Source of the DNA: Catenulispora pinistramenti
GTDB lineage: Bacteria > Actinomycetota > Actinomycetes > Streptomycetales > Catenulisporaceae
Length of the DNA stretch: 64,000 nucleotides
Assembly: GCF_018274385.1 (NCBI RefSeq)
Contig: NZ_JAAFYZ010000016.1
Coordinates: 1 to 64,000 of the forward strand
Direction: 5' to 3'
The notes under the pieces were generated by a model. That model did no database searches and had not been told where the DNA came from. It saw only the letters and a list, made by a program, of their open reading frames with translations. Positions 1 to 64,000 of this stretch are shown piece after piece. The position numbers were made by a program, and so were the translations under genes. How positions within the stretch are numbered: position 1 is the stretch's first letter; every line of letters begins with the position of its first letter.

Positions 1-2
1 CC

Positions 3-3000
3 GAAGCCGACAACATCATCGCCCTCGTCGGCACCGGCATGCAGATCGCCGGCGACGCCATGCAAGGCCACTGGGGCGACGCCTTGCTGGGTGTCGGCAT
101 GCTCGGCCTGCAATTCGCCGGCGGCAAGGCTTTCGAGAAGTTCGGCGGCAAGGCGCTGGAGTCGCTGGGCGGCAAGGCCCGCTCGGCGGAGGGCAACCTC
201 AGGGCGATCGCCAAGTCCGACCCGGTGGACGTCGTCTCCGGCTGGATGCTGACCGACGCCACCGATGTGGAGCTGGCCGGCGTGCTGCCGCTGGTACTGC
301 GGCGGGCCTACGTCTCAGGGTACGAAACCGGACGGCTGTTCGGCGCGGGCTGGTCGTCCACGCTGGACCAGCGGCTGGCGGTGAACGAGGTCGGGATCCA
401 CTTCGTCGGCGACGACGCGCAGCGGCTGGACTACCCGATGCCCTCGGCCGGCCAGGAGGTCCTGCCCGAGCGCGGCGATCGCTGGCCCCTGATATGGGAC
501 CGGGACAGCGACGAGATCCGGATCTCCGATCCCTGGAACGGCCTGACCCGGCACTTCGGCGTCGTCCACTACCGCGACGAGATCGGCCAGATCAGGGACC
601 TGATGGCGATCTCGGACCGCAACGGCAACCGCGTCGTCATCGAGCGGGACGAGAACGGCACGCCGACCGCGGTCGTCCACGCGGCCTACCGGATCCTGGT
701 GGACACCTTGGCCACGGCCGCCGGACCGCGCGTGGTCCGGCTGCGGTTGGCGGACGGCAGCGAGGACGGCGCGACCGTCAAGTCCTTCCGCTACGACGAG
801 CGGGGCCGCCTGACCGGCGTCGTGTGGAACGCCTCGGAGCTGCCGTTCACCTACGAGTGGGGCGAGGACGACCGGATCACCGCGTGGCAGGACCGCTCCG
901 GCTACCGCTACGCCTACCACTACGACGAGTTCGGCCGCGTGGTGCGCGGCGAGGGCGCGTTCCTGGCCGGCACGTTCGAGTACGACCCGGAGAACCGGAC
1001 CACGGTCGTCACGAACTCCCTGGGCCACGCCACGACCTACATCTACGACGAGAACGGGCACGTCTGCTCCGAGACCGACCCGCTCGGCCACACCCAGTAC
1101 ACCGAGTCCGACCTGTACGACCGGGTCGTGCGGCTGACCGACGCCACCGGGGCGACCACCGCCTTCACGCGCGACGAGAACGGGGACGTCCGCCGGGTGG
1201 TCGCGCCGGGCGGGCTGGCCACCGAGCTGACGTACAACCGGTTCCACCGCGTGGTCCTGGCCGTCGGCCCGGACGGCGCGACCTGGCGGCGGGCCCACGA
1301 CGAGCGGGGCAACCTGGTCGAGGTGGTCGACCCGGCCGGCGCCGTGACCCGGTTCGAGCACACCGCCGCCGGCGCGCTGGCCGCGACGACCGATCCGCTG
1401 GGCGCCCTCACCCGGTTCACCACCGACGCCGCGGGGCTGGCATTGACCAGCACCGACCCGCTCGGGGCCGCCGTGCGGGCCACCCGCGACGCGGCGGGCC
1501 GGGTGCTCGCGCTGACCGATCCGGTCGGGGCGACCACGTCCTTCCGGTGGAGCGCCGACGGCCTGCCGGTGTCGCGCACCGGGCCCGACGGCACCAGCTC
1601 GCACTGGGAGTACGACGCCGGCGGACGGCTGGTGAGGTCGGTGAACGCGATCGGCACGGCCACCGTCTACGAGCCCGGGCCGATGGGCACGCTGATCGCC
1701 AGCACCGGCCCGGACGGCGTGCGGTACGCCTTCGACTACGACGGGGAGCTGCGGCTGCGGTCGGTGACCAACCCCGGCGGCGCCAGCTGGCGGTACGCCT
1801 ACGACGCGGCGAACCGGCTGATCGGCGAGAGCGACTTCATCGGGCGCACGCTCGGGTACGAGTACGACGCCGCCGGGGCGCTGTCGGCGCGGATCACCGG
1901 GCTCGGGCAGCGGATCGGGCTGGAGCGGGACGCCGCCGGCCGGGTCACCCGGCGTCAGTCCCCCGAGGGTGAATACGTGTACTGCTACGACACCGCCGGC
2001 CGGCTCGTGTCGGCGACCGGGCTCGGGGACGGCTCGGCCGATCTGGCCTACGAGTACGACCTGATGGGGCGGATCCTGTCGGAATCCGTCGACGGTCGGA
2101 GTACTCAGTACACGTATGACGCGGTCGGGCGCCGGATCCGACGGGTCACCGCGTCGGGGGTCGAGTCCACGTGGACCTACGATGCCGCCGGGCGGGCCGC
2201 GGGGCTGACGGCGGGGATGGGACAGCTTGAATACGCCTTCGACGCCGCCGGTCACGAGGTCCAGCGAGCACTCGGGGCGGCGGGGGCGGCCCAGGCTTGG
2301 CTGACCCGCGAGTACGACGTGGCCGGGCGGCCGGTGGCTCAGCGGCTGACCGCCGGGGCCGGGCTTGACGGGGCGACCGTGTTGAGCCGGTCCTGGGCCT
2401 GGCGGGCCGACGGTGTGCCCGAAGAGGTCCACGACAGTCTTCGGGGAACTCGTCGGTTCGTCTCCGATGCCGCGGGGCGCCCGACCGCGGTCTGCGCGCA
2501 GGGGTGGAGCGAGGCTTTCGCCTACGACGCGTTCGGCAACGTCACCGCTGCCGGTGGCGGTGGCGGTGCCGGTGGCGGTGCCGGTGGCGCGGCCACGGAA
2601 GCCGACGAGCCGTCGGTCACCTCCAGGGCCCTGATTCGCCAAGCCGGCCGGACCCACCACGACTACGACGACGCGGGCCGACTGGTCCGGACGACGCGCC
2701 GGACGCTGGACGGCCGGCAGAAGACCTGGCTCTACACCTGGGACTCGCAGGACCGCCTGGTCCAGGCCCAGACCCCGGAGCACGGCACCTGGCGTTACGT
2801 CTACGACCCGACCGGCCGCCGGACCGCCAAGGTCCGCCTGGGCGAGGACGGCCGCGGGGCGGAGCGGACGCTGTTCTCGTGGGAGGACTCCCGCCTGGCC
2901 GAACAGACGGCGCTGGGCCCCGACGGCACCAACGTCACGCTCACCTGGGACTACGATCCGGACACGTACCGCCCGGCCGCCCAGCGCCGGCGCAGTTGGG

Positions 3001-3767
3001 TCGACGGCGCGGAACAGGGCGCGGTCGACGAGGTGTTCCACGCCGTCGTCACCGACCTGGTCGGCACCCCCGCCGAGCTGATCGGGGCCGACGGGCACGT
3101 CGCGTGGCGCACCACCGGATCCCTGTGGGGCCGGACCGTCGACACCGCCGGCGAGGACGGCCTGGACTGCCCGATCCGGTTCCCCGGGCAGTACCACGAC
3201 GACGAGACCGGGCTGCACTACAACCTGAACCGGTATTACGACCCCGATACCGCGGCCTACCTGACGCCGGACCCGCTCGGACTGGCGCCGTCCCCCAACG
3301 ACCGCGGCTACGTCGTCAATCCCCTGACGTACGCCGACCCCCTCGGGCTCTACGAGGTGTCCGCGGAGGGGATCGACCATGTCATCAACGGCGTGGTCAC
3401 CAAGGACGGGAAGTTCGCGGGCTGGCACATGCACCCCGACCAGACCGGCGGGATCCCGGACAATCGGTTCATCAGCGGTAAAATGGTGACACGGGACGAC
3501 GGAAGCGTGAAGGTGGTCGACGGCACCGTCGGCCTGCGCTATCCGGACCACTCGGTGCTGCCGAAGGAGAGCACCGCGCACACCTTCTTCCCGGCCGACT
3601 GGACCAAGCAGGACATCATCGACGCCGGCAACCACGTCCTCAACAACGGCACGCTGCGCAAGCGCGGCTCGGCGATGACGGGCGAATACAAGGGCGTCAA
3701 GATCTTCGGCTACCTTGAGGTCGGGGCGGACCAGAAGAAGACCTTCTCGTCATGGTTCCCGGACTGA
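3..3767 (+). CDS. Rhs/YD-repeat polymorphic toxin with EndoU-like C-terminal domain, 5' end outside window
   Basis: The frame is open from the first bases, so the true start lies upstream. After a short Gly/Ala-rich stretch comes the DUF6531-type entry to the Rhs shell (SDPVDVVSGWMLTD). It is followed by about 1,000 residues of YD repeats (for example YEYDAAGAL, YTYDAVGRR), which form the toxin-enclosing cocoon. The core ends in the usual DPLGL motifs (DPLGLAPSPNDRGY, then YADPLGLYEV). The ~140-residue tip carries IDHVINGV, GWHMHP, TFFPADW and a Gly-rich end. This pattern fits the bacterial EndoU RNase fold, an RNA-cleaving toxin. The two His segments would be catalytic by family analogy. A small gene follows 43 bp downstream, as expected for toxin/immunity pairs. 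The Rhs assignment is firm; the EndoU call rests on motif spacing only. Confidence 0.88.
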   Translation, partial: EADNIIALVGTGMQIAGDAMQGHWGDALLGVGMLGLQFAGGKAFEKFGGKALESLGGKARSAEGNLRAIAKSDPVDVVSGWMLTDATDVELAGVLPLVLRRAYVSGYETGRLFGAGWSSTLDQRLAVNEVGIHFVGDDAQRLDYPMPSAGQEVLPERGDRWPLIWDRDSDEIRISDPWNGLTRHFGVVHYRDEIGQIRDLMAISDRNGNRVVIERDENGTPTAVVHAAYRILVDTLATAAGPRVVRLRLADGSEDGATVKSFRYDERGRLTGVVWNASELPFTYEWGEDDRITAWQDRSGYRYAYHYDEFGRVVRGEGAFLAGTFEYDPENRTTVVTNSLGHATTYIYDENGHVCSETDPLGHTQYTESDLYDRVVRLTDATGATTAFTRDENGDVRRVVAPGGLATELTYNRFHRVVLAVGPDGATWRRAHDERGNLVEVVDPAGAVTRFEHTAAGALAATTDPLGALTRFTTDAAGLALTSTDPLGAAVRATRDAAGRVLALTDPVGATTSFRWSADGLPVSRTGPDGTSSHWEYDAGGRLVRSVNAIGTATVYEPGPMGTLIASTGPDGVRYAFDYDGELRLRSVTNPGGASWRYAYDAANRLIGESDFIGRTLGYEYDAAGALSARITGLGQRIGLERDAAGRVTRRQSPEGEYVYCYDTAGRLVSATGLGDGSADLAYEYDLMGRILSESVDGRSTQYTYDAVGRRIRRVTASGVESTWTYDAAGRAAGLTAGMGQLEYAFDAAGHEVQRALGAAGAAQAWLTREYDVAGRPVAQRLTAGAGLDGATVLSRSWAWRADGVPEEVHDSLRGTRRFVSDAAGRPTAVCAQGWSEAFAYDAFGNVTAAGGGGGAGGGAGGAATEADEPSVTSRALIRQAGRTHHDYDDAGRLVRTTRRTLDGRQKTWLYTWDSQDRLVQAQTPEHGTWRYVYDPTGRRTAKVRLGEDGRGAERTLFSWEDSRLAEQTALGPDGTNVTLTWDYDPDTYRPAAQRRRSWVDGAEQGAVDEVFHAVVTDLVGTPAELIGADGHVAWRTTGSLWGRTVDTAGEDGLDCPIRFPGQYHDDETGLHYNLNRYYDPDTAAYLTPDPLGLAPSPNDRGYVVNPLTYADPLGLYEVSAEGIDHVINGVVTKDGKFAGWHMHPDQTGGIPDNRFISGKMVTRDDGSVKVVDGTVGLRYPDHSVLPKESTAHTFFPADWTKQDIIDAGNHVLNNGTLRKRGSAMTGEYKGVKIFGYLEVGADQKKTFSSWFPD

Positions 3768-3810
3768 GAAGCCCCGCCAGCCCTCGTATCTCTGGAAATG
3801 GAGCCGCCCC

Positions 3811-4224
3811 ATGCAGGGAAACACAGAGCCGGTCGGCGACCCGGAGCGCTCGGAGCGCCCGGAGCCCCAGCCGACCGGCTGGCGCTTCGGCCTCGACTTC
3901 GAGGACAGCGTGATCGCTCTGGAGTACCCGCCCGGGCAGGAGAACGTGGCGAAGGCCATCGAGTGGTACCTCGAGGGCCTGCCCCACGAAGACAAGGAGG
4001 CGGTGCAAGGCGTCCTGCGCGATTGGCACCGGCTCCTGGAGGAGCACGGGCCGCGCTACTCGTTGAGCACCACCAGCGCCGGGGCGATCCGGCAGGGACC
4101 GGACACGGTCCGGCTGAGCTCGCACTTCGACCACTTCGAGCCGGTGGTGATCACGAACACGATGTTCGAGGAGGCTGTGTCGGCGTATCAGGACTTCGTG
4201 GAGCACGACGACCGGTACAAGTAG
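3811..4224 (+). CDS. Candidate immunity protein for the upstream Rhs-EndoU toxin
   Basis: This 137-residue acidic protein belongs to no family I recognise. I chose ATG 3811 because GGAG lies 7 bases upstream; in-frame sequence further upstream overlaps the end of the toxin gene. It has no signal peptide or membrane segment, so it is probably cytosolic. Its N-terminus is Pro/Glu-rich, and the rest looks like a small alpha/beta fold (GWRFGLDFEDSVIALEY onward). Position and size are the main evidence: it is co-directional, 43 bp after the toxin stop, and small and acidic like most Rhs immunity proteins. The immunity role is inference. Confidence 0.6.
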   Translation: MQGNTEPVGDPERSERPEPQPTGWRFGLDFEDSVIALEYPPGQENVAKAIEWYLEGLPHEDKEAVQGVLRDWHRLLEEHGPRYSLSTTSAGAIRQGPDTVRLSSHFDHFEPVVITNTMFEEAVSAYQDFVEHDDRYK

Positions 4225-4420
4225 CGCTGCCCTGAGGGCGACGGCGAAACCGAGGGACCACGCGGTCTGCCACTCGGGCACGCGCTGGTCGGCAGCTACG
4301 CGGCGTTCAGCAGCGGCTACGGCCAAACCAAGAGCGCCGACCCGCACCACGCCTGAACCCCGTGCCGGGTCCGGTACCGCACGTGGGGCCCGCGCCGTGG
4401 CGCCGGCACCACCGCATCGC

Positions 4421-5578
4421 TCACTGCGACCGCGGACCGGCGTTCGACAGCACGAACCAGACCGTCTTGCCCGCGTCGCCGGGCACCACGCCCCAGCGGT
4501 CGGCCAGCAACTCGACGATCGCCAGCCCGCGGCCGGTCTCGGTGTCGGCCGTCAGCCCCGGCGAGGGGCGCACTTCGCCCTTGCCGTGGTCTCTGACCTC
4601 GACCACCGTCTCGGGGTGGCGGCGGCTGACCCGCAGCCCGACCGGGCCGCGGCCGTGCCGGACCGCGTTGGTCACCAGCTCGGAGGTGAGCAGGCGCGCG
4701 GTGTCGGCGTACTCGGTCAGCCCCCATGAGCGCAGCACGGCCGCGACGAAGCCCCGGGCTGCTCGCGGTGCCGTCGGGTCCGCTTCCAGGACCACAGAGG
4801 CCTGATGCGATTCCTGCTCGGCCTCCGGGAGGCCCAGACGGGTGAGCAGCGGTTCCTTGGCGATGTCCTGGCGGCCGGCCACCACGTCGGCCGCCACGTC
4901 CGGCACGCCCCGGGACTGGGCCCAGGCGTACTCGCTGAGCAGGACCAGCGATTCGGTGACGTCGATCGACAGCCGCTCGGCGAGGATCCCCTTGGCCTGC
5001 TCGACCGGCACCGCGTCGTCCAGCGCCGTGCGCAGGCCCATGGCCAGTTCGGCCTGCCAGGCCCGGTCCCGATGGTGGAGCAGGCCGCTGGCCGCCGCCG
5101 ACGCCATGGACGCCGCCAGCGAACCCCGGTCGCCGGCGATCGCCCCGGGGCTCTCGGACAGCAATGCCAGCACGCCCACTGTCTCCCCCCGCCAGCGCAT
5201 CGGCACGGCGTATTCCGCGGCGATCCCGCACGCCGCGGCAACCGGGCCCAGGGCCGGCCAGGGCAGTGCGGGCGCCGCGAAGTCGTCGCAGCCGGCCGGG
5301 CGGCCGCTGTGGTGGCAGTCGAAGGCCGGCCCCGAGACTTCGTCGAGTTCGTGGCGTATTAGCGTCCTGGCTTGCTCTCCGTGCAGCGCGGCGAGGTCGA
5401 TACCGCGCGGACCGCCGGCGAGGAACACCGCGGTCGCGGCCACGTCCAGTAATTCGGTGCACAGGGAGCAGAAGCGGTCCAGATACCCGCTGACGTCGAA
5501 GTCAGGGCCGAGCGTGTCAGTCAGCTCGACCAGGATCCCGTATGTTCGCGCGCTCGCGCCCGCCCCTGCCCCTGCCAT
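4421..5578 (-). CDS. GAF-ANTAR sensor/regulator fused to a C-terminal HATPase_c (RsbW-like) domain
   Basis: The protein has 385 residues from ATG 5578, which is preceded by GGGAG at 5-base spacing; the upstream in-frame ATG at 5629 lacks a comparable site. The N-terminal ~160 residues form a GAF sensor domain. Next comes an ANTAR-type three-helix RNA-binding segment with the typical VEQAKGILAER core. The last ~140 residues are a GHKL ATPase of the anti-sigma kinase type, with LLTSELVTNAVRHG as the N box and VRDHGKGEV and GRGLAIVELLADRWG as the G boxes. The protein could link ligand sensing and antitermination to partner-switching control of a sigma factor. Several STAS proteins encoded in the window are possible partners (inference). 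Confidence 0.8.
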   Translation of the reverse strand: MAGAGAGASARTYGILVELTDTLGPDFDVSGYLDRFCSLCTELLDVAATAVFLAGGPRGIDLAALHGEQARTLIRHELDEVSGPAFDCHHSGRPAGCDDFAAPALPWPALGPVAAACGIAAEYAVPMRWRGETVGVLALLSESPGAIAGDRGSLAASMASAAASGLLHHRDRAWQAELAMGLRTALDDAVPVEQAKGILAERLSIDVTESLVLLSEYAWAQSRGVPDVAADVVAGRQDIAKEPLLTRLGLPEAEQESHQASVVLEADPTAPRAARGFVAAVLRSWGLTEYADTARLLTSELVTNAVRHGRGPVGLRVSRRHPETVVEVRDHGKGEVRPSPGLTADTETGRGLAIVELLADRWGVVPGDAGKTVWFVLSNAGPRSQ

Positions 5579-5703
5579 CGGTGCTCCCGCATTCCGTCGC
5601 GGTCCTCGCCAGTTCATGGCGCCGGTCATTGTCTCGCGGCGGGTCGGGCGTGTCCGGCAATCGCATTATTCCGCCAATTTCGATAGCGGTGACTCCTTCT
5701 CGG

Positions 5704-9574
<3,871 letters not shown>

Positions 9575-9609
9575 CGTCTTCGTTCCTGTTCTCGTGGTTC
9601 TCGGACTTG

Positions 9610-10116
9610 TCAGGGCCGTCGGTCCGCCGCCGATGGAGCACGTTCGGGCATCGGCGGACCGGAGAAGCGGATGTCTTCGTGGGCGGTGGTGACCTGCTCG
9701 ACGTCGTCGGCGCCGTGCCGGGACAGCCAGGCGAGCACTCCGGCGACCGGGTGTTCGGGGGCTGACGCTCCGGCGGTGACGCCGACCGTCCGCGCCGCGC
9801 GCAGCCATCCGGGGTCCGCCTGCCCGGCGTCCTGGACCAGATGGGCCTGGCCGCGTACCTCGGGGGCGACGCCGTGCGCGGAGTACACGACGACCGCGCC
9901 GTCCGGCACATCGCAGAGCTCGTCCACGAAGACCGCGCCGCGACCGGCGAGGTCGGCGACCACGTGCGTGTTGTGGACGATCTGCTTGCGCACGTAGACC
10001 GGCGGACCGTACTGCTCGATCGCGTCCTGCACGATGCGGATCGCGCGCTCCACACCCGCGCAGTAGCCGCGCGGTGCGGCCAACAGGACCTTGCGTCCGG
10101 TTTCCTTCCCCGCCAT
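9610..10116 (-). CDS. Internally deleted IspH (HMBPP reductase) remnant or mini-protein
   Basis: Full-length IspH has about 310-340 residues; this one has 168. The N-terminal part is good: [11 protein letters not shown] with the first Fe-S ligand Cys19, HNTHVV (His48) and SAHGV (His81). After residue ~90 it jumps to the normal C-terminal segment ([10 protein letters not shown], then [16 protein letters not shown]). The missing central ~140 residues contain the other two [4Fe-4S] cysteines and the active-site Glu, so reductase activity is not expected. The frame is clean, and the gene keeps its operon position, 12 bp after the prenyl synthase and 35 bp before the shell gene. It could be a decaying gene or a repurposed small protein. 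Confidence 0.8.
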
Positions 10117-10128
10117 GGCGACCGCCCT

Positions 10129-11208
10129 TCAGCTTTCGCGGTGCGCGGTCGAGGTCAGTAACAGCTCGAGCTCCCCGCGGACCGCGGGGTCGGAGAGCGG
10201 CGCCGCCGCCAGCGCCTGACGGGCCTGCTCGACGCGCTCGTCGATCATGGCCTCCAAGGCCTTGCGGGCACCGGTCTCCACGATGATGCGGCGCAGCAGG
10301 GCGGCGCCCTCGACGGTGAGCCTGGGGTTGCCGTGCAGAGCGGAGATCTGCCTGGCCTGGTGCGCTGTGGCGCCGTCGCGGGCGAGCGCCACCAGCGCCG
10401 TCGGCTTGCCCTCCCGGAAATCGTCCATGTCGGACTTCCCGGTGACCTTGGGGTCGCCGAACGCGCCGAGCAGATCGTCCCGGAACTGGAACGCCTCGCC
10501 CAGCGGGCGTCCGATCGCGCCGAGTGCTGTGAGCACGGCCTGCGGAGCGCCCGCGAGCGCCGCGCCGATCTGGAGCGGGCCCTGGACCGTGTAGCCGGCG
10601 GTCTTGTAGCGGGCGACCAGCACGGCCCCGCTCAGCGATCCGCCGTGGGCCTGTTCCTCGGCGTCGAGGAACTGGCCGACGCAGACGTCCGCGCGCATCC
10701 TGGCGACGTACGGGTACGCGGCCCGCAAGCCGGCCGGGTCCAGGCCGCAGGTCTGGAGCATCTCGTCGGACCACATCGCCAGCAGGTCGCCGGCGACGAT
10801 CGCGGCGTTCACCCCGAAGCGGGTCGCGTCGCCCCGCCAGCCCGAGCGGGCGTGGATGTCGGCGAACTGCCGGTGCAGGGCGGGTTGGCCGCGCCGCATG
10901 TCCGAGGTGTCCATGATGTCGTCGTGGATCAGGCAGAAGCTGTGGAACAACTCGATCGAGGCCGCGGCGCGGATGATCTGCGGGCCGGGCTCGCCGCCGG
11001 CTCCGCGCCATCCCCAGTAGCAGAACGTCGGGCGCAGGCGCTTGCCCGGGCTCAGGACGTAGGAACGCAGCACACTGAAACACGGACGGGTGCCCGACTC
11101 GATCCAGCGGTCCCGCCGGGAGTCCAGGAATGCTCCGAGCTCGTCATCGACTTGGCGGCGGAAGCCCAGATCCGGCTGGGCGACTAGGGCGGTGATGCCG
11201 TGAACCAT
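10129..11208 (-). CDS. Trans-polyprenyl diphosphate synthase (GPP/FPP/GGPP class)
   Basis: This 359-residue all-alpha prenyltransferase condenses isopentenyl diphosphate onto allylic diphosphates in the cytosol. The first Asp-rich motif is HDDIMD (95-100) and the second is [11 protein letters not shown] (242-252); GKRLRP (55-60) binds IPP. GAGG lies 9 bases before ATG 11208. It is the first gene of the minus-strand operon leading to geosmin synthase, so farnesyl diphosphate is the most useful product here. The residues just before the first Asp-rich motif ([11 protein letters not shown]) do not settle chain length. Family 2B encapsulin loci are known to carry such synthases, so it may be a second cargo or a supplier. 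Confidence 0.92.
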
Positions 11209-11433
11209 GGGAACGACACCTCACTCTCCATCACTGACCGGTGACGCTACGGGGTCGCGATTCGGCGGGTCAACGAACCGGTCCCACCGCGTGGGACCGG
11301 CGCCGGCCGCCGGGCTTTCGGCGGGCGTGCCGAGGCCGCCGGACCGAACCGGGGTTCCGGCTGACGGGACGCGTCCTGGCCTGTGCCGCCTGCCGGTGAT
11401 GGCGTGGACCTCGGACTTCTTGAAGGAGGCGAG
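11209..11433 (+). promoter_or_regulatory. Divergent promoter region between the geosmin operon and dxs-ispG
   Basis: This 225-bp gap separates the starts of the two divergently transcribed isoprenoid operons and must hold both promoters. It contains the dxs ribosome-binding site GAAGGAGG (11422-11429), 4 bases before ATG 11434. No clear operator palindrome or -35/-10 pair could be assigned by eye. Confidence 0.5.
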
Positions 11434-13275
11434 ATGGCGCAGACCGACGTCCTCGGCGTCCGCACGGACATCCCGAGCGGCCCCGAGGAACTCAGGGCCC
11501 TGCCACCGGAGCGACTGCCCGCCCTGGCGGCCACGCTTCGCGCGGTGCTGGTCGAGCAGGTCCGCGCGAACGGCGGACACCTCGGCCCCAACCTGGGTGT
11601 CGTGGAGTTGACGCTGGCCGTGCACCGGGTCTTCGCCTCGCCGGCCGACCGGATCGTCTTCGACACCGGCCACCAGTCCTACGTCCACAAGCTTCTCACC
11701 GGCCGGGCCAGAGCCTTCAGGACACTGCGACAGGAGGGCGGGCTGTCCGGGTACCCCTCGCGGGCTGAGTCAGTGCACGACATCGTCGAGAACTCCCACG
11801 CCTCCACGGCGCTGTCCTACGCGGCCGGATTGGCCAGGGCCTGTGGGCTGCGGCATGAGGACCGCCGGGTCGTCGCCGTGGTGGGCGACGCGGCGCTGTC
11901 CGGCGGCCTGGCGTTCGAAGCACTCAACGACATCGGAGGCAGCGGCTGCCCGGTGGTGGTCGTGCTCAACGACAACGGGCGTTCCTACGCCCCGACGACC
12001 GGCGGTCTGGCCCGGCATCTGGCCAGACTGCGGGCGGGGATCGCGGACGCCGACGTCTTCGGCGAACTCGGCCTTGCCTACCTGGGTCCGGTCGACGGTC
12101 ATGATGTCGCGGCGGTGGAGCGGGCGCTGTCCGCGGCGGCCGCGCGGAACGGTCCGGTGATCGTGCACTGCGTCACCGTCAAGGGCAAGGGATATCTTCC
12201 GGCCGAGACCGACGAGGCCGACCGGTTGCACACGGTCGGAGCCCTCGATCCGGCTGCCGCCGGACACGCGGCCGGGCACGCGGCCGGGGCCGGGTCCGGG
12301 GCCGGCGGGTCGGCGGCGCCGGCGGCGCGCAGTTGGACGGACGTGTTCGCCGAGGAGATCGTGGGCATCGGGGCACGCCGTCCGGACATCGTCTGCCTGA
12401 CGGCCTCGATGCTGCGGCCGGTGGGGCTGCGGCAGTTCGCGGACCGTTGGCCGGACCGGGTCTTCGACGTCGGGATCGCCGAGCAGCACGCGGTCTGTTC
12501 GGCGGCCGGGCTCGCGCTGGGCGGGCTGCACCCGGTGGTCGCCGTCTACGCCTCCTTCCTCAATCGGGCCTTCGACCAGGTCATCATGGACGTCGCGCTG
12601 CACCGTCTGGCGGTCACCTTCGTCCTGGACCGCGCCGGGATCACCGGTCCGGACGGCGCCAGCCACCACGGGATGTGGGACCTGTCCTTCCTGGCGATGG
12701 TCCCCGGGCTGCGGGTCGCCGCGCCGCGCGACAGCACGCGGCTTCGCGCTCTGCTCGCCGAGGCGGTGGCCGTGAGCACCGGCCCGACGGCGGTGCGGTT
12801 CCCCAAGTCCGGCGTCGGTGCCGACGTGCCGGCGATCGGCCGCCTGGACGGTGTCGACGTGCTGTACGACACCGGCCGGGACGTCCTTCTCGTCGCCGCC
12901 GGCCCGGTCGCCCCGGCCTGCGTCGAGGCCGCGGCGCTGCTGGCCGCGTCGGGCATCGGCGCCAGAGTCGTCGATCCGCGCTGGATCCTTCCGGCGGACC
13001 GCACCGTCGTACGGCTGGCCGCCGAGCACCGGCTGGTCCTCACCGTCGAGGACTCCGGCCGCGGCGGCGGGATGGGCGCGGCCCTGGCACAGGCCGTGGC
13101 CGACGCCGGAATCGGCACCCGGGTCCACAGCCTGGGCCTCCCGCGCCGATTCCTGCCCCACGGTGAGCGCGCGGCGCTCCTGGCGGCCCACGGATTCACC
13201 GGCGCGGCGCTCGCCGAGGCGGCCCGACGCGCGTTGGCGGGCGCGGTTCCCCAACCGGAAATGAGGGCTTCGTGA
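11434..13275 (+). CDS. dxs: 1-deoxy-D-xylulose-5-phosphate synthase
   Basis: The enzyme condenses pyruvate and glyceraldehyde 3-phosphate to DXP, the entry step of the MEP isoprenoid pathway, using thiamine diphosphate. The product has 613 residues, close to the family norm. ATG 11434 is preceded by GAAGGAGG, whereas an in-frame ATG 51 bases upstream has no such site. Recognisable elements are [13 protein letters not shown], the ThDP motif [31 protein letters not shown] and [10 protein letters not shown]. The gene overlaps ispG by one base (TGATG), so translation is coupled. Next to a complete prenyl synthase/geosmin operon it looks like a dedicated precursor-supply copy. Actinomycetes often have a second housekeeping dxs, not seen here. 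Confidence 0.95.
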
Positions 13276-14435
13276 TGCCTGGTCAGACGTTCCTCGGACT
13301 GCCTCGGACCCGCCCGGCCGGGTCCGAGGCCCAAAGCGTGCTCGCCGCGCGCCGGCCTACGCGGCGCCTGCTGGTGGGCGACGTGCCGGTCGGCGGCGGC
13401 GAACCCGTCAGTATCCAGTCGATGACGACGACCGCCACCGCGGACGTCGAAGCCACGCTCCGGCAGATCGCGGAACTCACGGCCGCGGGCTGCGACATAG
13501 TCCGCGTCGCGGTTCCCACTCAGGACGACGCGGACGCGCTGAGCACGATCGTCCGCAAGTCCACGATCCCGGTCATCGCCGACATCCATTTCCAGCCGCG
13601 CTACGTCTTCGCCGCCATCGACGCGGGCTGCGCCGCGGTGCGGGTGAATCCCGGGAACGTCAAGCGGCTCGACGACAAGGTGGGCGAGATCAGCCGGGCC
13701 GCCCGCGAGAGGGGAACCCCCATCCGGATCGGGGTGAACGCCGGTTCCCTGGATCCGCGGCTGTTGGCCGAGCACGGCCGCGCCACACCCGAAGCGCTGG
13801 TGGAATCGGCGCTGTGGGAGTGCTCCCTGTTCGAGGAACACGGCTTCACCGATCTGAAGATCTCCGTCAAACACCACGATCCGCTCACGACGATCGCGGC
13901 CTACCGCCTGCTGTCAGAGCGCTGCGACTATCCGCTCCATCTGGGCGTCACGGAGGCCGGGCCGGCGCTTCCAGGCAGTATCAAGTCCGCCACCGCGTTC
14001 GCGGTTCTGCTCAGCGAGGGGATCGGGGACACGATCCGGGCGTCCCTGTCGGCTCCGCCGGTCGAAGAGGTCAAGGTCTGCACCCACATCCTGCAGTCGC
14101 TGGGACTGCGTCCGCGAACTCTGGAGATCATCTCGTGTCCGTCGTGCGGACGCGCACAGGTCGACGTGTACACCTTGACCGCCAAGGTCGAAGCCGCCTT
14201 CGACGGCTTCCCCCATCCGCTCAGGATCGCGGTGATGGGCTGCGTGGTGAACGGTCCCGGCGAGGCCCGCGAGGCCGACCTCGGGGTGTCCTGCGGCAAC
14301 GGCAAGGGACAGATCTTCGTGGGCGGCACAGTGATCCGGACCGTTCCCGAGGGACACATCGTCGAGGCCTTGGTCGAGGAGGCGCTGCGGCTGGCGGAGA
14401 CTGATCCGGCGGTGCGCGCCGGCAGTGATGGATGA
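13275..14435 (+). CDS. ispG: 4-hydroxy-3-methylbut-2-enyl diphosphate synthase
   Basis: This Fe-S enzyme of the MEP pathway turns MEcPP into HMBPP. The 386-residue product starts at ATG 13275, overlapping the dxs stop; a GTG one codon earlier is an alternative. The N-terminal TIM-barrel half has [14 protein letters not shown] and [14 protein letters not shown]. The C-terminal half carries the cluster ligands in [11 protein letters not shown] and [10 protein letters not shown]. Electrons would come from ferredoxin or flavodoxin. The next pathway enzyme, IspH, appears in this locus only as a shortened reading frame, so an intact ispH elsewhere must complete the pathway. Confidence 0.95.
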
Positions 14436-14506
14436 GGGCTGCCGGCAGGGCCACGCGGAGGCCGGCTGGCAAGGCGAGGAGCCGCCGTCGCGGTGGGAAA
14501 CGGGGG

Positions 14507-15358
14507 TCACGCCCGCTGCGGCAGAACGAGCGCCGACAGCAGCGTCGGTTCGCCCTGCGTCGAGCGCAGGACCGAGGTGATGGCGGCGGCCGTGACGCGG
14601 ACCAGTCGGGCCAGACCCGGGTGCAGCACGCGGTCGGAGGGCCCGGCCAAGCCGACGGCGGCGACCACCCGGCGGCGGTGGTCACAGATCGGGGCCGCCA
14701 CGGCGCTCACGCCGGGGAACAGTTCCCCGCGGCAGGTGGCGAAACCGGCCTCGCGGATCCGGCCGAGTTCGCGGTCGAGCAGTTCGGGCGAGGTGATGGT
14801 CGCGGCGGTGTAGGCGGGCAGCCGGCCTTCCGCCGGATGGCACCGGCCGGCGACCGGATCGAAGGCCAGCAGCATCTTGCCCGTCGCGGTGGCGTGAAGA
14901 GGGGACCGGGACAACAGCGGGGCGATCTCGGACAGCTGGGAGCGGTCGTAGAGGCGCTCGGGGTACGCGACCGCCTCGCGGGACGGAGCCGCCAGCGCCA
15001 CGGCGACACCGGCCCGGCGGTGCAACTCAACGAGGTGCGGCAGCGCCGCGCTGCGTAATCGCGCCATCGACATCGTCTGCCCCCGGTCGACCCAGCCGAC
15101 CGCGCGCCCGCCGAGCCGGTATCCGCTCTCGCCCCGGGACACCAGATCGTGGACCTGGAGGACGTTCAGAAGGCGGTGGACCGTCGACTTGGCCAGACCC
15201 AGCCGGCGGCCTATCTCCGAGGCGCTGGCCGTCTCCAGGTCGGCGACCACGTCCAGCACGGCCACCGCGCGCCCCAGCTGCCCCATCGCCATCCGCCCCG
15301 TCGGCGAATCCTGACCGTCGAGCGGATCTGCCGAACGGCATTCGGATCTCGGTTCCAC
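14507..15358 (-). CDS. IclR-family transcriptional regulator
   Basis: GTG 15358 is preceded by AGGGGG at 5-base spacing, giving 283 residues; an in-frame ATG at 15292 would give the minimal family length. The N-terminal winged helix-turn-helix (LGRAVAVLDVVADLETASASEIGRRLGL, then KSTVHRLLNVL) is typical of IclR. It is followed by the GAF-like effector domain (SPLHATATGKMLLAF, GFATCRGELFPGVSAVAAPI). The gene converges with ispG, separated by 71 bp, so it may or may not control the isoprenoid locus. Its effector is unknown. DNA-binding repressor or activator in the cytosol. Confidence 0.87.
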   Translation of the reverse strand: MEPRSECRSADPLDGQDSPTGRMAMGQLGRAVAVLDVVADLETASASEIGRRLGLAKSTVHRLLNVLQVHDLVSRGESGYRLGGRAVGWVDRGQTMSMARLRSAALPHLVELHRRAGVAVALAAPSREAVAYPERLYDRSQLSEIAPLLSRSPLHATATGKMLLAFDPVAGRCHPAEGRLPAYTAATITSPELLDRELGRIREAGFATCRGELFPGVSAVAAPICDHRRRVVAAVGLAGPSDRVLHPGLARLVRVTAAAITSVLRSTQGEPTLLSALVLPQRA

Positions 15359-15759
15359 GTCGTCCCCCTGCAGTGTGAGTCGGGCGATGCGTTGTGCGGG
15401 TGCTTTCGCGGTGCGGACCCGTGGACAGCGCAGGCACGACCGCTTGAGAGCTGCCATGGGCTCCGAGGAATGGTCCGCGGTTGTCTGGGCGGGCCTGGAT
15501 GGGCGGTGGCTGGGCCTGGAGGAGGGGGCGAATTGGTGGGCTGCCCACCGGCCGGATGTACACGACCCGTTCCCGGTCCCGGCAACGATTCGCCTTGCCG
15601 GTCAGGGGCCCGCCGCCGTATCGACCAGAAAATCAGGGTACTGCGATAGGGGAGGCGGCGCAATCGGTGCCCGGGCTCTGGCGCGCCCCGGTCGCTCTGG
15701 GCGGCACCGGCCCACGTCCGCTCGCCGGCAGCGACTACCAGCGTCGCCGCCGACGCCGG
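15359..15759. other. Gene-free interval between IclR and STAS genes
   Basis: Frames here are open because of high GC, but none has a convincing start, ribosome-binding site or recognisable product. The interval should hold the IclR promoter at its left end. No repeat or RNA gene was seen. Confidence 0.4.
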
Positions 15760-16356
15760 TCACGGTTCGCTTTCCGCCGCCCGGCCTTCGTCGGCCGGGA
15801 CGCTGTTCGGGCCGCCGCCAGGCACCCCGGTCTGTCCGGCAGCCACTCCCGGACGCCCCGGCCGCGACGGATCGCCGCGCCAGGCCCCTGATTCGTCGAA
15901 GCCTGTGTGCGCGACCGGGCAGTCGTCCGGCACGGCGACGTCGGCGAAGGCCTCGGCGATTCCGGGGTAGCACAACAGGACGTGCGACAGCATGCTGACC
16001 CGCAGCAGCTTGCGCATCCTGGGGGTGGCCGCGGACAGCCGCAGCCATCCGCCGCGAGCAACGGCCCGGCGGTGGATCCACAGCAGTGCCGCGAGCCCCG
16101 CGCAGTCGCAGAACTCCAGGCCGGCCACGTCTGCGACGACGTATTCCCGGCCCGTCGCGCCCGAGGGTTCGAGGTGCCCGGCCAGCACCGGATGCACCGC
16201 TGTGGCGATGTCCAGTTCTCCGACAAGCACGATGACCGTGCCTGGGGCACGGTCATAGCTGCTGATCCCCAGTGGGCCAGGCGGTATGCGGCCGGGCACG
16301 GACTGGCGTGGAGGGTGGCCCTCCGGTAAGGGGACTCTTTCGGCGACGTCGAACAT
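15760..16356 (-). CDS. STAS-domain anti-sigma factor antagonist
   Basis: The product has 198 residues from ATG 16356 (MFDVAERVPL). The central ~100 residues form a STAS domain: VIVLVGELDIATAV, then VADVAGLEFCDCAGLAALL, in which the Ser/Thr phosphorylated in SpoIIAA/RsbV proteins is replaced by Cys (FCDCAG). The C-terminal ~60 residues are Gly/Pro-rich and probably disordered. The protein would bind an anti-sigma kinase such as the ATPase-domain protein at 4.4-5.6 kb and free a sigma factor. The Cys replacement suggests it is not regulated by the classic phosphorylation switch (inference). Confidence 0.8.
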   Translation of the reverse strand: MFDVAERVPLPEGHPPRQSVPGRIPPGPLGISSYDRAPGTVIVLVGELDIATAVHPVLAGHLEPSGATGREYVVADVAGLEFCDCAGLAALLWIHRRAVARGGWLRLSAATPRMRKLLRVSMLSHVLLCYPGIAEAFADVAVPDDCPVAHTGFDESGAWRGDPSRPGRPGVAAGQTGVPGGGPNSVPADEGRAAESEP

Positions 16357-16788
16357 GTCAGACTCCGGAAGCTGGCTGAACGGCCGTGCGTCTCCGGGGT
16401 CTGGGAGGACAGGCCCGGATCTGCCGGGCCCATCGCCAGAATAGAACCGCCGAGGACCGGGCAAAGACCCGAGCGCAACACGCCACCTTTTCGCCAGACG
16501 GCAGTGCCCCGACGACCCGTCACAGACGTACCCGGCGCCGCCATCACGGCCGATGGCAGCGCTCCGCCGATGACGCACTCCCAGCACTGGTCGGCGACCA
16601 GATGCCCGCGCCGGGTCGACGGGTACGCGCGTCGTCCCCGATGACGCCTCAGCGCGGCGCCGAGTCGCTGAGGCACGACCGGCTCGCGGTCCCGGCCGGT
16701 GTCAGCCCTCGACGGGCAAGGCGGCCTGGTTCGGCCACGCCCGTCCTGCCCTGATCGCGGCGGTCGCCGCCGCACCCACGGGAGGCAG
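16357..16788. other. Gene-free interval
   Basis: No reading frame with a credible start, product or conserved motif is visible on either strand. The right part is downstream of the GAF-ANTAR gene and the left part upstream of the STAS gene, so it probably holds a terminator and a promoter. No strong hairpin was found by eye. Confidence 0.35.
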
Positions 16789-17547
16789 TCAGGTGTGACC
16801 GGGCCCGGACGCTGCCAGCCCGGACAAGTCGATGGCCCCGGTGACGACGCCGGTGGCGACCTCGGTGAGTCTGGTGCTGGTGCCGCGCGCGTGGCCGCGC
16901 AGCACCGAGAAGGCCTGTTCCATGGTGATCTGGTGGCGCTCGGCGAGCACGCCCTTGGCCTGCTCGATCAGGACCCGGGTGTCCAGCGCGGTCTGCAGCT
17001 GCCCGGCCAGCAGATCACGCCGGGCGGCGGCGCGGGCGGACAGGATGCCGATGGTGGCGATGTCGGCCATCGCCTGCGCGGTGGCCTGTCCGGCCTCGTC
17101 GAGGGTGCGGTCGGCGGTGAACAGGTTCAGCGCGCCGATCGTGTTCTCGCGCAGCCGCATCGGCAGTGCGTGCACCGCGGTGAAGCCGTGCTCGGCGGCG
17201 GCCGCGGCGAAGTCCGGCCACCGGTCGGCCTCCGCCGCCAGATCGCCGCTGCGCACCGGCTGCCCGGTGGCGAAGGCGTCCAGGCAGGGTCCCTGGTCGA
17301 TCTGCAGCTGGAACTGCTCCAACCGCCGGGCCCGCTCGGTGGAGGCCGCGACCAGCCGCAGGTGGTCCGTCTGGTCGGTGAGCAGGATCCCGGCGGCGTC
17401 GACGGCCAGGACCTGGACGCAGCGCAGGGTGAGGGTGTGCAGGAATTCGGCGAGGTCGAAGTCGGCGAGCAGGGTGTCGGCCAGCTCGACGAACACCGGG
17501 GCCAGCAGCTGTTCGCCGGCCGTCGTGGCCTCGAGTGGTTCGCGCAT
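16789..17547 (-). CDS. GAF-ANTAR domain regulator
   Basis: The 252-residue product starts at ATG 17547, which has GGAG 8 bases upstream; the in-frame ATG at 17595 has none. An N-terminal GAF domain (VFVELADTLLADFDLAEFLHTL through GALNLFTADRTL) is followed by a C-terminal ANTAR module (LQTALDTRVLIEQAKGVLAER, then MEQAFSVLRGHARGTSTRL). ANTAR proteins bind paired hairpins in nascent RNA to block termination. The GAF domain would sense a small molecule, redox state or light. It lies in a run of signalling genes with no obvious effector genes, so its RNA targets are unknown. Confidence 0.82.
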   Translation of the reverse strand: MREPLEATTAGEQLLAPVFVELADTLLADFDLAEFLHTLTLRCVQVLAVDAAGILLTDQTDHLRLVAASTERARRLEQFQLQIDQGPCLDAFATGQPVRSGDLAAEADRWPDFAAAAAEHGFTAVHALPMRLRENTIGALNLFTADRTLDEAGQATAQAMADIATIGILSARAAARRDLLAGQLQTALDTRVLIEQAKGVLAERHQITMEQAFSVLRGHARGTSTRLTEVATGVVTGAIDLSGLAASGPGHT

Positions 17548-17876
17548 CGCTTCAACTCCAATTCGCCGTTCCGGCGCAAGGGGAACTCCGGTCATGGGGT
17601 GAGGGCTGCGAACGGTCGGCCCGGCCGGGCCCGCCGGCTTCAGATCCGGTGAGTACGGATACGCCGATCGACTCGCGGTGCCTCACCGGCAGCACACGAG
17701 TGCAACAGTATCCTGATTCGCCACGTTCTGTGCCAGGCGCGGCCGTAGCCGGACACCTCGGCCGCCGACCGTGTGCGGCGTCCCGCCCCGGGGCGGGGCG
17801 GATGTCCGGTCGGCGGCGGGGCGAAAGGCGACAGCCCTTCAGGGAACACGGTGGCCCGAGCCGGGGAAAGCAGTCC
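17548..17876. other. Gene-free interval between two GAF-ANTAR genes
   Basis: This is presumably the promoter region of the downstream minus-strand GAF-ANTAR gene and the 3' region of the upstream one. No paired hairpin of the ANTAR-target type could be assigned confidently, and no small gene was seen. Confidence 0.35.
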
Positions 17877-18806
17877 TCAGCTCAGGCGCAGCGTGCGCGC
17901 GACGATGTCGGCCGCGACCTCGTCCACCGGCCGGTTCTCGGCGAAGGCGTGCGCCCTGATCAGGGCGAGGGCGTCGGCGGTGCCGCAGCGGCACTGCACG
18001 GACACCATGCCGGCGGCCTGGTTCACCACGGCCCACAGGTCGGCCTGGCCCACCAGCGACGGACAGCGTGTGAACTCCTCGTAGGCGCCGCTGAGCGGCG
18101 GCGGTTCCAGCGAGGCGACCAGCGTCTCGGCGGTCGCCTCGAACGCCTCCAGGTCTGGGCCCTCAGCGTCCGGACCGTCGGCCATGGGCGGGTCGAAGAC
18201 GGTCAGCGCTCCGAGCGTCTGCCCGGCCATGGCGACCGGGACGGCCGCGACCGCGCCGATGCCCAACCGCTCCACGGCGGGCCCGTATATCGGCCACGTG
18301 GCCGCTATCTCCGTTCCGGCCGCGATGACCGGTCTGTGGAGCCGCACGGTCTCCCGGGCCGGCCCCTGGCCGAAGGTGAACTCCAGGTGCTGGGCGGTCC
18401 GGCTCGCCGGGTTCGAAGCCGCCGTGAGCACCTCGGTCTGGTCGGTGCCGAACAGCGTGAACGCGGCGCCGGACGCGCCGAGTGTCTCGCAGGCCGCCGC
18501 CATGAGATCGGAGGGGGCCTGCGGGTCCTGGGATCCCTCGGCCCAGCGGCGCAGCCGGTCGGCGTGGGCGGTGTGGATCCGGGCCGCGGTCCGGTGCTGC
18601 TGCTCGGCCTGCCGGTGCATGACCGCCATCCGCGCGTGCAGCGCCCGCATACCCTCGGCGGCCGTGAGCATCTGTGTCTCGTGCCGGGCGGCGATCTCGG
18701 CGGCGCGAACGGCTCGCCGGTGCTCGACCTCCGCGCGCTGCACCGCCTCGTCGAGTTCCCGGCCGGATTCGGGCGGCAGGGGCATGTTCGCAGGATACGC
18801 CGACAC
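17877..18806 (-). CDS. GAF-ANTAR regulator with N-terminal coiled coil
   Basis: GTG 18806 gives 309 residues; an ATG seven codons later is possible. Residues ~15-90 are an Arg/Ala/Glu-rich helical segment, probably coiled coil. A GAF domain follows (CETLGASGAAFTLFGTDQ, VAVPVAMAGQTLGALTVFD). The C-terminus is ANTAR-like (WAVVNQAAGMVSVQCRCGTADALALIRAHAF), though it lacks the usual Lys-Gly before the middle helix. It may bind RNA weakly or serve only as a dimer scaffold. The gene lies 45 bp downstream of the CheR-PAS gene on the same strand and may share its transcript. Confidence 0.75.
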   Translation of the reverse strand: MSAYPANMPLPPESGRELDEAVQRAEVEHRRAVRAAEIAARHETQMLTAAEGMRALHARMAVMHRQAEQQHRTAARIHTAHADRLRRWAEGSQDPQAPSDLMAAACETLGASGAAFTLFGTDQTEVLTAASNPASRTAQHLEFTFGQGPARETVRLHRPVIAAGTEIAATWPIYGPAVERLGIGAVAAVPVAMAGQTLGALTVFDPPMADGPDAEGPDLEAFEATAETLVASLEPPPLSGAYEEFTRCPSLVGQADLWAVVNQAAGMVSVQCRCGTADALALIRAHAFAENRPVDEVAADIVARTLRLS

Positions 18807-18851
18807 AGGCGGTGACCAAAGCCAAAACCGACAAGAAGCGCATCCGCCGCA

Positions 18852-20714
18852 TCAGCCGCGGCCGGTGTCCTCCATCAGCAGGACGATGCCGCCGCCGTCC
18901 ATGGGGGAACAGGCGATCGAGCACACGATGGTGCGGCCGATGCGGTTGACGGCGGTGACGTCCGCCGGCCCGGACCGGGCCCCGGTCCGCTGGCAGTCCG
19001 CGACGACTTTGCGCACCTGCTCGGTCGGCAGACCGAAGTCCAAGGCGAAGAACGGCTGCAGATGGACTTCACGGGAGCGCAGGCCCCACAGGTCTTCCGC
19101 GCCCCGGTTCCAGCTGTGCACCCGCAGGTCCGCGTCCAGCACCACCACGCCGGCGGCGATGCTGGACAGCACGCCTTCCAGGAAGCTGCGGGCCTCGTCC
19201 AGTTCCCCGGACCGGATCCGCATCTCCTCGTTCATCGTCTCCAGTTCCTCGTTGCCGGACTGGAGCTCCTCGTTGGTGGTCTCCAGCTCCTCGTTCGTGG
19301 ACTGGAGCTCCTCATTCGTGGTCTCCAGTTCCTCGATGCTGGACTGGAGCTCCTCATTCGTGGTCTCCAGCTCCTCGTTCGTGGACTGAAGCGCGTCGTA
19401 GGCCGCCTCCAGCTCGCCCCGGGTGCGGGTGAGCTCGTTGTGCAGCTTCGTGGCGACCGTGGTGTCCAGGAACGTCAGCGCGACGCCCACCGGCTCGCCG
19501 TCGGCGGCGGACATCGGCTGGATGACGATGTCCAGGAACTGGATCTCGCCGTCGTGCAGCTGCCGTTCGGCGGCCGGGACCCGGACCGCGTGCCGCTCGG
19601 TCTCGGCCTGTTCGATCAGCGAGCGCAACTCGATCGGCCGGTAGGAGATCTCCAGGTCCCGGAACGGCCGGTTCAGGTCGTAGGTGGTCAGACCGAACTG
19701 GGCCCGGGCGGCGGCGTTGATCAGGACGATCGCCCCGTCGGGGTCGACGGCGATGGTCGCGCTCGGCGACGTCTCCAAGGTCAGGTCCCGCAGCTGCCGT
19801 TTACGGCTGGCCTCCCGGACCTCGGTGCCGGTGGTGGCGTCCATCTTCAGCGGTGCCGGGTGGTAGGGGGTCGCGGCGTCGCCCGGGCGGCGCCGGAAGA
19901 TCCGCTGCCGCATGTTGGCGACCTCGAAGCGTTCGCCGTCGGACAGCAGCATCTCGGCCTTGCCCAGGAACAGGTGGCCGCCTTCGCGCAGGGCGAAGTG
20001 GAACCGGTCGATGATCTGCGACTGGGCCTCGGCGTTGAAGTACATCAGGGTGTTGCGGCAGACCAGCAGGTCCAGGCGGGAGATCGGGGCGTCCCGGGTG
20101 ATGTCGTGCCGGCCGAAGATGACCCGGCGGCGCAGATCGGCGCGGAACGCGAACTGCGCGCCGTTGGGCTCGAAGTACTTGTCCCGCAGCTCCGGGGCCA
20201 GCGGCTCCAGCGCCTTGGCCGTGTACAGGCCGCTGCGCGCCTCGCGCAGGGCCTCCTCGTCCACGTCGGTACCGTAGAGCTTGACCCGCCTGACGCACTC
20301 CTCGACGCCGAGGACCTCGGCGAACAGGATCGCCAGGGAGTACGGTTCCTGGCCGCTGGAGCACCCGGCGCTCCACACCCGGATGTCCTCGTCCGCCCCG
20401 CGCGCCGCGACCAGCTCGGGAAGGATCTCTCGTTGCAGGTGCGCCCAGCCCTCGGGGTCCCGGAAGAAGCTGGTGACGTTGATCAGGATCGTGTTGAACA
20501 GCGCCCGGAACTCCTCGGCGTCGGCTTCCAGCCGGTCCTGGTAGTCGGCGTAGTCGGCGATGCGGGCGTCGGCCATCCGCTTGCGGATCCGGCGGGCCAG
20601 GGTCGAGCGCTTGTAGCCGGTGAAGTCGAACCCGCGCGCATCGCGGATGAAGACCAGCAGCTCCTCCAGGTCGCCGCCGGGCTCCGGGCCGGACGGGACA
20701 CCTTTCCCGGTCAC
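18852..20714 (-). CDS. CheR-type methyltransferase fused to two PAS domains and a long coiled coil
   Basis: The 620-residue product starts at GTG 20714, overlapping the cheB stop by 4 bases. Residues ~15-275 are a CheR SAM-dependent glutamate methyltransferase (NVTSFFRDP, VWSAGCSSGQEPYSLAI, DLLVCRNTLMYF). A PAS domain covers ~320-415. Residues ~430-495 consist of near-perfect repeats of the type TNEELETTNEELQS, a long parallel coiled coil. A second PAS domain follows (~500-615). No histidine-kinase core is present. Such CheB/CheR-PAS systems are common outside chemotaxis, where they modify unknown partners. No flagellar or MCP gene is nearby, so it probably acts in stress or developmental signalling with CheB. 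Confidence 0.87.
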   Translation of the reverse strand: MTGKGVPSGPEPGGDLEELLVFIRDARGFDFTGYKRSTLARRIRKRMADARIADYADYQDRLEADAEEFRALFNTILINVTSFFRDPEGWAHLQREILPELVAARGADEDIRVWSAGCSSGQEPYSLAILFAEVLGVEECVRRVKLYGTDVDEEALREARSGLYTAKALEPLAPELRDKYFEPNGAQFAFRADLRRRVIFGRHDITRDAPISRLDLLVCRNTLMYFNAEAQSQIIDRFHFALREGGHLFLGKAEMLLSDGERFEVANMRQRIFRRRPGDAATPYHPAPLKMDATTGTEVREASRKRQLRDLTLETSPSATIAVDPDGAIVLINAAARAQFGLTTYDLNRPFRDLEISYRPIELRSLIEQAETERHAVRVPAAERQLHDGEIQFLDIVIQPMSAADGEPVGVALTFLDTTVATKLHNELTRTRGELEAAYDALQSTNEELETTNEELQSSIEELETTNEELQSTNEELETTNEELQSGNEELETMNEEMRIRSGELDEARSFLEGVLSSIAAGVVVLDADLRVHSWNRGAEDLWGLRSREVHLQPFFALDFGLPTEQVRKVVADCQRTGARSGPADVTAVNRIGRTIVCSIACSPMDGGGIVLLMEDTGRG

Positions 20715-21334
20715 CGGTCCGCCGGCTCGACCAGGCCGCGCACGACCGCGGCGATCTCCTCCAGCGGGAGCACGAAGTCGACCACGCCGGAGCCGACGGC
20801 CGCCTGCGGCATGCCCTTGAACTCAGCCGACTCCGGATCCTCGGCGATCACGGTGCCGCCGCGGGACTTGACCGCGGTCACCCCCATCGAGCCGTCCTTG
20901 CCGGTCCCGGTCAGCACACAGGCGATCGCCCGCGCACCGTAGGCGCCGGCCACCGACTCGAACAGCAGGTCCGCGGACGGACGCACGAAATGGACCAGCT
21001 CGCTGTCCGACAACGACAACAAGCCCGCCGCGCCGACCAGCAGATGCCGGTTGGGCGGCGCGACGTAGACGGTGCCGGGACGGGCCAGTTCGCCGGCTTC
21101 GGCGAGCTTGACCGGCAGCTGCGTGCTGCGCCCCAGCACGTGGGCGATCACGGTCTCGTGCCTGGGGTCCAGGTGCTGCACCACCAGTACCGGGACCGGG
21201 AACCCGACCGGCAGCGCGCCGAGCAGTGCCCCCAGCGCGGTGATACCGCCGGCCGAAGCCGCCACCGCGACCACCGCGTACCGCTCGTCCGAACCTTCGG
21301 GCCGCGGCACGTCCGGCGCCTCGTCGCCGTTCAC
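20711..21334 (-). CDS. cheB: CheB-type protein-glutamate methylesterase, catalytic domain only
   Basis: The 207-residue protein starts at GTG 21334, with GAGAGG 9 bases upstream. It is only the esterase domain; the usual N-terminal receiver is absent, so it is not directly controlled by phosphotransfer. The catalytic triad can be placed as Ser27 (AASAGGI), His54 (VVQHLDPRHE) and Asp147 (TGTGKDGSMG). It would remove methyl groups added by the adjacent CheR domain or deamidate Gln. Its 4-base overlap with the CheR-PAS gene implies coupled translation and a stoichiometric pair. Confidence 0.88.
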   Translation of the reverse strand: MNGDEAPDVPRPEGSDERYAVVAVAASAGGITALGALLGALPVGFPVPVLVVQHLDPRHETVIAHVLGRSTQLPVKLAEAGELARPGTVYVAPPNRHLLVGAAGLLSLSDSELVHFVRPSADLLFESVAGAYGARAIACVLTGTGKDGSMGVTAVKSRGGTVIAEDPESAEFKGMPQAAVGSGVVDFVLPLEEIAAVVRGLVEPADR

Positions 21335-21802
21335 CGGCAGGCACCTCTCAGCCGCGGCGCACGTCCAGGCCTGGCCCGTCGGCCGCCCGCCGCGCGCGAA
21401 TCTCCAAGCCGGGCGGTCGAAGTCGTGGACACGATCTCGAGGTTAGCGGACCGGCCCGGTAGATCGTGCGAGCCGCCGGGCCCGGCCCGGTCGCCCCGGC
21501 CAGGTCACCCCGGCCAGATCGAGGCTGCCGCGCAGGCCGCCGCCGAGGCGGCCGCGGCACATGCGGGCCCGCACTTGAGCCGGGACCGGCCGCCCAGATG
21601 ATCGAAGCCGGGACGATGGTCGCGGCCGAGGATTCCGACCGGTCTCGCGCCTGTCCGCATTCTGGACACCAAGGGTGGCGTTTCCCCGCCTGCTCCTGAT
21701 CTCATTCCCGCCCGCTCTAGCCTGGCGGTGAGCCCGGTGATCCGGGCCGGTTTCCCCAGACCCCGGAGACGCAAGGCCGCCCGCAAGTCTCTGGAGCCTG
21801 CC
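21335..21802. other. Gene-free interval between cheB and a divergent STAS gene
   Basis: This is a divergent promoter region for cheB (minus) and the STAS gene (plus). Imperfect repeats built from GGCCCGG/CCCCGGCCAG occur around 21450-21530. No protein-coding signal or assignable operator was seen. Confidence 0.4.
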
Positions 21803-22273
21803 GTGTCCGATCCCGGAACCTCCACCCCGCAGAATCAGCCCCCGCACTTATCCGGAACCGGCAGCTCGCCGCCGGATCTGTTGCGGATCGGGGTCCACAG
21901 ACACGCCGCGGGGTGGGTCGTCGTCCTCATCGGTGAGTTGGACGTCGCGACGGCTCCCCTGCTGATTGACCGCCTGGCCCGGTCGGACGGTACGGTCCGG
22001 TCACATCTGGTCGCCGACCTGTCCGGGCTCGGCTTCTGCGACTGTGCCGGGCTCGGGGCGCTGGTCGGAATCCACCGTCGCGCCTTTGAACGGGGCGGCT
22101 GGCTACGGCTGTCCACGCCCACGGCCAGGATGCGCAGACTACTGCAGACAGCCGGGCTGTCGCAGGTACTGCAGTGCTATCCAGGCATCGATGAGGCGTT
22201 CGCCGAATCGTCGGACCCGCACCGGACAACCAGCGTAGCCGGCGGCACAGGCGGGACGGCCGGGGCCCCGTGA
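21803..22273 (+). CDS. STAS-domain anti-sigma factor antagonist
   Basis: GTG 21803 has CTGGAG 6 bases upstream, giving 156 residues. The STAS core reads GWVVVLIGELDVATAPLL, then LVADLSGLGFCDCAGLGALVGIHRRAF. It is clearly a paralogue of the STAS protein encoded at 15.8-16.4 kb, with the same FCDCAG motif replacing the phosphorylatable Ser. Both share the C-terminal YPGI-EAFA segment. It likely binds an anti-sigma kinase in the partner-switching network of this region. The C-terminus is Gly/Thr-rich and disordered. Confidence 0.78.
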   Translation: MSDPGTSTPQNQPPHLSGTGSSPPDLLRIGVHRHAAGWVVVLIGELDVATAPLLIDRLARSDGTVRSHLVADLSGLGFCDCAGLGALVGIHRRAFERGGWLRLSTPTARMRRLLQTAGLSQVLQCYPGIDEAFAESSDPHRTTSVAGGTGGTAGAP

Positions 22274-22295
22274 GGTGAGCGATTCGGACGCGGGC

Positions 22296-22406
22296 CGCCT
22301 GCGCGTGGGGCAGACCGGCGTCCTGGACATGGTCAACCTGATCGGCGCATACCTCGCGACCTCGGCCCTGCTCAACGCTTTCCAGGTGCCCGCGCCACCC
22401 CCGGCC
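22296..22406 (+). pseudogene. Possible C-terminal fragment of a carboxymuconolactone decarboxylase-family gene
   Basis: The frame reads GQTGVLDMVNLIGAYLATSA, then LLNAFQVPAP. This resembles the end of carboxymuconolactone decarboxylase-like (AhpD fold) proteins, which finish with a hydrophobic helix and LNAFEVP. The catalytic CxxC part is absent upstream, where the STAS gene ends instead. It appears to be a scrap left by a deletion. The 22274-22589 interval otherwise shows no gene. Confidence 0.4.
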
Positions 22407-22589
22407 GAGCCCGGCTGGAGACATTCCACGAGATCCCAGATCGAGAACGGCCGGAGTCGGACCTTCAGCTGTCGATCTCGGCGCCGTTTAGCTCAACATT
22501 GTGTCACCGCTTTTGGATGCCGGTTCATCGCAGCCATTACCCTTTCTTCGAGTGATCAGTTCATCATGATCCGTGATTGCGAGGTCCTT

Positions 22590-24230
22590 ATGCTCCCCTC
22601 CTGGGAATCGTTCGCGCCGTCGCCGGAGGTGGGGCGTCGTTACCGCGATCAGGGCTGGTGGCGCGATACGACGTTCTCTGACGATCTTCGGAAATCCGCC
22701 GCCGAAAGGCCGGATGACACCGCGCTCTTGACGTGGCGTCACCGCGACGGCCGACTTGTCCCACTGTCATTCCGCGAGTTCGACGATCGTGCGGACGCGG
22801 TTGCCGCGGCCCTATGGGAGCTAGGGGTGCGCCGCGGGGACGTCGTGGCCCACCAACTGCCCACCTGGTGGGAGGCCGCGGTCCTGATGATCGCCTGTCT
22901 GCGGGCCGGGGCGGTCGTGGCGCCCGTGCCGACCGTGTTCGGATCGCTGGTCACGGAGCGCACACTGGCCGCCGTCGGCGCCGTCGCCTGCGTCGTGCCC
23001 GACGAGTGGGACGGTATCCCGTACGCACGTCAACTCCTGGAGCAGGCGCCCCGGCTGCCGTCTCTGCGCCATCGCATCGTCATCGGCGACGCTGCCGCCA
23101 CGGACGCGCTCAGCCTCGACGACGCGTTCCACGGCCGCACCACCGAGCGGCCCCGGGACCTCGAACCCCTTGCCCCCGACGACGCTTATGCGCTCATGAT
23201 GACCTCCGGCACCACCGGCGAGGCCCAACTCGTTGTCCACAGCGCCAACACGCTCTACGGCGTGCCGCTGCCCGCGCCCCAAGACACCGTGCAGCTTCGT
23301 GCGATCACCACCGGCCTGTCCTTCATCGCAGCGTTCCGCAGGGTCGTCCACACCACCGCTCCGTCGGTGGGTGTGACGTTCCTCAGCGACAGCCAGGACC
23401 CGGGATGCTGGCTCGACCTGATCGAGCTGAACAAGGTAAACGACCTGTGGACCACGCCCCGGATGCTCCGCGAACTCACCGAGGAACAACGGCGCCGGGC
23501 CCGGGACGTGAAGAGCCTGCAGACCGTCAGCAGCTTCGGCGGCCCGCTCCCCCAGGTGGTCCTCACGGCGGTGCTGGAGGAGTTGTGCCCCGTCGTGAGA
23601 AACGTCTGGGGCATGACCGAGTGTGGCAGCGTACTGACCACCGGGCCGGACGATCCGCCGGCCCACGCCGCCCGAAGTCTCGGGCGGACCATACCGGGCA
23701 GAGAAGTCCGGCCCCAGCCGGCCGGACGAACGCCCCACGGCGACGTCTTCCGACTCCACGTGCGCGGGCCCGCGGTCTGCCTGGCGACCGTCGGCCGCGA
23801 CAGCGGACAGATCCGCTGGTCTCCGAACGAGGACGACGGCTGGCTGGACAGCGGAGACCTGGCGACGTCCGACGGAATGGGCGGGCTCCGCTTCGTCAGC
23901 CGGGCGGCCGAACGCATCGGTGACACCTGGCAGATCCCGGTGGCCGACGTCGAGGACGCCTTGCTGACCCACCCCGGCATCGAGGACGCGGTACTCGTGC
24001 CATGGCGGCACCCCGACGGCCGGGAAACCCCCTGCGCCGCGCTGGTCTCCTCCTCCAGGCCAGGCCTGGACGAGGTACGCGACCACCTGGAGCGGCTCGG
24101 CTTCCACCAGTCCTGCCTGCCCACCCGGATCGAGCATGTCACCGATTTCCCCCGCACCGAACTGGGCAAAGTCCGCCGCAAGGTCCTGCTCGACCAACTC
24201 ACAGGCCGCGCGACAGAGCCCGCCGGCTGA
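22590..24230 (+). CDS. AMP-dependent acyl-CoA synthetase/ligase (ANL superfamily)
   Basis: The 546-residue enzyme starts at ATG 22590, which has GAGG 5 bases upstream. The N-terminal GWWRDTTFSDDLRKSA matches cyclohexanecarboxylate- and 2,3-dihydroxybenzoate-AMP ligase relatives. Motifs seen include MTSGTTGEAQLVVHS (A3), VWGMTECG (A5), DGWLDSGDL (A7) and PRTELGKVRRK (A10, with the catalytic Lys). The A3 loop is unusual: the common PKG is AQL, so the loop Lys is missing. The enzyme would adenylate a carboxylic acid and perhaps transfer it to CoA or a carrier; the substrate cannot be read from sequence. Only the convergent oxidoreductase gene is nearby. Confidence 0.82.
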   Translation: MLPSWESFAPSPEVGRRYRDQGWWRDTTFSDDLRKSAAERPDDTALLTWRHRDGRLVPLSFREFDDRADAVAAALWELGVRRGDVVAHQLPTWWEAAVLMIACLRAGAVVAPVPTVFGSLVTERTLAAVGAVACVVPDEWDGIPYARQLLEQAPRLPSLRHRIVIGDAAATDALSLDDAFHGRTTERPRDLEPLAPDDAYALMMTSGTTGEAQLVVHSANTLYGVPLPAPQDTVQLRAITTGLSFIAAFRRVVHTTAPSVGVTFLSDSQDPGCWLDLIELNKVNDLWTTPRMLRELTEEQRRRARDVKSLQTVSSFGGPLPQVVLTAVLEELCPVVRNVWGMTECGSVLTTGPDDPPAHAARSLGRTIPGREVRPQPAGRTPHGDVFRLHVRGPAVCLATVGRDSGQIRWSPNEDDGWLDSGDLATSDGMGGLRFVSRAAERIGDTWQIPVADVEDALLTHPGIEDAVLVPWRHPDGRETPCAALVSSSRPGLDEVRDHLERLGFHQSCLPTRIEHVTDFPRTELGKVRRKVLLDQLTGRATEPAG

Positions 24231-24253
24231 GGTGGCTGCGACGCCTCTGCCGC

Positions 24254-25093
24254 TCAGCGGAAACTGTCGATATTCGCCGCGAGCCAGGTTGCGAACGATC
24301 GGGGACGGCTACCCGTCAGATTCTCGACGGCCGGCAGAACCCTTTGCTCCTCCGGCTTAGGACTTCCGGTCATCGCAAGGAAGTAGTCCAGCCGATCCGG
24401 ACTCATACCCTTACTAAGATTCTCGCGCGCCTGGGCGGCCGATATTTCTACATACCGAATTTCGCGTCCCAGCATATCCGAGATCTCTTTGACCATCTCT
24501 CTCGGAGTGATGCAGTCCGAACCGGTTATCTCGATACGTTCACCCTGAAACCGATCTTCAATGAGGCACAATTTCACCACCGCCGCAATATCATGCGGAT
24601 CGATTATCGGCACTCTGATGTCACCGAACGGGTGCCCGACGACCCCTTCCCTCACCATGTCTCGCCACCGCAGGGCGTTAGACGCGAACTGCCCCGGGTG
24701 CACACTGACGAGATTCGGAAACACTGAACGAAACTCGTCCATGACGTCTCGGAGGAAATTGGCAAACACAAGCTCACGGCGAGTGAGGACACACGAAGAA
24801 GACAACAGCACCGCTCGCTCGACCAGGCTTCGACCAAGGACGCCAGCGACCCTCCTGGCGGTTTCGATATCATTCAAGAATACCGAGTTGACAAAAACCG
24901 CATCGACACCCTCCAGGGCCGCCTCCAGGGCCCCTTCATTCGTCGGATCCCCGATGAAATTCTCGACATCATCGGGAAGATCGACAATGAGCGGCCGCCT
25001 GCTCATCGCACGCACAGTGCGACCTTCCGCCCCCAACTGTTTCATCACATCGAGCCCGACGCCGCCCGATGCCCCTGTGACCAGAATAGTCAT
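24254..25093 (-). CDS. NmrA-like NAD(P)-binding oxidoreductase
   Basis: ATG 25093 has GGAGAG upstream; a GTG seven codons earlier is less likely. The 279-residue product has an extended-SDR Rossmann start (MTILVTGASGGVGLDVMKQL) and NmrA/YesF-like architecture, with VFVNSVFLNDIE, LLSSSCVL and FASNALRWRDMV. The usual SDR Tyr-x-x-x-Lys pair is not obvious, as in NmrA-type proteins. It could be a quinone or redox sensor or a reductase. Its GC content is visibly lower than that of its neighbours, hinting at acquisition. It converges with the ligase gene, 23 bp apart. Confidence 0.8.
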   Translation of the reverse strand: MTILVTGASGGVGLDVMKQLGAEGRTVRAMSRRPLIVDLPDDVENFIGDPTNEGALEAALEGVDAVFVNSVFLNDIETARRVAGVLGRSLVERAVLLSSSCVLTRRELVFANFLRDVMDEFRSVFPNLVSVHPGQFASNALRWRDMVREGVVGHPFGDIRVPIIDPHDIAAVVKLCLIEDRFQGERIEITGSDCITPREMVKEISDMLGREIRYVEISAAQARENLSKGMSPDRLDYFLAMTGSPKPEEQRVLPAVENLTGSRPRSFATWLAANIDSFR

Positions 25094-25279
25094 CGCGCCA
25101 CTCTCCGCCCTCACAAAACGCGCCCTGATGATGCGGGGGCCGACTCTATCTCACAGAAACCCAGGGTCAGGCTATGACGTTTATCACCCATCACAATGGC
25201 GCGATACCGGGCAAAGCGTTAGCGCTGCGCCTTGCCCTCGCAGCCAAATTGTGGGCACCTGATCCTGCCGCCATATTCA

Positions 25280-25310
25280 TTGAGTAGTCATCTCAACATC
25301 ATGAGTTGAG
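25280..25310. promoter_or_regulatory. Alternating inverted repeats, possible operator
   Basis: Three half-sites alternate here: TTGAG (25280-25284), CTCAAC (25292-25297) and GTTGAG (25305-25310). They are spaced at about one helical turn, so the middle site pairs with either flank. This is typical of cooperative dimer binding. It lies about 190 bp upstream of the NmrA-like gene; the binding protein is unknown. Confidence 0.4.
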
Positions 25311-25356
25311 CCCTAGGGTCACGAAGTTGTCATCCTGATGGGCGCGGGTTCCTCTG

Positions 25357-25527
25357 ATGCGCCACCCGAGACCGACCAGGTGCAAGGACCGCTGGCGCTC
25401 CCGAGAGGCGCCCGCCGGGGACTTCATGGGCCGGATCTGGACCTTCCCCCGCAACGCTCCCCACCAGGTGGAGATCACCGCCGACCCGGACTACCCGTGG
25501 CCCCGGGTGGACGACGGGCCGAGCTGA
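25357..25527 (+). CDS. Short hypothetical ORF (56 aa)
   Basis: ATG 25357 begins a basic N-terminus followed by GDFMGRIWTFPRNAPHQVEI and TADPDYPWPRVDDG, which reads like a real protein fragment rather than random GC-rich translation. There is no clear ribosome-binding site and I recognise no family. It could be the tail of a truncated gene. Confidence 0.25.
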   Translation: MRHPRPTRCKDRWRSREAPAGDFMGRIWTFPRNAPHQVEITADPDYPWPRVDDGPS

Positions 25528-25567
25528 GCCGGAGCTCAGGCTTGCGAGCCGGGCGTTCGATCATCCC

Positions 25568-25825
25568 TCATTCAGTCCTGTCCGGCCGTTGGTAGCGCCG
25601 GTTGAACCGCTCGACGCGGCCGGCGGTGTCCACGACGCGGCTGTTGCCGGTGTAGAAGGGGTGGCTGGCCGAGGAGACCTCGACGTCGATGACCGGGTAG
25701 GTCTCACCGTCCTCCCACTCGATGGTGTGCGAGCTGGTGGCAGTGGATCGGGTGAGGAAGGCATAGTTCGCGGCCTGGTCGCGGAAGACGACGGGCCGGT
25801 AGTCGGGGTGGATGCCGGGCTTCAT
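25568..25825 (-). CDS. rpmE2: 50S ribosomal protein L31 type B (zinc-free)
   Basis: The 85-residue product starts [16 protein letters not shown] and contains [20 protein letters not shown], the type B signature. It lacks the CxxC zinc site of housekeeping L31. GGAGG precedes ATG 25825. Under zinc starvation such copies replace the zinc-binding L31 and release the metal. It is downstream of rpmG (11 bp gap) in one transcript that diverges from rpmB at a Zur-like box. Confidence 0.95.
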
Positions 25826-25836
25826 GCGGGTACCTC

Positions 25837-26001
25837 CTAGCGCTCTTCGCGGAACTCGACGTGGCGGCGGATGACGGGGTCGTACTTGCGCAGGACCAGG
25901 CGGTCGGGGTTGTTCCGCCGGTTCTTGCGGGTCACGTAGGTGTAGCCGGTGCCGGCGGTGGAGCGGAGCTTGATGACGGGGCGCAGTTCGTTGCGGGCCA
26001 T
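25837..26001 (-). CDS. rpmG: 50S ribosomal protein L33 (zinc-free paralogue)
   Basis: The 54-residue product is [14 protein letters not shown] followed by [16 protein letters not shown]. It has no cysteine, so this is the C-minus form used when zinc is scarce. CAGGAGA lies upstream of ATG 26001. It is the first gene of the minus-strand arm of the alternative ribosomal protein locus. Confidence 0.95.
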
Positions 26002-26068
26002 GGGTGCGGGTGTCTCCTGAGGGTGATCGTCACGGTGACCGGGTGGCGTTGCCGGCCAGCTTATTAGC

Positions 26069-26090
26069 AACAGTTTTCATTTTCATCTAG
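26069..26090. promoter_or_regulatory. Candidate Zur box between divergent rpmG and rpmB
   Basis: AACAGTTTTCATTTTCAT resembles actinobacterial Zur sites, which are built on TGAAAATGATTTTCA-type dyads. One half (TTTTCAT) is intact and the other is degenerate. It sits between the two arms of the zinc-free ribosomal protein genes, where Zur sites are expected. Zur-Zn would repress both arms when zinc is sufficient (known for the regulon, inferred here). Confidence 0.65.
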
Positions 26091-26144
26091 AGTGGCACCC
26101 GGAAGCAACCCGACGAGCAACCAGACCCCCGGAAAGGACCCTCC

Positions 26145-26381
26145 GTGTCCGCACACTGCATGGTCACCGGCCGCAAGCCGACGTTCGGCAACCAGATCTC
26201 GCACTCGCACCGGCGCACCAGCCGCCGGTTCGACCCCAACATCCAGACCAAGCGCTACTGGCTGGCGAGCGAGAACCGGCACGTGAAGCTGAAGCTGTCC
26301 GCCAAGGGCATCAAGACCGTCGACAAGCAGGGCATTGAGAAGGTCGTCGCCCGGCTGCGCGCCGAGGGGGTGCGCATCTGA
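26145..26381 (+). CDS. rpmB: 50S ribosomal protein L28 (zinc-free paralogue)
   Basis: The 78-residue L28 starts at GTG 26145 ([20 protein letters not shown]). AAAGGA lies upstream. It lacks the paired CxxC sites of zinc-binding L28. Its stop overlaps the rpsN start by one base. It is first in the plus-strand arm rpmB-rpsN-(cobW remnant)-rpsR. Confidence 0.93.
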
Positions 26382-26686
26382 TGGCGAAGGCATCGAAGAT
26401 CGCCAAGAACGACCAGCGGCGCGCCGTGGTGGCCCGGTACGCCGAGCGCCGCACCGAACTCAAAAGCCTGATCGCCTCCCCGCACACCCCGGCCGAGCAG
26501 CGCGCCGCAGCCGTGCAGGAACTACAGCGCCAGCCGCGCGACGCCAGCGCCACCCGGGTGCGCAACCGCGACTCGGTGGACGGCCGGCCGCGCGGCTACG
26601 TAGGCGCCTTCGGCCTGTCCCGGATCAACCTGCGGACACATGCCCACGCCGGGCACCTGCCCGGCGTCCACAAGTCCAGCTGGTAA
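26381..26686 (+). CDS. rpsN: 30S ribosomal protein S14 (zinc-free, long form)
   Basis: The 101-residue product is [20 protein letters not shown], with the tail [20 protein letters not shown]. The housekeeping actinobacterial S14 is the 61-residue zinc-binding form; this longer C-minus version replaces it in low zinc. Translation is coupled to rpmB by the TGATG overlap. Confidence 0.95.
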
Positions 26687-26710
26687 TCGAGGCCTGGGAA
26701 AGGAATCACC

Positions 26711-26857
26711 GTGTCTGTCGCGAGTCTGCTGCCCGTGGTGATCGTGACCGGCCTGCACCGCGACCTGCTGCTCACCGCCGACGAAGTCGCCGCCGGCGAG
26801 CCCGCCTGGGGAGGACTGCCCGACGCCTTCGAAGAACTCCTCGACCCCGTCGCCTGA
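26711..26857 (+). pseudogene. Mini CobW/G3E remnant: N-terminus joined to C-terminus
   Basis: The 48-codon frame from GTG 26711 starts VSVASLLPVVIVTGL, like the first strand before the P-loop of CobW GTPases. It continues directly into HRDLLLTADEVAAGEPAWGGL and ends PDAFEEL, the extreme C-terminus of the same family. About 300 central residues, including all nucleotide- and zinc-binding motifs, are gone. The frame remains open and well placed in the operon. An intact gene here would be a zinc-allocating metallochaperone. Confidence 0.7.
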
Positions 26858-26878
26858 ACACCACAAGGAAGAACCCTG

Positions 26879-27136
26879 ATGCCCCGCTACACCGCCGCCG
26901 ACCGCGGCAAGCCGCGCAGGAAGAAGCGCCCCGACAAGGCGCTGGCCGCCCGACTGGAACACGTCGACTACAAGGACACTGATCTGCTGCGCATGTTCAT
27001 CTCCGATCGCGGCAAGATCCGCAGCCGGCGGGTGACCGGCCTGAGCGTCCGGCAGCAGCACGCGATCGCGCGCGCGGTGAAAAACGCCCGCGAAATGGCG
27101 CTGCTGCCCTACGCCTCCAAGGGCAGCGGCCGATGA
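26879..27136 (+). CDS. rpsR: 30S ribosomal protein S18 (zinc-free paralogue)
   Basis: This 85-residue S18 contains [19 protein letters not shown] and [20 protein letters not shown], the family core. There is no cysteine, so it belongs to the zinc-independent set. AAGGAAG precedes ATG 26879. Its stop overlaps the next cobW fragment start by 4 bases. Confidence 0.95.
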
Positions 27137-27375
27137 CCATCGGGACCGCGCCGCTGCCGCTGCCGGTGACGGTGCTGTCCGGATTCCTGGGCGCGGGCAA
27201 GACCACGCTGTTTAACCACCTGCTGACCAACCGCCCTGGTCCGCGACAGCGTCCAGGCGCCCCGCGCCAGAACGCGAGTTGTCGGCACCCTCAGGACGTA
27301 ACTCATAGCAGCGTCCCGCGCGCATCAACGCCCACAGTATGTTCATTCGTCGGCGGGCCTCCGATCACCGGCTAG
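27133..27375 (+). pseudogene. Truncated CobW/G3E GTPase (N-terminus only)
   Basis: The frame starts [20 protein letters not shown] and continues [14 protein letters not shown], a perfect G3E P-loop. After about 33 residues similarity stops and the remaining frame is unrelated filler. The metal-binding CxCC-type motif and the rest of the GTPase are missing. In streptomycete Zur loci a full CobW sits here and hands zinc to client proteins. This is a second, independently broken copy besides the one at 26711. Confidence 0.8.
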
Positions 27376-27418
27376 GAGGGAACCCCGGAGCCGACCTGAC
27401 AGAGCCACGTGCCGACAT

Positions 27419-28042
27419 TCAACGCGGGCTGCGCCGGCTCCGGTAGGCCGCGACGCTGGCCCGGTGCGCGCAGGTTCGGGTGCAGTACTGCTTCGAGCCG
27501 TTGCGTGAGAGGTCCGCGAAAGTGGCCCGGCAGGCCGGCCCGGCACATACGCCGAGACGAGACGGACCGAGCGTGGCGATCACGGAGGCCAGCGCGCTGA
27601 GCGTGGTCGCGGCAAGGTGCGTCGAGCAGCGGTCGGTGTCGGAGGTGACCTCGGTCCACCAGCGGTCGTGATCGTGGCGCAGCTCCGGGGTGGCGCGACT
27701 GCTCCGCAGACCGCCGTTGATCAGGGCCGCAGCTCCGACCGCGTCGGTGCTCGCTTGCTCGAGCACGGCACGAACCGTCTCACGCAACGCGCGAACCTCC
27801 ACCAGGTCGGCGCCGGTGAGAGGCTGCCGCACACCGGCCCATCGGTCTGCGGCCGAGCTCGCAGGCTCAGCCGGTCCAGCCGGTCCAGCCGATCCAGCCG
27901 ATCCAGCCGGGAAATGCTCATCGAGGAAGTCCCGGAGCTGCTCCACGGTCTCGAGCGCGTCCTCTCCCTTGATCGGCCTCAAGGTGTTGGCAAGATCGAC
28001 GGCCGTCTGGACCGCCGAGGGGTCGTTACACGCATTGAGCAT
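27419..28042 (-). CDS. CGNR zinc-finger / ABATE-domain regulator
   Basis: ATG 28042 has GGAG 9 bases upstream and gives 207 residues; a GTG at 28093 is possible but would overlap the operator. The N-terminal ABATE-like stress domain begins AVQTAVDLANTLRPIKGEDA. A Gly/Ala/Pro linker of GSAGSAGPAGPAEPA type follows. The C-terminal zinc ribbon is CAGPACRATFADLSRNGSKQ, then YCTRTC. Such proteins are putative nucleic-acid-binding transcription regulators. It diverges from an MFS exporter across an 81-bp gap with a strong inverted repeat, so it probably represses that exporter and itself. Confidence 0.82.
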   Translation of the reverse strand: MLNACNDPSAVQTAVDLANTLRPIKGEDALETVEQLRDFLDEHFPAGSAGSAGPAGPAEPASSAADRWAGVRQPLTGADLVEVRALRETVRAVLEQASTDAVGAAALINGGLRSSRATPELRHDHDRWWTEVTSDTDRCSTHLAATTLSALASVIATLGPSRLGVCAGPACRATFADLSRNGSKQYCTRTCAHRASVAAYRSRRSPR

Positions 28043-28069
28043 TTGACGTGTCTCCTCGCTGACTCCTAG

Positions 28070-28101
28070 TGTGACACCCATAGAGCAAGTCACATGTCAC
28101 A
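28070..28101. promoter_or_regulatory. Inverted repeat operator between CGNR regulator and MFS exporter
   Basis: Perfect 7-bp arms TGTGACA (28070-28076) and TGTCACA (28095-28101) are separated by 18 bp. They lie midway between the divergent starts at 28042 and 28124. This is the expected operator position for the CGNR-type regulator. Confidence 0.55.
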
Positions 28102-28123
28102 GCATACCGGGGAGGAGATGCCG

Positions 28124-29527
28124 ATGCTGCAGACGATCCCGTCTGGAACGACGCTCAGCGGCGGATCGAACGCCCCGAACGGGCGCCGGCTGGGGCTGGC
28201 CCTGGGAATGCTCGTGCTGCCACAGTACGTAGCACTGGGAGCGCCGTCGGTGGCGCTGCCGACCATCGGCCGCGCGCTCGCGGTGCCGTTCGGGGCCACC
28301 GCCTGGATCCTTGCCGCCTGGTCGCTGACCTCCGCGCTCGCGATGCCGGTCGCGGGCCGGCTGATAGCGCGGTGGAGCCCCTTCCGAGTACTCGTCGCCG
28401 GGGTCGTAGTACTCGCCGCGGGCTCGGCGCTCGCGGGAGCCGGCCCGACGCTGCCAGTCGTCATCGTCGGTCGACTGATCGGCGGCGCCGGGGCGGGTGC
28501 GACCGTGATCGCTGTCTTCGCCGAGGTCACCGCCCTTCCCGGGAGAGAACGGACCCGCGCACTGGGAATCATCGCAGCCGCCAGCGCGACGGCATCGGCG
28601 TGCGGGACCCTGGTGGGCGGGGCGGTCACCACCTGGCTGGGGTGGCGTGCCGTGCTCGCGCTCCCGGTCCTCACCCTGCCCCTCCTGCTGGTCGCATCGG
28701 CAGGTAGGCGCACGTTCACCCGGATCGGTAGCGGTGAGCAGGACGGCGCGGCCGGGCGATTCGACTTCGTCGGCGCGGCCGTGCTGTCGGTATTCGCCGG
28801 CTCGTTGATCACGTTGCTGCAGGCACACTCGGTCGGCCTGCCCGCTCCGGTCACGCTCGTCGTGGCTGCCGCCGGCGCGCTCGCCGTCGTGGGACTGTGG
28901 TGGCTGGTGCGACGCAGGCCGGACGGGTTCGTGCCGCTGCGGGTGATCGCGGCCCGCGGCTTCGTGTCGGCCGGGCTCGTCGGCGGGACGGTCTTCGCCG
29001 GCTACTACGGGGTGCTGTTCCTCGCTCCGTCCCTGATCGAGCAGGCCACAGGCGGCGGCGCCTTGGAAGCCGGCGCGCTCCTGGTCCCGGCCGCCGCCTG
29101 CTCGGTGCTGGCCGGGCGGCTGGTCGGAGCCTTGACCGCCCGCTTCACCGGCTGGCAGGTGTCGGCCGGGCTCGCGGCACTCACCGCCGTCGGCGTGCTC
29201 GTGGTCGCGATCTTCAATGGGCCGATCCCCGTCGTGGTCGGCGCGGCGCTGACCGTGTGTGGGTTCGCCGGCGCCCAGGCCACGCTGGTGGGCCTCGCAC
29301 CGGAACTGGTCGCCACGCGCGACCGCGACACCGCACAAGGCCTGCTCAACTTCATGATCTTCCTGGGCGGCGGAATCGGCCCGGCAGCCGTCGCGGGCCT
29401 GTCCGGCATCGTGTCGGCGCCGGCGGCCCTCGGCCTGCTCGCGGCACTCCCCCTGGCCGGACTCGTCCTCAGCCTGACCCGGCGCCCCGGCGCCGGCCCC
29501 GACGACACGCGTGGCAGACAGCGATGA
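28124..29527 (+). CDS. MFS drug exporter (DHA2-like)
   Basis: The 467-residue membrane protein starts at ATG 28124, with GGAGG 8 bases upstream; an ATG two codons earlier has no room for a site. About 12-14 hydrophobic helices are visible. Motif A-like RLIARWSPFRVL follows the second helix and motif C-like VGRLIGGAGAGATV is present. It is a proton-driven exporter of unknown small molecules, probably toxic compounds. Its divergent CGNR partner and the downstream epoxide hydrolase suggest a detoxification unit. Confidence 0.85.
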   Translation: MLQTIPSGTTLSGGSNAPNGRRLGLALGMLVLPQYVALGAPSVALPTIGRALAVPFGATAWILAAWSLTSALAMPVAGRLIARWSPFRVLVAGVVVLAAGSALAGAGPTLPVVIVGRLIGGAGAGATVIAVFAEVTALPGRERTRALGIIAAASATASACGTLVGGAVTTWLGWRAVLALPVLTLPLLLVASAGRRTFTRIGSGEQDGAAGRFDFVGAAVLSVFAGSLITLLQAHSVGLPAPVTLVVAAAGALAVVGLWWLVRRRPDGFVPLRVIAARGFVSAGLVGGTVFAGYYGVLFLAPSLIEQATGGGALEAGALLVPAAACSVLAGRLVGALTARFTGWQVSAGLAALTAVGVLVVAIFNGPIPVVVGAALTVCGFAGAQATLVGLAPELVATRDRDTAQGLLNFMIFLGGGIGPAAVAGLSGIVSAPAALGLLAALPLAGLVLSLTRRPGAGPDDTRGRQR

Positions 29528-29626
29528 CGGTCCACATGTGGGAGCCGGCCGACGGCTTTACCCTGCCCTACATCTGATCCGATCACGTCCTACCGACACG
29601 TCCTACCGAGGAAGAGAGCCCCCGCT

Positions 29627-30748
29627 ATGGTCGCCGAGCCATTTGAGGTCAGCATCACCGAAGCTGAGATCGCGGATCTCCGTGAACGGCTGCGACGGAC
29701 CCGGTGGCCCGAGCCCGAGCCGGTGGACGACTGGTCGCAGGGGTTGCCCCTGGCTTATGCGCAGGAGCTTTGCCGCAGCTGGGCCGAGGACTACGACTTC
29801 GGGTTCGCCGAGCGCCTGAACGCCTTCCCGCAGTACCGCGACACAATCGACGGGCTGGGCATCCACTTCCTGCACGTCCGCTCACCGGAGCCGGACGCGT
29901 TCCCGCTGGTGCTCACGCACGGGTGGCCCGGGTCAGTGCTCGAATTCTTGGACGTCCTCGGCCCGCTGACCGACCCGCGCGCACACGGCGGCAACCCGGC
30001 GGACGCATTCCACGTGGTCGTGCCATCGTTGCCCGGCTACGGCTGGAGCGACAAGCCGTCGACGACCGGGTGGGGCGTCAACCGTATCGCGCGCGCCTGG
30101 GACACATTGATGGTCTCGCTCGGTTACGAGCGCTACGGCGCGCAGGGCGGTGACTGGGGATCGGCGGTGTCCGGCGCACTGGGCGAGGTGGCGCCCGACC
30201 GGGTCGCCGCCGTGCACCTGAACCTGGGCTCCGTAGCAGCGGGCACGTTCGACGACCCGACGCCCGCGGAGCTGGCGAACCTCGAGGCTGAGAAGGAGTT
30301 CCAACGCACCGGCCGGGGGTACTCAGGGCAGCAGGCAACCCGGCCGCAGACACTCGGCTACGGCCTCACCGACTCCCCGGCAGGCCAAGCCGCCTGGATA
30401 GCCGAGAAGTTCTGGGCCTGGACGGACAACAACGGCCGCCCCGAGGACGCGGTGTCACGACAAAAGATCCTCGACGAGATCTCGGTCTACTGGTTCACCG
30501 CGTCGGCCACGTCGTCAGCACGCCTGTACTGGGAGAGCTTCGCCAACTTCCGGGACAAGGTCACCGCACCGTCCGGCCTGTCGGTCTACCCCCGCGACAT
30601 AACCCGCCCATCACGGCGAGAGGCCCAACTGCGGTTCACCGACCTGCACTGGTTCGAGGAACTACCGCGAGGTGGCCACTTCGCCGCACTGGAGCAGCCG
30701 GAGTCGCTGGTCGAACAGGTACGCGGATTCTTCCGACTCTTCCGCTGA
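29627..30748 (+). CDS. Epoxide hydrolase (EHN-domain alpha/beta hydrolase)
   Basis: The 373-residue enzyme has the N-terminal EHN segment (ITEAEIADLRERLRRTRWPE), the oxyanion motif HGWPG (99-102) and the nucleophile Asp176 in GGDWGS. The general-base His is at ~351 in RGGHFAALE. It would open epoxides to diols in the cytosol. There is no signal peptide. It lies 99 bp after the MFS gene in the same direction and is probably co-transcribed. Its length and motifs match microsomal-type bacterial epoxide hydrolases. Confidence 0.9.
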   Translation: MVAEPFEVSITEAEIADLRERLRRTRWPEPEPVDDWSQGLPLAYAQELCRSWAEDYDFGFAERLNAFPQYRDTIDGLGIHFLHVRSPEPDAFPLVLTHGWPGSVLEFLDVLGPLTDPRAHGGNPADAFHVVVPSLPGYGWSDKPSTTGWGVNRIARAWDTLMVSLGYERYGAQGGDWGSAVSGALGEVAPDRVAAVHLNLGSVAAGTFDDPTPAELANLEAEKEFQRTGRGYSGQQATRPQTLGYGLTDSPAGQAAWIAEKFWAWTDNNGRPEDAVSRQKILDEISVYWFTASATSSARLYWESFANFRDKVTAPSGLSVYPRDITRPSRREAQLRFTDLHWFEELPRGGHFAALEQPESLVEQVRGFFRLFR

Positions 30749-30766
30749 CTGATCGTGCACAAAGGA

Positions 30767-31069
30767 TCAGGCGGTTCCGGTACAGGTGCCCTCGACCGTA
30801 TCTATCCAACCGCTGCCCGACGGGAGAGACGAGATGATGACCACGTTGGTACACCCGGTGTACTTCTTGTTGAGCGCGGCTTCGGCGTTGATGTAGGCAA
30901 ACAGAGTGTCTGTCCCCCAGGCCGTGGCTGTGGCCGTGAACGTGGCAGGTGCGGCTGCGGATGCCGCAGGTTCGGTTACGGACGCGGACGCGGACGCAGA
31001 CGCCGTACCGCTCGTCAAGCCGACCGACAGGACACCAGCTGCCGCCAATATCAATGGGCGCATTCGCAT
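30767..31069 (-). CDS. Small secreted protein, unknown
   Basis: The 100-residue product starts at ATG 31069 with GGAG 6 bases upstream; an ATG four codons earlier is weaker. The Sec signal peptide is MRMRPLILAAAGVLSVGLTS, cut near ASASA. The mature part is Ala/Thr-rich and has two cysteines in its C-terminal half (GCTN, GTCTG), probably a disulphide. I recognise no family. Confidence 0.6.
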   Translation of the reverse strand: MRMRPLILAAAGVLSVGLTSGTASASASASVTEPAASAAAPATFTATATAWGTDTLFAYINAEAALNKKYTGCTNVVIISSLPSGSGWIDTVEGTCTGTA

Positions 31070-31194
31070 GCTTTTCTCCATTCACCGCTTGAAGCCGACC
31101 AGTTCGTCCAAGCGCCGAGTTACCTCCCTAGGATCGTCAGAAAGCCGCTCGCCGAAACAACTTCTGGCGGAAACAAGCGATCGCGACGCATCGC

Positions 31195-31320
31195 CACGAA
31201 GGCGATAGGAACGCCAATCGGAAGCGCACCATCACCGAACGACTCATCAACCGGCTCAAGCAATAGCAAGGCATCGCCACCCGCGATGACAAAAGCGCGA
31301 CCATAAACCTGGCAGCCCCA
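31195..31320 (+). mobile_element. IS5-family transposase remnant
   Basis: The frame reads RKRTITERLINRLKQ, stop, QGIATRDDKSA. This matches the conserved end of IS5-type transposases (NRLKQWRGIATRYDKTA), with the Trp codon changed to a stop. Only this scrap remains. Confidence 0.6.
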
Positions 31321-31378
31321 CGCCCTCGCCGCAGCTAGAAACGGACGGCGGCCGGCAGACTCCCGCGGCCCGCTTCTA

Positions 31379-31427
31379 GTAGGCGTTCTGGACGAAGTTC
31401 TTCACGGTGGCCTGGATGACGCCGCCG
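31379..31427. repeat. Direct repeat, copy 1
   Basis: About 49 bp beginning AGGCGTTCTGGACGAAGTTC recur, with a few substitutions and small gaps, at 31799-31845. The pair flanks the secreted-protein gene at 31534-31794. On the minus strand it reads GGVIQATVKNFVQNAY then stop, as if it were the end of a gene. Confidence 0.6.
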
Positions 31428-31533
31428 CGTACGCCCGGGACAGATCGCGGGCGCCCTTGGACAAAACCAGGTATAGCAGTACTCTGACGATCGCCCTCGC
31501 CGCCCACCCTGTTGCTCTGAGCTGGAGGCAGCC

Positions 31534-31794
31534 TTGATCCGTCGTCTCACCGTCGCCGCACTCCTGGGTAGCTCCATCGCTGTGCTTTCGACCGCCCCAG
31601 CTAATGCCGCGCCCGTCTGTAAAGCCGACTACGCCTGCACGGTCACCTTCTACTCAAACGGCACCCACACCACCGTAATCGGACAGGTATACACCGACTG
31701 CGAGGGCCAACGTTCATCGTGGGGCTCCATGAGCGGCTACGAGGTGGTCACGCAATCCGAGTGCAGCGAACCGTCGACGCGCAGCACCCCGTAG
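31534..31794 (+). CDS. Small secreted cysteine-containing protein (DUF6289-like)
   Basis: TTG 31534 is preceded by GGAGG at 5-base spacing and gives 86 residues. The signal peptide is MIRRLTVAALLGSSIAVLST, cut near ANAAP. The mature ~60 residues contain four cysteines (VCKADYAC, TDCEGQ, SECSE) and TVTFYSNGTHTTVIGQVY, which resembles actinobacterial DUF6289 proteins. Role unknown. The gene is flanked by a 49-bp direct repeat. Confidence 0.7.
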   Translation: MIRRLTVAALLGSSIAVLSTAPANAAPVCKADYACTVTFYSNGTHTTVIGQVYTDCEGQRSSWGSMSGYEVVTQSECSEPSTRSTP

Positions 31795-31798
31795 CAAT

Positions 31799-31845
31799 AG
31801 GCGTTCTGTGCGAAGTTCTTCACTGCCCTGGATGACGCCGCCGCC
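31799..31845. repeat. Direct repeat, copy 2
   Basis: AGGCGTTCTGTGCGAAGTTC and the following bases match the copy at 31379-31427, with a 2-3 base gap that shifts the minus-strand frame. The bases up to 31990 hold only degenerate minus-strand coding sequence. Confidence 0.55.
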
Positions 31846-31989
31846 GTCGGTAGCGTTGGCGATTCCTACCTTCCATCCGCCGAGCAGTTCGGTGCGGGCC
31901 ACGTCCCGCTCCAACTCGTAGAACCGGGTGTCGTCCAACGACGGGTAGTCAGCGAGGGACGGTTCGAGCGCGGTGACCGCCTCAAGCGT

Positions 31990-32125
31990 TGGAGCGTCCG
32001 AGCCAGCCTTATCCCTTGGCCTCCTGGAGTCGGTCGATAAGGTTGGCGTGGATCTCCTCCAGACGCGGCATCCGAGCTGGGCCAGCTCGAAGAAGTGGAC
32101 ATCTGACACAGGCTTCTCTGAACTA
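31990..32125 (-). pseudogene. tnpB tail fragment 1 plus element left end
   Basis: The minus strand reads EACVRCPLLRAGPARMPRLE, then EIHANLIDRLQEAKG and a stop. This is a degenerate copy of the C-terminal tail of the large recombinase encoded at 35.4-38.0 kb. The homology starts exactly at the same CVRC point as in the other fragments. It is preceded (higher coordinates) by GCTTCTCTGAACT, the shared left end of the mobile elements. The 31795-32193 interval holds no intact gene. Confidence 0.75.
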
Positions 32126-32193
32126 GATGATCCATTCCAAGGGATGCCTGCGAGGGTGTGGGGTGGGCGGCGGCCGAAGCCATCGCGAGACGG

Positions 32194-32631
32194 TCAGGCG
32201 GCGGGCTGCCGGCCCTGGTTATGAGGTGGCTGCGGGCGGTCAGGCGTGTCGGGGTCGACTTCGGGGTGCGTGAACCGCACGGGCTTGCCCAGCGACCGGG
32301 CGTAGGCGATTTCGGCTCGGGTGCTGTCTCCGATGTAGTCGCCGACTACGAGCGCCTCATCAGCGAGCCGGATCTTCGCCCGGTGCAGATCGTCGAGTCG
32401 AACCTTCAGCGCCTCGGCCTCGACAGGATCGGACCAGAGTTCGTGCGGCGACTTCATGTCACAGCCCGGTTTGACGACAATCTTTCCGGCTTTCGTCTCC
32501 CGCAGATCGGCCTCGTTCATCTCGGTCATGAAGCGGGTGGAGCCGCAGATCACGACGATATGCGGGAGGCTCAACAGCTTCTTCGCGTCGGCGAGCTCCT
32601 CCTCGGGGGTGGGCTGTTGCGGGTATGACAC
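32194..32631 (-). CDS. Nucleoside 2-deoxyribosyltransferase-like protein (cargo)
   Basis: The 145-residue protein has IVVICGSTRFMTEMNEAD near its start, and IRLADEALVVGDYIGDSTR with EIAYARSLGKPV later. These are Rossmann-like features of the nucleoside deoxyribosyltransferase/DUF4406 group often found on phages and mobile elements. A Glu in TRAEIAYA would be the nucleophile by analogy. It lies between tnpB tail fragments 1 and 2 and so looks like cargo of one element layer. The substrate is unknown. Confidence 0.65.
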   Translation of the reverse strand: MSYPQQPTPEEELADAKKLLSLPHIVVICGSTRFMTEMNEADLRETKAGKIVVKPGCDMKSPHELWSDPVEAEALKVRLDDLHRAKIRLADEALVVGDYIGDSTRAEIAYARSLGKPVRFTHPEVDPDTPDRPQPPHNQGRQPAA

Positions 32632-32689
32632 TGGTTTCTCCTAGTGGGTCCAAGGGGCGCCTGCGGAGACAAACACGAGGGTGTCCAAG

Positions 32690-33265
32690 TTAGGGCTTGA
32701 AGAGACGCGCAAGGTTGGACAGCCGCGCGTGCATCTCGGCGTTGTCGTCGAAGTCGAAGCCTTCGCCCATGTCGCTCGGTCCGCGCTCGGGCTGAGAGCC
32801 GAGGAACTGGTCGTAGTCGTCGTAGAAGGAGCAGTGGTCCTCGTCGCCGTTGATCCGCTCGTAGGCGTAGGAGGCGGCGTAGTTGACCGGCTCGTTGAAG
32901 AGGGCCTCGACGAGGCCGTCGGCCGCGGCCACGATGACGTCCGGGTGGTTGGCGAGAGCGTCGGGTGAGGCGGCGGCTCGCTCGTACCAATCCTGGCCCT
33001 GGGCGATCAGGCCGGCGCGGAAGTCCATAAAGGCATCGTCGGAGCAGCCGCCACCGATCAGGTAGGCGGCAGCCCACATGTCCCACCGATAGACCGCCGA
33101 GTGGAGTTGCTCGAAAATCTGCCGGAACTCGAAGATCGTCTGGTTGGAGGTGGCGGCGAGCCGGTCGACCAGGACTGATGCGAAGGCGTCATATCGATCG
33201 TTCGCTGTCGCATCGGCGTCCGATCGCGCGCCGTCGATCAGACTCCAGAAGTCGGTGGTGTTCAC
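32690..33265 (-). CDS. DUF4240 domain protein (cargo)
   Basis: The 191-residue acidic protein starts MNTTDFWSLIDGARSDADAT. The FWxLI opening and the pattern of aromatic and acidic residues (WDMWAAAYLIGGGCSDDAF, MDFRAGLIAQGQDWY) match DUF4240, a family of unknown function common near toxins and mobile elements. It has no signal peptide. It shares a module with the deoxyribosyltransferase-like gene, 58 bp upstream of it on the same strand. Confidence 0.75.
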   Translation of the reverse strand: MNTTDFWSLIDGARSDADATANDRYDAFASVLVDRLAATSNQTIFEFRQIFEQLHSAVYRWDMWAAAYLIGGGCSDDAFMDFRAGLIAQGQDWYERAAASPDALANHPDVIVAAADGLVEALFNEPVNYAASYAYERINGDEDHCSFYDDYDQFLGSQPERGPSDMGEGFDFDDNAEMHARLSNLARLFKP

Positions 33266-33294
33266 GGTCGCACTCTCTCATCCGGCGCAGACGC

Positions 33295-33549
33295 CTATGC
33301 GTTGGGTGTGGTTCGCGGCATGCCGAGTTCGACGATCATCGCGTGGCGGGTGGTTGAAGTGTCGAGTTGGGCCAGTTTGTCTTCGGTGCCATCCAGGCTG
33401 ACCTGCAGTCCTTCGATCTCGCCGAGCCAGCCTTCGTGTTCAGCCTCGGCAATGCGGGCGATCAGGTTGTCGCGGATCTCCTCCAGGCGGTCGCGGTGGT
33501 GCGGATCCGACCTGAGGAGTGAACATCTGACACGTGCTTCTCTGAACTT
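33295..33549 (-). pseudogene. tnpB tail fragment 2 plus element left end
   Basis: The minus frame reads ARVRCSLLRSDPHHRDRLEE, then IRDNLIARIAEAEHEGWLGE, ending LGMPRTTPNA and a stop. It is closely similar to the tail of the intact large recombinase but starts abruptly at the CVRC point. Upstream is GCTTCTCTGAACT, the common element end. It has no start of its own. It marks the insertion point of one element layer in an older tnpB. Confidence 0.85.
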
Positions 33550-33679
33550 CGATTGCAGGGCATGAGTCGAGAACATCCGACTGCGCGTTTGCGAAGATCC
33601 CGTGGTCGTCGCAGGGCCCCTGCTGGATTGGTGAGCCCTCGCCGGTAGCGTTCGACCATGGATTGCGGGTTGGGTCGTC

Positions 33680-34168
33680 GTGAATGAGCGGGAGATCGAA
33701 CGGCAGGCTCGGACGAGGCGGTGGTGGGGCTGCGGGTGTTTGACGGCCTTGCTGACCGTGTTGGCCCTGCCTTTCGGACTTCTCGCCATGAGGGATCTCG
33801 GCGGGGCGCGGACTGTGACGCCGTCGTTTGCCGGGCTCGTAGGAACCTGGCGGAGCAAGGACGGTGCGACCCTCGCGCTCTCCGCCGACGGCATGTTCGT
33901 GGCCACGAACATGCCGGCTGGAAGCAATCAGCCGGACCAGGCGTTCCCTGGGACGACTGACTTGCTGGATCTACCTCGGGGCAGTGGGACCTGGTCCGTC
34001 AGGCAAGAGAAGGAAAACACCGCTGGCGGCATCGACCTGTGGACGGCCGCGGGCGAGACGGTTCTTGAGACGAAGGGCAACCCTGAGCATCCGACCCTGT
34101 TTGCGTTCATCGGCGACCCGGACGACGCCAACGAATACGTATTCGTCAAGCAGGCCGCGAGCGGGTAG
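33680..34168 (+). CDS. Single-pass membrane-anchored protein, unknown (cargo)
   Basis: GTG 33680 gives 162 residues. A basic N-terminus precedes one transmembrane segment (GCLTALLTVLALPFGLLAM). The outer ~120 residues carry LVGTWRSKDGATLALSADGM and GIDLWTAAGETVLE, a small beta-rich domain resembling lipocalin-like or DUF-type 'GTW' folds. No ribosome-binding site is obvious. It lies between tnpB tail fragments 2 and 3 and, unlike the other cargo, is on the plus strand. Confidence 0.6.
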   Translation: MNEREIERQARTRRWWGCGCLTALLTVLALPFGLLAMRDLGGARTVTPSFAGLVGTWRSKDGATLALSADGMFVATNMPAGSNQPDQAFPGTTDLLDLPRGSGTWSVRQEKENTAGGIDLWTAAGETVLETKGNPEHPTLFAFIGDPDDANEYVFVKQAASG

Positions 34169-34186
34169 TCGGCGCAGACGGGCATG

Positions 34187-34459
34187 TCACAGATCCTTCG
34201 CACAGGCCGGGTTCGGCACGACGATTGGCATGCCGAGCTGGACGACAGTCGTACTTCTTGTGACGAGCGCGTCGAGCTGGTCAAGCTTGTCCTCGGCTCC
34301 TGCCAGGCTGACGCGGAGCCCTTCGACTTCGCCGAGCCAGCCTTCGCGTTCCGCCTCGGCGATGCGGGCGATGAGGTTGTCGCGGATGTCCTTGAGCCGG
34401 CCTTGTTGGGCCGGGGCCGGCCTGAGGAGCGAACATCTGACACATGCTTCTCTGAACTA
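34187..34459 (-). pseudogene. tnpB tail fragment 3 plus element left end
   Basis: The minus frame reads ACVRCSLLRPAPAQQGRLKD, then IRDNLIARIAEAEREGWLGE, ending CAKDL and a stop. It begins at the same CVRC codons as the other fragments. The missing front of this tnpB lies 9.5 kb away at 43922-43983 (SVGTCGPAFSTPCAHEHA). Joining the two restores the normal recombinase sequence, so the intervening DNA is an insertion. Confidence 0.88.
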
Positions 34460-34474
34460 CGAGGTTGATCATGC
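34452..34474. repeat. Left terminal inverted repeat of outer element
   Basis: CTGAAC, four bases, AGGTTGATCATGC. The right end read inward is CTGAAC, five bases, AGGTTGATTGTGC. Confidence 0.65.
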
Positions 34475-34500
34475 CGGAGCGGGTCGCAGGCTCGACCGCC

Positions 34501-34992
34501 TCACATGTGACCGATCTTCAACGCCCGTGCTCGCCCTCCCTGGTTCTCCGGACGGATTCGGTCAGCCAGGCACTGCCGGTGAGAGATGACGGTGTGGCTT
34601 CCCGGGCCATCGGTGCTGCGCGAGTCGAGGACGAGGGCGTCTCCGCCGGGGCTGACCGTGATCGGTTCGCCGCAGAAGTCGCAGCGCCACGACAGCGACT
34701 CCAGGTCGTCAGGCCGTATGCTGAGCCGCACCGGGACGGGAGAATGCCATCGATGGATCTGCTCGATCACCGCTTCGAGTTGCGAACCGATTGCGGGGAA
34801 CAGCGCGAGTAGCTCGTCGTGACTGCTCGTGGTCCGGGAGAACTGCTCGATCATGTCGATGGAAGCCGACAGGCCGGCGTTTTCGTAGCCGGCGATCTCG
34901 ACGAGCACGCCCCATGGGTGGTGGCTCAGGACTGTGGCCTGCACCTTCTGACCGGGCATGAGCGCCAGACTTGCTGTCTCGAACCGTTCCAT
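34501..34992 (-). CDS. S1-like / zinc-ribbon cargo protein, unknown function
   Basis: The 163-residue product starts at ATG 34992, overlapping the stop of the upstream cargo gene by one base. Residues ~10-50 (LMPGQKVQATVLSHHPWGVL, then VEIAGYENAGLSA) look like an S1/OB RNA-binding fold. The C-terminal half has a possible zinc knuckle (CDFCG) followed by His and Cys in ISHRQCLA. It has no membrane or signal features. Translational coupling suggests it works with the preceding protein, perhaps on RNA or as an immunity-type module. I cannot name the function. Confidence 0.6.
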   Translation of the reverse strand: MERFETASLALMPGQKVQATVLSHHPWGVLVEIAGYENAGLSASIDMIEQFSRTTSSHDELLALFPAIGSQLEAVIEQIHRWHSPVPVRLSIRPDDLESLSWRCDFCGEPITVSPGGDALVLDSRSTDGPGSHTVISHRQCLADRIRPENQGGRARALKIGHM

Positions 34993-35462
34993 CAACAATC
35001 CTCTTCGTTTGTGTTCGCTGCGGCGGAGCCGATCGCCGCGCTCAGAGTCCGCAGCGCGTCGTCGTATTGGTGGCGGTCGAACCGGAACGGGCCGAATGCC
35101 GTGTAGTCGCGGGTCTTGCGGTGTGGTTGCTCGAAGGAGTCCCAGGTCACGAGTTCGGCCGTGACGGTGATGCTGGTCATCAGCGGCCAGCACCCCCACT
35201 CACCGCACTCGCAGCCGAGCACGGGCGTCTTCGGGCCCATGGCGCCGGTGGACCGTCCGTGGAAGTGGTCCTCGATCGGGCCGAACCGGAAGAACTGGGG
35301 GATGAGGCCGCCGTAGGCGTTGCCTGCGGGCTTCATCCCGAAGTCGGTCTCGAACTTGTCGATCAGCTCGGTGAGCGGTGTCGCGTCGATGCGGGGGACG
35401 ATCTCGAACACGTCGCGCTCACCGTGCTGCTGGTAGTCGAACCGGATCTCATTGCTGCCCAC
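34992..35462 (-). CDS. Hypothetical cargo protein (156 aa)
   Basis: GTG 35462 overlaps the end of tnpB by 14 bases. The product reads NEIRFDYQQHGERDVFEIVP, with a CECGEWGCWPLM cysteine cluster and VTWDSFEQPHRKTRDYTAFG, PFRFDRHQY. It is a cytosolic mixed alpha/beta protein of an unnamed family that I have the impression occurs in streptomycete accessory regions. It forms a two-gene coupled unit with the S1-like gene. Being directly attached to tnpB, it probably travels with the element. Confidence 0.6.
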   Translation of the reverse strand: MGSNEIRFDYQQHGERDVFEIVPRIDATPLTELIDKFETDFGMKPAGNAYGGLIPQFFRFGPIEDHFHGRSTGAMGPKTPVLGCECGEWGCWPLMTSITVTAELVTWDSFEQPHRKTRDYTAFGPFRFDRHQYDDALRTLSAAIGSAAANTNEEDC

Positions 35463-37959
35463 CCTCTGATCTTCCCAGAGCAGCGCTTCTCTCCACCTCT
35501 TGGTTCCGAGCCGCGGCTGGGCGCGGCATGCCGAGGTCGATGGCGGTGCTGCGGGATGCGCGGTCGAGCTGCGCAAGCTTGTCCTCGGCGCCGGCAAGGC
35601 TGACGCGGAGTCCTTCGACTTCGCCGAGCCAGCCTTCTCGTTCGGCCTCGGCGATGCGGGCAATGAGGTTGTCGCGGATCTCCTCGAGTCGGCCGCGCTG
35701 GGCCGGGTCCGGCCGGAGGAGCGAGCAACGAACACAAGCGTGTTCATGAACACAAGGGCTTGAAAAGGCACGAGCGCAAGTGCCGATGGAGACTTTGCGC
35801 TTCTCGAAGTGTGCGAGGAACGCGTCCCATTCCTCCTCGGTGGGAGTCCGGTACTCTTCACTGGGCCGGGTGGCCCGGCGGCGGGTGATGAACGCGCGGT
35901 GCGCCTCGATGGCCTCGGTCGTGTAGATCGCCTTGTAGCCCATCGTTGTATCAAGGCTCTTATGCCCACAGATCACTTGGGCGATGTGCGGCGGCAGGCC
36001 GTTCATGATGGCGTCGGTCACGAAGATCCTGCGGAAGTCGTGCGGTGAGAAGATGAGCGGCTCGCCGGCGGTATCGGTCAGTCCGGTGACGGCCAGCGTG
36101 TTGATCAGGAGCTTGCGCAGCGCAGTGGGGGTGAAGGCGCGGTGTTCGGTGCCGATGTCCCGCTGGAACAGCAGCGGCATCGGCGGGTTCCACACCCGTT
36201 CGTGGCAGTCGTAGGAGGTCACCAGCGGAATCGCGCCGCTGGGTCCGCGCAGGCGACGGATGATGGCGGACAAGATGTCCGCCAGTTCGGGGCTTACCAG
36301 CAGGAGCCGTTCGCTGTCGGTCTTGGATGGGGCGACTTGCAGCAGGGGCACGACTTCACCTGAAGTCGGGAGCCGGTATTCGGTGATGCTGTGGTGGGTC
36401 AGCTCCAGCAGTTCCTCGTTGCGGATGCCAGTCAGGCGCAGAACCTCGATCGCGGCGAAAGCCCAGAAGGCCTCGGTCTCCTCGTAAGTGAGGTTCCGGC
36501 GGCGGCCGGTCGAGGTTTCCTCGGCCCAGATCAGGTGCCCGGCGGCCTTGGGCGCGACGGCTCTGCGCAGCGCTCCATCGGTGTCCGGGATCAGCTCCCC
36601 GGGCCGAGTGCGCTCAGCGGCGGCCAGCAGTTCGGCCGCGGCGCGGCGCCTGCGGTCGACGGTGCTCGTCAGCACCGGCAGGACGGGGAGCCGCTCGCGG
36701 GTGCGCTGGTCCATCCGGGCCTTGCGGTGTTTGCGATCCTTGGCCTTGCTGATCTCCTCGTCGCTGATCGGGCAGGGCACGACCCACGGTGCCCAGCGGG
36801 CCGGCTCCTCGGCCGCCCAGTGAGCAAGGTCGAGATAGAAGGCGCGAACGCGGATAAGCTCATCCTTCATGTTCAGTCTCGGGCTGGTGACCTCGACGAC
36901 GGTGCCGTCCTGGCCGGCTGTGGAACGCTTCTTCGTGGCGATGTCGGCCTTCCAGGCCCGGGCCAGCGCCGGAGACAGCCGCAGGGTGTCGATGCCCGGC
37001 GAGAGCGCTTCGACCCGGGTCCAGAACAGCCCGGCCAGGGTTCGGGACACCGAGTCCAGGCTGGTGTAGTCCAGCGACGGCTGCCGCTCGCGCAGGTAGT
37101 CCACGATCAGGTCGCGAACCATGCGGCTGCGGATCGGGTAGCGGTCCACGAGCTCTTCGATACTCAGCCGTCCGGCGGCCAGCCCGAAAGCGCGGATCAT
37201 TGCAGGGGCGTCCTCGGGGAAGATGCCCAGCGCCCGCAGCCGCAAGTAGAAGTCGACTTTGCGTTGCCCTCCGCGGACGTGGACCCGGCGCAGGGTGTCG
37301 ACCAGTTCCACGCAGTCGCCGACGGTGACGTCCGCGATCAGCCCGCCTTTGCAGGCGAGCAGCATCGCGATCCGCGTCGCGGCGATGGTGGCCTCGCCTC
37401 GTGCACTGGTCGGTCCCGACTCGGCCAGCTGTGTCAGCCTCGCGAACCCTTCGGGGTCACGGGCCTCGGCCATGGTCGGGGCCAGGTGCTTGTGGGTGCG
37501 GGTGAGCATCCAGGCCAGGTCGGGACGGATGACGTCGCCGCAGACGAGCATCAGCAGCCCGGAGGTCAGGTCAGTGCGCTCATACGACGGCGCCAGCCCG
37601 CTTTGACGTAGGAAACGCTGCGGGAGGTCTGTCCAGCCCGCACCCGGGATCTGCTCGGCGCCGCTAGCCTTCCATCGCTGCTGCCAGGTGTCGCCGGGCA
37701 GGCTGGACAGCCAGCGCAGCAGTTTGGCGACCCCCCGCCGTCGCCCGGCCCTGGTGGCGTTGGCCGCCGGCAAGAACGGCAGCGCCGTCAGCCGGTGCAG
37801 CACCTCCTCCGCCGACCCTGCGGTTGCAGGCCACCACTCCTCGACGGTCCGAGGCGGGAACCGCTCCCGCAGTACGTTGTTGCGCGCTCTGGCCTGCTCG
37901 GCGGTCGTGTTCGCGGTCTGCAGCGGCCGACGTGTCGAGTGCTTCGTACTGATGGTCAT
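35449..37959 (-). CDS. Large tyrosine recombinase (TnpB-like) of outer element
   Basis: The 836-residue product starts at ATG 37959, overlapping the tnpA stop by one base. The catalytic domain (~480-690) has Arg in RLTGIRNEELLEL, the HxxR box as SPHDFRRIFVTDAI, His in ICGHKSLDTTMGY and the nucleophile Tyr in GYKAIY. The tail has a CVHEHACVRC cysteine/histidine cluster, then a Glu/Arg-rich helix pair (RLEEIRDNLIARIAEAEREG, KLAQLDRASR) that may be coiled coil. The codons for HEHA|CVRC hold a palindrome and are the point at which relatives have been interrupted. With tnpA it would catalyse site-specific integration and excision as in Tn554. Confidence 0.87.
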   Translation of the reverse strand: MTISTKHSTRRPLQTANTTAEQARARNNVLRERFPPRTVEEWWPATAGSAEEVLHRLTALPFLPAANATRAGRRRGVAKLLRWLSSLPGDTWQQRWKASGAEQIPGAGWTDLPQRFLRQSGLAPSYERTDLTSGLLMLVCGDVIRPDLAWMLTRTHKHLAPTMAEARDPEGFARLTQLAESGPTSARGEATIAATRIAMLLACKGGLIADVTVGDCVELVDTLRRVHVRGGQRKVDFYLRLRALGIFPEDAPAMIRAFGLAAGRLSIEELVDRYPIRSRMVRDLIVDYLRERQPSLDYTSLDSVSRTLAGLFWTRVEALSPGIDTLRLSPALARAWKADIATKKRSTAGQDGTVVEVTSPRLNMKDELIRVRAFYLDLAHWAAEEPARWAPWVVPCPISDEEISKAKDRKHRKARMDQRTRERLPVLPVLTSTVDRRRRAAAELLAAAERTRPGELIPDTDGALRRAVAPKAAGHLIWAEETSTGRRRNLTYEETEAFWAFAAIEVLRLTGIRNEELLELTHHSITEYRLPTSGEVVPLLQVAPSKTDSERLLLVSPELADILSAIIRRLRGPSGAIPLVTSYDCHERVWNPPMPLLFQRDIGTEHRAFTPTALRKLLINTLAVTGLTDTAGEPLIFSPHDFRRIFVTDAIMNGLPPHIAQVICGHKSLDTTMGYKAIYTTEAIEAHRAFITRRRATRPSEEYRTPTEEEWDAFLAHFEKRKVSIGTCARAFSSPCVHEHACVRCSLLRPDPAQRGRLEEIRDNLIARIAEAEREGWLGEVEGLRVSLAGAEDKLAQLDRASRSTAIDLGMPRPAAARNQEVERSAALGRSEGGQQ
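35730..35756. repeat. Palindrome/direct-repeat cluster inside tnpB, candidate attachment site
   Basis: GTGTTCATGAACAC (35740-35753) is a perfect 14-bp palindrome flanked by direct repeats GAACACAAG (35730-35738 and 35748-35756). The corresponding place in the interrupted relative is GTGCTCATGAGCAC (43924-43937), also a perfect palindrome that differs by compensatory changes. All three tail fragments break at this point, so it is the likely recombinase target. Confidence 0.7.
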
Positions 37960-38729
37960 CACCACCGCCCGAACAGCACATTCAGGGCGTCCGGATCGTA
38001 GCCCGGTGCCGGAGGCGGCGGCACAGGTGCGGCATACACGTCGGCCTGACGGGCGTGGTGGGCCAGCACCTCGGCGACGACTTCGTCCTGGCGCGGCGCG
38101 AGGTAGACCTCGGTCGTGGTCAAATGCGCGTGCCCGAGGATACGGGCGGCGGCGCTGTGGCGAAGGTCGTGAAGCGTCCAGTCCGCACCGAACGCGGCGT
38201 TCACCCGCTCGAACATGCGGTGGGCGCCGTGGTAGGTCAGCGGTCGGATGGGCCGCCGCAGCGTCCACCACACCGGCTGCGTCCGGCCTCGCGGCACCAG
38301 ACCGTGCAGCTCGGCCTGGTAGAGCCGCAGCCACACGAACGCGTCCGCCGAGGCCGGAACCTGCTGCCGCGCCCGGGAGCCCTTCCGCACGACGCTGATC
38401 AACTGCTGGCCGGGATCGACGTCGCACTGGCGCAGACCGATCAGCTCCGAGGCCCGGACTCCGCTGGAGATCCAGAACGCGATCAGTGCCCGGTCACGGT
38501 TCGACGGCAGTGCCGCGAACAGCGTGTTGAACCACTCGTCCGGGATTGCGCGTGGGATCCGGCGCGGAACCGTGGGCCGATAGCGGCCAGTCCGCTCCGG
38601 CGCCCAGGCGTCCATCGGGTTGTGGTGCGCGTGCGCCCGGCCGGAGCGTCGGGCCAGGTCCAGCGGGAACGGGTTGAGCAGTGGCCCGGTTCCGGCGTCG
38701 CGGTGTAGGTCGTAGAACCGGCGCAGCAT
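37959..38729 (-). pseudogene. C-terminal part of the small recombinase (TnpA-like), interrupted gene
   Basis: This 256-codon piece begins MLRRFYDLHRDAGTGPLLNP, in the middle of a tyrosine recombinase. The catalytic residues are present: Arg in SSGVRASELIGL, TLHDLRHSAA, and Tyr in TTTEVYLAPR. The core-binding domain is missing here but is found at 43415-43844. The break coincides with the left end of the nested element (CATA at 38727-38730). The ATG at the break could still start a truncated catalytic fragment. Confidence 0.85.
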
Positions 38730-38738
38730 ATTAGTTAC

Positions 38739-38750
38739 GTGGAATCAGAC
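38739..38750. repeat. Left terminal inverted repeat of nested element
   Basis: GTGGAATCAGAC is inverted with one mismatch at 43400-43411. Confidence 0.7.
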
Positions 38751-38800
38751 CGGGTAGGCGATCATGTCTGCTCGGTACGACCACGAACTGTGGAGATCCG

Positions 38801-39873
38801 TTGGGCGCCGAAGTGGTGCTGGAGGACAAGTGGCCGGTGTTGGGCCGACACGAGCGAGCCGCGGTCTGGTTGCGAGTATTGACCGACCTCGGGCGAGCAC
38901 CGCGGACGATCGACGCCTACGCCCGTGGGTTGGCCGAGTATCTGTCGGTGTGCGAGCGGGAGGCAGTCGACCCGATCACCGCGGACCGGGCGCACGTTGC
39001 CGTCTATGTTCGCGAACTGACGTCGCGCCCGAGCAAGCGTGGAACGAACGTGGTGTCGATCGATTCGGGGGCCGGGTTGTCGAACGCCACGCTTCAACAG
39101 CGGTTGGTGCCCGTGCGGCTGTTTTACGACTTCCTCATCGAGGACGGGCTGCGCGACTCCAATCCGGTGGGCCGGGGTCGTTACACGCCTCGTGGTGGGT
39201 TCGGCGGACACGAGCGCGGCCTTGTTCCCCGCCTGGTCAAGCTGCCGTGGATCCCCAGCGAGCAGCAGTGGCTGGATGTCCTGGCGGCTGCTGCGGATGA
39301 GCCGATCCGGAACAGGGTGATGCTTGCGCTGGCCTACGATGCCGCCTTGCGGCGCGAGGAGTTGTGCTCTCTGCGCACCGACGATGTGGACCCAGCGCAT
39401 CGCATGCTTCGAATACGGGCGAAGACCACGAAGAACCGCATGGAGCGCGTGGTGCCGTATTCGGCGACCACTGGTGTGCTGTTGTCGGACTACCTCGCCC
39501 ACCGCGCGACGATCAGCCGGGAGCGGGGCCTGTTGTTTTTGTCGGAGTCTCGCCGCAACTACGGCGAGCCGTTGAGCCTGTGGACCTGGTCGAAAGTGGT
39601 GCGAAGGATCGCGCTGGCCTCCGGGTCGAGCGATTCTCCACCCACACCACCCGGCACCTGTGTCTGACGGATCTGGCCCGGATGGGCTGGGAGCTCCACG
39701 CGATCGCCACGTTCGCCGGCCACCGCTCCACCGAGTCCACACTCCAGTACATCCACCTGTCCGGCCGGGACCTGGCCGAGAAGCTGCAGCGCGGCATGGA
39801 TCAGATCCACGCGTGGCGGATGGAGATGCTGGCCAGCCTCGGCGAGCACAAGCCGGGAGCGATCAAGTCGTGA
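38801..39873 (+). pseudogene. Small tyrosine recombinase (TnpA-like) of nested element, -1 frameshift
   Basis: TTG 38801 (GGAG upstream) begins a core-binding domain (LGRAPRTIDAYARGLAEYLS). The catalytic half has Arg in YDAALRREELCSLR and Lys in TKNRMERVVPYS. At the GGG of 39623-39625 the frame must shift by -1: the first frame ends at 39667, while HTTRHLCLTDLARMG and GHRSTESTLQYIHLSG (HxxR, His, Tyr) lie in the other frame up to 39873. One missing G explains it. It may be a mutation, a sequencing error or, less likely, programmed frameshifting. The end overlaps the next gene by 4 bases. Confidence 0.82.
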
Positions 39874-42179
39874 CCGCACTGTCCTCGGCGGCCGTCAACC
39901 TGACGGCCGCGGCTCCCGCCTGGACCTGGCCGATCAGCCCGGCGAAGTACGACTCCTCGGCTGCGCTCACCGGCCTTGAGCTGTCCGCGCTCGAGGAGCT
40001 GGGCTGGGGGCTGCGCCAGTGGCCGGACCGGTGGCAGGATCCGCATCAGGCCCAGTGGCGGGCAATCCACCGACTCGTCCAGCCTCTCGCCGCCCGGGAG
40101 CACCTCGACGTCGCAGATAACGTATTCCACCGCCGCTCGGCGGTCGACGCCGTCGCGCTGCTGCTGCGCGGGTGCGCCACGCAGCGCAGGAGCTTCTGGG
40201 CCTGGGACGCATCGGCTTGGGCCGACGTGCTGGGGACCAGCGGGAAGGCGTATCGGCGGGCGTATCCGGGATGGGCCGACAGCTCCGCACGCTCCTATGC
40301 GATCGCGATGGCATACCTGTTCGGGTTCGCCGACCTGCAGCTGCTGGGCAATGTCGGGCGCACCGCCGTCGCTCGGAAGGTGTTCGGGCAGGCCCGTGTC
40401 GATGAGGCCATCGATCAGGTCACCGCGGTGCTGCACGGCTGGGGGCAGCGGTCCCCGCAGGTCACCGCCAGAACCGTGGGCCTGGTCAGTCATTCGATGC
40501 TGCTCAACCGCAGCCCGTTGCTGGCGGATCTGACACCGGAGGTCCTGCAGCAGCTGCGCACCAACACGACGATTCCCTACTCCCTGCGCCAGAACTTCCA
40601 CAGCGTCCACCGGGCGCTGGCCGCGCTCGGCCTGACCAGCCCGCCGCAACCGCCGACTCGGCTTAGCCCGCCGCCGGTGGAAGGCGTGTCCGAGCCGTGG
40701 GCGCAGTGGGTGCAGCGCTGGTGCGACACCTCCACGCTGCCGCCGCGCAGCCGTAGAGGCCGACGCACCCAGATGCTCCGCATCGGACGCTGGCTGGCTG
40801 CCGAACACCCCGAGGTCCAGCAGCCGGAGCAGTGGACGCGCGAGCTGTGCGCCGCCTGGGTGGCCGCCGTCGACCGCATGCGCATCGGCGACTACACCCA
40901 GAGCGACATCGCCGTGCACGAGCGCATCGGCGAACCCCTGATGCCCAGGACCAAGAGCGGCCTTCTCGCCGGGGCCCGCCAGCTGTTTCGCGACTGTCAG
41001 GAATGGGGGTGGATACCACGGCGTTTCGACCCGACCCGCGCCCTGGCAACACCCAGGAGCATCAAAGCACTGATCGGTCCGGACCCTCGCGTGATCGCCG
41101 ACGACATCTGGGCGAAGCTTCTGTGGGCCGGCCTCAACATCGAGCACTGCGACATCTACGCGCAACCCGTCGGCCGCCTCCACCCGATCGAGCTGCTTCG
41201 AGCACTGGCGATGACCTGGCTGTTCGGCGGGCTGCGCTCCGATGAGATCGTCCGGCTGCGGGTGGGCTGCATCCGCTGGCAACGCGACGACGTCCGCGTT
41301 CCCGGCACCGACAACGAAGTCCTCGCCAAAGACGCGGTCTGCCTGCTCGATATCCCGGTGCACAAGACCGGAACCGCCTTCACCAAACCGGTGGACCCGC
41401 TGCTGGGACAGGCTATCGCCGCCTGGGAATCAGTCCGCCCCACACAGCCCGCCGCCGTCGACCGCAAGACCGGCGAGCACGTCCAGCTGCTGTTCTCCTA
41501 CCGGGCCCAAGGCATCGGCGGACGCTACCTCAACGATCGCATCATCCCCGCGCTGTGCGCCAAGGCCGGCGTCCCGACCAGCGACGTCCGCGGCAACATC
41601 ACCAGCCACCGAGCCCGCTCCACCATCGCCAGCCAGCTCTACAACGCCAAGGAACCAATGACGCTTTTCGAGCTGCAGGCCTGGCTCGGGCACCGCTCAC
41701 CCGCAGCCACCCAGCACTACGCCAAGATCGCACCGATCACCCTGGCGAAGGCCTACAGCGACGCCGGATACTTCGCCCGCAACGTGCGCACCATCGAAGT
41801 CCTCGTCGACCGGGACGCCGTCACCTCCGGCGCGGCCGCGGCCGGCGAGCCCTGGCAGTTCTACGACCTCGGCCACGGCTACTGCACCTACACGTTCTTC
41901 GAACAGTGCCAGCACCGGATGGCCTGCGCCAGGTGCGACTTCTACACGCCCAAAGCCTCCAGCAAAGGTCAACTGCTGGAGGCAAAGGACAACCTGCAGC
42001 GCATGCTGGCCAACATCCCGCTCACCGACGACGAACGGGCCGCCGTTGATGACGGGCAGACAGCCCTTGACCAACTCCTGGAACGGCTGATCGACACACC
42101 CACCCCCGCCGGCGCCACGCCGCGGGAGCTCGGCATCCCGGCGACGGCGACACTCCTGCCGATCATCGAGGTGAAGTAG
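39870..42179 (+). CDS. Large tyrosine recombinase (TnpB-like) of nested element
   Basis: GTG 39870 overlaps the tnpA stop (GTGA) and gives 769 residues. The catalytic core has Arg in FGGLRSDEIVRL, HxxR in TSHRARSTIASQL, His in WLGHRSPAATQHY and Tyr in QHYAKI. The tail is cysteine-rich (GYCTYTFFEQCQHRMACARC) followed by a helical region, parallel to but divergent from the outer TnpB tail. The ~330-residue N-terminal extension is typical of the large partner in Tn554-like pairs. It appears intact, so the element may still be mobilised if tnpA function is supplied. Confidence 0.87.
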   Translation: MTALSSAAVNLTAAAPAWTWPISPAKYDSSAALTGLELSALEELGWGLRQWPDRWQDPHQAQWRAIHRLVQPLAAREHLDVADNVFHRRSAVDAVALLLRGCATQRRSFWAWDASAWADVLGTSGKAYRRAYPGWADSSARSYAIAMAYLFGFADLQLLGNVGRTAVARKVFGQARVDEAIDQVTAVLHGWGQRSPQVTARTVGLVSHSMLLNRSPLLADLTPEVLQQLRTNTTIPYSLRQNFHSVHRALAALGLTSPPQPPTRLSPPPVEGVSEPWAQWVQRWCDTSTLPPRSRRGRRTQMLRIGRWLAAEHPEVQQPEQWTRELCAAWVAAVDRMRIGDYTQSDIAVHERIGEPLMPRTKSGLLAGARQLFRDCQEWGWIPRRFDPTRALATPRSIKALIGPDPRVIADDIWAKLLWAGLNIEHCDIYAQPVGRLHPIELLRALAMTWLFGGLRSDEIVRLRVGCIRWQRDDVRVPGTDNEVLAKDAVCLLDIPVHKTGTAFTKPVDPLLGQAIAAWESVRPTQPAAVDRKTGEHVQLLFSYRAQGIGGRYLNDRIIPALCAKAGVPTSDVRGNITSHRARSTIASQLYNAKEPMTLFELQAWLGHRSPAATQHYAKIAPITLAKAYSDAGYFARNVRTIEVLVDRDAVTSGAAAAGEPWQFYDLGHGYCTYTFFEQCQHRMACARCDFYTPKASSKGQLLEAKDNLQRMLANIPLTDDERAAVDDGQTALDQLLERLIDTPTPAGATPRELGIPATATLLPIIEVK

Positions 42180-42229
42180 AAACCGGCATAGACCCGGGCC
42201 GATTGCAAAGCTCCGATGGCAGGCGGCCG

Positions 42230-43315
42230 TTAGATGTCGGAGCGGCGCAGATTGTCGTCGAGGTGTTCCATCTCGACGTCCACCGCGTACACCACGAAGT
42301 CCTTCGTGATCGGCAACACTGTGATCCAATCGGCCGCGCTGAGCAAACTTGCCATCGCGCAGAGAAGGCCCCTGCCCATGTCGGAGCAGGTCAACGTGAG
42401 TTCCTGGGCCAGAAGACGTGCGACGTCAGAGACCGCGCCAAGGTCCACCGACGTCTCGTGGGCCATGTCCGCCGGCGACCAGATGACATCCGAGTCGGGT
42501 TTGTCGGCCAGGTGAACGCGCCGATCCTCATCGAGGCCGACATGGATGGTGAAATCGGTCGGATCCGCGCGCTCGTCGTACATGAGCGCGATGCAATAGG
42601 CGGGGGTATCGATCGCCAGATCGCGAACGGAGCGAGGGATCTGGGTGAGCAACTCTTGTTGGACCGTTGCCCAGGCGTCTTCGACTGTGAAGCCCACTGG
42701 CGGACGCTCGTACTTCACCTGCGGAGAGCCCAGACGCTCGGAAATCTCCAGACGGACCAGTCCTTCGTCGTCGTAGACGGCGTCGATGGCTGTATAGAAC
42801 CTGAGTGGAAGCAGGGCTCCGGATTGCCTGTCTCCATGATGGGTCACGATGCGAGTCACCTGGTCGTCGGTGTAGTCGTAGGTCTCGCAACCCCCGCCAC
42901 CGGTGGCGACCATCGCCACCGACCGCATGCGGCCTGCCTCAAAGCCGAACTCGTGCAGGTAGATCGGGCGGCCGTCGGCATGAAAGTGGGCTTCCTCGAC
43001 GGTGTCGACCAGGTATGTGCGAAAAGTCTCGTAGTAGAGCTTGCCGCCGAGGAAGCCGCTGTATTCGAGCATGGCCACCAGACGATCGTCCGCGTCGAAC
43101 CCGATCTGGAAATGGTCTTGCGCCAGGTCCGGCCGCTCGGCAAGGCGATGCCCCGGATGACTCAGGTCCCGCTCGTAGTGAAGGGGACGGAGGTCGAACG
43201 CCTCGTCGTCGTACCATTCCCAGCGAACGACGGCTGCGTGCGCGGCCGTCCGATGGACGTCGTATTCCGCGGCCAGGCGGGCGAAGCGTTCATCGAGGCC
43301 AGACAGATCGATCAT
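42230..43315 (-). CDS. Hypothetical cargo protein of nested element (361 aa)
   Basis: The acidic cytosolic protein from ATG 43315 contains VVRWEWYDDEAFDLRPLHYE, GGKLYYETFRTYLVDTVEEA and PAYCIALMYDERADPTDF. I recognise no family. The composition and the repeated aromatic/acidic beta strands resemble actinobacterial polymorphic-toxin immunity or DUF proteins, but that is only an impression. It lies between the nested tnpB and the element's right end, in the opposite orientation, and so is the cargo of this element. Confidence 0.6.
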   Translation of the reverse strand: MIDLSGLDERFARLAAEYDVHRTAAHAAVVRWEWYDDEAFDLRPLHYERDLSHPGHRLAERPDLAQDHFQIGFDADDRLVAMLEYSGFLGGKLYYETFRTYLVDTVEEAHFHADGRPIYLHEFGFEAGRMRSVAMVATGGGGCETYDYTDDQVTRIVTHHGDRQSGALLPLRFYTAIDAVYDDEGLVRLEISERLGSPQVKYERPPVGFTVEDAWATVQQELLTQIPRSVRDLAIDTPAYCIALMYDERADPTDFTIHVGLDEDRRVHLADKPDSDVIWSPADMAHETSVDLGAVSDVARLLAQELTLTCSDMGRGLLCAMASLLSAADWITVLPITKDFVVYAVDVEMEHLDDNLRRSDI

Positions 43316-43399
43316 GCTTCAGATCCTACGGCGACGACGATAACCAGTTGACGACCGGGCGTCGGTTGGCGGCTCCGATGAACCCGTCCAGGTTGACAA

Positions 43400-43411
43400 G
43401 TCAGATTCCAC
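43400..43411. repeat. Right terminal inverted repeat of nested element
   Basis: GTCAGATTCCAC pairs with GTGGAATCAGAC at 38739-38750 and adjoins CATA, which is repeated at the left junction. Confidence 0.7.
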
Positions 43412-43414
43412 ATA

Positions 43415-43844
43415 ACCGTCTCGCTGTGGACAACGGTCGACGGGGCATAGCCCGGCCCCAGCGTCGGCTTCCCGGTTACCGGATTCGGGGCGCCGACAGT
43501 GCGGACCGACTGTCGCTTGGTGCCGGACGCCCGCGGCTTGACAGTCAGCTGGATCCAGCAGCTGAAGTCTCGGGCTTCCACCCGCGTCGCCCGGTCCCAC
43601 GACACGCCGACCGCCCCAGGAACCGCCACCACCGCAGCAGGTCCATGCCGTAGGAGCGGACGGTGGCCGCCGCCTTCCCGGACGCCAGCAACTCCTGGAA
43701 GAACACCGCGACCGGCTCGACGGCCGCACCGTCCGCGTCGACCAGCCGGTAGGGCTCGTACCGGTCGCCGGTCTCCACAAGCCGACCCCACCGGGGAACC
43801 ACCAACCTCGACAGATCCCGCTCGGGAATACGATCGTCCATCAC
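43415..43844 (-). pseudogene. N-terminal part of the outer small recombinase (TnpA-like), interrupted and frameshifted
   Basis: ATG 43844 (MMDDRIPERDLSRLVVPRWG) opens a core-binding domain with AAATVRSYGMDLLRWWRFLG. At the C-run of 43614-43617 the frame shifts by one base and continues AVGVSWDRATRVEARDFSCW. It runs to PGYAPSTVVHSETVM, where the nested element begins. The continuation MLRRFYDLH is at 38729. The upstream 43845-43921 holds the right end of the outer element. Confidence 0.82.
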
Positions 43845-43887
43845 GATCGCAGACCGTACTGCGCGACAACCTCATCCGTGCCCTGAA

Positions 43888-43911
43888 CTGCACAATCAAC
43901 CTGGTTCGTTC
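43888..43911. repeat. Right terminal inverted repeat of outer element
   Basis: GCACAATCAACCT, five bases, GTTCAG. It is the imperfect inverse of the left end at 34452-34474. Confidence 0.65.
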
Positions 43912-43921
43912 AGTCAACGGG

Positions 43922-43983
43922 GCGTGCTCATGAGCACAAGGGGTTGAGAATGCAGGACCGCAGGTGCCAACCGACACCATGAT
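43922..43983 (-). pseudogene. tnpB fragment flanking the outer element (front side of the insertion)
   Basis: The minus frame reads SVGTCGPAFSTPCAHEHA, matching SIGTCARAFSSPCVHEHA of the intact tnpB, and stops being similar exactly at HEHA. It is the other half of tail fragment 3. Upstream codons of this old tnpB have been replaced by an IS256 fragment. Confidence 0.82.
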
Positions 43984-43989
43984 GACGTG

Positions 43990-44325
43990 TGCATGGTCGT
44001 CTGCGACGGGCTGAAGGGCCTGCCCGACGCGATCGAGCGGGTCTGGCCGCAGGCCATCACCCAGACCTGCGTCATCCACCTGCTGCGCGGCAGCTTCCGC
44101 TACGCCCGACGCCGGCACTGGGCATAAATCGCCAGGGACCTCAAACCGATCTACACCGCCCCGACCGAGGCCGCCGCCACCGAACGGTTCCTGGAGTTCG
44201 CCGAGACCTGGGGCACGAAGTACCCGGCGACCATCCGGCTGTGGGAGAACGCCTGGGCGGAGTTCGTGCCGTTCCCGTCCTTCGACGCCGAGCGTGGGAC
44301 CGGCCTGGGCGGAAAGCGCTAGACC
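43990..44325 (+). mobile_element. IS256-family transposase remnant
   Basis: The frame reads VVCDGLKGLPDAIERVWPQA, ITQTCVIHLLRGSFRYA, an internal TAA, then FAETWGTKYPATIRLWENAW and AEFVPF. These are conserved parts of mutator-type transposases (DGLKGLP with a catalytic Asp). Both ends are missing and there is an in-frame stop, so it is dead. No terminal repeats were found. The 44326-44471 gap shows nothing. Confidence 0.82.
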
Positions 44326-44471
44326 ACCTACATCAGCCCCGTTACACCGCTACTTTGACGGACCCATACCCATACCCGAGCACGCGGCCAAAGTCTGGTT
44401 CTCCCGATCGTCGTGACGCCGAAGAAATTCCTGCCCTGCAGCTCGCTGCCGGAACATCAGTAGCATGAGAC

Positions 44472-45215
44472 ATGCTCGATGACACCCAACGCAAAGAGGT
44501 CGAGGAACTCGTCGGCCGGTTGGTCCCGAAGCTCGTGGCCGAAGAAGTGATCCGGCATGTGGCCCAGCACGTAGCCGATCAGGTGGCAGAGCAGTTGGCG
44601 GAGCTGGGCGTCGCACCGCCACCGCCGCCGCAGACGGACCGGGTCCCGCACACCATATGGGAGGGTTCTGGGGCCAAAGACTTCGTGTTCGACCCGCCGT
44701 TCCCCCACCGCGGCCTGTTGCTCGTAGCATGCGGGAGCTCTGGATACGACTCATTCCGCGTCCTGCAGCTCGCGAAGTCCGAGATAAGAACCCAGACCCT
44801 CGACAAGACATCGGTGATCAGCAAAGACCACAGCCCCGAGGTCATCCCCGTCAAAGAAGGCGTGACACACCTGGGAATCGAGGCCGGCGACGCCTACCGC
44901 TGGCGCATCGAGATCCTGGATCCGGACAAGCTGCAGGAGCTGGCGCTTCCCTGTTCGGGCGAGCGCGGGGCGGTGTTCGTCCACCGGCTCGGATCGGCGC
45001 AGGCCGTGATACGGTCCGCCGAGAGCGTCAGGGTCCGTTTTTATGTACCCTGCGATTGCGCAGACCGCTGCGACGAACTATCCCACAGGTCCGGAAGTAT
45101 CCTGGTGTGGTCGATCAGAAAAGGCAAAGAGAAGTTTGTGCTACCGGCCGAGCAGGGCATCGTGTACATCGACACCAACGACCAGTGGTCTCTGGAGGCG
45201 AAAGGCGGTCGGTAA
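44472..45215 (+). CDS. Hypothetical protein (247 aa)
   Basis: ATG 44472. The N-terminal ~45 residues form an amphipathic Glu/Val/Ala-rich helix (VEELVGRLVPKLVAEEVIRH), followed by a PPPPPQ linker. The rest is beta-rich (GLLLVACGSSGYDSFRVLQL, YRWRIEILD) with cysteines in PCDCADRCDE. It has no signal peptide. The fold is reminiscent of a small sensor or carbohydrate-binding-like beta sandwich on a helical oligomerisation stalk, but no family is recognised. It stands alone beside mobile-element debris. Confidence 0.55.
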   Translation: MLDDTQRKEVEELVGRLVPKLVAEEVIRHVAQHVADQVAEQLAELGVAPPPPPQTDRVPHTIWEGSGAKDFVFDPPFPHRGLLLVACGSSGYDSFRVLQLAKSEIRTQTLDKTSVISKDHSPEVIPVKEGVTHLGIEAGDAYRWRIEILDPDKLQELALPCSGERGAVFVHRLGSAQAVIRSAESVRVRFYVPCDCADRCDELSHRSGSILVWSIRKGKEKFVLPAEQGIVYIDTNDQWSLEAKGGR

Positions 45216-45343
45216 AGACGACCACCTGCGACGACCGAGCAACTGGACGAGAGTATCGCGAGCAAAAGACAAAACCCTCAGATGCCCGCATCCCACGCTC
45301 TCACGTGGCGCGGGTGGTCGTCCGTGGTCCGGTCCGGGGCTGG

Positions 45344-46180
45344 CTAACCCTCCACGACGAGTTCCGCGAACTGATCTGCGTACCCCAGCAGCAACATCCG
45401 CGACTCGTGCAGAGTCGGGACAAGCCCGGCCCATGCCGAAGAGCCCTGCTCTCCATAGAGCTCCTGAAGGTCCGCGATCAGCGCATCCCAGTCACGCTCG
45501 CCCGCTCCGCTGACGCTGCGGAACCCGAGTGTGGCCGCCCCGATGCCAAAGAGCACGTACCCATGCCGTTCGCTCAGGCGCCGGGCGACGGAATGGCAGT
45601 CGAACGGGGTCCAGTCCCCGAAAAAGTAGCCGTTCGGGATACCGGCCAGCAGATCCGTGCCGTCGTCCGTCGGCAGGCATTGCACGACGTGCCGGTCACC
45701 GACCACGACGCCGGGGTTCCGATTCAACGTCACGAGCGCGTCGACGTCACTCGGCTCCAGGACCAGGGATCCGCACACAGAATCCCATGGCACGGTACGA
45801 ACAGGGTCACGAAGCGCGGCAGCGCCGGCCTGGAACCGGGCCACTTCGTAGGCGGTGAGCACTTCCGGGGTGTCTTCCGCCGGATAGGCGACGCCTTCGT
45901 CAAGGCCGTACATGGACCGGGAGTGCTCACTTGTATAAAGACACTGATCCAGGTCGTCCAGAGTCAGGAAACATCGCCCCTGCCCGCGATGTTCCGCCTC
46001 GACTCGCCCGAAGGCCCGCATCAGGACGTCGAACGACTCCGCGCCGTCGATCAGCGCAACGCTGAACGTGTCGGCACCGCGATACCCCTGTGCCGGGAGC
46101 TGCGCTATTTCCAAGGCGTCACTCGCTCCCCCGCGGATCGGCGGTGCTGTTGCTGTTGCTGTTTCTGTCGCCATCGCCAT
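45344..46180 (-). CDS. Hypothetical protein (up to 278 aa, start uncertain)
   Basis: The frame runs from ATG 46180, inside the end of the arsR-like gene, but the first ~20 codons (ATETATATAP) are only the second reading of that gene's repeat. TTG 46114, with GGGGGAG upstream, may be the true start. The body contains FDVLMRAFGRVEAEHRGQGR, GDRHVVQCLPTDDGTDLLAG and NGYFFGDWTPFDCH. This is an acidic cytosolic protein resembling the DUF4253 group in its C-terminal half (ferredoxin-like), with low certainty. It is co-directional with arsR. Confidence 0.5.
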   Translation of the reverse strand: MAMATETATATAPPIRGGASDALEIAQLPAQGYRGADTFSVALIDGAESFDVLMRAFGRVEAEHRGQGRCFLTLDDLDQCLYTSEHSRSMYGLDEGVAYPAEDTPEVLTAYEVARFQAGAAALRDPVRTVPWDSVCGSLVLEPSDVDALVTLNRNPGVVVGDRHVVQCLPTDDGTDLLAGIPNGYFFGDWTPFDCHSVARRLSERHGYVLFGIGAATLGFRSVSGAGERDWDALIADLQELYGEQGSSAWAGLVPTLHESRMLLLGYADQFAELVVEG

Positions 46181-46508
46181 CGCTGTTGCTGTTGCTGTCG
46201 CTGTCGATATTGCTCAAGACAGCCGCCAGAAGCCCGGGGAACCGCGCGTCGAACTCCTCGCCCCGCAGCCTGGCGCTCTGCTGCCGGCCCTGATGGCTCC
46301 GCCAGATCAGGCCGGACTCGCGCAGGATCCGGAAATGGTGGGAGGCGTTGGACTTGCTGATACCCAGCGCACTGTAGATCACCGAGCACTCGGTCTCGCC
46401 GTCGCGCGCCAGCAGGGCGACGATCCGCAGCCGGAGCGGGTCGCTGAGCGCGTGCATGGCCGCGGCCAGGGGCACGTCGGCCGGATCGGCGTGGAAGGCG
46501 TCGCGCAT
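46119..46508 (-). CDS. ArsR-family transcriptional regulator with low-complexity tail
   Basis: The 129-residue protein has a winged helix (AAMHALSDPLRLRIVALLAR, SNASHHFRILRESGLIWR). No metal-binding CxC is evident in the recognition helix; ECSVIY has a single Cys. The last ~25 residues are Ser/Asn/Asp repeats (NSNSDGDGDRNSNSNST) made by a repeated 6-base DNA pattern. It is divergent from an MFS transporter, with a 55-bp gap containing repeats, so it probably represses that transporter. Confidence 0.87.
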   Translation of the reverse strand: MRDAFHADPADVPLAAAMHALSDPLRLRIVALLARDGETECSVIYSALGISKSNASHHFRILRESGLIWRSHQGRQQSARLRGEEFDARFPGLLAAVLSNIDSDSNSNSDGDGDRNSNSNSTADPRGSE

Positions 46509-46535
46509 GCGTCGAGCCTACCCTGCGGTCCAATG

Positions 46536-46560
46536 GTTCAATTATTGTTGTACCGTTCAA
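46536..46560. promoter_or_regulatory. Operator candidate between arsR-like and MFS genes
   Basis: GTTCAA occurs twice (46536-46541 and 46555-46560), and CAATTATTG (46539-46547) is a 4+1+4 palindrome overlapping the first. This AT-rich patch lies between the divergent starts and is a plausible ArsR binding site overlapping a promoter. Confidence 0.5.
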
Positions 46561-46563
46561 CTC

Positions 46564-47778
46564 ATGCTGAACCCGCGGATCTATCTGCTCGCGCTGGGCA
46601 CCTTCACCGTCGGCACCGAGGGGTACGTGGTCGCCGGCGTGCTACCGCAGGTCGCTCGGGACCTGCACACCACCGTTCCCGTCGTCGGCCAGCTGGTCAC
46701 GGTGTTCGCCCTGGCCTACGCGATACTCGGGCCGCCGCTCATCGCCCGCGCCCATGCGCTGCCGCCCCGCCGGCTGCTGGTCGGCGCCGCGCTGCTGTTC
46801 GCCGCCGCCAACGCCGTCGCCGCGGTCGCCCCCGGCCTGGCCGTCCTCGTGGCCGCGCGCATCGCCGCGGCGGCCGGCGCCGCACTGTTCATGGCGCCGG
46901 CGGCGTCGATCGCGGCCGCCCTGGCTCCGCCGGACAAGCTGCCCAAGGCCATCGCCGTCACCGCCACCGGCAACGCACTGGCCCTGACCGCCGGAGCACC
47001 GCTGGGTACTGTCATCGCCTCCGCGCTCGGGTGGCGCGCGGCGTTCTGGTTCGTCACCGCACTGGCACTGGTGACGGCCGCCCTGGTCGCGGTGCTGCTG
47101 CCCGACGTACGCCCGGCCACCGCCGAAGCCGCCCGCCGCGCCGATCTGGCACGCTCCCCCGGCATCCGCTGGGCCGCCGCGACGACGTTTGCCTTGTTCC
47201 TGGCCGCCTACACGCTCTATACGTACCTCTCGCCGGTGGTCGCGGCGGCGACCGGGCGCGGCAGCGGCGCCGTCGCGCTGCTGATGGTGACGTTCGGAGC
47301 CGGCGGCCTGATCGGCGGACGCCTCATCGGCCACATCCTGACCCGCACCGACCTGGCCCGCACCCTGCGCTACGTCCTGGGCGTCGTCGCCTCGGTGATC
47401 GCGATCATCGCGGCACTGACCGCCACCGGAGGCCATCAGGACCCGAACCTCGTCCTGTTGTTCCCGGCGATGCTGATCCTGGGCGCTGCCTGGTGGTCCG
47501 GGGGCATCAGTCAACAAACCCGGTTCGTACTGCTCGCCCCGGGTCAGCGCTCGACCGCGTTGAGCCTGCACTTCTCGGCGCAGTTCCTCGGCGTCGCCAC
47601 TGCCGGCGCGCTCGGCGGCCTCACGCTGACGACGTTCTCCGCCACCGGCATACCGGTCGTCGCCGTCGCGATCGCACTGCTGGCGCAGCCAACGGTCAGA
47701 AAGCTGACCTCGACGCGCCCGGAGGCGGCCACCAGGCAGAACGCGGTGGTGATCAGTAGTGGTGATCAGCAGGGGTGA
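46564..47778 (+). CDS. MFS transporter (AraJ/chloramphenicol-exporter type)
   Basis: The 404-residue membrane protein has about 12 helices. MLNPRIYLLALGTFTVGTEG and YVVAGVLPQVARDL are the typical opening of the DHA1 Cmx/AraJ group. A motif near residue 60 (PPLIARAHALPPRRLL) replaces the usual GxLADRxG loop. It likely exports a drug or sugar-like compound by proton antiport. It is divergently arranged with arsR, which should control it. Start ATG 46564 is only 4 bases after the repeated GTTCAA element, implying a leaderless or very short leader mRNA. Confidence 0.85.
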   Translation: MLNPRIYLLALGTFTVGTEGYVVAGVLPQVARDLHTTVPVVGQLVTVFALAYAILGPPLIARAHALPPRRLLVGAALLFAAANAVAAVAPGLAVLVAARIAAAAGAALFMAPAASIAAALAPPDKLPKAIAVTATGNALALTAGAPLGTVIASALGWRAAFWFVTALALVTAALVAVLLPDVRPATAEAARRADLARSPGIRWAAATTFALFLAAYTLYTYLSPVVAAATGRGSGAVALLMVTFGAGGLIGGRLIGHILTRTDLARTLRYVLGVVASVIAIIAALTATGGHQDPNLVLLFPAMLILGAAWWSGGISQQTRFVLLAPGQRSTALSLHFSAQFLGVATAGALGGLTLTTFSATGIPVVAVAIALLAQPTVRKLTSTRPEAATRQNAVVISSGDQQG

Positions 47779-47782
47779 TCAG
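47748..47782. repeat. Three GTGATCAG direct repeats before secA-like gene
   Basis: Copies start at 47748, 47762 and 47775, spanning the end of the MFS gene and the short gap before the SecA-like start. Each contains palindromic TGATCA. They could bind a regulator or be microsatellite expansion. Confidence 0.5.
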
Positions 47783-47794
47783 TAGTGTTCAGGC

Positions 47795-50125
47795 ATGTCG
47801 AAGTTCCGGCTCTTCGGGGGCGGCAAGGCTCGGAACGCGTTTGAGCGATGCCCCGGCTGGGTGCGAGCCATCGATCTCGCCGAGGACGACACGCACCGCT
47901 TGTCGGACTCCGATCTGGCGCAGAGTCTCAGTGGTCTCAGACAGCGCCACCAGAACGGCGAGAGTCTGGACGATCTGCTTGCGGAGACTTTCGCCATCGT
48001 CCGCGAGGCGGCCGTCCGGACGCTCGGCGAGCGCCCGTTCCACGAACAGCTCATCGGTGGGGCGGCCCTGCATCTGGGCTCTGTCGTGGAGATGCGGACC
48101 GGCGAAGGGAAGACTCTGACCGCCGTCCTGCCAGCGTGTCTGCACGCGTTGGCGGGCAAGGGCGTCCACGTCCTGACCGCGAACGACTACCTCGCGGCGC
48201 GTGATGCCGAGTGGATGGGGCCGGTCTACCGCTTTCTCGGCCTTCGCAGTGCACTGCTTTCCGAAGACGATCGCAGCGACAAGCGGGACACCGTCTATAA
48301 CGCCGACGTCGTCTACGGCACGCCGAGCGGGTTCGCCTACGACTATCTGCGGGACAACCTGACGTACACGAAAGAGGAGGTCGTCCAGCACGGCCACTTC
48401 TCGGCGATCGTCGATGAGGCGGACCTCGTCATGCTGGACGAAGTCAGCATACTGCCACAGATCACCGCTCCCGCCGACGGGCCGTCCGACCACGCTCGGC
48501 TGGCAGGGCTCGCCACCCGGCTCAAGCGGGACGTTCACTACGAGGTCGACGAGGTGCGCCGGACCGTCTCCCCGACGGAGCAGGGCATGGCGCTGGTCGA
48601 GGACTGGCTCGGCGCCGCGGTCTACAGCGGCGACGATGTCGGTCTGGCCCGCCGAGTAAGCCTGGCGTTGCAGGTCAAGGAGCTGTATGTCAAAGACCGC
48701 GACTACGCGGTGGTGGACGGAGCCATCCGCATCATCGACGCGGCCACCCAGCGCCTGCTCACCGACCGCCGTCTCGGCACAGGCCTGGACCAGGCACTGG
48801 ACGCCAAGGAGGGGCTGACCGTCCGTCGCGAGCGCCAGGCCTTGGCGGAGATCGGCCAACACGGCTATCTCAGGCTCTACCCGCACCTGGCCGGCATGGC
48901 AGGGGTGGTCAAGGGCGAGGGCGAGGCGTACCGGGACTTCTACGGTCTGGAAGCCCTCATCGTGGCGCCACGACGACCTGTCCGTCGCGTCGACCACGAG
49001 CCGGTCGTCTACCCCGACGACGCCGCCATGCTCCGTGCCATGAGGAAGACCGTAGACGAGAAGCGCGCAGCCGGACGGCCGGTCCTGGTCGGCACGGCTT
49101 CCGACGAGATCGCCTCGAAGATCTCGCTGACTCTGCAAGCCGGCGGGATCGAGCACGACGTGCTCGATGCGAGGAATCACGGGTTCGAAGCCGAGATCGT
49201 CGCCCGGGCCGGCCACCCCGGCGCCGTCACCGTGCTGACCCGGATGGCCGGGCGCGGCGTCGACATCCGGCTCGCCGAGCCCGAGGGCCCGGGCTTGTTC
49301 GTACTGGGCCTCGGTCCCCTGACTTCCCGCCGCCTGGAGCTCCACCTGAGGGGACGTGCCGGGCGGTGGGGTGATCCCGGCGAATCAGCCTTCTTCCTTT
49401 CCTTCGAGGATCCTCACCTGTCGCTCCCGAGACCTTTCGAGCGGCTCGGCGACGCCGCCGATGCCGACGAGCCGGCCGTCAACAGACTGATCACACGATC
49501 CATCGAAGCCACGCTGAACAGGCTGTCCGCCCGCACGACCGAGAAGTCGGCACACGCCCTGCGCTACGCCGCCGTCCAGGAGGAGCAACGCGCAGCGGTC
49601 TACACCAGACGCAAGGACATCCTCACGAACGGGTTTACGCGGGAGCAGGTGAACAGCCTCGTAGAGAAGGTGATGCGGAGCTTCGTGATCGACGCCCGAG
49701 CCGGCACGGAAGACGTGGAGGGGTTGTCTACTACGATCCGGAACCACTATCCGGCCACGGTCGGTCTCGACGTAATCGCCGCGGGCCTGTCCGGCGACCC
49801 CACCTCGAAGGCGAGAGCGGACCTCATCGAGGCCGTGGTCCGCGACGCACTGTCAGCGTCGGCGGCCCGGGAGTCGGATCTGGGACCGGACGTGGCCGCC
49901 GAGCTGAGGCGGCGCGTCATGCTGGCGGTCATGAATCAGCAGTGGGCGGTGCAGCTTCGAGACCTGGACGACACGCGGGACAGTCTCTTCCTGCGCACGG
50001 CGGCGGGCGGCGACCCTCTGACCGAGTACCGGCGGGCCGCGTCCCGTCTGGCCGCCAGGATGTGGAAGGAGATCGACGAGCAGTTCGTCGGCTACTGGTT
50101 CAGTGTGCAGGTCACCATCACCTGA
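47795..50125 (+). CDS. Divergent SecA-type protein translocase ATPase (accessory SecA)
   Basis: The 776-residue product is shorter than housekeeping SecA (about 900+) and lacks the C-terminal SEC-C zinc tail. NBD1 has Walker A TGEGKT (102-107) and Walker B written VDEAD (206-210), where SecA usually has VDEVDS. GTPSGFAYDYLRDNL matches GTPSEFGFDYLRDNM. NBD2 has TRMAGRGVDIRLAEPEG and RLELHLRGRAGRWGDPGE. The preprotein cross-linking domain lies around 220-370. No SecY2, Asp proteins or obvious substrate are adjacent. It may export a special substrate or act as an SecA-like ATPase with another role. The start has only a weak ribosome-binding site. Confidence 0.85.
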   Translation: MSKFRLFGGGKARNAFERCPGWVRAIDLAEDDTHRLSDSDLAQSLSGLRQRHQNGESLDDLLAETFAIVREAAVRTLGERPFHEQLIGGAALHLGSVVEMRTGEGKTLTAVLPACLHALAGKGVHVLTANDYLAARDAEWMGPVYRFLGLRSALLSEDDRSDKRDTVYNADVVYGTPSGFAYDYLRDNLTYTKEEVVQHGHFSAIVDEADLVMLDEVSILPQITAPADGPSDHARLAGLATRLKRDVHYEVDEVRRTVSPTEQGMALVEDWLGAAVYSGDDVGLARRVSLALQVKELYVKDRDYAVVDGAIRIIDAATQRLLTDRRLGTGLDQALDAKEGLTVRRERQALAEIGQHGYLRLYPHLAGMAGVVKGEGEAYRDFYGLEALIVAPRRPVRRVDHEPVVYPDDAAMLRAMRKTVDEKRAAGRPVLVGTASDEIASKISLTLQAGGIEHDVLDARNHGFEAEIVARAGHPGAVTVLTRMAGRGVDIRLAEPEGPGLFVLGLGPLTSRRLELHLRGRAGRWGDPGESAFFLSFEDPHLSLPRPFERLGDAADADEPAVNRLITRSIEATLNRLSARTTEKSAHALRYAAVQEEQRAAVYTRRKDILTNGFTREQVNSLVEKVMRSFVIDARAGTEDVEGLSTTIRNHYPATVGLDVIAAGLSGDPTSKARADLIEAVVRDALSASAARESDLGPDVAAELRRRVMLAVMNQQWAVQLRDLDDTRDSLFLRTAAGGDPLTEYRRAASRLAARMWKEIDEQFVGYWFSVQVTIT

Positions 50126-50176
50126 CGCCACTGTTGTAGTGAGCCGATTCCATCGGAGGAGACCAATCGACTCTTA

Positions 50177-50794
50177 TCAGGAATCGAAACAGACGACGAG
50201 GCGTACCTTCTCAGGATCGTGCACCGAGGCCAGGGCTTCCATCACAGCCCAGACCGGACGCCATTCGCCGTCCGGGGCCACCGCATCGCTGCGGCGCAGG
50301 CGCTCGACACGGTAGACGGTGTCGCCGTCGGTCCACTCAGTACCTTCCGGGTAAAGGTCCGCCGACTCGCCCGGGCCACGCGCCGAACCGATCAGCTTCT
50401 CGAGATCCCCGTCGTATGCGGCCTTACTCACGAACTGAAGCGAGCCGTCACTGAGCCGCCGGTACTTGTGGACGCGTTCGTCGACCCGGACAGCGGGCTC
50501 GGCCCAGTCCACGACGGCAAGCTCGGCCCAGGAGATCCAGGTAGGGCTGTGCCCGCCTATCCCCTCGCACTCGTCCTGGACCTTGGCCGAAGCGTCCTCG
50601 GGCAGCCCGCGATCCGCCGCGAGCGGCCGAAAGCCCGCAAAGTTGCGCACCCCGAACAGACAGCCGAAGGCGTCGTAGTCCCGACCGAGGTAGAGGTGGC
50701 CAAGGTCCACGACCGCGAGCCAGCGCTCGGCTATGTCGCCGCTGTTCCAGTCCTCGGTGAGGATCTCTATCCAGCCCGAGATGTCAGTGCCCAT
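50177..50794 (-). CDS. Hypothetical protein (205 aa)
   Basis: The product starts MGTDISGWIEILTEDWNSGD. The MGTDI opening and the aromatic-rich body (YDAFGCLFGVRNFAGFRPLA, HSPTWISWAELAVVDW) recall a family of unknown function seen on phages and in actinobacterial accessory regions. It is cytosolic and acidic. It converges with the SecA-like gene, with 51 bp between the stops. I cannot assign a role. Confidence 0.6.
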   Translation of the reverse strand: MGTDISGWIEILTEDWNSGDIAERWLAVVDLGHLYLGRDYDAFGCLFGVRNFAGFRPLAADRGLPEDASAKVQDECEGIGGHSPTWISWAELAVVDWAEPAVRVDERVHKYRRLSDGSLQFVSKAAYDGDLEKLIGSARGPGESADLYPEGTEWTDGDTVYRVERLRRSDAVAPDGEWRPVWAVMEALASVHDPEKVRLVVCFDS

Positions 50795-50821
50795 GAGCTC
50801 GATTATCCGGATGGGTCAATC

Positions 50822-51193
50822 TCATTGCGTCGGATGGTGATCGGAGCTGGCGGAACCGGGCCGGGTTCCCGCGCGTCTCACAATAAGCGCCGCGACGCCG
50901 AACACACCGGCCGCGACTATCGCCGCCCGCTCCCGCCGGCTCAACCGGGCAGTGCCCGTCGCTGTCGCGGCCAGCGCCGCCAACCCGAGGTTCTGCTTCT
51001 GGAAGTGCCAGAACTGCCAGCCGTAGAAACCGAGCGAGGCCCACCGAACCGGCTCCGGCGGCAACGCCGCGGCGACGATCGCACCGGATGCGATCCGGAC
51101 CACGGGAACGTAGATGTACCGCGCCTTGTGGGCGCCCGCGTACCGGCGTATCTCCGGCACCGTATAGAACCAGGCCGTCGACGCCACGTGCAC
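50822..51193 (-). pseudogene. Truncated integral membrane protein
   Basis: From GTG 51193 the frame reads VHVASTAWFYTVPEIRRYAG, LGFYGWQFWHFQKQNLGLAA and later ERAAIVAAGVFGVAALIVRR. These look like internal helices of a larger actinobacterial membrane protein with a conserved FHFQKQNLG motif. Both the N-terminal and the distal parts appear missing. Its front edge abuts the equally truncated amidohydrolase gene on the other strand. Confidence 0.55.
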
Positions 51194-51232
51194 AGAGGCC
51201 CCGAGGAGATCGACGCCCGAGGCGGCATCGTC

Positions 51233-52321
51233 ATGCCCGGCATGATCGACACCCACCGGCACATGTGGCAGTCCACGACCCGCGGCTACGGCGCGGACTG
51301 GACCCTCACCCAGTACTTCGTCTGGTTCTACCTGAACTGGGGCAAGAAGTTCCGGCCCGAGGACATCCATGCCGGCAACCTGTTCGGCGCTGTGGAGGCG
51401 ATCGACTCCGGCGTCACCACCGTCGTGGACTGGTCGCACGGCCTGCAGACGATCGACCACGCCGACGCCGCGGTCGACGCGCTCGCCTCGGTGCCGGGCC
51501 GGTTCGTGCTGGCCTACGGCAACATCCAGGACGCGCCCGCGAACTGGACCGGCACCCCCGAGTTCCGGAAGTTCTTCGACCGCCGGGCCGGCGATCTCGA
51601 AGGCTTCCAGATCGCCTTCGACGTCACCGGCGACCCGGCCTTCCCCGAGCAGCCGGCGTTCGAGGTCGCCCGCGAGCTGGACCTGGCGGTGACCACGCAC
51701 GCCGGGGTCTGGGGCGCGACCGGCGACGACGCGGTCCGGCTGGTCCACGAGAACGGATACGCCGAGCCCCGGACCGTATACGTCCACGCCTCGACGCTCT
51801 CGGAGGACTCCTACGCCCGCATCGCGGCCACCGGCGGATCGGTGTCGGTGTCCACGGAAAGCGAACAGAGCGCCGGGCAGGGCTATCTCGCCACGGCCGC
51901 CCTGCGGGCCCACGGCATCCCGGTGTCGCTGTCGATAGACAGCTGCGTGTTGTCCAGCGGCGACCTGTTCACCGCGATGCGCACCACGCTCGGCGCCGAC
52001 CGCGCCTACGAGCACCTGAGGGCGCACGCCCGCGGCGAGACCGTGACCCACGCCTCGCTGCACGCCGACCAGGTGGTCGAGTGGGCCACGCGCGGTGGCG
52101 CGCGGGCGATCGGGCGGGAGGGGGACCTCGGGAGCATCGAGATCGGCAAGAAGGCGGACCTGGTGCTCGTCCGCAACGAGAACTCGCCGGCGATGACGCC
52201 ACTGCTGAACCCGCACGGCCACGTCGTCCTGCAAGCTCAGCGTGCTGAGGCCGAGGCCGTCCTGGTCGGCGGCCGGATCGTGAAGCGCGACCACCGCCTG
52301 GTCGGCGGCCACACACGGTGA
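51233..52321 (+). CDS. Amidohydrolase (cytosine/8-oxoguanine deaminase-like), N-terminally truncated
   Basis: Family members have about 440-460 residues; this one has 362 from ATG 51233. It keeps the metal site HxH (MIDTHRHMW), VVDWSHGLQT, THAGVWGAT, VYVHASTLSE and SIDSCVLSSGD, where the metal-binding Asp follows in family alignments. The lost part is the N-terminal beta-sandwich strand set before IVMPGMIDTHRH. The C-terminal sandwich (ADLVLVRNENSPAMTPLLNP) is present, so folding may be impaired. Substrate class: purine or triazine-like amines. The upstream region switches to an unrelated gene at ~51200. Confidence 0.75.
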   Translation: MPGMIDTHRHMWQSTTRGYGADWTLTQYFVWFYLNWGKKFRPEDIHAGNLFGAVEAIDSGVTTVVDWSHGLQTIDHADAAVDALASVPGRFVLAYGNIQDAPANWTGTPEFRKFFDRRAGDLEGFQIAFDVTGDPAFPEQPAFEVARELDLAVTTHAGVWGATGDDAVRLVHENGYAEPRTVYVHASTLSEDSYARIAATGGSVSVSTESEQSAGQGYLATAALRAHGIPVSLSIDSCVLSSGDLFTAMRTTLGADRAYEHLRAHARGETVTHASLHADQVVEWATRGGARAIGREGDLGSIEIGKKADLVLVRNENSPAMTPLLNPHGHVVLQAQRAEAEAVLVGGRIVKRDHRLVGGHTR

Positions 52322-52474
52322 CCCCGGATCAGAGGACTGACACGGGCTCCGATTCGCTGCCCGCGCGCGGTCGGCAGTCGGCACGGATCTTCGGCCGTCT
52401 TCCGGTTGCCCGTCTCCGGCTCCGCTCCGACTACGGCGTCTGACCCGTCTGCGGTCGTTCTATTAGGAGAAGTA

Positions 52475-52639
52475 GTGAGTGACCAGTTACGCACAAGGCC
52501 ATCCGGGAAGGTCGCTTCGCACGGCGACCGAACCAGGGCGTCCTCGCGGGACGGCCTGGCCCTCGCCACCCTGGCGACCGCCCAGTTTATGGTGGTGCTC
52601 GACTCCTCGATCGTGAAGAGAGAAGAACAGCCATGTTGA
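52475..52639 (+). pseudogene. MFS transporter N-terminal stub overlapping the next gene
   Basis: GTG 52475 (TAGGAGA upstream) gives 54 residues. DGLALATLATAQFMVVLDSS then IV is the first helix of DHA2 exporters, which continue NVALP; here it diverges into KREEQPC and stops at 52639. The stub reads 4 bases into the codons of the carotenoid oxygenase start (ATG 52633). Whether a relic or not, its translation would feed ribosomes to that start. Confidence 0.65.
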
Positions 52640-54027
52640 ACAAGCCATACCTCACCGGCCACTTCACGCCCGTCCCGGACGAGATCACCGCCGTCGACCT
52701 CTCGATCAGCGGAAAGCTGCCGCCCGAGCTCAGCGGCCTGTACGTACGCAACGGCCACAATCCCAAGCCCGGAATCACCCCGAGCCACTGGTTCAGGGGC
52801 TCCGGCATGCTGCACGGCGTCCGGCTCGCCGACGGCCGAGCGCAGTGGTACCGCAATCGCTGGGTCAAGACCCCGGCTCTGGACGGCGCCCCGCTCGTAC
52901 GCCAGGACGGGTCGATCGACCTCACGGCGAGCGTCGCGGGAACACACATCATCGAGCACGGCGGTCGACTCCTGGCGCTGCAGGAAGCCAACCTGCCCTT
53001 CGCCGTGACGCCCGAACTCGAAACGCTCGGCCCGTTCGACTTTCACGGCAAGCTCACGACGGCGATGACAGCCCATCCCAAGCAGGACCCCGAAACCGGT
53101 CTGCTGCACTTCTTCAGCTACTCGCCGTTCGAACCACACCTAACGTATTTCGAGGCCTCTCCGGACGGGCACATCGTGCGCAGCGAACCCGTCCCCGGCG
53201 CCGGCCCCGGCCTGATGCATGACTTCGCCATCACCGCCGGCAAGGCCGTGTTCCTCGACCCGCCGGTAGTCTTCGATCCGGCTGAGACTTCGGGTATCCC
53301 GTACCGCTGGCACGACGACCGGCCCGCCCGGATCGGCGTGCTCGACCGGCTCGGCGACTCCGGCGTCACCTGGATCGAGGTCGACCAGAAGACGGTGCTG
53401 CACGTCGTCAACGCCTGCGACCTGCCCGATGGCAAGGTGCTGCTCGAGGGCACCGCCTACGACCAGGCGGCCTGGGAGACGTCCTGGAAGTGGTGGATCG
53501 GCGCGCCCGGCCACCCGAACGCGCCCACGTCCGGAGCCGTCGTCACCCGCTGGCTGTTGGACCCGGTGGCCGGCACCGCACTCGAAGAGCCAATCGACGA
53601 CCTCGCCACAGACTTCCCGACAGTCGACGACCGCCTGACCGGCCGACGCTCCAGCATCAGCTACCACGTCGCCTTCCCCGGCGCCGGCCTGGACGAGTTC
53701 GCACTCGTCAAGCTGAACACGGCCACCGGCGAGCGCCGCCTATTCCACCCCGGCCGCGGCCGTTACGCCGGGGAGGCCGTCTTCGTGCCCGCGCTGGGCG
53801 GGACAGCGGAAGACGACGGCTACCTGCTGACCATCGTCAGCGACCTGGTGGCTGACGCATCGCGACTCCTGGTGCTCAACGCACAGGATCTGAGCACATC
53901 GGCCTCGATCCACCTGCCGCGCCGCGTGCCCGGCGGCATCCACGGCTCCTGGATTCCTTCTCCTCCGATGGCCGCAGGTTCGAATCCTGCCGGGGCACCT
54001 GATGAAGCCTTTGTTCAACCAGGCTGA
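52633..54027 (+). CDS. Carotenoid cleavage oxygenase
   Basis: The 464-residue enzyme (RPE65/CCD family, seven-bladed propeller) cleaves carotenoid or stilbenoid double bonds with an Fe(II) held by four His. Candidate ligands are seen in MTAHPKQDP, LMHDFAIT, LHVVNACD and GGIHGSWIP. GLYVRNGHNPKPG is the family start. AGAGAAGAA lies upstream of ATG 52633. The native protein should end near GSWIP; the last ~20 residues (PPMAAGSNPAGAP and on) are encoded by a tRNA 3' end joined to the gene. It has no signal peptide. No carotenoid biosynthesis genes are adjacent. Confidence 0.88.
   Translation: MLNKPYLTGHFTPVPDEITAVDLSISGKLPPELSGLYVRNGHNPKPGITPSHWFRGSGMLHGVRLADGRAQWYRNRWVKTPALDGAPLVRQDGSIDLTASVAGTHIIEHGGRLLALQEANLPFAVTPELETLGPFDFHGKLTTAMTAHPKQDPETGLLHFFSYSPFEPHLTYFEASPDGHIVRSEPVPGAGPGLMHDFAITAGKAVFLDPPVVFDPAETSGIPYRWHDDRPARIGVLDRLGDSGVTWIEVDQKTVLHVVNACDLPDGKVLLEGTAYDQAAWETSWKWWIGAPGHPNAPTSGAVVTRWLLDPVAGTALEEPIDDLATDFPTVDDRLTGRRSSISYHVAFPGAGLDEFALVKLNTATGERRLFHPGRGRYAGEAVFVPALGGTAEDDGYLLTIVSDLVADASRLLVLNAQDLSTSASIHLPRRVPGGIHGSWIPSPPMAAGSNPAGAPDEAFVQPG
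53974..54000 (+). other. tRNA 3' end (T-arm and acceptor strand), probable att remnant
   Basis: GCAGGTTCGAATCCTGC is a perfect T-arm (5-bp stem with TTCGAAT loop), followed by CGGGGCA and CC. No 5' half of a tRNA precedes it; instead the carotenoid oxygenase runs into it in frame. Tyrosine-integrase elements duplicate such tRNA ends at their attachment sites. An Arg-type tRNA is the closest match I can think of. Confidence 0.7.
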
Positions 54028-54118
54028 CCTGGGCAAGCTGAAACGCCTGGGCCACCGGGTCGCCGCAGCCGCCATCCGCAAGATTCTGCGGAGCAGACAC
54101 ATCTCACCCTCCGCCGAG
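54010..54118 (+). mobile_element. IS481-type transposase scrap
   Basis: The frame reads DLGKLKRLGHRVAAAAIRKI then LRSRHISPSAE. This matches the GELLKLGHRVSAATIRRILR-type helix of integrase-catalytic-core transposases. Only ~35 codons remain. The rest of the gap to 54256 shows the kinase promoter region. Confidence 0.6.
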
Positions 54119-54256
54119 AGTGCCGTCGGCTTCGGCACTCCGTCACGTTCTAAGTACTCTGATTCTCAAGCCGGGATCGTTTCTGTGTACGCCGGCGTCC
54201 GTTAAAGTGCGACCCGCATCGGTCGGTACGGGGGCGAGCACGCAGGGGGGTCGGGG

Positions 54257-56272
<2,016 letters not shown>

Positions 56273-56327
56273 TATTCCGGGGATGCACTGAACCGCACGC
56301 AGCAGGGGAACCGAAGGGGCCTGGCGG

Positions 56328-56359
56328 GACGTCGATCAGCGCGGTAGCCGATCGACGTC
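56328..56359. terminator. Bidirectional hairpin terminator
   Basis: A perfect 10-bp stem (GACGTCGATC / GATCGACGTC) with a 12-base loop lies between the kinase stop and the convergent small-protein stop. No strong U-run is present on either side. Confidence 0.55.
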
Positions 56360-56402
56360 TCACCGAAGCGCCCAGCCGTGGATGGGCGCCGGCCCGCACG
56401 GA

Positions 56403-56648
56403 TCAGTAGTAGACGTAACCTCCGTAGGTCTGCCACGGGCTCCACGGGCCGTCGATTTCGCACTTGACCCGATCCGCGGGCCAGTTGCCGAAGTAGGTGA
56501 GGAGATACGTCTGGCAACCCGCCCAGGTGCTGGAAGTGTCGACCCGCCGCCATTCGGCCGCATGCGCGGCCGGCGCGGCGAGCATCAACGTACCGACTGC
56601 CGCCATGGCGCAGGTGCTGATCTTGAGTTTCCGCTTCATTGCCTTCAT
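56403..56648 (-). CDS. Small secreted protein, unknown
   Basis: The 81-residue product starts at ATG 56648 with AGAGGAA upstream. The signal peptide is MKAMKRKLKISTCAMAAVGT and on, cut after APAAHA. The mature ~47 residues (AEWRRVDTSSTWAGCQTYLL, CEIDGPWSPWQTYGGYVYY) have two cysteines and many aromatics. I recognise no family. It converges on the kinase gene across a hairpin. Confidence 0.65.
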   Translation of the reverse strand: MKAMKRKLKISTCAMAAVGTLMLAAPAAHAAEWRRVDTSSTWAGCQTYLLTYFGNWPADRVKCEIDGPWSPWQTYGGYVYY

Positions 56649-56867
56649 CGGATGTTCCTCTGCGGTATCAGGGTCGTCCTGGACGGACGACGTGGTTGTC
56701 CCGGGTCACATGGATCTTCGGCGACCCGGCCCGGGATAATTTTTGCAGCTTTCGCATCGCACTTAGCACATATCCAAACCTTCGATGATTGCACTATTTA
56801 CAGCTGAAATCTTATTCATGATAGAAAGCTGCGACGGGAGTACCACTTCGAACAGACGGAGAAAGTC

Positions 56868-57392
56868 ATGAAATACGTGGGACGCAAGTCCGCCGCCTTG
56901 GCCGCGGCTGCCCTGGCCTCGCTCGGACTGGCCGGACCGGCCGTCGCCGCCCCGGCGGCCGATGCTGTGACGCCCCCGAGCACCGGCCAGGATCAGCTGC
57001 AACCGGTCCGTCTCGTGGCGACACAAGCGACCTTGAACCTCACCGCGTTGGACCTCGAAGACCTCAGCGCCCAGGCGATGGATCCCGTGACGGGGCAACC
57101 GATCCGCGGCATGCTCGTGCAGTTCACCACCGCCGACGGCCGCTTCCTGGGCCAGGCGTACACCGGATACGACGGCATCGCGGACATCGACGCGCCCGAG
57201 AACGTCGGCCCGGGAACCGTGCAGGAGCTTCTCTCCGGCTACTATGCGGTGCTCGTCGGCGACGGAGTCCACGCGCCGACCAGCACGCACGGCGCGATCA
57301 CCCTCGGCACCGACCAGCAGCAAAACGTCTACACCCAAATCAGCGACCGCAGGCTCAAGCACGATCTGGTGCCGGTCGACTGGAGCCGTTAG
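56868..57392 (+). CDS. Secreted protein ending in the start of an S74-type chaperone motif
   Basis: The 174-residue product starts at ATG 56868 (GGAG upstream) with a signal peptide to about AVAAPA. The middle (DPVTGQPIRGMLVQFTTADG, RFLGQAYTGYDGIADIDAP) looks like a bacterial Ig-like/prealbumin beta sandwich. The C-terminus SDRRLKHDLVPVDW is the invariant opening of peptidase S74/intramolecular chaperone domains, but a stop follows. The remainder of that domain is encoded in the next frame, 3 bp downstream. Either it is a split gene or two proteins that complement each other. Confidence 0.72.
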   Translation: MKYVGRKSAALAAAALASLGLAGPAVAAPAADAVTPPSTGQDQLQPVRLVATQATLNLTALDLEDLSAQAMDPVTGQPIRGMLVQFTTADGRFLGQAYTGYDGIADIDAPENVGPGTVQELLSGYYAVLVGDGVHAPTSTHGAITLGTDQQQNVYTQISDRRLKHDLVPVDWSR

Positions 57393-57395
57393 GCC

Positions 57396-57755
57396 ATGCG
57401 CATCCTGAGCTGGAGACATCGACCAGCACGCCCGACAGGAACGCGCCCGCCGCTACTCGCGACGGAGGGTACGGCACCGGCGGGCGCGGTCAACGGCCAC
57501 GCCGTCCTGAAGGCGGTCGCCGCCTTGCCAGTCAGCACATGGCGCTATCGGTGGGAACCGCAGGACGTGCGCCACCTGGGACCGATGGCCCAGGACTGGC
57601 ATGCAGCCTTCCCCTTCAACTCCGACGACACGGTGATCGACCAGGTCGACGCCCACGGCGTCGCCCTGGTGTGCATCCAGGCGCTCAACCGACGGATCGA
57701 AGAGCTCGACGCCGAGGTCCGGCAGCTGCGGGAAAGCACGCGCATCAACGCCTGA
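57396..57755 (+). CDS. Peptidase S74 intramolecular-chaperone domain, separate ORF
   Basis: The 119-residue product from ATG 57396 has an Arg/Pro-rich start. It continues VNGHAVLKAVAALPVSTWRY, HLGPMAQDWHAAF and VDAHGVALVCIQALNRRIEE, the core and coiled-coil end of S74 domains. These normally follow DRRLKHD within one polypeptide and self-cleave after assembling trimers. Here the DRRLKHD part is in the preceding gene, with a stop and 3 bases between. It has no signal peptide, so on its own it would stay in the cytosol. Confidence 0.72.
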   Translation: MRILSWRHRPARPTGTRPPLLATEGTAPAGAVNGHAVLKAVAALPVSTWRYRWEPQDVRHLGPMAQDWHAAFPFNSDDTVIDQVDAHGVALVCIQALNRRIEELDAEVRQLRESTRINA

Positions 57756-57857
57756 TCACGGTTGACGGTAACCGGATCGCGTGACAGCCGGTGGAACGGT
57801 GCGCGGCGTTGGGGCATGGACCAACCGCCGGATGGCCGTGGGGCTTTGGAGGAGATA

Positions 57858-57893
57858 CGGCTGAAGGGCGCCGACGCAGGCGCCCTTCAGCCG
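57858..57893. terminator. Long perfect hairpin, probable terminator
   Basis: A 15-bp perfect stem (CGGCTGAAGGGCGCC / GGCGCCCTTCAGCCG) with a 6-base loop lies between the S74 gene and the convergent tetR-like gene. It is the strongest hairpin noticed in the window. The rest of 57756-58118 has no gene. Confidence 0.7.
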
Positions 57894-57999
57894 TGCGCCC
57901 GCGCCGGCTTCTTGAGAGCACTGCCCCCAACTCCGGCACGCCCACCAACTGGTCCGCCATGTTGCCCGATCGGGATCCGGACGTGCTGGCGATGGCGGC

Positions 58000-58081
58000 G
58001 CGGCCAGCGCGGCCGGTACGGCCAGCGCGGCCAGCGCGGCCAGCGCGGCCAGCGCGGCCAGCGCGGCCAGCGCGGCCAGCC
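58000..58081. repeat. 9-bp tandem repeat GCGCGGCCA
   Basis: There are about eight head-to-tail copies, with one interruption (GGTAC) near 58014-58019. It lies just downstream of the tetR-like stop. Any frame gives a tripeptide repeat (for example GRA), but no gene signal supports coding. Confidence 0.8.
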
Positions 58082-58118
58082 GAATTAGATGACAGCCGGG
58101 TCATCCAGAGCCAGGTGG

Positions 58119-58739
58119 TTATGCCTGGGTCTGGGCGGTGCCGACCCCGAGCGTGAGTGCTCTGCTGAAGGCGGCTTGGATCTCGTCGGCCAGGGTGCGG
58201 GGGTCGTTGCCGAGACATTTGGCGGTCTGGAAGCAGGCGATGGCGATTTGCCCCGCGAAACGGGCGGTGGCTTCGTCGGACCCGCGGTGGATGAGGAGTT
58301 CACTCATCTTGTCGGCGATCTGCTGCGTCTTCACCGCGTCGCGGGCGCGCAGTTCCGGGTGCTGCTCGATGAGCCGGAAGTGGCGGGTGTAGGCGTCGGG
58401 GTCGGCCGTCGCCTGGGCACAGAGGGCGAGCAGGACGGGGCGGAGCTGTTCGAGGGCCTCGGTTGCGCTGCGCGGGGCGGGGGCGCCGTCGGCCTGGCTG
58501 GCCGCGGCGATCGTGTCGAGCAGTTCCTGCTCATTGGCGAAGACGACCTCCTGCTTGTCGCCGAAGTGGCGGAAGAAGGTGGTGCGCCCGACTTCGGCGC
58601 GCTCGGCGATGTCGCCGACCGAGACGCCGTCGAAGCCCCGCTCGAGGAACAGCTCTCGGGCGGCCTCGATGATGCGCTGCCGGGCCTGGCGTTGCTTGCG
58701 CTCCACGAGCGGGAGGGGCGGAGTCATGGCCGTAAGCAT
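58119..58739 (-). CDS. TetR-family transcriptional regulator
   Basis: The 206-residue protein has the helix-turn-helix IIEAARELFLERGFDGVSVG, DIAERAEVGRTTFFRHFGDK. The ligand domain (~80-200) is unassigned. ATG 58739 or the ATG four codons later may be the start. It diverges from a SnoaL-like gene across palindromes built on GGTAC, so it probably represses itself and the SnoaL/metallo-hydrolase pair. Confidence 0.9.
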   Translation of the reverse strand: MLTAMTPPLPLVERKQRQARQRIIEAARELFLERGFDGVSVGDIAERAEVGRTTFFRHFGDKQEVVFANEQELLDTIAAASQADGAPAPRSATEALEQLRPVLLALCAQATADPDAYTRHFRLIEQHPELRARDAVKTQQIADKMSELLIHRGSDEATARFAGQIAIACFQTAKCLGNDPRTLADEIQAAFSRALTLGVGTAQTQA

Positions 58740-58756
58740 ACCAACTGCGGTTCACA

Positions 58757-58795
58757 GTACCAAACGGTACGGGGTATGCTACGGTACTCAGTACC
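58757..58795. promoter_or_regulatory. Two GGTAC/GTACC palindromes, TetR operator candidates
   Basis: GTACC-AAAC-GGTAC (58757-58770) and GGTAC-TCA-GTACC (58783-58795) are perfect dyads 12 bp apart between the divergent starts. GGTAC half-sites also recur between them in part. This suggests cooperative binding of two TetR dimers. Confidence 0.65.
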
Positions 58796-58813
58796 AAATC
58801 GAACGGAGACGCA

Positions 58814-59254
58814 ATGACACACGAGCTGAACGCGGAAGACCGCCAGGCGATCAGCGAGGTCTTGTCTTTGCCCGGGCACCTCTTCGACCAAGGCCACCTG
58901 GGCCGGCTCGGGGAGATCTTCACCCCCGACGCCGTCTACGACATGAGCGCCCTGGGAGTGGGAGTAGGAACCCTTGAAGGGATCGAAGCGATCAGGAGCG
59001 CGGCCCTGCGCCTTGGCCCGGGCAACCCCCTCGCTCATCACGTGACGAACATCGTCATCAGCGGCGAGAGCGACGGCACGGCGACCGCGCTGTCCAAGGG
59101 CCTCGTACTCAGGGCGGACAGGACGCTCGCCAGCGTGAATCACCTTGACACACTGCAGCGTCACGACGACGGCTGGCGTATCAGCCGCCGGGTCATCTCC
59201 CCTCAGGACACTCCCTTGGGCGGAGCCCACCTCGCTGACGCGGCCCACCGATGA
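58814..59254 (+). CDS. SnoaL-like (NTF2 fold) protein
   Basis: The 146-residue product starts at ATG 58814 with GGAG upstream. It has the NTF2-like cone fold: AISEVLSLPGHLFDQGHLGR, LGEIFTPDAVYDM, then LAHHVTNIVISGES and DGWRISRRVISP. Such proteins act as small hydratases, isomerases or binding proteins in secondary metabolism or detoxification. There is no assignable catalytic dyad beyond the common His/Asp positions. It is followed by a metallo-hydrolase 46 bp downstream and likely shares its TetR-controlled transcript. Confidence 0.82.
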   Translation: MTHELNAEDRQAISEVLSLPGHLFDQGHLGRLGEIFTPDAVYDMSALGVGVGTLEGIEAIRSAALRLGPGNPLAHHVTNIVISGESDGTATALSKGLVLRADRTLASVNHLDTLQRHDDGWRISRRVISPQDTPLGGAHLADAAHR

Positions 59255-59300
59255 GCCCGCCCCTTCCGATGGGCACTATCTGCGAAGTGAGGGAACAGTC

Positions 59301-60056
59301 ATGACCGAGTCGCTCGTCATCACCCGGGTGACCCACAGCTGCCACCTGATCCAGATCGGCGGCCAGACCGTGCTGACCGACCCCTGGTTCTCCCAGCGCG
59401 CGATGTACCACCCGGGCGAGCCGATCGCCTTCCAGCCGGAAGCGCTGCCGCACCTGGACGCCGTCGTGATCAGCCACGAGCACTACGACCACTGCGACCT
59501 CGACTCCTTCCGCCGCTACCCCGACAAAGACGTGCCCCTCCTGGTCGCCGGGCCAGTCGTCGGCAAAGCCCGCAAGGCCGGCTTCACCAACGTCCGCGCA
59601 CTCGAACCGTGGCAGTCCGCCCGAGTCGGCGACCTGACCATCGCCGCCGCCCCCGGCAAGCACGGCGTCTACGAAGTCACCTACGTCATCAGCGGCGGCG
59701 ACCGCAGCGTCTACTTCGCCGGCGACACACTGCTCATCCCAGAACTGCACACCCTGACCGACCGCTACGGCCCGCTGGACGTGGCCCTGCTTCCCGTCAA
59801 CGGCCTGACCATCCGGATGGCGCGCAACAAACAGGTCGTCATGAACGCCGAAGAGGCCGCCGAACTCACCGCCACCCTGCGCCCGAAGCTCGCCATCCCG
59901 CAGCACTACGCCTTCACCGGCGGCAAGGTCGGCGACATGCTCTTCCTCAAGAGCGACAAGAACCCCGGCCTGTTCGTCGAGGCGGTCAATCGCCTCGTCC
60001 CCGACGTCCCGGTCAAGGTCATCGACCCCGGACAACCACTGACCGTCGCCCCCTGA
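59301..60056 (+). CDS. MBL-fold metallo-hydrolase (UlaG-like)
   Basis: The 251-residue protein has the metallo-beta-lactamase motif SHEHYDHCD (HxHxDH), a conserved GGQTVLTDPWF opening, APGKHG, FAGDT and IPQHY. It binds two metal ions and probably hydrolyses a lactone or phosphodiester. The RxTHSCHLIQIGG N-terminus is typical of the UlaG/YfhI-like group. ATG 59301 has GGGAA upstream. It is second in the SnoaL operon. No signal peptide. Confidence 0.88.
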   Translation: MTESLVITRVTHSCHLIQIGGQTVLTDPWFSQRAMYHPGEPIAFQPEALPHLDAVVISHEHYDHCDLDSFRRYPDKDVPLLVAGPVVGKARKAGFTNVRALEPWQSARVGDLTIAAAPGKHGVYEVTYVISGGDRSVYFAGDTLLIPELHTLTDRYGPLDVALLPVNGLTIRMARNKQVVMNAEEAAELTATLRPKLAIPQHYAFTGGKVGDMLFLKSDKNPGLFVEAVNRLVPDVPVKVIDPGQPLTVAP

Positions 60057-60220
60057 GCCCAGGCAGCCGCCTGGAGCCCCCAAGCGGCGACTCCGCGTGC
60101 ACCCCGGGCGGACCGATCGTGCCGACCAGCCCGGTGCCCCGACCAACTGCGCCGGCAGCCCCTTGCCGGTACCCGGCTGCATCGGCTGACAGTCCACTGC
60201 GCTCAAAAAGTGCCTCGTTC

Positions 60221-60257
60221 GTCAGGCCGCGCCCCCGATCCGGGGACGCGGCCTGAC
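60221..60257. terminator. Bidirectional terminator hairpin
   Basis: 11-bp arms GTCAGGCCGCG / CGCGGCCTGAC enclose a second CCCCGATCCGGGG dyad. It lies between the metallo-hydrolase and the convergent secreted-protein gene. Confidence 0.65.
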
Positions 60258-60313
60258 GGGCTGTAGACGTTACGGTGGTGTCGGTGTTCCGGCAGGAACA
60301 CCAGTCTTTCCCG

Positions 60314-61168
60314 TCAGCCCGTGCAGTTGGGCACGGCCGGGACGCTGCTCACACAGTTGTTGATGGTGTTCGCGGTGATCGGCGTGTTGGTGGTGGTCAT
60401 GGTGCCGCTCTCGCGGTAGACGCCACCGGCGTTCACCATCGAGGCGTTGACGGTCACGGCGGTCTGGGTGAGGGTGGTCGCGGTGGAGTCGACCGCGGCG
60501 ATGCCGCCGCCCTCGAGCGTGGCGCTGTTGTGGTCGATGAACAACGGGCTGCCGGTGACGCCGGTAGTCGTCAACGTGCCTCGCAGTCCGTTGTAGATGC
60601 CGCCGCCTTGGAGCCCCGCGGTGTTGTCGGCCACCGGGCTCCTGGTGAATGTCGCGGCCGGAGCGGTGCCCGAGGCGGTGTCGGCGTTGGCCAGACCTCC
60701 GCCGGCGCCGGTGGCGGCGTTGTCGGTCAGGCTGCTGTTGGTGAGGGTGACGGCGCCGTAGTTCAGGATGCCGCCGCCGTCGCCGATGGCGCTGCCGTTG
60801 GTGATCGCGACACCGGTGGTGAGGGTGAGGCTGCCCGTCGTGGCGACTTCGGCGATGCGGAAGGGCAGCGCCGTCGGCCCACGGGTGATGGTCGCCGGGC
60901 CGATCATCTCGATGGGGGTGGTGATGACCGGCAGCCCGTCGGTGAGACCGCCGTGCGCGGACGTCAGCACGTAAGTGCAGCCCGATGCCAGGACGAGGGT
61001 GTCGGCGGCGGAGGTGGAGTTGGCGAGGTTGACGGCGTTGACCAGCGCGGTCTGGCTGCACGCCACCGGAATGGTGATGGCCTGCGCGGCGGGGGCGACG
61101 ACGACCAGGCTCCCCGCTGCCAGGGCGGCCCCGATCAGGGCCCGGATCATGGTACGACTGCGTCGCAT
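60314..61168 (-). CDS. Secreted right-handed beta-helix-like protein
   Basis: The 284-residue product has GAGGAAG before ATG 61168. The signal peptide is RALIGAALAAGSLVVVAPAA, cut after AQA. The mature part is Thr/Ala/Asn-rich, with repeated NGG/GGGI turns (GDGGGILNYGAVTLTNSSLT, GGGIYNG, GGGIAAV), as in parallel beta-helix surface or choice-of-anchor proteins. No catalytic polysaccharide-lyase site is visible. It has paired Cys (ACSQ, SGCTY; NNCVSS, PNCTG). Probably an extracellular or wall-associated adhesin or structural protein. Confidence 0.78.
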   Translation of the reverse strand: MRRSRTMIRALIGAALAAGSLVVVAPAAQAITIPVACSQTALVNAVNLANSTSAADTLVLASGCTYVLTSAHGGLTDGLPVITTPIEMIGPATITRGPTALPFRIAEVATTGSLTLTTGVAITNGSAIGDGGGILNYGAVTLTNSSLTDNAATGAGGGLANADTASGTAPAATFTRSPVADNTAGLQGGGIYNGLRGTLTTTGVTGSPLFIDHNSATLEGGGIAAVDSTATTLTQTAVTVNASMVNAGGVYRESGTMTTTNTPITANTINNCVSSVPAVPNCTG

Positions 61169-61385
61169 GGTGACTTCCTCTCATGGCGACACAATGCGGA
61201 AAGACCCCGGTCCGTGGCTCGCATCCGCATTCGTCGCGGGTGCGCCACGTCACCGAGGTCTCGGGTAACACCACCGAACCTAGTGCCTTACAACATCGAT
61301 TGATACGCCAGAACGAGTGGATCAACGACCAGCGCGACGCGGACCGGCCCGAGAGCACGGAGGGACCATCGGGTTCTCCGTGGTT

Positions 61386-61754
61386 TCAGCCGGCGCCCGA
61401 AGCAGCACGGTGTGCCCGATTGGCGGCGATCAGCTCGTTGAGGGACTCCAAGGCCCGCGTCAGGCCGGATATGTGCGTGACGAGCTTGTCGCGTTCTTCG
61501 AGCAAACGGTCGAAAGCGGCGTTGGAGTTTGCGGCACTCGGCGCCTCCAAACAGGGAAGCAGACCGATGATCGTCTGGCTGGACAAGCCCGCCGAGTAGA
61601 GCCGCTGCAAGTACGCGACCCGGTCGACTTCCTCCTCGGTGTAGTGGCGATGGCCGCCCGCGCTGCGGCTGCTGGCCAGCAGCCCCTGTTCCTCGTAGTA
61701 ACGCAGTGAACGGATACTCACCCCGCTCCGGCGCGCCAACTCCCCGATCCGCAT
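61386..61754 (-). CDS. MerR-family transcriptional regulator
   Basis: ATG 61754 is preceded by GGAGG at 5 bases, giving 122 residues (MRIGELARRSGVSIRSLRYY). The winged helix is followed by a short dimerisation helix (LLEERDKLVTHISGLTRALE). No Cys-rich metal-binding loop is present beyond a single PCLE, so it is likely a redox- or drug-type MerR. It diverges from an enoyl-CoA hydratase gene over a short gap with a dyad. Confidence 0.88.
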   Translation of the reverse strand: MRIGELARRSGVSIRSLRYYEEQGLLASSRSAGGHRHYTEEEVDRVAYLQRLYSAGLSSQTIIGLLPCLEAPSAANSNAAFDRLLEERDKLVTHISGLTRALESLNELIAANRAHRAASGAG

Positions 61755-61798
61755 CCCGTCCTCCGTGTGTTCGTGGTCACAGCCAGCGGACTTGAATC

Positions 61799-61812
61799 TC
61801 ACATGGATGTCA
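61799..61812. promoter_or_regulatory. Dyad in the MerR/enoyl-CoA hydratase promoter gap
   Basis: TCACAT-GG-ATGTCA is a near-perfect dyad 18 bases before the enoyl-CoA hydratase ATG and 45 bases from the merR start. This position suits MerR-type control between promoter elements. Confidence 0.5.
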
Positions 61813-61829
61813 GATTATAGCGTGCCCAT

Positions 61830-62669
61830 ATGACCTACGCAGACCTGCCCACCCTCAGAGTGGACCTCCAGCACGGCGTCGCGACCGTCGCGATCGACAA
61901 TCCCCCGCTGAACATCCTCGATGCAAAGCTCATCCCGGACCTGCGGCGGTTCGCCGCACAGGTGCGCGACGACGACACGGTTCAGGTGATCGTGTTCGAG
62001 AGCGCCGACCCGGAATTCTTCATCGCACACGGCGACATGCACTTTCTCACCGACCCGACACTGCTGGCCCCCGACGACACCCTGCCGCCCGGGACCAGCA
62101 ACGCGATCCAGGCCCTGAACGAGGAGATCCGGGCACTGCCACAGGTCACCATCGGCAAGATCGCGGGCTTCGCGCGCGGCGGCGGCAACGAGTTCGCCAT
62201 GGCACTCGACATGCGCTTCGCGGCGATCGGCAAGTCCGGGCAGGCGCAGCCGGAGACGCTGATGGGCATCTACCCGGGCGGCGGCGGCACGCAGTACATG
62301 ACCTCCCTCGTCGGCCGCGCCCGCTCGCTAGAACTGATCCTCGGCGCCGGACTGGCCGACGCGGAGCTCGCCGAGCGCTACGGGCTCGTCAACCGCGCCC
62401 TGCCGGCGGACGAGCTCGACGGGTTCGTCGCGGCGCTGGCGCGGCGCATTGCCGGCCTGGGCCGGACCGTCATCGGCATCGTCAAGACAGCGGTCGACGC
62501 GGCCGACTCCACCAAGACGGACCTGATCACGGAGAGCAGCCTGGCCAGCAGGCTCTCCTTCCCGGAGGTCATGGCGCTCGCTCACAAATTGCTGGCCGCC
62601 GGCGTGCAGACGAGGGAAGGCGAGTTGCGGCTCGAGGAACTCGTCACAGAGGTTCTGATTGCTCCCTGA
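61830..62669 (+). CDS. Enoyl-CoA hydratase/isomerase-family protein
   Basis: The 279-residue crotonase-fold protein contains VATVAIDNPPLNILDAKLIP, the oxyanion-hole segments (FIAHGDMHFL and KIAGFARGGGNEFAMALDMR) and GIYPGGGGTQYM. The second catalytic Glu of hydratases is not clear (YPGGGG where PExxxG is usual, with PETLMG just before). The reaction could be hydration, isomerisation or another CoA-thioester step. The start lacks a ribosome-binding site and may be near-leaderless. MerR-controlled by position. Confidence 0.85.
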   Translation: MTYADLPTLRVDLQHGVATVAIDNPPLNILDAKLIPDLRRFAAQVRDDDTVQVIVFESADPEFFIAHGDMHFLTDPTLLAPDDTLPPGTSNAIQALNEEIRALPQVTIGKIAGFARGGGNEFAMALDMRFAAIGKSGQAQPETLMGIYPGGGGTQYMTSLVGRARSLELILGAGLADAELAERYGLVNRALPADELDGFVAALARRIAGLGRTVIGIVKTAVDAADSTKTDLITESSLASRLSFPEVMALAHKLLAAGVQTREGELRLEELVTEVLIAP

Positions 62670-62883
62670 GCTCGCGGCACCGCCTGGTCTTGGCGCCGAA
62701 CCCCACGCCACATCGGGGTAGGCCCAGGATCCACGCCGAGATAGAGATCGCAGCAACGCCGCGAGGACGGCCCGGTCCTCTCGGGCGAACCCGCCCGGGA
62801 CGGACCGAGTTGCCGCTGCAAGCAGCACGCCATCGTCGTGGCCGAGGATGGCGTCGAGAGAGATCGGCCGCTGTCCGTTCGGC

Positions 62884-63528
62884 TCACCTCGAAGAGGCCC
62901 CGGGCCGCTCTGTGCCCTCGAGCAAGATCCGGATGTCCTCGTCGAATCCCGTCATTTCCGTCAGATCGAAGGCCGCCCTTTGCAGCAGGAGCCCGTGCAG
63001 CAGGCCCATCACCATCCGCGCGCCGCGCTCGGGTTCCATGGCGAGCGGTACGACACCGGCCGTCTGGCCGCGGCACAGCGCATCGGCGATGCTCCGGCGC
63101 ACGGACTCGAATCCTTCGAGAGCGCGGGAGCGCACGGCGTCGTCGCGCAGCACCTCCGACCAGGTCTGCACGGCACAGCGCAGCAGCTCATCCACGGGCA
63201 CCGGGCGACCGGCTGAATCGGCGACGGTCTCGACGCTCAACGCCGCGAGCGCGGCCGCCACCAGATCGGCGACGGAGGGGGCGTCGGCGGCTGCGGCCAA
63301 CTGCTCGACCGGGTCGAATATCAACCGGAAGGCGTCTGCGGCGATGGCGAGGATGATCTCCTCTTTGCTCGCGAAGTAGCGGTAGGGCGCCCCGGCCGAG
63401 ACGCCGGCCTCGGCCGCGATGTCGGGCATCGAGGTCTGATGGAAACCGTCGCGCGAGAAGCAGCGGCGAGCCGCCGCCATGATGTGCGCGCGCTTGGCCT
63501 CGCGCCGCTCGGGGGTGATGCGCGGCAT
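62884..63528 (-). CDS. TetR-family transcriptional regulator
   Basis: ATG 63528 has GGAGG 11 bases upstream; an in-frame TTG six codons earlier is less likely. The 214-residue product has HTH RREAKRAHIMAAARRCFSRD, TSMPDIAAEAGVSAGAPYRY. The C-terminal domain is TetR_C-like. It diverges from a dihydroxyphthalate decarboxylase-like gene, with palindromes in the gap, and probably controls it. The 62670-62883 gap shows no gene. Confidence 0.88.
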   Translation of the reverse strand: MPRITPERREAKRAHIMAAARRCFSRDGFHQTSMPDIAAEAGVSAGAPYRYFASKEEIILAIAADAFRLIFDPVEQLAAAADAPSVADLVAAALAALSVETVADSAGRPVPVDELLRCAVQTWSEVLRDDAVRSRALEGFESVRRSIADALCRGQTAGVVPLAMEPERGARMVMGLLHGLLLQRAAFDLTEMTGFDEDIRILLEGTERPGASSR

Positions 63529-63598
63529 GACCGGACCGACCTCCAACGTAAATGTTCATTCATCTTGACGTACGCCGCCCTGCCGGTCCATCGTAAAA

Positions 63599-63614
63599 GT
63601 GAAAGGCCATTCAC
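63599..63614. promoter_or_regulatory. TetR operator candidate
   Basis: GTGAA-AGGCCA-TTCAC is a perfect 5+6+5 dyad 18 bases before the decarboxylase-like ATG. A related AATG-TT-CATT element is at about 63551-63560, nearer the tetR start. Confidence 0.5.
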
Positions 63615-63631
63615 GGAAGTGAGGACTGCCG

Positions 63632-64000
63632 ATGAGCGCGAAGCTGACCCTCGCCGCGTACGCCTACGAACACACGCAGGCGCTGTTCGACGGCCGCGTC
63701 CGGATCGACGGGGTGGACGCCGCTGTCGAGACCGCGCCGCTGGTCTCGGACATCTTCCGCCGCATGCTCCAAGGCCGCTACGACGTGGCCGAACTCGGCC
63801 TCACCTACTTCCTGCGCACCTTCGATCTCGAGGACGCGCCGTTCATGGCGCTGCCGATCTTCCCGAACCGCAACTTCCGGCACTCGGCCATCTTCGTGAA
63901 CACGGCGGCGGGCATCGAGAAGCCCGAGGACCTGGCCGGCAAGACCATCGGCGAGTTCGCGCTGTTCGGGCACGACGCGGGGGTGTGGCCCAAGGGCATC
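63632..64000 (+). CDS. 4,5-dihydroxyphthalate decarboxylase-like / substrate-binding fold protein, 3' end outside window
   Basis: The first 123 residues read MSAKLTLAAYAYEHTQALFD, GRVRIDGVDAAVETAPLVSD, then YDVAELGLTYFLRTF and PEDLAGKTIGEFALFGHDAG. This matches the start of 4,5-dihydroxyphthalate decarboxylase and related periplasmic-binding-fold proteins. There is no signal peptide, so it should be the cytosolic enzyme-like group acting on an aromatic acid. The TetR divergent to it is a likely repressor. The gene is cut by the window end. Confidence 0.82.
   Translation, partial: MSAKLTLAAYAYEHTQALFDGRVRIDGVDAAVETAPLVSDIFRRMLQGRYDVAELGLTYFLRTFDLEDAPFMALPIFPNRNFRHSAIFVNTAAGIEKPEDLAGKTIGEFALFGHDAGVWPKGI

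Follow-up and report, generated by a model that had tools for sequence, protein, structure and literature searches.

A two-recombinase transposon nested in the tnpA gene of a related element in Catenulispora pinistramenti, and the mobility-gene targets of its relatives

Tn554 encodes two tyrosine recombinases that differ in size, has a core of 6–7 bp, and inserts with strict site specificity and without duplicating its target. An actinobacterial class of Tn554-related elements was defined in silico by Van Houdt et al. (2012; PMC3414803), who noted pairs without TnpC. In Tn554, Tn552-II and the SE elements, the core in the flank moves across to the opposite end of the element (PMC10214605, PMC12486829), and SE-6945, one of these strand-biased circularizing integrative elements, was found inserted in insJ of IS3 (PMC10214605). 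GInt and RIT elements carry three recombinase genes and use different targets, for example ssb for GInt, and a RIT inside a transposase gene is on record (PMC3414803). Regular landing sites in the mobility genes of other mobile elements are known for only a few bacterial transposons.

The window analyzed here is a stretch of 64,000 nucleotides from C. pinistramenti, taken from a draft assembly (11.46 Mb, 671 contigs) in a family with 14 genomes in our data set. It contains a transposon, referred to as the inner element, which interrupts tnpA, the small tyrosine-recombinase gene of a second, outer element. The features are as follows.

38729–43415, plus strand: inner transposon (4,687 bp) in the outer tnpA; exact empty-site match, and a 99.7% identical copy elsewhere, in genome G011
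38729–38734, plus strand: element-borne hexamer cap TATTAG; missing from empty sites, identical in G011; other members whose left end is readable have TNNNAG
38735–38750, plus strand: left inverted repeat TTACGTGGAATCAGAC
38801–39873, plus strand: inner tnpA, small tyrosine recombinase, frameshifted (Pfam Phage_integrase, 2.3e-16); intact in G011
39870–42179, plus strand: inner tnpB, encoding a long tyrosine recombinase of 769 aa; reading frame open (Pfam Phage_integrase, 1.5e-11)
42230–43315, minus strand: convergent cargo gene encoding 361 aa; Pfam, NCBIfam, PHROGs and PADLOC gave no match
43400–43415, minus strand: right inverted repeat, TTATGTGGAATCTGAC on the minus strand
43416–43421, no strand: 6-bp target core beside the right end, AGACGG on the strand of tnpA; lies where the G011 core does with respect to the FYD codons
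37959–38728, minus strand: outer tnpA, 3' part, catalytic domain (Pfam Phage_integrase, 7.1e-12; relatives)
43416–43844, minus strand: outer tnpA, 5' part, with its own one-base deletion near 43618 (alignment with six relatives)
35449–37958, minus strand: outer tnpB, intact, with the target motif HEHACVRC uninterrupted
43918–43923, minus strand: left end of the outer element, hexamer GCCCCG followed by the repeat TTGACTGAAC, abutting a tnpB remnant (...STPCAHEH)
32112–34457, minus strand: three right-end copies (GTTCAGAGAA-GC at 34457, 33547 and 32123), each with a tnpB 3' remnant behind it and cargo in between

The boundaries of the inner element are exact. Excision of 38729–43415 in silico leaves ...GAGACGG|TGCTGCG..., regains the reading frame and yields the length of the empty sites of about 20 relatives of the outer tnpA, all of which align without gaps across the junction and carry a GAGACGGTNCTGCG-like sequence of equal length. 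Compared with these empty sites, no target bases were duplicated and none were lost; the absence of a duplication, expected for a Tn554-like class lacking TnpC, is shown by exact empty sites and by the frame restored in G011. The element begins with the hexamer TATTAG, followed by the repeat TTACGTGGAATCAGAC, the body and the repeat GTCAGATTCCACATAA; its inverted repeats are TTAYGTGGAATCWGAC, and the hexamer lies outside the left repeat only, not the right. An earlier note, made from the sequence alone, had proposed a 4.7-kb insert at 38727–43414 splitting the small recombinase gene of the outer element. The insert and the split both held, with the parts of the gene corrected to 37959–38728 and 43416–43844 on the minus strand; joining 38730 to 43415, as the note suggested, leaves three nucleotides too many. 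The terminal inverted repeats likewise held, but are longer than claimed and accompanied by the hexamer on the left. CATA, noted at both junctions, is present and failed as a junction marker: it was rejected as a target duplication since unrelated bases form it at each end, the left one being CA|TA.. (flank plus cap) and the right one part of CATAA in the inverted repeat. Comparison of intact TnpA homologues with the joined sequence gave no mismatch that would refute nesting.

Between its ends the inner element carries only tnpA, tnpB and one unrelated cargo gene, and no tnpC; the adjacent short and long recombinase genes are both supported by Pfam and NCBIfam matches, which upholds the earlier claim of an own recombinase pair plus cargo. 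Compared with the intact copy in G011, the inner tnpA is one G short at 39622 (GGGG to GGG); the product of the G011 copy is a 357-aa, RHRY-type protein whose similarity to tyrosine recombinases includes the HxxR, GH and Y regions. The joined outer tnpA also remains frameshifted in this assembly because of the one-base deletion near 43618. Both deletions lie at or beside G runs and may reflect decay or sequencing error. No further copies of the inner element were found in the source genome, and a search of that genome for the circle-junction pattern found none.

We consider it very likely that the inner element is a Tn554-like two-tyrosine-recombinase transposon without tnpC; we assign a probability of about 0.85 jointly to this identification and to the rest of our explanation, namely the structure, the route of integration and the specialization on mobility genes. 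Among the closest described elements are Famint36/41 (PMC3414803), which share the pairing of a long with a normal-sized tyrosine recombinase gene, the gene sizes, the hosts (Streptomyces, Rhodococcus plasmids) and the lack of tnpC. Neither ends nor target sites appear in the part of that paper devoted to these elements, and our analysis adds the mobility-gene targets, the cap and the nesting in tnpB. The inner element shares all the general features of Tn554 listed above; unlike it, Tn554 and Tn552-II (Staphylococcus) possess tnpC, use other targets and have an att sequence "brought in" at each transposition, so that Tn554 proper is excluded by the missing third recombination gene and by a cap that is constant and not replaced. 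SE-6945 and SE-6283 (PMC10214605) resemble the inner element in their inverted repeats, 6-bp core and pair of a large and a small tyrosine recombinase, but require tfp and srap, are reported only from Gammaproteobacteria and move the hexamer to the other end; their gene set intA-tfp-intB-srap is not matched by two recombinases alone. Neither is the three-gene criterion for RIT and GInt, which are likewise multi-recombinase and site-specific. Two-recombinase elements in umuC/mucB of enterobacterial plasmids have TnpA about 50% and TnpB about 40% identical to the inner proteins and similar TTAT-TGGAAT ends, but their target is a DNA polymerase V gene and not a mobility gene. Our search of the open-access literature found no report of mobility genes as a regular target, of a constant six-nucleotide cap or of nesting in tnpB; the novelty of these three features is therefore likely, not certain.

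A second, independent insertion of the same element was found in G011, another species of the genus, where an intact copy, 99.7% identical with 14 alignment positions that differ, occupies a different tnpA, the element of which is itself inserted in istA of an IS21. Both insertions lie near codon 100 of tnpA, in opposite orientations relative to the target gene and with insertion points 6 bp apart. Provided that the target core invariably comes to lie next to the right end, both insertions used the same 6 bp, located 12–17 bp upstream of the TTC TAC GAC (F-Y-D) codons. The offset in L097, an insertion in ISL3 in the opposite orientation, fits the same rule when aligned on downstream lysine codons, with the far flank unread. 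The tnpA-targeting sublineage comprises only these two insertions of one element. Together, the empty sites and the near-identical insertion at the same core bear out the earlier proposal of nesting in tnpA.

The left cap is constant at the two independent sites (TATTAG in both) and reads TNNNAG in nearly all inner-type members in which it is readable, whatever their target, the few exceptions being distant or proteobacterial. In the outer family it is GCCCCG or one to two bases off, again regardless of target, whereas the right-flank hexamers vary and are mutually unrelated. In the sublineage of L059, L107 and L108, the hexamer-bearing TTAC end was observed on the tnpB side, not the tnpA side.

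Relatives were gathered irrespective of their targets, on the basis of similar TnpB or TnpA proteins or of the left-end pattern, and insertion sites were read by joining the flanks or by reading outward where the ends were readable. Of the 38 sites that could be read in relatives sharing the ends of the inner element, 37 fall within mobility genes, namely the transposase genes of ISL3, IS3, IS5, IS21, IS256 and Tn3 and tyrosine-recombinase tnpA. For 22 of these (the window, L013, L034 inner and outer, L044, L050–L054, L056, L059, L060, L095, L096, L098, L105–L107, L109, L111, L118), the two flanks match the same mobility gene; for the other 15, a few of them judged by eye, a single flank does so (L035, L046, L055, L057, L058, L097, L099–L101, L108, L110, L112, L117, L119, L120). 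Joined flanks gave a single Pfam transposase domain spanning the junction for IS21, IS5, Tn3, IS3, IS256 and ISL3. The sole readable site outside a mobility gene belongs to an actinobacterial member, L045, in a DUF6233 gene. Plasmid loci fetched after the pattern was known agreed with it (L117–L119 in ISL3; L120, from an alphaproteobacterium, in Tn3 at the same codon as L050). As a control, the left-end pattern was reversed, and it then gave no match in the genomes that this search covered; in viral contigs the left-end pattern had 23 matches, none beside tnpA or tnpB, which we regard as chance. ISL3 cases are numerous and mutually related, and the binomial figures for target choice rest on an assumed mobility-gene background share of 5–20%. 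Outside the count, their targets unresolved, are L036, L113, L047–L049, L061, L121, L123, L124 and L030, where the contig ends are the element ends. The L030 contig (1–3499), which starts and stops at inner-type ends, is probably a collapsed multicopy element.

In a tree built from the TnpB of 31 members, the type of target changes nine times, the minimum possible, compared with an average of 17.3 in shuffles; the IS5, IS3 and tnpA target groups each require one change. Near-copies inflate this clustering. Seven of the eight target types are mobility genes, and repeated switching among them persists despite the near-copies. Each sublineage uses one fixed site, and inspection by eye revealed no obvious motif shared across target types. 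Relatives outside the clade use other genes, namely umuC/mucB in enterobacteria and probably ardC in Hymenobacter. In the latter (L122, 5585–5863) the left end lies within a gene annotated as ArdC family, a possible target; the enterobacterial relatives L103 (5900–15800) and L104 (3000–9320) lie in umuC/mucB regions, and L103 carries CBASS-type defence genes as cargo.

The outer element belongs to a family with the ends GCCCCG-TTGACTGAAC ... GTTCAGAGAA, its boundaries being taken from DNA alignments. Members of this family sit in the tnpB of another member, at one codon (HEH^AC[VIL][RT]C) and in both orientations, in the window and at least a dozen relatives; the codon is at about position 755 (HEH^ACVRC) in the window and most relatives. 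The earlier claim that recombinase genes are hit at two different positions thus held, the other being codon 100 of tnpA. Within 31997–35790 of the window, three extra tnpB 3' remnants each lie directly behind an outer-family right end and are separated by cargo genes, one of which encodes a DUF4240 protein. We infer from sequence alone that these remnants are the debris expected from successive nested insertions into tnpB. L011 and L013 have similar arrays of two remnants, the second of them preceded by the same sequence. Because each insertion places the left end of the invader upstream of the cargo and right end of the victim, the outer family would collect the cargo of its relatives; this accretion is inferred, and the stacking of cargo rests on this anatomy alone. 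In Streptomyces sp. 8K308 (L010, 3945–13258), an outer-type nest consists of an element with another inside its tnpB at HEH^AC. In the inner-type element L050 (5818–10655), both the right end and the tnpB 3' end are present twice, the cassette-like arrangement also seen in the outer family. In the window, an IS256-type transposase remnant (43984–44292) directly adjoins the outer element.

We propose that TnpA and TnpB bind the inverted repeats and that a circle forms with the junction GATTCCACATAA-TATTAG-TTACGTGGAATC, which would recombine with a 6-bp core in a conserved coding segment of the transposase or recombinase gene of another mobile element. For the inner sublineage, this site would be the end of the tnpA core-binding domain, 12–17 bp before the F-Y-D codons. 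Insertion would be possible in either orientation and would add the element with its own hexamer, without duplication or loss of target bases, and the 6 bp of the target would be left beside the right end. The wider actinobacterial clade would be specialized on mobility genes of other mobile elements, with one site per sublineage. The insertion inactivates the outer tnpA, and the outer element here may therefore either be dead or need help supplied in trans. The sequence itself shows the structure, the exact boundaries, the independent insertions, the shared core, the range of targets and their lineage specificity, whereas the recombinase roles, the circle, this present inactivity, any benefit of targeting mobility genes and transposition itself are inferred. 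The lack of any experiment showing movement, the missing circle junction in the source genome and the frameshifted inner tnpA in the window count against the proposal. On balance we lean, without great confidence, towards a bolder reading in which the clade is specialized on mobility genes and switches between their families with a constant 6-bp crossover segment, while a sister family uses the tnpB of its relatives and collects cargo.

The most serious alternative is ordinary site-specific insertion, in which a short motif happens to lie in tnpA and mobility genes are merely multicopy, disruption-tolerant safe havens without any specialization. In its favour, insertions in dispensable, repeated DNA should have the best chance of surviving, umuC/mucB serve as targets for relatives elsewhere, and the target arms have no strong common motif across target types. 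This view explains survival but not why the insertions of each sublineage share a single codon position within a single transposase family, or why target switches repeatedly end in another mobility gene (seven of eight target types); we consider it less likely than not, while acknowledging that it overlaps the main reading and cannot be fully separated from it. It is unlikely that the left hexamer is imported from the donor flank at each transposition. Tn554-related and SE elements behave in this manner (PMC10214605, PMC12486829), and the hexamer of the inner element is likewise missing from the empty site; against this, TATTAG is the same at two independent sites, and the caps are TNNNAG (inner-type) or GCCCCG-like (outer) whatever the target, with unrelated right-flank hexamers. 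Finally, an assembly or homologous-recombination artefact fusing two recombinase elements might be suspected from the 671 contigs of the draft and the frameshifts at base runs, but is all but excluded by the same element with the same ends at another site in another genome, and by a join that restores frame and length exactly.

If specialization on mobility genes is correct, the family would limit the spread of its host elements and ride on them while staying harmless to the cell. The choice of DNA is poorly understood in Tn554-like elements that carry resistance genes elsewhere, and the lineage-specific switching of targets provides a natural data set on how tandem tyrosine recombinases make this choice. 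The family nesting in tnpB suggests a simple, integron-free route by which cargo genes may accumulate in one mobile unit.
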